From: Ignavibacteriota bacterium
Lineage (GTDB): Bacteria > Bacteroidota > Ignavibacteria > UBA10030
Length of the DNA stretch: 33,313 nucleotides
Reading direction: 5' to 3'
Assembly (NCBI GenBank): GCA_003819715.1
Contig: RPQN01000026.1
Span: 1 to 33,313, forward strand
In this document: one piece after another, positions 1-33,313 of the stretch
Numbering within the stretch: the first letter of the stretch is position 1
Layout of the letters: each line of letters starts with the position of its first letter
Notes under the pieces: generated by a model
What the model was told of the DNA's origin: nothing
Databases searched by the model: none
Seen by the model: only the letters and a program-made list of their open reading frames with translations
Made by a program: the position numbers and the translations under genes

Positions 1-1
1 A

Positions 2-937
2 TTAGCCCGAATACCAAAATTTGTTTTCATAAACGATGAGACATTTCATGCGGAACTCGAAGTTTTTCATTTCGGCCGCCATCCTCTTAAAAACATTTCA
101 TCTCAATGGAAGATAACTGATTCTAAAGGAACCGTCATTGCTCAAGGTTCTTTAAAGGAACGGGATATTCCGATTGATAATTGTATACCCCTGGGAAATG
201 TCAGTTTGCCGCTTTCAAAAATTACCAAAGCTGAAAAGTTGAATTTGGAAGTCGCTGTCGACCATCATATGAATAATTGGGATTTCTGGGTTTATCCCGC
301 CGAACATCCAACCTTAAACAAAGGTGATATTTATTTCTGTAATAAACTTGATGAAAAAGCCGAATCCATTCTTAATGATGGAGGAAAAGTATTTTTATCT
401 GCAGCGGGTATTGTTGAAAACGGTAAAGATGTCGTTCAGTATTTTAATCCAGTATTTTGGAATACCTCATGGTTTAAAATGCGTCCGCCGCATACATTAG
501 GAATGTTATGTAATCCTCAACATCCGGCTTTTACAAATTTCCCGACTGAATTTCACAGCAATTTGCAGTGGTGGGAAATTCTCGATCGCCAGCAGGTGAT
601 GAATCTTGAGTTATTCCCGTCCAAATTCAAACCGCTGATACAACCAATTGATACATGGTTTTTAAATCGCCGTTTAGCTGTATTATTTGAAGCGAAAGTC
701 GGAAAAGGCAAACTCATGGTTTGCAGCGCCGACCTTCAAAACAATTTAAATGAACGACCCGCAGCGAAACAATTGCTCTATAGTTTAACGAAGTATATGT
801 TTTCGGGCAAATTCAATCCGAAGGTCGAAGTTGATTATGCAGTCGTTGCAGAACTCTTCGAAAAGAAGGAGAGACCACCGGCTATAAAATTTTATACAAC
901 ACAAAGTACAGATGATTTAAAACCGAATATAAAATGA
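2..937 (+). CDS. C-terminal part of a GH2-type glycoside hydrolase (5' end outside window)
   Basis: The frame is open from the first bases and ends at a TGA at 935-937, so about 311 C-terminal residues are visible. A downstream TTG at 206 could be mistaken for a start, but the sequence before it continues the same beta-rich domain. The visible part has a beta-sandwich-like stretch followed by a region with PVFWNTSWF, PPHTLG, HPAFTNFPTE and QPIDTWFLNRR. I recognise these from C-termini of Bacteroidetes GH2 sugar-binding glycosidases, where an amidotransferase-like domain follows the TIM barrel. The catalytic barrel is not in the window, so substrate cannot be read; beta-galactosidase or beta-glucuronidase activity on pectin side chains would fit the context. 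The next gene starts 46 bases downstream on the same strand, which suggests one operon. The family is moderately sure; the activity is not. Confidence 0.62.
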   Translation, partial: LARIPKFVFINDETFHAELEVFHFGRHPLKNISSQWKITDSKGTVIAQGSLKERDIPIDNCIPLGNVSLPLSKITKAEKLNLEVAVDHHMNNWDFWVYPAEHPTLNKGDIYFCNKLDEKAESILNDGGKVFLSAAGIVENGKDVVQYFNPVFWNTSWFKMRPPHTLGMLCNPQHPAFTNFPTEFHSNLQWWEILDRQQVMNLELFPSKFKPLIQPIDTWFLNRRLAVLFEAKVGKGKLMVCSADLQNNLNERPAAKQLLYSLTKYMFSGKFNPKVEVDYAVVAELFEKKERPPAIKFYTTQSTDDLKPNIK

Positions 938-983
938 TTGGACTCAAACCAATTCCTGAATGATGTAAAGGGGTTAAAAATCC

Positions 984-3900
984 ATGAAACAGATCAATCG
1001 TATTATCGTGATAATTACTATCTTAATTATCTCAACCAATCACCTCACGGGTCAGCAATTCCAACCTGAAAACCTTGGACGGAGTCCGGTCGCCGTTGTT
1101 TTACAGAATGGCGGTGTTTATATCAGCTGGCGTTTACTTGCCTCGGATCCCAAAGGTGTTACATTCAATGTCTATCGCGGTACAATAAAGATCAATGAAG
1201 TACCCATATCAACTTCCACCAATTTAATTGATCCTTCCGGGACAGGGAGTGACAACTATTCTGTGCTGCCTGTGATAAGTGGTGTTGAGCAGGGAACAGC
1301 ACAAGGAGTAAAACCATGGAATCAGAATTACAAAACGGTTCCTTTGCAAAGACCGGCGGGAGGGCAAACACCTGACGGCGTGAGTTATAGTTATAGTCCC
1401 AATGATGCCAGTGCCGCCGATCTCGACGGTGATGGTGAATATGAACTTATCGTCAAGTGGGATCCATCCAATTCCAAAGATAATTCGCAAAGCGGGTACA
1501 CGGGGAATGTATATCTTGACGGTCTGAAAATGGATGGTACTTTACTCTGGCGTATCGATTTAGGACGAAACATCAGGGCGGGCGCACACTATAGTCAATT
1601 TATGGTTTATGATTTGGATGGCGACGGAAAAGCGGAGGTTGCCTGCAAAACAGCCGATGGAACAATTGACGGCAAAGGCACAGTGATTGGCGATGCCAAT
1701 GCGGATTACAGAAATTCAAGCGGCTATATATTAACCGGACCGGAGTATTTCACGATCTTTGATGGTCCAACCGGTAAGGCATTAGTCACAACAGAGTATA
1801 TACCTGCGCGTGGTACTGTCGACTCTTGGGGAGATAATTACGGCAACAGGGTGGATCGTTTTCTCGCCTGTATTGCATATCTTGACGGTGAACATCCGAG
1901 CGTTGTCATGTGCCGTGGTTATTATAGAAGCTCAGATAACACGAAGGGGAGAACTGTACTTGCGGCATGGGATTACAGGAATGGTCTGCTGACGAATCGA
2001 TGGATTTTTAATGCGGTGAGATTGGGTGAACATGATGAATATACCGGGCAGGGCAATCACAATCTTAGTGTTGCCGATCTTGACGGCGATGGGAAGGATG
2101 AAATCGTTTACGGCGCAATGGCGGTCGATGATGACGGAACCGGACTTTGGAATTCCGGTTTGGGACATGGCGATGCAATGCATGTATCGGATATAGATCC
2201 GAACCGGCCTGGACTTGAAATTTGGGGCATCCACGAACAGGCACAGGTTGGATCTGCATTACTTGAGGGCAAAACCGGTAAGATTATTTGGGGGACCGGA
2301 CCGGGCGATGTTGGCAGAGGTGTCTCCGCGAATCTTGATGATTCACAAGACGGAATGGAATGCTGGGGAGGTACAGATGGTCTGCGCAGTGCAGCGAATG
2401 TCAAAGTGGGATCGGCTCCGCCTTCATCAAATCATGTGGTCTGGTGGGACGGTGATCTGGAAAGAGAATTGTTGAACGACATAAATATCCAAAAGTATGG
2501 CGGCTCGAATCCCATCTTGCTGCAGGCAGACGGTTGTGCTTCGAATAATGGATCGAAAGCAAATCCCGCGCTCCAGGCAGATCTGTTCGGTGATTGGCGC
2601 GAAGAAGTTGTTTGGCGGACCAGCGACAATAATTCTCTGAGAGTGTATACCACGACCAGTGAAACGCCCTATCGTCTTGTCACGCTGATGCAGGATAGAC
2701 AATACAGGGAAGCCATTGCATGGCAAAATGTCGGATACAACCAGCCGCCGCATCCAAGCTTTTTTATAGGTAAAAGGATGTTGATACCGGACAGTCTCTG
2801 GCCGCCATCAAAGCCAATGAATATTCGCGGTGCTTTTTCGGGAGACACCGTTCTGATTGAATGGGATGCAAACATTGATTCGGATCTGGCGGGGTACACG
2901 CTGTATCGCGGGAGAACTCACAACACGTTTACGGATTCCGTTGATGTCGGCAATAAAACATTTTACAACGACACCACTGTAAAATATGATACAACATATT
3001 ACTATGCCGTGAAAGCGTACGATCTCAACGGCAACCATTCCGAGTATTCGGAAATCATAAATGTCACTCCCACCGTTCGCCCGGCAACTCCAGCAGGCAT
3101 TTCATATCGGTTTGATTCTCAATCCATCTTTCTTATTTGGGAGTCTCAGAATTTCGGAAATATTTCTCGTGTGAATATCCATCGTTCTGAAACGGAAGAT
3201 ATGGCCTCCGCCACAACCATGGCGATCGATAAAAGCGTGAATACGTATACCGATATAAACCTGACGACATGGAAAAAATATTTTTATACACTCAGTGTTA
3301 CAGATACAAATCATGTTGAGTCGTTTCCTTCAAAAGTGTTAAGCATCACTCCCGGTACGTCGTTTACAATTCAAGCGGAAGATGCAGTGCGAATCGGAAC
3401 GGTATTTGTCGAGAACAACAATTTAGGTTTTCATGGAACCGGTTTCTCGAACTTTGATGTGAGTAACAGCACGGTGGAGTTTACGAATATGCCTGGATTT
3501 GGAGGCGGTGAACTCATGCTTATCTACAGGTATGCTTTAGGAAACACCGACAGAACAGGGTCGTTCATGGTCAATGGTCAATCCCGTAGTTTGACCATGC
3601 GCAGCACAAGCCAGTGGACCAACTACGTGCCGGATAGTGTTCAAGTAAACTTGAACGCAGGATTTGATAATACCATTCGCTTCTCGTCAACAGGTTCCGA
3701 TTTCGGCAACCTGGATGAGATAACCATCGTGCCTAAACCAACGAGCGTTGTTGAATTTGCTGATAACAGGAATACTCTCCCGACCCAATTTGAGTTATAT
3801 CAAAATTATCCCAATCCGTTTAATCCACAAACGACATTTTCATTTGCGTTGCCGCAGGAAGCATTGGTGAGCATTACGATCTATGATATCCATGGGAGAA

Positions 3901-4058
3901 TGATGAGCAGCCAATTCCATGGGAGATATAGAGCAGGTGTTCATAAAGTAACATTTGACGGATCGAATTTTGCAAGCGGAGTTTATTTTGTGCGCTCCAT
4001 AATGCAAATGCAAGATAAACAAGAAGTATTTACAAAAAGGATGATCCTATTGAAATAA
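984..4058 (+). CDS. PL11 rhamnogalacturonan lyase, secreted, with FN3, CBM and type IX sorting domain
   Basis: The 1024-residue protein has a signal peptide (about 1-23, ending TGQ). The PL11 core (about 25-600) opens with ENLGRSPVAV and carries three Ca-binding-type DLDGDG loops near residues 146, 210 and 366, plus GQGNHNLSVADLDGDG, all typical of PL11. The family cleaves the rhamnosyl-galacturonate bonds of rhamnogalacturonan I by beta-elimination, leaving unsaturated galacturonate ends. Two fibronectin III-like domains follow (about 606-698 and 700-790), then a CBM6/35-like sandwich (about 792-920, starting FTIQAEDA), then a type IX sorting domain from about 937 (YQNYPNPFNP) to the end (KRMILLK). 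The protein should therefore be exported through the outer membrane and held at the surface or released. Endo or exo mode cannot be told from sequence alone. It begins the chain of pectin genes that continues to 11521. Confidence 0.93.
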   Translation: MKQINRIIVIITILIISTNHLTGQQFQPENLGRSPVAVVLQNGGVYISWRLLASDPKGVTFNVYRGTIKINEVPISTSTNLIDPSGTGSDNYSVLPVISGVEQGTAQGVKPWNQNYKTVPLQRPAGGQTPDGVSYSYSPNDASAADLDGDGEYELIVKWDPSNSKDNSQSGYTGNVYLDGLKMDGTLLWRIDLGRNIRAGAHYSQFMVYDLDGDGKAEVACKTADGTIDGKGTVIGDANADYRNSSGYILTGPEYFTIFDGPTGKALVTTEYIPARGTVDSWGDNYGNRVDRFLACIAYLDGEHPSVVMCRGYYRSSDNTKGRTVLAAWDYRNGLLTNRWIFNAVRLGEHDEYTGQGNHNLSVADLDGDGKDEIVYGAMAVDDDGTGLWNSGLGHGDAMHVSDIDPNRPGLEIWGIHEQAQVGSALLEGKTGKIIWGTGPGDVGRGVSANLDDSQDGMECWGGTDGLRSAANVKVGSAPPSSNHVVWWDGDLERELLNDINIQKYGGSNPILLQADGCASNNGSKANPALQADLFGDWREEVVWRTSDNNSLRVYTTTSETPYRLVTLMQDRQYREAIAWQNVGYNQPPHPSFFIGKRMLIPDSLWPPSKPMNIRGAFSGDTVLIEWDANIDSDLAGYTLYRGRTHNTFTDSVDVGNKTFYNDTTVKYDTTYYYAVKAYDLNGNHSEYSEIINVTPTVRPATPAGISYRFDSQSIFLIWESQNFGNISRVNIHRSETEDMASATTMAIDKSVNTYTDINLTTWKKYFYTLSVTDTNHVESFPSKVLSITPGTSFTIQAEDAVRIGTVFVENNNLGFHGTGFSNFDVSNSTVEFTNMPGFGGGELMLIYRYALGNTDRTGSFMVNGQSRSLTMRSTSQWTNYVPDSVQVNLNAGFDNTIRFSSTGSDFGNLDEITIVPKPTSVVEFADNRNTLPTQFELYQNYPNPFNPQTTFSFALPQEALVSITIYDIHGRMMSSQFHGRYRAGVHKVTFDGSNFASGVYFVRSIMQMQDKQEVFTKRMILLK

Positions 4059-4181
4059 GTATTGAACTTACTCCGCCGGTTATGGTTACCGAAAGCCGGT
4101 CTGTTTTAGAAAAATATTCACAGCTTGTTTTAATCCTGTGAGCATCAATTTGTTTTTGCTTTATAAAACACATGAGACTAT

Positions 4182-7100
4182 ATGAATAAAAAAATGAAAA
4201 AAATACTCAGTCATATAATATTTACAAAGAAAACCTGGTTTTTTGATTTTATGTGTCTCTTGATCCTTTTAACTCTTTTCCCACATTCATTATTTGCGCA
4301 AAAAGTTGATCCTATTACGTTATCATGGCTTGGCGGAAAATCACCGGGGATGGCGACTGGAGTAAGTTGGGGTGTTCCGCTGCCGGAAGGAACGATAAAG
4401 CCGTCAACAATTTTTTCGTTGAAAAATGCGCAAGGACAAGCAATGCCTGTACAGTCATGGCCGTTGGCATATTGGCCTGACGGTTCCTTAAAATGGGCAG
4501 GCTTCAGTACTGTGGTCGATACAAATTCCGGAGCGACTTTTCAACTTGAACGTGTAAAAACAGCTCACCATGATGCGATAAAAACAAAGGTTGAGTTAAT
4601 TGAAACCGGTGATGATGTGCTCGTGAATACCGGCGTTTTGCAATGCGATATTCCAAAGCACGATAAACAGCTCATTCGTTTCCTTAAAATGAATGGAAAA
4701 GAGATTTCCACAGGCGGACGATTGGTTTGCATTCTGCAGAACGGCCCAAACCGGGATGTTGGTGACCAACCAGCCAAAGAAATGTTCGCCGGTAATATTG
4801 AAAATGTGAAGATTGAACAAAGCGGACCGGTGAGAGCAGTTATTAAAGTTGAAGGCACGCACCTATCGGAATCAGGAAACAGAACCTGGTTGCCATTCAT
4901 TGTCCGGCTTTATTTTTACGCGGGCCAGCAATCGGTACGTTTAGTACATACGATTATTTATGATGGCGATCAGGAAAAGGATTTTATCCGTGGTTTAGGC
5001 GTGGTGTTTGATATTCCGATGGATGAGCAGTTGTACAACAGGAATGTTCGCTTTTCCGGAGAAAACGGCGGATTGTGGGATGAACCTAGCCAGCCGCTCA
5101 ACGGACGGTTTCCGCTTGACCGTCGCGAAGATCTCTATACCAAGCAACTGAGCGGCGGGCGTATTGCCGAGCGCAAAACCTTCTCAGAAAATCAACAATT
5201 CCTTATAAACCACTGGGCTAGCTGGAACGATTTTAAATTACAGCAATTGAATGCCGATGGTTTCCGGGTGCAAAAAAGAACGAATGATAAAAGCACATGG
5301 ATTGATGCCGGATACGGCAAACGTTCCGATGGTATGGCGTTTGTCGGCGATGTATCGGGTGGATTGGCGCTCTGCGTTCGTCATTTCTGGCAATCGTTTC
5401 CTTCGGCGCTGGAAATCCGAAATGTTAAAACAGATACCGCACAACTTAAAGCATGGCTTTGGTCACCGGAAGCTGAAGCGATGGACATGCGCCATTATGA
5501 CACAGTTGCCTTGGGACATAATCTCGACGCCAGTTACGAAGATGTTCAACCGGGATTCAGCACCGCAACAGGGGTAGGGCGCACATCCGAAATGCTGTTG
5601 TACGCTTCGAGCAATGTGCCGTCTTATGAAACGTTGAACAACATCGTGAAGCAAACTCAAGAGCCGCCTTTGCTTACTGCTTCCCCGGAATACCTTCACC
5701 GCATTTCGGTTTTCGGCGCCTGGAGTCTCCCCGACCAGAGCAAAAAAGGAAAGCGCTGGATAGAAAATCAACTCGACAAAGCATTTAAATACTACCAATT
5801 GGAAGTGGAGCAGCGGCATTGGTACGGATTCTGGAATTACGGAGATATACAACATACGTATGATCCCCAAAGGCACACCTGGAAATATGATATGGGAGGT
5901 TTTGCCTGGGACAACACGGAATTGATGCCCAACTTGTGGTTGTGGTACAGCTATTTGCGATCAGGGAATGAGGATATATTCCGTATGGCTGAAGCGATGA
6001 CACGGCATACCGGCGAAGTAGATGTCTACCACATGGGACGCTTTAAAGGATTGGGCTCTCGCCACAATGTTATTCATTGGGGCTGCGGCGCCAAAGAGGT
6101 TCGTATTTCACAGGCAGCTCTCGGTCGTTTCTATTATTACTTAACGACGGATGAACGCACCGGAGATTTGATGCGCGCTTCTGTGGATGCTTCCAATGAG
6201 GGAATAGGGAAGTTTGACCCGCTGCGTTTAATCATGGAAAAAAGTAAATACCCTACACATGCCCGAGTTGGTCCCGATTGGCTCGCGTTGGTTGGCAACT
6301 GGATGACGGAATGGGAACGGAGCGGCGATACACGCTATCGCGACAGAATAATGGCGGGGGTGAACAGTTTGTATGAAATGCCTTATGGATTTTTCTCCGG
6401 GAAGAACGCCGCCTTTGGATACGATCCGGCAACCTACAAATTGTATCGTCTCGATGAAAATGATATTGGTTCTGCCCACCTGTCTGTATTGATGGGAGGA
6501 CCGGAAGTGGCTTTCGAATTGAGTCATCTTCTTAAAAATAAAAAATGGGACAAACTTTGGATGCAATTCTGCAGAATATATGCGGCTCCAAAAGAAGAAA
6601 TTCAAAAAGAATTCGGCAAAGCGGTGGAATTGGGGAATCCCGGCTCCTGGTATGCACGTCTTCCCGCTTATTACGCCAACATAACCGGCGACACAGCGTA
6701 TGCGGCAAGAGCCTGGGATGAATTTCTTAATCCCCGGGCAAGATACTATCCCGATTTCACTCTGCAAAAATTTGAAGGAATTCAAAGCTTGCAGCCGGTG
6801 TATGAAGTGCGGGGAGCTTCCACCAACAATACGGCGCAGTGGTGTTTGAATGCAATTGAATTGCTGGAGCTGGTTGGAGACCAGCTTCCCGAAGACAATC
6901 CGCGATTCCAGAATGTGAAAGAACCTCAAATCAAAAATGACACCGGTTCAATTGGGCAGTATCAAAAAGGTGAACTGCTTTATCAGGATAATTTTGATCA
7001 GGCTATGAAAAACTGGGTCGTGGAAACGCCCGACTCCCCATTCTCAAAGGTTGCTGCTGAAAATGGAAAATTAATTATCGATGTCGCTCAAGGCGCAACA

Positions 7101-7577
7101 GTTTGGTTTCATGAAAAACTTTCGGGAAATATTTTGATAGAGTATCATCGAAAACTCATCATGAACAACGGGCATAATGACCGCGTATCAGACTTCAACC
7201 AATTTTGGATGGCAGCCGATCCCCGGCAGGAGAATTTGTTTACACGCCGCGGGTCTTTATCGGAATATGATTCACTGCGCCTTTATTATGCGGGCATTGG
7301 CGGCAACAGTAATACGACCACACGTTTTCGGAAATATCGGGGCAACGGTGAGCGTACCCTGCTGAATGATTTGCAGGATAAACAACACCTGCTTCAGCCA
7401 AATAAAACATACTTGATTCAACTCCTCGTCCACAACGGAACGACAAAGGTCTTCGTCGATGGCGAACAATATTTTTCGTTTACGGATGATGAACCATTGA
7501 CGGAAGGGTATTTCGGTTTTCGAACCGTGGAGTCGCATCAAGAAGTGGATGATTTTAAAGTGTATCGATTGAAATAA
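4182..7577 (+). CDS. Exo-rhamnogalacturonan lyase-like protein (PcRGLX/YetA family) with C-terminal DUF6250
   Basis: The 1131-residue protein starts with a long signal peptide (about 1-39, ending LFAQ). The N-terminal barrel opens with DPITLSWLGG and contains WPLAYWPDGSLKW, the hallmark of the PcRGLX/YetA family (related to PL26). A beta-sandwich region and then an alpha/alpha toroid-like region (about 510-900, rich in W and Y) follow. From about residue 929 to the end there is a separate jelly-roll domain (LLYQDNFD to DDFKVYRLK) that I recognise as DUF6250, often found in surface or periplasmic glycan enzymes and probably sugar binding. Characterised PcRGLX removes unsaturated disaccharides from rhamnogalacturonan I ends; that role is transferred by homology. 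There is no sorting domain, so the likely location is the periplasm. The gene lies 123 bases after the PL11 gene and 27 bases before the GH28 gene. Confidence 0.85.
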   Translation: MNKKMKKILSHIIFTKKTWFFDFMCLLILLTLFPHSLFAQKVDPITLSWLGGKSPGMATGVSWGVPLPEGTIKPSTIFSLKNAQGQAMPVQSWPLAYWPDGSLKWAGFSTVVDTNSGATFQLERVKTAHHDAIKTKVELIETGDDVLVNTGVLQCDIPKHDKQLIRFLKMNGKEISTGGRLVCILQNGPNRDVGDQPAKEMFAGNIENVKIEQSGPVRAVIKVEGTHLSESGNRTWLPFIVRLYFYAGQQSVRLVHTIIYDGDQEKDFIRGLGVVFDIPMDEQLYNRNVRFSGENGGLWDEPSQPLNGRFPLDRREDLYTKQLSGGRIAERKTFSENQQFLINHWASWNDFKLQQLNADGFRVQKRTNDKSTWIDAGYGKRSDGMAFVGDVSGGLALCVRHFWQSFPSALEIRNVKTDTAQLKAWLWSPEAEAMDMRHYDTVALGHNLDASYEDVQPGFSTATGVGRTSEMLLYASSNVPSYETLNNIVKQTQEPPLLTASPEYLHRISVFGAWSLPDQSKKGKRWIENQLDKAFKYYQLEVEQRHWYGFWNYGDIQHTYDPQRHTWKYDMGGFAWDNTELMPNLWLWYSYLRSGNEDIFRMAEAMTRHTGEVDVYHMGRFKGLGSRHNVIHWGCGAKEVRISQAALGRFYYYLTTDERTGDLMRASVDASNEGIGKFDPLRLIMEKSKYPTHARVGPDWLALVGNWMTEWERSGDTRYRDRIMAGVNSLYEMPYGFFSGKNAAFGYDPATYKLYRLDENDIGSAHLSVLMGGPEVAFELSHLLKNKKWDKLWMQFCRIYAAPKEEIQKEFGKAVELGNPGSWYARLPAYYANITGDTAYAARAWDEFLNPRARYYPDFTLQKFEGIQSLQPVYEVRGASTNNTAQWCLNAIELLELVGDQLPEDNPRFQNVKEPQIKNDTGSIGQYQKGELLYQDNFDQAMKNWVVETPDSPFSKVAAENGKLIIDVAQGATVWFHEKLSGNILIEYHRKLIMNNGHNDRVSDFNQFWMAADPRQENLFTRRGSLSEYDSLRLYYAGIGGNSNTTTRFRKYRGNGERTLLNDLQDKQHLLQPNKTYLIQLLVHNGTTKVFVDGEQYFSFTDDEPLTEGYFGFRTVESHQEVDDFKVYRLK

Positions 7578-7604
7578 ACTGAAGGATTAAAAGAGGAATA
7601 AAAT

Positions 7605-9050
7605 ATGTGTAGAAGAATTGAAACATTTCATCCCAGTACTTCGAGAATCAAACAGTCCATGATCTTCTTTCTTGTTCTGTTTCTGTTTACACCATCATTT
7701 TTAATAGGACAGAACAACCAATCCCCGGTCCCTGTTTTCAATGTGCTGCAATATGGAGCTGTCGGAGACGGCAAAACATTGGATACCGATGCCATTCAAA
7801 AAGCGATAAATGATGCTGCAAAAACCGGCAATGGGGCGCAAGTGTTTGTTCCTGCCGGACGCAAATATTTGATTGGAACACTGGAACTTAAAAGCGGCAT
7901 TGATTTTCATTTACAGGGCGATGCCGAATTATTCGTAAGCACCAATAAGGATGATTACTCCGGCGAAGCAGCTGTTATCGCCAACGGAGCCAATGAATTG
8001 ACCATTTCCGGCACCGGGAGTATCAACGGCAGGGCGCTGGAGTTTATGACGCATTACGATAAAACTGACGAGTGGTGGATATTTAAAGAATGGCGCCCCA
8101 AGTTGTTCATCCTCACTAAATGCACTGACTTGAAGGTATTGAATATCACCATCAACAAAGCGCCCATATGGAGTCTGCACATGCTGGGCTGCGAGAATGT
8201 TTTGATCGACGGCATCAAAATTCACAACAACCTGGATGTGCCCAATTGCGACGGCATTGATCCGGACCATTGCCGGAATGTGGAAATACGAAATTGCGAG
8301 ATCAGTTGTGGTGACGATGCGATAGTGGTAAAAGCAACCCGGCAGAAAGAAGAGTTCGGCCCTTCTGCAAACATCAATGTACACGACTGCATATTGGAAA
8401 CGCAGGATTCCGGAGTGAAGATTGGTACCGAAACCACGCAGGATATTTATAACGTCGTATTCGAACGCTGCGAAATTAAAACAAGCTGCAGGGGTTTAAC
8501 CATTCAGCTTCGGGATGAAGGCGATGTGTACAATATTGTATTCCGGGATATCACGTTTAAGTCGCGTTACCATTCCGCCCCCTGGTGGGGGCGGGGAGAA
8601 GCGATTTCCTTTACAGCTATTCCCAGAACACCGGAGACAAAAGTTGGAACCATTCATAATATTCTCGTCGAGAATGTTACCGGAACATCGGAAAACAGCG
8701 TGCGGATCAACGGCACCAAAGAAAGCCGGATTAAGAATGTCCGTTTTGAAAATGTAAAAGTTACCCTGAATCGATGGACAAACTATCCCGGCAATCTTTT
8801 TGACAATCGCCCGACAAAAGTGTATGAAGGCATTGAGCCGCATGACAACCCCGGTATGTATATTCGTTTCAGCGATCAGGTGATGTTAAAGGATTGCCGT
8901 GTAAGCTGGGGCGACAACATTCCTGATTATTTTACCAATGCCATTAAAGCACATGATGTCACCGACCTGAGAATTGAAGGTTTCAAAGGAGAGGCGGCTC
9001 ATCCGAATCGTGATCAGGCAATTGATGTTCCTGAAAACAAAAAGAATTAA
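7605..9050 (+). CDS. GH28 family glycosidase, rhamnogalacturonan or galacturonan type, variant active site
   Basis: The 481-residue protein has a signal peptide after a short polar start (about 1-35, ending LIGQ) and a right-handed beta-helix with the GH28 entry motif YGAVGDGKT. The catalytic aspartates are visible: NCDGIDPD (residues 214-221) and CGDDAI (D237 and D238). The usual GHG motif is replaced by DSGVKIG (268-274), which lacks the histidine, and the RIK motif reads RGLTIQ. GH28 enzymes hydrolyse alpha-galacturonosidic bonds in homogalacturonan or rhamnogalacturonan; the altered motif suggests a rhamnogalacturonan or exo-acting subgroup, but I cannot decide. The start ATG follows an AGAGGA ribosome site by about 7 bases. 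The stop lies 22 bases before the GH105 start, so the two are likely cotranscribed. The family is sure, the substrate is not. Confidence 0.9.
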   Translation: MCRRIETFHPSTSRIKQSMIFFLVLFLFTPSFLIGQNNQSPVPVFNVLQYGAVGDGKTLDTDAIQKAINDAAKTGNGAQVFVPAGRKYLIGTLELKSGIDFHLQGDAELFVSTNKDDYSGEAAVIANGANELTISGTGSINGRALEFMTHYDKTDEWWIFKEWRPKLFILTKCTDLKVLNITINKAPIWSLHMLGCENVLIDGIKIHNNLDVPNCDGIDPDHCRNVEIRNCEISCGDDAIVVKATRQKEEFGPSANINVHDCILETQDSGVKIGTETTQDIYNVVFERCEIKTSCRGLTIQLRDEGDVYNIVFRDITFKSRYHSAPWWGRGEAISFTAIPRTPETKVGTIHNILVENVTGTSENSVRINGTKESRIKNVRFENVKVTLNRWTNYPGNLFDNRPTKVYEGIEPHDNPGMYIRFSDQVMLKDCRVSWGDNIPDYFTNAIKAHDVTDLRIEGFKGEAAHPNRDQAIDVPENKKN

Positions 9051-9072
9051 TCGAATACCTAAACGAGGAAAT

Positions 9073-10446
9073 ATGAAGATATCCGGTAAAATATTATGCG
9101 TGGTACTTTTGGCTATCATTTTTCCAGGAGTGTTGAACGCACAGACTCAAAACAGACCAGTCAACGATGTAACCACACCGTTGTATCTGCTGCAGCCGGA
9201 ATATCCAACACCTTACGGTGCACCGGCTATTGACAGCATAAAAGCGGTATTGAATAAAGTTTATAACTACCTTCATCAGGTGACTCCGGCGAAAGTGATT
9301 GATAAAAACACCAAACAGGAAATCACTGATTTTTCCAAACTCAACAAGGATGCTGCGTTTGCTAAAGCTGATTTTCGTTTGATCAGTTACGAATGGGGTG
9401 TGGCGTATGCCGGTATGATGCTGGCAAGCCAGGTGACCGGTGAAAAGCACTATGCAGAATATGCAACCAAACGGTTGCTGTTCATTGCTGAGTTGGCGGA
9501 GTTCTACCGCAACCATCCGGAGATGGATGCGGAGAGAAGTTCGATAGTTCATTCGGTGCTGCATCCCGGTGCGCTTGATGATGCCGGAGCAATGTGTGCC
9601 GCTATGATCAAAGCCAGTCAAGCCGGCAATGAGGTAGAGGCAAAGGCATTGCGTCCGGTCATTGATAACTTCATAGATTTCATCCGTAACAAACAGTATC
9701 GCCTGCCGGATGGAACATTAGCGCGCAACCGGCCGCATCCCAATACGTTGTGGACGGATGATTTGTTTATGAGTGTCCCCGCGTTGGCTCAGATGGGCAA
9801 ACTGACGGGCGACAACACGTATTATGACGACGCAGTGAAGCAGGTGCTGCAATATTCACAGCGAATGTTTAATGAACAGAAAGGCCTGTATATCCATGGC
9901 TGGGTGCAGGGGATGTCGGTTCATCCGGAATACTTCTGGGGACGTGCCAACGGCTGGGTGGTCTTGGCAATGGTGGAATTGCTGGATGTGCTGCCAAAAA
10001 CCCATCCCGGTTACCAGGGAGTGCTCAAGAAATTGCAAGCGCACGTAAAAGGGCTGGCTCAAGTCCAGGACGGTACAGGTTTTTGGCACCAGTTGTTGGA
10101 TCGCAGCGATACGTATCTGGAAACATCGGCGACAACGATTTATACCTATTCGATTGCCAGGGCAATCAATAACGGTTTCATTGATCCGATGGCTTATGTC
10201 CCGGTCGCAATTTTGGGCTGGAATGCGGTCGCGACCAAAGTGAACAGCAAAGGACAGATTGAAGGTACCTGCGTCGGAACAGGAATGGGCTTTGATCCGG
10301 CATTCTATTACCATCGTCCTGTCAATGTGTTCGCAGCACACGGATATGGTCCTGTAATGCTGGCCGGTTCCGAAATCATCAAGTTGATGCAGAATTATCC
10401 AATGGGAATAAACGAGAGTTCACTGCAACTGAAAACGGGAAAATAA
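9073..10446 (+). CDS. GH105 unsaturated rhamnogalacturonyl/galacturonyl hydrolase
   Basis: I chose the ATG at 9073: it follows an ACGAGGAA ribosome site and gives a clean signal peptide (MKISGKILCVV to LNAQ). An in-frame ATG at 8974 lies inside the upstream GH28 gene and would bury that signal. The 457-residue product has the (alpha/alpha)6-barrel pattern of GH105: EWGVAYAGMM near the start, LDDAGAM, TLWTDDLFM (W227, D229, D230; one Asp matches the catalytic Asp of YteR), and WGRANGW (W289-W295). GH105 enzymes hydrate the 4,5-double bond and release unsaturated galacturonate from the oligosaccharides that pectin or rhamnogalacturonan lyases produce. This fits directly downstream of two lyase genes. 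The product is probably periplasmic. The stop is one base before the ATG of the next gene, which indicates translational coupling. Confidence 0.92.
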   Translation: MKISGKILCVVLLAIIFPGVLNAQTQNRPVNDVTTPLYLLQPEYPTPYGAPAIDSIKAVLNKVYNYLHQVTPAKVIDKNTKQEITDFSKLNKDAAFAKADFRLISYEWGVAYAGMMLASQVTGEKHYAEYATKRLLFIAELAEFYRNHPEMDAERSSIVHSVLHPGALDDAGAMCAAMIKASQAGNEVEAKALRPVIDNFIDFIRNKQYRLPDGTLARNRPHPNTLWTDDLFMSVPALAQMGKLTGDNTYYDDAVKQVLQYSQRMFNEQKGLYIHGWVQGMSVHPEYFWGRANGWVVLAMVELLDVLPKTHPGYQGVLKKLQAHVKGLAQVQDGTGFWHQLLDRSDTYLETSATTIYTYSIARAINNGFIDPMAYVPVAILGWNAVATKVNSKGQIEGTCVGTGMGFDPAFYYHRPVNVFAAHGYGPVMLAGSEIIKLMQNYPMGINESSLQLKTGK

Positions 10447-10447
10447 A

Positions 10448-11521
10448 ATGAACGTCAGGCAGCTTATTTATTTTATATTTTTTCTCCTGGTCATACAAAA
10501 TTCCTGGGCACAGGAAAAACGCAGTTATAAAGTTTTTCAGTTCCCCGCTGATCAAATTCCGCGCATAGATGGAAAGAGTGATGATTGGGGCATCGTTCCG
10601 GAAAGTTATACGGTTGGGATGGATCAGTTATGGGATGACAGCGGCAAACATGACAAGGCGGATCCAAAAAGTCTCGATGTCAAAGTGAAAGTCGGCTGGG
10701 TGAAAGGAATGGACCGCCTCTATTTTTTATATGAAGCGTATGATGATTATTGGGATTTTGCGCTGCCCGGTCTGCACAACGATATTTTCGAACTGGTGGT
10801 AGATGGTGATCAATCGGGTGGACCATTCATCGATCGTTTTCATCCCAATAAAGACTTGAGCGGTATGGACGCGTACTTTTCTTTTCACGGTGTTCATGCG
10901 CAAAATTATCACATTTTTACCCCGGCAGAAGGAAAGGATTGGGCGTTGGTGTGGGGAAGCCAGCCATGGATAAAAGAATTGCCGTACGCGAACTCTGTTT
11001 GTCGGTACAATTTTAAACCCGGTGAATCCGGAAAATTGGTTCTGGAGTTTTGGATAACACCGTTCGATTATGCCGGAAACGATCCGTCGCGTGCAGTGAA
11101 ATCCATTCTCACTGAAAATAAAAATATTGGCTTGTGCTGGGCAATTATTGATTACGACGATGTCAACAAGGAAAGCAACAATGGATTCTGGAATCTTTCC
11201 AAAGAGCATAAGATGTATGGAAACGCTTCATTCGCCTTACCATTTAAATTGATGCCGCTGGAAGAGCGGTTCAAAAAGCCAATCGATGCTCAATGGACTT
11301 TTTCGGTATTCGATATGAACCGGCGCATGGTCGCTTTTATTGATCAATCCGAGGGGAAGATTGATTCCTGGAAGTGGGATTTTGGCGATGGATCAACTTC
11401 CGAAGAACAAAATCCGATTCATCAATACAAAGAAGCCGGGCAATATGTAGTCGTACTTTGGGTTCATGGTCCGGCGGGAAAATCACGGCGCGCTAAAGTC
11501 TGGGATGTGGCCGTAAAATAA
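10448..11521 (+). CDS. CBM9-like / PKD domain secreted protein of the pectin locus
   Basis: The 357-residue protein has a signal peptide (about 1-22, ending SWAQ). It then has a CBM9-like beta-sandwich (about 38-250) recognisable by PRIDGKSDDW, the hydrophobic strand RLYFLYEAYDDYWDF and NDIFELVVDGD. A PKD domain (about 275-357) follows, with the signature WDFGDGSTS and the closing Y-x-V-V-L strand. No catalytic motif is visible. Proteins with this layout occur beside pectin lyases in Bacteroidetes-type loci and are usually taken as surface or periplasmic glycan binders; that function is inferred. The start overlaps the ribosome-loading zone of the GH105 stop (one-base gap), so it is the last gene of the first operon. 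The following 300 bases contain no gene. Confidence 0.75.
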   Translation: MNVRQLIYFIFFLLVIQNSWAQEKRSYKVFQFPADQIPRIDGKSDDWGIVPESYTVGMDQLWDDSGKHDKADPKSLDVKVKVGWVKGMDRLYFLYEAYDDYWDFALPGLHNDIFELVVDGDQSGGPFIDRFHPNKDLSGMDAYFSFHGVHAQNYHIFTPAEGKDWALVWGSQPWIKELPYANSVCRYNFKPGESGKLVLEFWITPFDYAGNDPSRAVKSILTENKNIGLCWAIIDYDDVNKESNNGFWNLSKEHKMYGNASFALPFKLMPLEERFKKPIDAQWTFSVFDMNRRMVAFIDQSEGKIDSWKWDFGDGSTSEEQNPIHQYKEAGQYVVVLWVHGPAGKSRRAKVWDVAVK

Positions 11522-14994
<3,473 letters not shown>

Positions 14995-14996
14995 GT

Positions 14997-15068
14997 GTCG
15001 TGACCGTCACTTACCCTGTTCAAACTTGGAGAGTGACGGTCACGAGCGGTCACGACGGGGATATTTTT
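14997..15068 (+). terminator. Hairpin terminator after the beta-galactosidase gene, with two competing stems
   Basis: A perfect 13-bp stem pairs 14999-15011 with 15032-15044 around a 20-base loop. A third copy of the arm at 15047-15056 can pair instead with 14997-15006. A run of seven T residues follows at about 15062-15068. The T-tract is 17 bases from the first stem but only about 6 from the alternative stem. This suits termination of plus-strand transcription from the beta-galactosidase gene. It lies directly between two convergent genes and could also slow transcription from the other side. Confidence 0.65.
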
Positions 15069-17048
15069 TTATTGCAATAATATCATCTTCTTTGTTTGAA
15101 TATAATTTTCTGTCCTCAGCTGATAAAAATAAATTCCACTTGTGAGATTGCCCGCGTTAAAAGTCACTTCATAATTGCCGGGAGCCTTTTTTTCGTTTAC
15201 CAGAGTTGCGATTTCCCTGCCGCGCAGGTCGAACACTTTCAACGTAATATAACTGTTTTGTGGAATTGCGTATCGGATTTTTGTACTCGGATTAAAGGGA
15301 TTGGGATAATTCGTAAAAAGTGAAAATGTGTTCGGGATATCACTACCGCGATGCTCAACGGTCGTTGGGGTAGTATTTATTAGTTGAATGAGTTCAATAC
15401 CATTTCCGGTTCCCAGATTGCGGCTGTACTGTTTATCTGTAGAATTGTTCCAGTGCTCGTGTACTCCCAGACTTTGCAGCGGGATGCCATCGTTTTCCGG
15501 ATCGTAAACCGTGCCTGAAGGCGGATGGTTGGCTTGGGCTGCTTCGTGGAGATAATTGTCGGGTGTGCCTGCGGGCACGACTCCCGCAGACCGTAAAAAG
15601 TCCAGCATGACCGACTCAATGGCGACGAAATCCTGACTCATGAACAAACTCGAGGCTTGCCGGCCTTTGAAGGGTGGAGCCGACCAGTACTTCGGGCGAA
15701 TACTTTCACCAATAAACAGAAAAGTCTTGCCGCCCAGGTCTTTATGTCCCATAAGATCAACCAGGGCATTGTAAGTTCCCATGGGGCGCATGGGAAGGTC
15801 AGCAGTGAAATTGAGGGAGGCGACCGTCTTGTGCATAAAGAACGGACACCACCCGTGGTAATAATAAGCGTTCCCCGGTGGTGGATTGGGATGCCAGACT
15901 GAACCGAAGAAGTTCTTGGCGCAGAGTGTAACGCCTGCCAGTTCATGGTAGCGCGGCAGACATATGTTTATGAGATACTTGGCTCTTGATACCACCGTGG
16001 GCAGGCAGACCTTGCCGCTGCCTGAAACGAGGTTCGGATCGCCATAATAGACCCGACAGTTGGTATCGGGAACAACCTTTTCCCTGATACCCGGTTCGCT
16101 TCCGGGGCCGTTTTCATAATTATGTCCATCCACGCGATCTGTGGCGTCACCTTCAGCCCAGCGCACGCCGGGAAAGTCCGCATGGCAGTATTTGTAGACC
16201 GGGTCGCCATGATAAAAGTTGCAGTCATAGATGGCGATATCTGCTTCCGGTATGCCGCCCTTATTTACCAGCTGCCAGAGCATAGCATGAAGCATTTGCG
16301 GACAGGGCCGGCCATCCTGGCTGTCGGTCCATTGGTAGAAACGGGAGAAGATGTTGTTGACCTTGATGGCGATCTTGTCTCCTGCCTTATAGCCCACATC
16401 GTTTTGGTTGTAACGCGTTTTATTAAAATACTTGAAGAGAGAATCCCAGGACTTGACCGGATCGTTAATACCCGTAAGATTGAGGAGCGCTTGATCCATC
16501 ATATGCTGGGCTTCCACCGGATCGGTGCGTTTATCTTCCCACCACCAGCCAGTGGTACTGCCGCGATCACAGAGCAGACTGTCGTATACCCACACGACGC
16601 GTCCGGGTTTAATCCCTTTTGCAGTACCCGCAGGAGTGTTCGCAGAATCGGTGGGGACAAAGGTTGCAGCTGTCCCCGCAATACCGGGTGTATCGCTCAA
16701 GGTAAGAACGCTCAGCAGAATCGCTGCTGCTAAACTGATCGCTCCCACCACATACCGTTGACTTTGAAACAGGTTACGAGTTCGTTGTAGAATCAATGAG
16801 GAACCGATAAGTCCCAACAACCAGACAATAAAGCCGGTGGCGAGTGGTTGTGCAACCTTTTGGCAGGGATATGTCGCACGGCTGGGCTTGGGTACAACCC
16901 GGATGAGAACCCAAATAACCGAGGCCAGGCCAAGAACAACCCAAAGCCATTTAGCTTTTCTTGTTCCTTTGTTAAGTCCGGTTATTTTTCCGGTTCGAGG
17001 ACACACAGTAAACTGTTTCATGAGCAGTTGGCTGATTTTTGAAAACAT
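15069..17048 (-). CDS. DUF362 domain protein with N-terminal membrane helices and C-terminal type IX sorting domain
   Basis: I chose the ATG at 17048 because AGGAGGAG lies seven bases upstream; a longer frame opens at 17120 without such a site. The 659-residue product has a charged N-terminus, three hydrophobic segments (about 33-52, 68-87 and 98-118), a low-complexity linker with TGTAAT-type residues, then a DUF362 domain (about 148-540) with VNNIFSRFYQ, YDCNFYHGDPV, YLINICLPRYH and CAKNFFGSV. Residues 578-659 are a type IX sorting domain (YPNPFNPSTK, ending KKMILLQ). DUF362 proteins are of unknown or poorly defined function; some relatives bind iron-sulfur clusters, but no ferredoxin CxxCxxC motif is visible here. 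Membrane helices plus a sorting domain are hard to reconcile topologically. It is the only clear minus-strand gene in the window and converges with the beta-galactosidase gene, so it has its own transcription unit. Confidence 0.85.
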   Translation of the reverse strand: MFSKISQLLMKQFTVCPRTGKITGLNKGTRKAKWLWVVLGLASVIWVLIRVVPKPSRATYPCQKVAQPLATGFIVWLLGLIGSSLILQRTRNLFQSQRYVVGAISLAAAILLSVLTLSDTPGIAGTAATFVPTDSANTPAGTAKGIKPGRVVWVYDSLLCDRGSTTGWWWEDKRTDPVEAQHMMDQALLNLTGINDPVKSWDSLFKYFNKTRYNQNDVGYKAGDKIAIKVNNIFSRFYQWTDSQDGRPCPQMLHAMLWQLVNKGGIPEADIAIYDCNFYHGDPVYKYCHADFPGVRWAEGDATDRVDGHNYENGPGSEPGIREKVVPDTNCRVYYGDPNLVSGSGKVCLPTVVSRAKYLINICLPRYHELAGVTLCAKNFFGSVWHPNPPPGNAYYYHGWCPFFMHKTVASLNFTADLPMRPMGTYNALVDLMGHKDLGGKTFLFIGESIRPKYWSAPPFKGRQASSLFMSQDFVAIESVMLDFLRSAGVVPAGTPDNYLHEAAQANHPPSGTVYDPENDGIPLQSLGVHEHWNNSTDKQYSRNLGTGNGIELIQLINTTPTTVEHRGSDIPNTFSLFTNYPNPFNPSTKIRYAIPQNSYITLKVFDLRGREIATLVNEKKAPGNYEVTFNAGNLTSGIYFYQLRTENYIQTKKMILLQ

Positions 17049-17055
17049 GGTTATT

Positions 17056-17063
17056 CTCCTCCT
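17056..17063 (-). promoter_or_regulatory. Strong ribosome binding site that fixes the DUF362 gene start
   Basis: Read on the minus strand this is AGGAGGAG, seven bases before the ATG at 17048. It is the strongest Shine-Dalgarno match I noticed in the window and argues against the longer frame that opens at 17120. Confidence 0.8.
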
Positions 17064-17314
17064 GTTTAAACTATAATACTCCGGTGGCGATTTATGGTCC
17101 GCGTAGAGATTCACCTTCATACCAATATGAGGCGTAATAATAAATGTTGTAAAAAGCTAATACTTAAACGTTAAAGTTGAATGTGGTCAAAGTCAAGTGT
17201 ACACATCACGTAATCTACCAAGGTCTGTTTTGAGCTGTTTGTCGTGAAAAATGGTAAAGAATGGTGGCCAACTGATCGGCAGGATCGAGTTCGCGGTGCT
17301 GTAAATTATTCCAA

Positions 17315-17545
17315 CACAAAATACAAAATCCCCCAAATCCTCTGGAGGATTTATTAAACCAAATCTTTCCGCCAAACAGCATGGCGGATTTCGTTCTCTG
17401 CCTTCGGCGGATCACTCAACAATCTTCATTCTTAAATCTTCAATCTAAAATCCTCAGGAGCGGGGGGAAGAACTTATCCGAAGTCAGCCTCATTGTTGAT
17501 GCTCCAATCAGCGATTTTATGTAAAAAAAGGATTGAATGCTATGA
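17315..17545. repeat. Dispersed intergenic repeat, copy A
   Basis: This copy starts at CACAAAATACAAAATCCCCC, continues through a GGAGGATTTATTAAA block, an AT-rich TCTTCAATCT block and AGCGGGGGG, and ends with CAGCGATTTTAT and GATTGAATGCTATGA. The same order of blocks occurs in copy C (26413-26600). Copy A has an additional stretch of about 50 bases between the GGATTTATTAAA block and the TCTTCAATCT block, which itself holds a GCCAAACAGCATGGCGG inverted repeat. Read leftwards, AAATCC and GGATTT form a short hairpin followed by a T-rich tract, which may insulate the DUF362 gene. Confidence 0.7.
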
Positions 17546-17751
17546 TAACACAAATCGACCTCCATTTGTGAGGAATGGTGTAGCGGTCAACTTAAAAATA
17601 TGATTTCACCTATATGTAAATATTTTCACTCTCCATTCTCCAAAACCAAAGATTTCTTCGTTTGAGTGGCAAATATGACTTGATATACATTTCAGGACGA
17701 TTGTGTCGTTTGATTTCTATTTATTGCAGGTGCGAAAATGAGGGAAAATCT

Positions 17752-19068
17752 ATGTTCTTCTCATTTCTTCAAAATAATCTAACATTTGGAGGCATTGTGG
17801 CAAAGGAAATCGTTGCAATCGTCATCTTTTTATTGAGCTTCATTATTCCGGTGTATGGACAATCTGTCGGTCGGGTTGAAATTCACACGTTCCACTCAAG
17901 CGCACTCGGTATCAATAAATCATATTACATTTATCTTCCGGCAAATTATGATGCGAGCAGTGATCGTTACCCGGTTGTTTATTTTCTAAGGCAGCACGAA
18001 TCCGAATGGTTCGATGGGACCAGATCGGGACGTAACGGGAATACATTAAAGAATGTGTTGGATTCACTTATTGATAAAGGCTATATCGGAAAAACCATCG
18101 CTGTCGGCCCCAGCACCGGCAGCGATGACAGTCAGGTCTATGCCTGTGTGAACATGTTGCACCCGGAACTCACAACGAGCCCAGGGATCGGTACTGGGCG
18201 TTTTGAAGATTATTTTACCCGGGATCTTATTCCGCATATCGATTCGAGTTTCAGAACAATTCCGGATCGCGGACACCGCGGGATTGATGGATTTTCACTC
18301 GGCGGATTTGCATCCACCGTTCTTGCTCTCCGCAATCCACAATATTTTTGTTCTGTCGGCAGTTATGATGGTACACTCATGTGGCGCAATCTGGTGAATC
18401 TCAGCGGTGGAATTGATATGACGTGGCTTGGTGCGGTATCGGATCAGCTTTTTGGCGCAATGTTCGGTCTGCCGAGGGATGTCAACTATATGCTGCAGTT
18501 TAGTGTATTGAACATCCTGATGTCGGCAAGTCCCGAGAAACTTGATAGTATCAGATCGATCCGGTTTCATATTCATGCCGGTTACTCGACCGATCTCAGT
18601 GTTGGAAATTTATTAAGGAGTATACCGTTCGTCGATTCGCTTGCAGCAAAAGGTATCATCAATACATTTCCCGATATCAGATTAAGTCCCACCGCCATTC
18701 ACACATTTGGTTATGCCGATATGCATGCAAGCATGTCGCTTATTAAACATTGGGAAACATTTCAGCGAACGACGGGCGTCAACACTCACCAAGCTGCCGT
18801 TCCTGCGAGTGCTCAATTATATCAGAACTATCCCAATCCGTTTAATCCGACAACAGTAATCGGTTATGCACTTTCAAAAAGCGGCCATGTAAGCATCAGA
18901 GTATTTGATTTACTCGGACGGGAAATTACTACTTTGGTAAACGAGGAAAAGTTTGCAGGAAAATATCAAGTAACATGGGGAGCATCACAGATACCGAGCG
19001 GTGTTTATTTTTATTGCCTGCAAGCCGACAATTACAAGGAAGTGAAAAAGCTCATCTTGCTTCGTTGA
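17752..19068 (+). CDS. Secreted CE1-like (esterase D type) carbohydrate esterase with type IX sorting domain
   Basis: The frame opens at 17662. I prefer the ATG at 17752, preceded by GAGGGAAAA; a GTG at 17797 behind GGAGG would give a shorter, very clean signal peptide (VAKEIVAIV to VYGQ) and is a real alternative. Counted from 17752 the protein has 438 residues. The esterase domain shows YYIYLPANYD, YPVVYFL, and the nucleophile elbow GFSLGG with Ser182, followed by HTFGYADMH near the end, whose histidine may complete the triad. CE1-like enzymes remove feruloyl or acetyl esters from plant polysaccharides, but the family also includes unrelated esterases, so the substrate is open. Residues 357-438 are a type IX sorting domain (YQNYPNPFNPTT, ending KKLILLR), so it should reach the cell surface. 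A strong hairpin terminator lies 56 bases downstream, so the gene is probably a single unit. Confidence 0.82.
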   Translation: MFFSFLQNNLTFGGIVAKEIVAIVIFLLSFIIPVYGQSVGRVEIHTFHSSALGINKSYYIYLPANYDASSDRYPVVYFLRQHESEWFDGTRSGRNGNTLKNVLDSLIDKGYIGKTIAVGPSTGSDDSQVYACVNMLHPELTTSPGIGTGRFEDYFTRDLIPHIDSSFRTIPDRGHRGIDGFSLGGFASTVLALRNPQYFCSVGSYDGTLMWRNLVNLSGGIDMTWLGAVSDQLFGAMFGLPRDVNYMLQFSVLNILMSASPEKLDSIRSIRFHIHAGYSTDLSVGNLLRSIPFVDSLAAKGIINTFPDIRLSPTAIHTFGYADMHASMSLIKHWETFQRTTGVNTHQAAVPASAQLYQNYPNPFNPTTVIGYALSKSGHVSIRVFDLLGREITTLVNEEKFAGKYQVTWGASQIPSGVYFYCLQADNYKEVKKLILLR

Positions 19069-19123
19069 TAGGCATAAAAGCTATCCTGATAAACATCGGG
19101 AGAGAGTGCAGTACTGTATACGA

Positions 19124-19157
19124 AAAATCCCATTGATTTATAGATCAATGGGATTTT
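19124..19157 (+). terminator. Terminator hairpin after the esterase gene
   Basis: AAAATCCCATTGAT (19124-19137) pairs perfectly with ATCAATGGGATTTT (19144-19157) around a 6-base loop. The stem ends in T residues on the plus strand and, by symmetry, on the minus strand, so it may work in both directions. It stands 56 bases after the esterase stop. Confidence 0.85.
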
Positions 19158-19304
19158 CCTTACAGTGCGTAGGGGGGGGGATCTCCGCCTACACTGCGTT
19201 TCGGCGAGAGAGGCGAACGTGGTTCTTCATCCAAGCATTATGAAAATAAAAATCCCGGAGGATCCCGCCAGACAATCCGGCGGGCAAGCCGGTGCTTTTA
19301 TATC

Positions 19305-19358
19305 GTTCTTCAATCTACATCCTTAAATCTTCAATCTGAAATTCTAAGTAGCGGGGGG
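19305..19358. repeat. Dispersed repeat core, copy B1
   Basis: This is the AT-rich core of the repeat: two TCTTCAATCT units followed by AAGTAGCGGGGGG. It lacks the flanking blocks that copies A and C share. Confidence 0.6.
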
Positions 19359-19435
19359 ATTCTGCGCCAGAGGCGCATGAACCTTCGGCACAGAACCCAC
19401 AATCGAACAATCTCCAATCGCCGGAAAAACAAAAA

Positions 19436-19454
19436 ACCACGGATGAACCGTGGT
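19436..19454 (-). terminator. Leftward terminator-like hairpin without an evident gene
   Basis: ACCACGG and CCGTGGT form a 7-bp stem with a 5-base loop. Read on the minus strand it is followed by TTTTTTGTTTTT (19424-19435). This is a typical intrinsic terminator, yet no minus-strand gene lies to its right. Confidence 0.55.
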
Positions 19455-19461
19455 CAGTATT

Positions 19462-19521
19462 GTTCTTCATTCTAAAATCTTCAATCTTCGATCTTAGTTC
19501 TTCAATCTTTAGTAGCGGGGG
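19462..19521. repeat. Dispersed repeat core, copy B2
   Basis: Two TCTTCAATCT units, with an additional TCTTCGATCT between them, are followed by AGTAGCGGGGG. It closely resembles the core of copy C and begins directly after the leftward hairpin at 19436-19454. Confidence 0.6.
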
Positions 19522-19751
19522 CACGTACTTCTCTCTACTCTCAACAATGCATTATGTCGTAGAAATGCCGCTAGATAAAATTTCTAGGAATTAATATTGG
19601 ATATTTGGAGCTCCTTTCAGCGATTTCCAGTAAAAACACAGAAATGCCGATGTTGATTGCAAGACAGTATGCGCAAAACGTATCCGTAATCCCGCCTTTT
19701 GTATACGTCCTACAGAATATTCTTTCTGTATATTTGTACTGTAATATTTAA

Positions 19752-19967
<216 letters not shown>

Positions 19968-20192
19968 ACGTGAACCATATATATCAAAATAAGTTTATCC
20001 AAAAATGTTTACTCTTATCTTTCTGTTGTTTGTTGTTTCTTTTTCTGATACTATTTTTAAATCATAGAAATATATTGAGTTGTTTGATTCGAGACATCTA
20101 AAGTTGCGTATGTGTTACTTTGTTCACTCTACATTGTTCTACAGCTTATCGATGAATAATACGTACTATCAAAATCGGAAGAATTTGTAAAT

Positions 20193-21380
20193 ATGGATGA
20201 CATAATTTCTCCCCCCACTCCATCAAACCGAATAATATTAGCAGATGCCTTACGAGGTTTCGGACTTATGGGAATTCTCTTTTTGCATTCATTAGAGCAT
20301 TTTCAATTGTTTGTCAGAGGAACTGAACTCATTGGACCTTTTTCAGAACAGACTGATAAAATTGTAATGGACGCATGTTCCTTCCTTTTCCAATCAAAAG
20401 CCTATGTCATATTTGCGCTTATGTTCGGTTTCAGTTTTTGGTTACAATACCAAAATCGCATTGAAAAAGGAAGCGACTTCACTCCGCGATTTCTATGGCG
20501 TATGTTCATTCTGCTAGGATTCGGGTTTCTTCATATGCTCGTCTATTCGGCAGATATTCTCGCCATTTACGCATTATTATCGGTGTTTCTTATTGTTTCA
20601 AGAAAATGGCCCGATTGGGTACTCGTGATTTTTGCCGCTTTTCTTTTGATAGAACCGTTCTACATGGTTCGCTTATATATCAGTTTAAACAATCCGGAAG
20701 TCTCTCTCTTTTTTAATCCACCGAGTGGATATTGGCGTCCACTTTATCCTTTAATGCAGCAAGAATCACTCCTGGAGTTGATAAAGGGGAATCTTCAATT
20801 CGGATGGAAAGCGATGCCAATCTGGTCATGGGAACATGGTCGTTTACTCCAAACGCCAGGACTCTTTATATTAGGCATGTTGGCCGCAAGAAGAAAAATC
20901 TTTACGCCGGCGTCTTTCAAATTCTATGCGATAATTTTTGTCATTTCATTATTTATTTTTCTTCCATTACATGAAGCCAGGGAACACCTCAAGGTGTGGA
21001 CGGTCGATTCAGAGAGTTTTCGTCGTCAGTTACGTCTTATTCTCGAAGCATATAGCAACCTGGCACAAGCGTTTATGTGGGTGTCGCTTTTCTGTATAGT
21101 TTGGAAGTTTAAATCCGTGAATTCAGTCTTAAAAGTGCTTGCTCCATTTGGGAAAATGAGCCTTACCAATTATGTATTCATGAGTGTAATGGGAGTTTTT
21201 GCTTTTCATGGAGTAGGGCTTGGACTTTATCGTTACTTAGGAACAACAATGTCCCTTTTTTATGCACTCGCTGCGCTTGCCAGTCAACTTATTATTTCTC
21301 ATGTCTGGCTCAAGAACTTCAAATACGGTCCGTTGGAGTATCTGTGGAGGAAACTTTCCTGGATCGGATACAAGAAATAA
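20193..21380 (+). CDS. DUF418 family membrane protein
   Basis: The 395-residue protein opens, after a short cytoplasmic tail, with RIILADALRGFGLMGILFLH, the signature start of DUF418 (YeiB-like) proteins. Several hydrophobic segments follow (for example around residues 20-37, 65-85, 105-125, 130-155, 225-260 and 290-370). The C-terminal part has the DUF418 pattern FGKMSLTNY and ends with GPLEYLWRKLSW. The family is an inner-membrane group distantly related to acyltransferases and its function is not established. It stands alone, 225 bases after the aldo/keto reductase remnant and 163 bases before the next gene. Nothing ties it directly to pectin use. Confidence 0.85.
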   Translation: MDDIISPPTPSNRIILADALRGFGLMGILFLHSLEHFQLFVRGTELIGPFSEQTDKIVMDACSFLFQSKAYVIFALMFGFSFWLQYQNRIEKGSDFTPRFLWRMFILLGFGFLHMLVYSADILAIYALLSVFLIVSRKWPDWVLVIFAAFLLIEPFYMVRLYISLNNPEVSLFFNPPSGYWRPLYPLMQQESLLELIKGNLQFGWKAMPIWSWEHGRLLQTPGLFILGMLAARRKIFTPASFKFYAIIFVISLFIFLPLHEAREHLKVWTVDSESFRRQLRLILEAYSNLAQAFMWVSLFCIVWKFKSVNSVLKVLAPFGKMSLTNYVFMSVMGVFAFHGVGLGLYRYLGTTMSLFYALAALASQLIISHVWLKNFKYGPLEYLWRKLSWIGYKK

Positions 21381-21484
21381 TTGTCAGTTGGTTTTATTTG
21401 ATCAGGATTTTGGTTCTCAAATAGAAAACAATTTCGTTGGTGTGTTACAAGGCGGATCGATTTATAAGAATAGTTGACGAATTA

Positions 21485-21509
21485 TTAGATAGGTATTCCT
21501 AATATCTAA
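21485..21509. promoter_or_regulatory. Short palindrome upstream of the DUF4450 gene
   Basis: TTAGATA (21485-21491) and TATCTAA (21503-21509) form a 7-bp inverted repeat with an 11-base spacer, about 35 bases before the start codon. It could be an operator or only chance in AT-rich sequence. Confidence 0.2.
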
Positions 21510-21543
21510 GATATCATCGGTCTAAGCAATAAAAGGTGCTATA

Positions 21544-24500
21544 ATGAAATCACTGTTCTTGATTTTTGCTGTATTATTGACCTCTCATCTTTTACAAGCC
21601 CGGAACCCAGGTTCAAAATATAGTTCGCGTCCATTGCGCTATCACCCAGATAGTTCTGATTTTGTAATTACCAACGGAACACATCGGTTTAATCGGGCAT
21701 TGTATGGTTCGAATACGGCTTTTCGTGTGGAAGCCGGGGACTTACCTGAATTTGCAATGTATCTTCCGGGAATGGGCGGAAATCTGCGATTCGGATTGAT
21801 GAATACCAATGGTTCCCGATGGCTGATTGATGCTGGAAATATTATAGCACGATATCGTCCGGGATCTATGATTTACACTATCGCCGACCCGATGTTAGGA
21901 GATGGAAATCTGCAAGTTACTGTGTTGGCATTGGCTGATGCCGAAGGAATGATCTTAAAATTTTCATCTAACAAGATTCCTGATTCGACCTCTGTATTTT
22001 TTGCTTTCGGCGGTGTCACCGGGAAGACATTTTCACGCGACGGTGATTTGGGCATCGATCCTGAATCATCTTTTTATCTGAAACCTGAATATTGTGCTGA
22101 TAACGAATTTACTATCTCTGGAAATTCATTCACTGTTTCTTATGGCTCCGGCCGCGATATGACGGAGGCTGAGCGTTATGAAAATAACTACAAGCCAACC
22201 AAAGAAGAACTTGAAGCGACCCGTTTGAAAAGCAAAAAGAAGCTAATTGGTGTTTTCCCATCTGGGAGCTTGGTCAAAATATCGGATGCTGGGAGTCAAG
22301 TATCTCCGAACGATTTCTATGCATCTGAATCAACCACATGTCCTGCGCTAACAGGAAAATTTGTTTTGAAATCAGGAGTCGATCAATATTTAATAATCGC
22401 GAAACCAGATTCTTTTCAACTGCCTGAATACCATCTATTGAATGATTACTTTGATAAAGCTGAACTGCGACGGAAAGTAATTGCAGACCGCGTTCAAATC
22501 CACACACCTGATCCTTACATCAATACCGTCGGTAGTGCGCTGAGTGTTGCTTCTGATGCGATCTGGGAAGAACCATCTTATTTGCATGGTTCTATTGCTT
22601 GGCGCATAAGACTTAATGGCTGGCGGGGTGCCAGCACTGCCGATGCATTGGGCTGGCACGACAGGGCAGAAATGCATTTCAGTGAGTATGCCCAAGCACA
22701 ATATCTTGAACCTTCATCGGGACTCAGTGTCCCCGATCCGGGAACCAATTTAACCCGTCAACAGCCAAAAGAGGGAAATGCAATTTATACCGAAGGGTAT
22801 ATCAGTCGTACTCCCGGAAAAATATCGAAGCCCCACCATTATGATATGAATTTAATTTTTATCGATCAGCTGTTACGTCACTTTAACCACACAAGCGATA
22901 CATTCTATGTAAGGCAATTGTGGCCAACCATCAAACGTCACTTAGCATGGGAAAAACGTTGTTTCGATGGAAATAACGATGGGCTTTACGATGCCTATTG
23001 CTGTATTTGGGCGAGTGATGCATTGCAATACAGCGGGGGTGGCGTAACCCATTCATCTGCTTACAACTATTTTGCGAACAAAACCACTGCTCGTTTAGCA
23101 AAAATAATTGGTGAAGACCCATTGCCGTATCAGTCGGAAGCCGATAGGATACTAAATGCCATGAACCGGCAACTCTGGATGCCCGATAAAGGATGGTTTG
23201 CCGAGAGTAAGGATTTGCTGGGGCTTCAGAAAATCCACCCGGCAGCAGCTCTCTGGTCAATTTATCAAGTCATAGATTCAGATGTTTCTGATCTTTTTCA
23301 GGCTTGGCAATGCTTGCGTTACATCGACACTGAAATTCCGCATATCCCAATCAATATCACGGGCATTTCGGGAGATTATTACACAATGTCGACCACCAAA
23401 TGGATGCCGTATTCCTGGTCGATTAATAATGTAGCTTCAGGTGAAATATTTCACACGGCTTTGGTTTACTGGCAAACAGGCCGCAATGACGAGGCATTCC
23501 GCATCGCTAAAAGTTCATTGCTCGATTACATGTATTTGGGAAGCAGTCCGGGCAATTTTGGTCAACTGTCATTCTATGATGCCTACCGGGGTGAACTGTA
23601 CCGCGATTTTGCAGACGGCATCGGGATTGCATCACGTGCTCTGATCGAAGGTTTATTCGGCATTCGTCCGGATGCTTGCAACGGAAAATTGTTGATAAAT
23701 CCTGGATTTCCATCTGATTGGAAATTTGCAAGCATAAAAATTCCTGATATTTCAATAGATTTCAAGAGCGAAGACAATATCGATTCTTACTCTGTTGAAA
23801 CAAGATTATTCAAAGATTTGAAACTGGTTTTGAATGTGAAAGCACGTCTCGATCATGTAAAAACGGTTGCTGTGAACGGTCAATCTGTGGAATGGAAAAT
23901 AGTATCCGGAACCATTGGTCAACCCGAGATAGAATTGACTTGCGTGCCGTCTGAAAAGCAGGAAATTAAAATTGAGTGGATGGGTAAAAGACCGGAAACG
24001 AAAATACTTCCAGTTTGTTATGCTAAAAATGAAAAGTTTGAGATAACAACTCATTATGCAATTATCAGCGGGTTATATGATCCTCAGCAAATATTTCAGA
24101 ACCCGAAAACCAATCCACATTCGCTGCAGGCAACTGTTACAGGCGAAACAGGAAACAGAACTGCCTTTATCAAAATCCATCAGGGTGAAATGACATGGTG
24201 GATGCCCCTGGAGTTTGAGGTTAGGGAAGCAATTGAAATCATTTCAGAGAAGAATCAACCATCAGGAATGCTAAGTGTTAAAGTTCGAAATAACGCTTCA
24301 AGTACTTTTAAAGGGACTGTGAAAGTGAATGGATTTGTACGAACACTGAAGATTGGAAAATATTCTGAATCCTCAGAGATAACAGTTCCAGAAAAATATT
24401 TAACGGTTGGGAGCAATCAGGTTGAAGTCATTTCTAAAAAATCAGGCTCTTCCAAAATCATTACAAATTGGAACATAACAAAAAAGGCTGTTGCCAAATA

Positions 24501-25212
24501 CGAAACGATTGATTTGAGCAAACAGTTTAACGATCAGGTTCCCAGTATTTTCAAAAATAAATATCTTTCGCCCCGCTCGCCTTATCCAACATTAGCCCTT
24601 CCAACGCAGGGAATTGGTGATTGGTGCTCATTTAGCAGAACCGCAGAAATTGACGATTCCGGATTACGATCCCAGGCGGGTGTCTCTAACCAAATCACAC
24701 TTCCGCAGGGAATACCTTTTGCGACACCAGGAGCGCCGAATGTATCCAATATTCTGTTCACATCGCAATGGGACAATTATCCCCATGAAGCGAGCGTACC
24801 GCTTTCGGGCAAGGCATCGCACGTTTATCTGCTAATGGCCGGTTCGACCAATCACATGCAAAGCCGGTTCCAGAATGGAGAAGTTGTCATCGAGTATTCC
24901 GATGGAACATCGGATAAGCTGGTCCTGTGTAATCCTGAAACATGGTGGCCCATTGAACAGGATTATTACGACAATGGTTTCGCTTTTAATACGGGTGTAG
25001 ATCAGCCAATTCGTGTACACTTAAAAACCGGTGAGGTAAGAACAACACCATATCAGGTATTGAATAAAAATAAAAGCAACAAGATAGATGGCGGGGCAGC
25101 TACCGTTCTCGATTATCCTTTACATCCAAAGAAAGAATTGCGGAGGTTACATCTGAAAACAATTGCCAACGATGTTGTTATAGGATTAATGGCTCTTACT
25201 TTAGAACGATAA
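21544..25212 (+). CDS. DUF4450 protein, six-hairpin glycosidase-like, secreted
   Basis: The 1222-residue protein has a signal peptide (about 1-19, ending LLQA). The N-terminal domain begins RPLRYHPDSSDFVITNGTHRFNRALYG and continues with PEFAMYLPGMGGNLRFGL; I recognise this as DUF4450. A helical region from about 330 to 750 has the look of an (alpha/alpha)6 glycosidase barrel, with DAIWEEPSYLHGSIAWR, LNGWRG, NNDGLYDAY and GDYYTMSTTKWMPYSWSINN. The remaining part contains a beta-rich domain (about 800-1000) and a C-terminal sandwich rich in aromatic residues (about 1020-1222). Homologues sit in Bacteroidetes polysaccharide loci, but the reaction and sugar are not known to me. Acidic residues in the barrel could serve catalysis; I cannot name them. 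There is no sorting domain, so a periplasmic site is likely. The GH106 remnant follows 59 bases later, which suggests both once formed an operon. Confidence 0.8.
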   Translation: MKSLFLIFAVLLTSHLLQARNPGSKYSSRPLRYHPDSSDFVITNGTHRFNRALYGSNTAFRVEAGDLPEFAMYLPGMGGNLRFGLMNTNGSRWLIDAGNIIARYRPGSMIYTIADPMLGDGNLQVTVLALADAEGMILKFSSNKIPDSTSVFFAFGGVTGKTFSRDGDLGIDPESSFYLKPEYCADNEFTISGNSFTVSYGSGRDMTEAERYENNYKPTKEELEATRLKSKKKLIGVFPSGSLVKISDAGSQVSPNDFYASESTTCPALTGKFVLKSGVDQYLIIAKPDSFQLPEYHLLNDYFDKAELRRKVIADRVQIHTPDPYINTVGSALSVASDAIWEEPSYLHGSIAWRIRLNGWRGASTADALGWHDRAEMHFSEYAQAQYLEPSSGLSVPDPGTNLTRQQPKEGNAIYTEGYISRTPGKISKPHHYDMNLIFIDQLLRHFNHTSDTFYVRQLWPTIKRHLAWEKRCFDGNNDGLYDAYCCIWASDALQYSGGGVTHSSAYNYFANKTTARLAKIIGEDPLPYQSEADRILNAMNRQLWMPDKGWFAESKDLLGLQKIHPAAALWSIYQVIDSDVSDLFQAWQCLRYIDTEIPHIPINITGISGDYYTMSTTKWMPYSWSINNVASGEIFHTALVYWQTGRNDEAFRIAKSSLLDYMYLGSSPGNFGQLSFYDAYRGELYRDFADGIGIASRALIEGLFGIRPDACNGKLLINPGFPSDWKFASIKIPDISIDFKSEDNIDSYSVETRLFKDLKLVLNVKARLDHVKTVAVNGQSVEWKIVSGTIGQPEIELTCVPSEKQEIKIEWMGKRPETKILPVCYAKNEKFEITTHYAIISGLYDPQQIFQNPKTNPHSLQATVTGETGNRTAFIKIHQGEMTWWMPLEFEVREAIEIISEKNQPSGMLSVKVRNNASSTFKGTVKVNGFVRTLKIGKYSESSEITVPEKYLTVGSNQVEVISKKSGSSKIITNWNITKKAVAKYETIDLSKQFNDQVPSIFKNKYLSPRSPYPTLALPTQGIGDWCSFSRTAEIDDSGLRSQAGVSNQITLPQGIPFATPGAPNVSNILFTSQWDNYPHEASVPLSGKASHVYLLMAGSTNHMQSRFQNGEVVIEYSDGTSDKLVLCNPETWWPIEQDYYDNGFAFNTGVDQPIRVHLKTGEVRTTPYQVLNKNKSNKIDGGAATVLDYPLHPKKELRRLHLKTIANDVVIGLMALTLER

Positions 25213-25271
25213 AAAAATGAATTTGGACTATCATAAAAAGATCATAGAGCTCGTTTACCTACAATAAAGGT

Positions 25272-26095
25272 ATGGCTCAACATCCAATCCATTTAACTTT
25301 AATTTATCGTATTGTAATCATGTTGGTAGTTCTTTCAATTTCATGTCAAAGCCAGCAACCTGGGTGGCTTAAATTACCAACGAAACAAACCCCTGGAGCC
25401 GCTGGTGATGGATGTGTAACAGTGTTAATTCTTACGACCTGCACGCCGCCATGGAATCCTATTCCAAATCGGGATTGGGCGGGCTGGAAATCACACCGAT
25501 CTATGGAGTGCATGGGTATGAGGATACATTCATCAAATTCCTTTCTCCAGAGTGGATGAATAATCTCAATTACACCCTTCAGGAAGGAAAACGCCTCGAT
25601 TTGGGTGTCGACCTGGCAATGGCATCAGGCTGGCCGTTTGGGGGTCCCTGGGTTACACCCGATGATGCATGTAAGTATATAGTTGTGAAATCATATTTAT
25701 TGAAAGAAGGCGAACAACTTCAGGAAATAGTTGTAATGATACAGACACCACTGCTTCGTACAGTTCGGCTCAATAATCTCACCATGGAGCAGTTGAAATT
25801 TCCTATCAGTCTAAACGAAGACAGTTTACAGAACTGGGTAATTGATCAGGTTCGCTTTCCTAAAGCCATGCCCCTTCAGGTGCTGATAGCCTATTCAGAT
25901 AAAGGGGAAATTATCAATCTGACATCGAACGTTGACAGTGAGGGAAAGCTTCATTGGACTGCCCCGGCTGCTATATGGAAACTCTATGCCGTTTTCGAAG
26001 GCTGCAATGGCAAAATGGTTGAACGCGCCGGGCCGGGTGGCGAAGGTGATGTGATCGACCAGTTCTCGGCAAAATCAATGGATCGCTTACTACCT
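25272..26095 (+). pseudogene. GH106 alpha-L-rhamnosidase, broken and truncated
   Basis: The ATG at 25272 opens a signal peptide with a lipobox-like end (VVLSISC). The reading frame then changes: between about 25345 and 25393 the homology moves to another frame (ETNPWSRW from 25382), which shows a frameshift. In that frame a TGA at 25406-25408 stands where GH106 proteins have a Trp of the RWWW motif. Beyond it, GH106 sequence continues: GNSVN-like start, SGLGGLEITPIYGV, ASGWPFGGPWVTPDDA and GPGGEGDVIDQFS. At about 26079-26097 the family sequence ends abruptly and joins a DUF2938 remnant. About 250 residues of an expected 1000 or more remain, without the catalytic domain. Intact GH106 enzymes remove alpha-L-rhamnose, for example from rhamnogalacturonan oligosaccharides. 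Confidence 0.85.
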
Positions 26096-26369
26096 AATTG
26101 GCACATCGTTCGCAATCGCTTTCGTTGCATTCGTAGACAACAACTGGCTTCAGCATCCGACGCTGATTCCTGCAATCATCTTCGGTGTCGTTACAGTTTT
26201 GGCGCCGTTCTTGATCGTGCAATCATCACTTGGATTCGGAATTGCTGTATCAAAGTCACCAAATCCTTTGCAGGCAAGACTTCGTAGTTTGATGAATCAT
26301 ACTGCATTTAGCGTAGGTCTTTACTTTTTTGCGTTGTTAATCAACTGGTTGTTACCGGCATATACTTAA
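26079..26369 (+). pseudogene. C-terminal fragment of a DUF2938 family membrane protein
   Basis: In a frame different from the GH106 remnant, the sequence reads YYLIGTSFAIAFVAF, then PTLIPAIIFGVVTVLAPFLI, GFGIAVSKSPNPLQARLRSL and ends FALLINWLLPAYT with TAA at 26367-26369. This is the conserved C-terminal half of DUF2938, a family of small inner-membrane proteins of unknown function. There is no start codon or N-terminal half; the fragment begins within or just after the last GH106-like bases. It is not covered by a normal gene call because it has no start. Repeat copy C begins 43 bases after its stop. Confidence 0.78.
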
Positions 26370-26412
26370 CATTGTATTTCTGCAGCAATACTTATACATC
26401 ATCCCGATACAT

Positions 26413-26600
26413 CACAAAATACAAAATCCCCCAAACCATCTGGAGGATTTATTAAATCAATTCACCATTCTTCATTTTAAAATCTTCAATCTTAATTCTT
26501 CAATCTTTAGTAGCGGGGGGACGAACTCATCCGAACTCAGTCTGATTGTTGTGGCTCCGTTCAGCGATTTTATCTAAAATATTGGGATTGAATGCTATGA
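26413..26600. repeat. Dispersed intergenic repeat, copy C
   Basis: This copy has the same blocks as copy A in the same order: CACAAAATACAAAATCCCCC, GGAGGATTTATTAAA, TCTTCAATCT units, TAGCGGGGGG, CAGCGATTTTAT and GATTGAATGCTATGA. It lacks the additional 50 bases of copy A. Its TCTTCAATCT core is nearly the same as copy B2. It directly follows the DUF2938 remnant. Confidence 0.7.
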
Positions 26601-26758
26601 CTTTTCATTTCAATCTCTATTGGCTTGTTGCAATGTTTGTTGTATTGGCTATCTCAATGCCCGACAGAGTTATACTTCTTGTTGGTGCAAGAATTGCAAT
26701 CGAAGCGCGAATGGGAATACGAGCATGGATGAGGAAAAAAAATCTCAAATGTCTGTGA
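26597..26758 (+). CDS. Small hypothetical hydrophobic protein, uncertain
   Basis: An ATG at the very end of repeat copy C opens 53 codons: a hydrophobic stretch (LYWLVAMFVVLAISM, then ILLVGARIAI) followed by a basic tail (MRKKNLK). It could be a small membrane protein. No ribosome site stands out, and the frame also extends upstream into the repeat, so it may be chance. I do not recognise a family. A terminator-like hairpin follows 21 bases after the stop, which is mild support for a real transcript. Confidence 0.3.
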   Translation: MTFHFNLYWLVAMFVVLAISMPDRVILLVGARIAIEARMGIRAWMRKKNLKCL

Positions 26759-26779
26759 CAATAGCCTCTGACTACTCCG

Positions 26780-26840
26780 AATGATCCATATGGATGCTCG
26801 AGATTATTCATGCTCTGACAAATGATGGATCATTTTTTAT
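26780..26840 (+). terminator. Terminator-like hairpin before the second operon
   Basis: AATGATCCAT (26780-26789) pairs perfectly with ATGGATCATT (26825-26834) around a 35-base loop, and a T-rich tract (TTTTTTAT) overlaps and follows the right arm. The loop is longer than usual for an intrinsic terminator, so confidence is moderate. Confidence 0.5.
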
Positions 26841-26983
26841 AAATCTTTGATTTTGTACCAACTGATATTCACACCTGTGTGATTTATCCTACGCACGGCA
26901 TCTCAATAATTCGAAAAACCTCTAATAACTACAATAATCCACACTTTTACATTCTGTAAAAATATATATTTCATTAATTTTCT

Positions 26984-27013
26984 CTTGCCTTACGAATACT
27001 ATTTATTATATTT
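26984..27013 (+). promoter_or_regulatory. Putative Bacteroidetes-type promoter for the second operon
   Basis: TTG at 26984-26986 and TATATTTG at 27006-27013 are 19 bases apart. This agrees with the -33 (TTTG) and -7 (TAnnTTTG) elements of Bacteroidetes housekeeping promoters. Transcription would begin near 27020, leaving an untranslated leader of roughly 130-180 bases before the GH28 gene. Confidence 0.4.
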
Positions 27014-27151
27014 GATATAGAAGAATAACGAAGGAATGTGTCATGTATAACGTAAGTTAAATAAGGTGTTAATAAGATTAATTTTTGAAACTAAAAATAA
27101 ACGAAAGTTGAGCGATTGCTTGAAAATCCGATGTGTCGCCTAAGAGTTTAG

Positions 27152-28582
27152 ATGACTTTGGTAAAGCATAGGTCATTATCCCGAAGGAAATTTTACGTGA
27201 CCAATAATTATTTCGTGAAAACAGCAGTATATATTTTATGTGTAATAGGGGCATCATCCCGACTTTGCGCACAGGAGGGATGGAATCGCCTACCTCAAGT
27301 CCTCCAACGTATCACCTCTCCGGAATTTCCTCATCATGATTTCGATATCACAAGGTATGGAGCCATCGGTGATGGTCAAACCGATTGCAGTTTTGCTTTT
27401 AGAAAAGCGATAGAAACATGCAATGCTCAGGGTGGGGGTCGTGTCGTGGTGCCAAAGGGCACATTTATCACAGGCGCTCTTCATTTGAGAAGCAACGTGA
27501 ATCTCTACGTTTCGAAAGATGCTGTTATACAATTTATCGTCGATCCAAAAAAGTATTTGCCTGTAGTGTTCTGTCGATGGGAGGGCGTCGAATGTATGAA
27601 TTACTCTCCGTTGATCTATGCGTTTGAACAAGAGAACATCGCTATTACCGGTGAAGGTATTCTGGATGGACAGGCCGACGATGAACATTGGTGGAAGTGG
27701 AGGGGAAGGAAAGACGGAGGGAAGGATTGTCAAAACGAAGCACGCAACAAACTCTTCGAGATGGGAGAGAACAATGTACCGGTAACGGACCGAATCTTTG
27801 GCGAGGGTTCCTACCTTCGACCGAATTTCTTCGAGCCGTATCGCTGTAAGAATGTGCTGGTGCGGGGAGTGACATTCGTAAATTCACCCATGTGGTTCCT
27901 CCATCCCGTTTTATGCAAAAATGTATCCTTTCTGAATGTAACAATCGATGGTCTTGGTCCCAATAATGACGGCATCGACCCTGAATCCTGCACGGATGTG
28001 CTCGTGAAGAACTGCTTCCTGAATAATGGCGATGATTGCCTGGCAATCAAATCCGGAAGAAATAATGACGGTCGGCGTGTCAATATTCCCTGTGAAAATA
28101 TTGTCATACAAGGCTGCACAATGAAGAATGGCCACGGCGGTGTTTCCATTGGCAGCGAGATCAGCGGCAGTGTGCGCAACGTGTATATCGAAGATTGTAC
28201 GATGGATAGTCCAAATTTGGACCGGGCACTTCGCATCAAGACGAATGCAAAGCGCGGCGGTGTTGTAGAAAAAGTATATCTCAGAAACAGTAAGGTCGGA
28301 CAAGTCGCAGAAGCGGTGATCAAAGTTGATTTCTATTATGAAGAAGGTGAAACGGGTCATTTCAACCCTGTCGTTCGGGATATAGAAGTAAAGAATCTCG
28401 AATGCGACAAAAGCCGGTTCGCAGTATGGATTCGTGCGTTTGAAAAATCTCCGGCGACAAATATTACGATTGAAAATTGTTCGTTCCAGCATGTTGAAGA
28501 GAAAAACGTGTTAGACAATGTTCGGAACCTCAGTATGGTCGGTATAAAGATGTCGATGGCGGCGAAACCAGCAGGCAAATAA
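27152..28582 (+). CDS. GH28 polygalacturonase, complete canonical active site
   Basis: The frame starts with ATG at 27152. A GTG at 27197, eight bases after GAAGGA, is a credible alternative and would give a typical signal peptide (VTNNYFVKT to RLCAQ). Counted from 27152 the protein has 476 residues and a full beta-helix: DITRYGAIGDGQTD, then NNDGIDP (D273), NNGDDCLAIKSG (D294 and D295), GHGGVSIGSE (H328) and RIKT (361-364). These are the four conserved GH28 motifs, so it should hydrolyse alpha-1,4-galacturonan; the PxxFEPYRCKNV and RGGVVEKVYLRN segments resemble Bacteroidetes exo-polygalacturonases. No sorting domain is present, so a periplasmic site is likely. It is the first gene of the second operon, 51 bases before the receptor gene, and probably feeds galacturonate released from imported oligosaccharides. 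Confidence 0.93.
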   Translation: MTLVKHRSLSRRKFYVTNNYFVKTAVYILCVIGASSRLCAQEGWNRLPQVLQRITSPEFPHHDFDITRYGAIGDGQTDCSFAFRKAIETCNAQGGGRVVVPKGTFITGALHLRSNVNLYVSKDAVIQFIVDPKKYLPVVFCRWEGVECMNYSPLIYAFEQENIAITGEGILDGQADDEHWWKWRGRKDGGKDCQNEARNKLFEMGENNVPVTDRIFGEGSYLRPNFFEPYRCKNVLVRGVTFVNSPMWFLHPVLCKNVSFLNVTIDGLGPNNDGIDPESCTDVLVKNCFLNNGDDCLAIKSGRNNDGRRVNIPCENIVIQGCTMKNGHGGVSIGSEISGSVRNVYIEDCTMDSPNLDRALRIKTNAKRGGVVEKVYLRNSKVGQVAEAVIKVDFYYEEGETGHFNPVVRDIEVKNLECDKSRFAVWIRAFEKSPATNITIENCSFQHVEEKNVLDNVRNLSMVGIKMSMAAKPAGK

Positions 28583-28633
28583 GAGTATCGAGGTTTACAA
28601 ATCATCGTTGTCGTATAGGAACAAGGAGTTCAA

Positions 28634-31462
28634 ATGACAGATCACAACCTACCGCGAGCATGGTGTATCGGTGTGTTAATTCTTTTAACAATCAGCACGC
28701 TCTTTGCACAGAACGCCGGCAAGATCTCAGGCATAATAACCGATGCTCAAACCGGTGAACCGCTCATCGGTGCGAACATTCTTGTCTTGGGAACCAGTCT
28801 CGGCGCGTCGACGGATATCAATGGCAATTTCTTTATCCTCAATATCCCTGCCGGGAAGTACGATGTACAAGCTTCGATGGTGGGGTATGAAAAAGTAATT
28901 CAACGAGGTGTGATCGTGAACTCCGACCGAACCACCAATGCCGATTATAAACTGATGGCAACAGTACTGGAACAGGAAGCAATGATTGTTGAAGCAACAC
29001 GTCCGGATGTAGAACGGGAAAAGACATCGACGAGTGTCGTGATCCGGACGGAAGATGTGCAGCAGCTTGCAGGTATGCACACGGTCAGCGATGTCATCGG
29101 TCTTGCTGCGGATGTGATGGATGGCCATTTCCGCGGTGGTCGTTCGAATGAAGAATTATATGTGTTGCAGGGTATGGGCATTACCAATCCTCTGGATAAT
29201 TCTCGGGCGATCGTTCCTATCATGAGTGCTGTAGAGGAGGTGGAAGTGATCACAAGCGGTTTTGGAGCGCAATATGGCAATGCACAATCGGGTGTGATTA
29301 ATATAACAATGAAGGAAGGAAAATCGGATAAATGGAGGAGTTTTTCTGAAGTCCGGCTCCGCGCACCGGCACGTAAACATTTTGGGGCGAGTGTCTATGA
29401 TGTAAGTGCAAATAGATATTTACAAACGTATTCAAACATTGATGAATGGGCAAAACACTATGGTACCGTGATACAGACTCAGCTTGGTCAAGATTCGCTG
29501 TTAAAAATTGCCACTGCAAGGTTAAGCTGGCAGCAAGCCCGACGTGGGATGAACCGCACCTACGGGAATGAAATTGATAATTCAGTTGAAGTGTCCGCCG
29601 GGGGGCCGATCAGTGAAAATATGCGCATGTTCATTGCGCTCAGCAATAATACAGAGTATCCCACCTTCCCTGCCGAGCACCCGGATGCCAGTTATCAAGT
29701 GATGGGAAATATCGTAACCGATTTGGGCGGAAGTGCTTCTCTGAGATTGAGCGGCGCTTACGCACAATCGAAAACCAACGATATGGATGTGCAGGATTCA
29801 AATAACTTTTATCGTTTTTTGTGGAATCTGATATCGGGCATAGGGTATTCCAGTGAAACCAATCTTCAGTTGGGACTTCGATTTACACAGGCCCTGAGCC
29901 AGCGAACATTTTACGAAATAAAACTCAATATGCTCAGTTTAGATGACCAGTCAGGGAGTGGAGTGTATGCTCCAGACTCGGTGCTGAATTCGGTTATTGG
30001 AAACTGGTTTGGAAAATTAAATCCGCAGCCTGATAATTTTACAGAGGGGCCTAATAGCGGTGGATTGACGAGTCAAAATACAAAAACATATTCTTTGGAT
30101 GCTTCTCTGACAAGTCAAATTACCCACTCCCATTTACTGAACGCTGGACTTCAGGCGAACATCTACAATTTGAAAATAGAGAGATGGGGCAAACGCGGTA
30201 TCACGGGAAACGTACGGCCATATTTTATGGGATATAAAGCGAATCCGATAGAAGTAAGCTTGTTTATTCAGGATAAAATGGAATTCCAGGGGATGATTGC
30301 AAATATCGGTATTCGGTATGATCTCTGGAATCAAAACAGAATGTATCATGGAGATCCGTTTACGAATCAAATGTCTGATACAGGAAAAGTGAAATCTCCC
30401 ATTCTCAGCAATCTTCAACCAAGAATTGGGATATCATTCCCTGTGTCAGTAACGACGGTCTTCCATCTGAATTATGGCTCCTTTATGCAGCGTCCATCTT
30501 TCCAATATATGTATAGTTATCAACCAGACAATGCCGCTCCAGGAACAGGTACATTTGGCAACCCTTCTTTGAGAGCACAGGTAACCTATATGTATGATGT
30601 TGGTGTCACGCAGGGATTAGGCGAAGGATTTACATTCGATGCGAGCGGTTATTATAAAAATGTGAAAGACCAGGTCGAACAGGCGATTTATTATTTTAAT
30701 TACAGTTACTCTTCTTCAGGAGTTCCCATTCCCGGCGCCACGTACACGACGTATATCAATCGAGACTATGCCGATATCCGTGGATTTCGCTTCGCTCTTT
30801 CAAAAAGAAAAGGAAATTTCACGGGGGATATCAACTATCAATATAGTGTTGCCACCGGCAAGAGTGCCGGTGTTGGCAATGCAATTCCAGTCATTGGAAT
30901 AGAGGGTGAGGATAAGAATAATCCATTGAACACCGTCCCCAAGAAAGACGTTCTTTTAAATTTTGATAGGACGCATAATCTTGTTGTCAATCTTGGATAT
31001 CATACTGATGAAAACTGGGGGGTTAAAATAGGGAATTCATATCCACTCGGTAATATCACGTTTGCAGTAAGCTCGCGTGCAAGTAGCGGCAGGCCATATA
31101 CATATAATCCGGTGGGGAATTCATCAGGCGAATCTGCCACAATGAATATGCGCATGCCCGCAGAATATAACACGAATATAAAACTCACAAAAAGAATGAA
31201 ATATTTCTTAGGGACATCGGCATCGATCTATATTGAAGTATTTAATCTTTTTGATAATAAAAAATTGAACTACGATTATATCACCGGTCTTACTTCGGCA
31301 TATTTAACCGATTACCAATCCAAGCCAATCGGTGCACCCGACGGAATACTCTATAACGATGGGACGATTAAAGGGAACATGCAATACGGGTTCGATCATT
31401 CTTTCGTGTTGTATGCAAACGAACCACGTTCGTTCACATTGGGTATCACCGTTGACTTTTAA
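28634..31462 (+). CDS. TonB-dependent outer-membrane receptor with carboxypeptidase-like N-terminal domain
   Basis: The ATG follows AAGGAG. The 942-residue protein has a signal peptide (about 1-26, ending LFAQ), a CarboxypepD_reg-like domain (about 30-115: GKISGIITDAQTGEPLIGANILVLGT, PAGKYDVQASMVGYEK), a plug domain (about 130-240: VVIRTEDVQQLAGM, LQGMGITNPL, VEEVEVITSGFGAQYGNAQSGVINI) and a beta-barrel to the end. It ends in an aromatic residue after alternating strands (FTLGITVDF), as outer-membrane barrels do. It should import ligands using TonB energy; linkage to GH28 suggests pectic oligosaccharides. It has the layout of SusC-like receptors but is slightly short, and no SusD gene follows. 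Instead, a large secreted protein starts 24 bases downstream. The ligand is inferred from neighbours only. Confidence 0.9.
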   Translation: MTDHNLPRAWCIGVLILLTISTLFAQNAGKISGIITDAQTGEPLIGANILVLGTSLGASTDINGNFFILNIPAGKYDVQASMVGYEKVIQRGVIVNSDRTTNADYKLMATVLEQEAMIVEATRPDVEREKTSTSVVIRTEDVQQLAGMHTVSDVIGLAADVMDGHFRGGRSNEELYVLQGMGITNPLDNSRAIVPIMSAVEEVEVITSGFGAQYGNAQSGVINITMKEGKSDKWRSFSEVRLRAPARKHFGASVYDVSANRYLQTYSNIDEWAKHYGTVIQTQLGQDSLLKIATARLSWQQARRGMNRTYGNEIDNSVEVSAGGPISENMRMFIALSNNTEYPTFPAEHPDASYQVMGNIVTDLGGSASLRLSGAYAQSKTNDMDVQDSNNFYRFLWNLISGIGYSSETNLQLGLRFTQALSQRTFYEIKLNMLSLDDQSGSGVYAPDSVLNSVIGNWFGKLNPQPDNFTEGPNSGGLTSQNTKTYSLDASLTSQITHSHLLNAGLQANIYNLKIERWGKRGITGNVRPYFMGYKANPIEVSLFIQDKMEFQGMIANIGIRYDLWNQNRMYHGDPFTNQMSDTGKVKSPILSNLQPRIGISFPVSVTTVFHLNYGSFMQRPSFQYMYSYQPDNAAPGTGTFGNPSLRAQVTYMYDVGVTQGLGEGFTFDASGYYKNVKDQVEQAIYYFNYSYSSSGVPIPGATYTTYINRDYADIRGFRFALSKRKGNFTGDINYQYSVATGKSAGVGNAIPVIGIEGEDKNNPLNTVPKKDVLLNFDRTHNLVVNLGYHTDENWGVKIGNSYPLGNITFAVSSRASSGRPYTYNPVGNSSGESATMNMRMPAEYNTNIKLTKRMKYFLGTSASIYIEVFNLFDNKKLNYDYITGLTSAYLTDYQSKPIGAPDGILYNDGTIKGNMQYGFDHSFVLYANEPRSFTLGITVDF

Positions 31463-31486
31463 CCATTTAACTAAACGGGAAAAGTT

Positions 31487-33313
31487 ATGAACTCAGGAGC
31501 TAAAATTATTTTCATTCTTCTTGTATCATCTTCAATAGCTCTCGGTCAATTGACGAGGGATTATAAAACCCATACGCGGGGGATGCTCTGGGAAACAGTC
31601 TTTAATACAGGAGAAATTGGAAGAACATACGATGACGGTGAAGCAGGAAGCCGTCCGGAATTCCATGCGATGGAATGGCCGGGAAATTCTGCTTTTAAAC
31701 TTGGAGATCAAAAATTCGATGGCTTTTACAATTCCTTTGGCGGCGGAATATGGATAGCAGGTGATACAGGAAAGGCAGGGAATCGACAATATTTTAAACT
31801 CTCCAATGGCGGTGTGGTGGAATGTGGAATGGTTTCCGATAACAATGGAAGGCCAACGACGGTCGAAGGGATTTTTAGCTATCCCATCTCCATTGAGAAG
31901 ACCACAAATTATCCTTTAAACGAGGATGGTTCGATTAATTCAGGTTACAAACCAAATGAAGCGGAAGAAATTATCAAAGCAAGCTGGGATACTCCCATTG
32001 GTATAACGGTATATCGTACCAGCCGTGCATGGAGCTTCCCCGACTTTGATGATTTCATAATCTATGAATATGAATTGGTCAATACCGGCAACAGGCTGCC
32101 GGCAGGTTCCTCGTATGATACATTATATGAAGCAACGGTGACGTTTGCGTATGCGGTCTGCCCCTCGATGGTTGCCTATCAACGGCAATATGGAAGGTGG
32201 TCGTCCGGTGATATGAACAGTGAGGATATGTACGGGCGGTTTGACCTGAAGCGCTGGTTGTGGTACGGTCATAACCGGACCGGCAAACCCGATCCGACAT
32301 ATTTTTCACAATGGGCAAGTACAGGTGAAAACGGAGGCGGACTCACAGGCCCGGCATCTGTCGGATTTATGCCGTTGTATTATGACCGCGCCCATCTTGC
32401 AAGATACGCGACAATTCCAAAGACTCAATTCTATGTGAACACCACCGACGGTATCGACGATAACAATTATATTTGGGATGCATACATCGGTGGCAGGCCT
32501 GCGGCAAGTGCACGATTAAAACAACCTTATCTCACGCGAACGGACAATACAAATTTTCAGCCGGAAAAAGCTGCAGATTGGCTTAATGGAAAACTCTCGC
32601 GAAAAACACAGCCGTTTATTCCAGGCAGACTCCAATTAAAAAATCAGACCATCCAAGACACGAGCAAAATTGGATGGAATTGGATTGGACGGGCACAAAT
32701 GGTTGTCACACAGGCATATACACAGGCTTGTTCAAAAGCGTACGGTTTCGGCCCTTATGTTATACCGCCACACGATACCGTTCGGTTTGCAATTGCTGAA
32801 GTAGCAGGGTATGGTCCTGGTGTTGCATCCGACAGTCTCTATGAAGATTTTGGCGGAGGAACAGGAGATACACCTGTTGAACCGGGACCATTTTTCCATC
32901 CAGTTCCAAGCTGGTATAATGAAATTTCATATCCCTATCTCAATAAAACTGCCGGATTAAGTATGGGAAGTACCTATTTGCAGACTAATCCGCTTCCTTC
33001 ATATGTGAATTCGAATGTCATCTCAATGCGTCAGGTTGCCGATCGGGCAATTCAGATGTATAAAGGTGGCTCGGTAATTAAATATGATACAATTAAAAAT
33101 TATGATCCGCGGTTCAATCCTGCAAGAGGGGTGTATGCTCCTGCGACTATCCCATGTCCCTCGCCTGTGACTCAGGTTACCGTAGAAAAAGATTGTTTAA
33201 CGCGGATTACATGGGGGCCCGATGTGGAGTCTCTGACGAGATCGACCACCGGGTTTACCAATATGCATGCACCGTTGAGCTATTATCAGGTGCTTCGTTC
33301 GGTGAGTGCGATC
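31487..33313 (+). CDS. Large secreted protein paired with the TonB receptor (3' end outside window)
   Basis: The reading frame is open from the ATG at 31487 to the window edge (609 codons). It has a signal peptide (about 1-20: KIIFILLVSSSIALG). The mature part begins HTRGMLWETVFNTGEIGRTYDDGEAG and continues with WPGNSAF, GGGIWIAGD, a WxFPDFDDFIIYEYELVNTG segment and many aromatic residues. From about residue 560 (PSPVTQVTVEKDCLTRITW) an FN3-like domain starts; the rest is missing. It is not SusD: no tetratricopeptide-like helices or lipobox are present. The family seems to be one seen behind TonB receptors in Ignavibacteria-like genomes, but that memory is not checked. Position suggests a surface ligand binder or processing partner for the receptor. 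A C-terminal sorting domain may exist beyond the window. Confidence 0.75.
   Translation, partial: MNSGAKIIFILLVSSSIALGQLTRDYKTHTRGMLWETVFNTGEIGRTYDDGEAGSRPEFHAMEWPGNSAFKLGDQKFDGFYNSFGGGIWIAGDTGKAGNRQYFKLSNGGVVECGMVSDNNGRPTTVEGIFSYPISIEKTTNYPLNEDGSINSGYKPNEAEEIIKASWDTPIGITVYRTSRAWSFPDFDDFIIYEYELVNTGNRLPAGSSYDTLYEATVTFAYAVCPSMVAYQRQYGRWSSGDMNSEDMYGRFDLKRWLWYGHNRTGKPDPTYFSQWASTGENGGGLTGPASVGFMPLYYDRAHLARYATIPKTQFYVNTTDGIDDNNYIWDAYIGGRPAASARLKQPYLTRTDNTNFQPEKAADWLNGKLSRKTQPFIPGRLQLKNQTIQDTSKIGWNWIGRAQMVVTQAYTQACSKAYGFGPYVIPPHDTVRFAIAEVAGYGPGVASDSLYEDFGGGTGDTPVEPGPFFHPVPSWYNEISYPYLNKTAGLSMGSTYLQTNPLPSYVNSNVISMRQVADRAIQMYKGGSVIKYDTIKNYDPRFNPARGVYAPATIPCPSPVTQVTVEKDCLTRITWGPDVESLTRSTTGFTNMHAPLSYYQVLRSVSAI

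Follow-up and report, generated by a model that had tools for sequence, protein, structure and literature searches.

The analysed window, a stretch of 33,313 nucleotides that makes up an entire contig (C49) of a draft genome totalling 4.03 Mb over 396 contigs, carries one copy of a recurring cassette in which a TonB-dependent receptor is followed by a large surface protein, hereafter the partner, and by a barrel of the PorV/PorQ family. In cassettes of the pectin/uronate type a BamG/FadL-like barrel is present as a fourth gene. On balance we favour a reading of the cassette as a SusCD-like uptake unit, in which a surface protein that binds glycans would leave the cell through the type IX secretion system (T9SS) and be anchored on a PorV-like barrel of its own, where SusD is anchored by a lipid. 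The parts belong to known families or folds, their combination was without match in the searchable literature, and no description of a receptor-PorV cassette or of a SusD-less system in these lineages was found in the open-licence literature.

The receptor gene (28634..31462, + strand) encodes 942 amino acids comprising a signal peptide, a CarboxypepD-like domain at residues 31–117, a plug and a barrel. The N-terminal domain, placed before the plug, matched CarbopepD_reg_2 (2.3e-17, 63 bits against a cut-off of 32), and the match to the Plug domain was weak (0.045). A receptor profile aligned across plug and barrel with solved TonB receptors, including the colicin I receptor (5e-22), a SusC homolog (5e-19) and the PhuR barrel (1e-18), and this likeness places the protein among the TonB-dependent receptors. 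The SusC-like layout described in the earlier sequence-only reading holds for the order of CarboxypepD domain, plug and barrel but does not extend to the SusC/RagA family, for which model TIGR04056 gave 42 bits against a cut-off of 368.25. Judged by sequence, the receptor is SusC-like in its N-terminal part only. The nearest paralogues were located on contigs C62 and C65, with 51–52% identity.

Directly 5′ of the receptor lies a GH28 polygalacturonase-like gene (27152..28582, + strand, GH28 3e-36), which is outside the conserved cassette; the receptor on C65 is likewise preceded by a GH28-like protein, recognised by eye from sequence similarity. The window also contains an RGL11 lyase, a PcRGLX-type lyase, a second GH28, a GH88, a GH2, a DUF4450 protein and a GH106 fragment, and the setting is a rhamnogalacturonan/pectin locus, as had been proposed. 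The GH106 rhamnosidase match at 25412-26287 reaches no further than the first part of the 743-position model, no long frame follows it until 27152, and the gene is probably broken or frameshifted. A scan for promoters and terminators gave no usable signal.

The partner gene (31487..33313, + strand) is separated from the receptor by 24 bp (31463..31486, + strand), with comparable short gaps or overlaps in relatives, and the positions, lengths and spacing given earlier for both frames were confirmed. The frame is open at the contig end, where the first 609 of 774 residues are visible. The final 20 bases of the window are identical to the first 20 bases on the minus strand of contig C169, where the frame continues; the join rests on this 20-bp overlap and on in-frame homology, the reading frame staying in register with the paralogues on C62 and C65. 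The completed protein has 774 amino acids, and the FN3-like end noted from the visible part is a real domain that carries on into C169. Beyond it, on the minus strand of C169 (L196), are the third gene (5751-7022) and the fourth gene (4282-5748). The third gene belongs to the PorV/PorQ family (NF033709, 5e-56, 190.6 bits against a cut-off of 90), and a profile of this family matched solved PorV at 5e-28. It is neither canonical PorV nor canonical PorQ by the models NF033710 (75 of 250 bits) and NF033711 (63 of 220 bits). The fourth gene resembles BamG/FadL barrels (NF053685, 1.6e-17) and, at 63.7 of the 250 bits required, falls outside BamG itself. Past both barrels are a protein whose T9SS tail is of the ordinary type and a LacI-type regulator. 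The same four-gene order was found on C65 and C62. A SusD gene just past the contig end is ruled out, as the joined contig carries the two barrels there.

The partner is not SusD, as the sequence-only reading had stated: the SusD/RagB family PF07980 was absent from it, and the visible part matched nothing in Pfam or NCBIfam and no PDB sequence to a meaningful degree. No known non-uptake family matches the whole protein. The conserved N-terminal motif suggested earlier was recovered from 33 homologues with the consensus RGMLHETVYNTGEIGR. The visible part consists of a signal peptide that lacks a lipobox, a predicted super-beta-sandwich at approximately residues 21–570 and the start of FN3, so that the domain order of the complete protein is super-beta-sandwich, FN3 and a T9SS C-terminal domain. 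The AF2 model of residues 21–570 had a pTM of 0.88 and a pLDDT of 78.6, and agreed with the model of a full-length homologue, L091 (pTM 0.79). When compared with known structures, the N-terminal domain matched N-terminal domains of the GH15/GH94/GH116 type with VIA Z values of 14–18.5, the top matches (Z 16–18.5) extending over approximately 240–275 residues at 3.6–4.4 Å and approximately 10% identity. The models therefore suggest the super-beta-sandwich found at the N-terminus of GH15, GH94, GH116 and related enzymes; in the partner, no region corresponds to their catalytic alpha/alpha barrel. The models are beta-rich, where the SusD fold is alpha-helical and of the TPR type, and SusD was not among the fold matches, an absence which by itself is no proof. 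The wider family has very few invariant positions (N, G, G, W, Y), and the pectin-type partners keep invariant charged residues, for example an AEE motif. Among 105 partners none had a convincing lipobox, the four pattern matches all lying inside the hydrophobic core.

The C-terminal tail of the completed partner matched the C-terminus of PorZ at 5e-7 and marginally exceeded the cut-off of the type A model TIGR04183 (23.1 bits against 23); several relatives fell below that cut-off. The tail of L091 superposed on the C-terminal domain of PorZ (5m11) with a Z of 11.6 and 2.3 Å over 89 residues at 24% identity. Seven control cargo proteins and enzymes from similar loci all preferred TIGR04183 (36 to 51 bits), and none matched PorZ. 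Measured from the VPNPF motif, the median tail length was 96 residues for partners (n = 99) compared to 79 for ordinary cargo (n = 78), and the PorU tail of the same genome measures 92 residues. Published lengths are 67–88 residues for cleaved tails and 96 and 108 for the retained tails of PorZ and PorU (PMC11285876). The long tail and the PorZ-like sequence and fold correspond to a C-terminal domain of the retained PorZ/PorU kind. These differences from cargo, in tail type for the seven controls and in tail length for the 78, make it less likely that the partner is a standard T9SS cargo whose tail is released. The preference for PorZ is common without being universal: the ordinary tail model gave the higher score for L104, L122, L097 and L042, and neither model matched a few of the partners. 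An extra beta-hairpin after the fifth strand, shared by PorZ and PorU, was not apparent among the strands listed for the L091 model; this hairpin has been termed functionally not relevant (PMC11285876). The idea of a protein in the place of SusD stands as far as a beta-rich surface protein is concerned, but its T9SS C-terminal domain makes it probable that the partner is anchored in a different manner from the SusD lipoprotein.

Profile searches of the source genome revealed 13 receptor-partner pairs, with a PorV-family gene next in all 11 for which downstream DNA was visible. A wider profile added genes on C71, C131 and C58 as well as contig-end pieces on C252, C192 and C169; the contig-end pieces have PorV next, and the C71 partner has it upstream. 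Relatives were examined in two sets that have seven contigs in common. The first comprised 60 stretches picked by partner matches, in which the receptor was directly 5′ of the partner in 57 of 58 assessable cases and PorV was 3′ in 57 of 59, including three with one small gene intervening. The second comprised 34 named loci from Ignavibacteria, Rhodothermales, Marinimicrobia, KSB1 and Melioribacteraceae, obtained by a search with a three-member alignment, and gave a receptor 5′ in 33/33, PorV 3′ in 30/30 and the fourth barrel in 28/29 assessable loci; elsewhere this barrel was observed only in cassettes of the pectin/uronate type. These neighbour counts, in the genome and in its relatives, place the arrangement far beyond chance and rule out a one-off pairing. 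The pairing of a receptor with a beta-rich, non-SusD partner that had been put forward as possibly recurrent does recur, in a unit of at least three genes instead of two. The PorV-family gene, the T9SS tail and the super-beta-sandwich fold were all outside the view of the sequence-only reading.

The wide partner family is present in nearly all genomes of the order, and the neighbours of the cassettes include pectin, alginate/heparinase-type or beta-helix enzymes, with pectin-type copies adjoining uronate-polysaccharide enzymes in several lineages. Within the Rhodothermales loci L101-L113, a heparinase-II/III-like protein and a beta-helix protein follow the cassette (examined in L101), and these neighbours suggest a uronate polysaccharide other than pectin. 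Several variants of the arrangement were also observed. Partner-family genes at L192 (C131, 4345-7698) and L193 (C58, 6638-8767) have neither a receptor nor a PorV-family gene adjacent, the L161 partner has no receptor directly upstream, and L047:2955-6847 (C92) lacks a partner, the PorV-family gene there coming straight after a receptor of the cassette type. A sub-type formed by L007, L153, L160 and L166 has a small gene, probably encoding a lipoprotein, between partner and PorV; in L007 the PorV gene is followed by an IPT/TIG-containing lipoprotein, a T9SS-tail protein and a symporter-like gene, and similarly in some of the other three. A small contig, L198 (C307), contains a BNR-repeat protein with a PorZ-like tail, then two PorV-family genes, and no receptor.

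Co-divergence was measured across 11 paralogous cassettes. Pairwise distances between partners correlated with those between receptors and with those between PorV-like proteins (r 0.93 in both cases, Mantel p 2e-4). When the closest pair was left out the coefficients were 0.91 and 0.89 respectively, so a correlation due to one close paralogue pair is ruled out, and because all 11 cassettes come from a single genome species history is not the cause. As the distances of the three proteins correlate, the cassettes appear to duplicate and diverge as units.

No SusD match was obtained in the whole source genome, and relatives of the same family have 0–3 each. Among 296 genomes of the phylum, with up to seven SusD candidates scored per genome, the partner family was found in 1 of the 70 with at least seven SusD matches compared to 108 of the 226 others, a contrast uncorrected for phylogeny. 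Partner and SusD occur together in many genomes with few SusD matches. The contrast fits replacement, and in view of the seven-candidate scoring and the uncorrected phylogeny it is not proof.

The cassette shares features with several types of known system. Like SusC/SusD of the Bacteroidota it lies in a polysaccharide locus and combines a CarboxypepD-TonB receptor with a large surface protein encoded next. The receptor, however, is far from the SusC family model, and the partner differs from SusD in being beta-rich, outside PF07980 and not a lipoprotein, and in having a T9SS tail and a PorV-like barrel alongside. By the membership tests applied the cassette is not a SusC/SusD system, although it probably works like one. 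To our knowledge no PorV-like gene or T9SS tail forms part of the BtuB-BtuG importer of vitamin B12. That importer also pairs a TonB receptor with a non-SusD surface protein, which acts as a lid (PMC10404256); BtuG is a lipoprotein, whereas the partner is not. PorU:PorV and PorZ:PorQ are known surface-anchoring pairs of the T9SS attachment complex (PMC5562754) and offer the likeness of a surface protein whose retained C-terminal domain is held by a barrel, a retention that would have to apply to the partner also. Those pairs process T9SS cargo, whereas the pair in the cassette goes together with sugar enzymes and a TonB receptor. For certain T9SS cargoes the gene of a dedicated barrel lies alongside, and in SprB-SprF the cargo gene is directly followed by that of its own outer-membrane barrel (PMC12618676). 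SprB-SprF has a type B tail, a barrel of the PorP/SprF family and no receptor, in contrast to the PorZ-like tail and PorV family of the cassette.

In the reading that we favour, the signal peptide would take the partner across the inner membrane and the T9SS translocon, SprA, would take it across the outer membrane. The genome contains SprA and an adjacent gene pair encoding a PorU-tail protein and PorV. The C-terminal domain would then remain uncut and docked on the neighbouring PorV-like barrel, resembling PorU on PorV and PorZ on PorQ, and the super-beta-sandwich would sit over or beside the receptor. There it may bind rhamnogalacturonan or uronate oligosaccharides and hand them to the TonB-driven receptor, possibly with the movement of a lid, so doing the job that SusD performs as a lipoprotein. 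Counting against this reading are the partner genes on C131 and C58 and at L161 that lack a receptor directly upstream, the upstream PorV on C71, the tails that fit the ordinary model better than PorZ, and the hairpin not apparent in the L091 model.

Three other explanations were weighed. The PorV-like barrel may be a passing shuttle only, dedicated to a partner that acts, free or attached to LPS, as an enzyme or a glycan-binding protein, with the receptor working alone and the operon reflecting co-regulation for one substrate. PorV does shuttle type A tails, SprF-like barrels serve as dedicated shuttles for the type B cargo encoded next to them (PMC5562754, PMC12618676), and the window tail just reaches the type A cut-off. 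Ordinary cargo of the same loci, however, has a shorter and different tail and no barrel gene of its own, and the receptor, a constant neighbour, co-diverges with the partner as tightly as the barrel does; we regard this explanation as unlikely. The partner might instead be an enzyme placed at the mouth of the receptor, where its super-beta-sandwich would trim or isomerise the glycan, and both the nearest folds, which belong to glycoside hydrolases and phosphorylases, and the invariant charged residues of the pectin-type members would suit such a role. The matching part, however, is the N-terminal domain, which in GH94 and GH15 enzymes is not the catalytic domain. With the catalytic barrel region missing, no family model with an assigned reaction matching the domain and so few positions invariant family-wide, an enzymatic partner seems quite improbable. 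Conversely, the predicted fold held in common with sugar enzymes does not show that the partner binds sugar.

The spread of the family through nearly all genomes of the order, beside varied neighbours, leaves some room for many copies to import or sense compounds other than glycans, the link to pectin being peculiar to the copy in the window. This is rather unlikely, given that pectin-type copies adjoin uronate-polysaccharide enzymes in more than one lineage and that the L007-type copy adjoins a sugar-symporter-like gene and a CBM9-like protein, both recognised from the translations by eye and not by a family match.

The evidence leaves evenly poised the broader proposal that Ignavibacteria, Rhodothermales, Marinimicrobia and KSB1, outside the SusD-rich Bacteroidota, have a separate class of TonB uptake system in which a T9SS-exported, PorV-held super-beta-sandwich replaces SusD, with many copies per genome directed at different substrates. 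If true, this would explain glycan uptake in polysaccharide degraders that have few or no SusD genes, would assign a function to the numerous PorV/PorQ-family genes of such genomes, and would tie type IX secretion directly to nutrient uptake. The combination of receptor, partner and PorV would also provide a simple genomic marker for loci in metagenomes that are missed by searches based on SusC/SusD.
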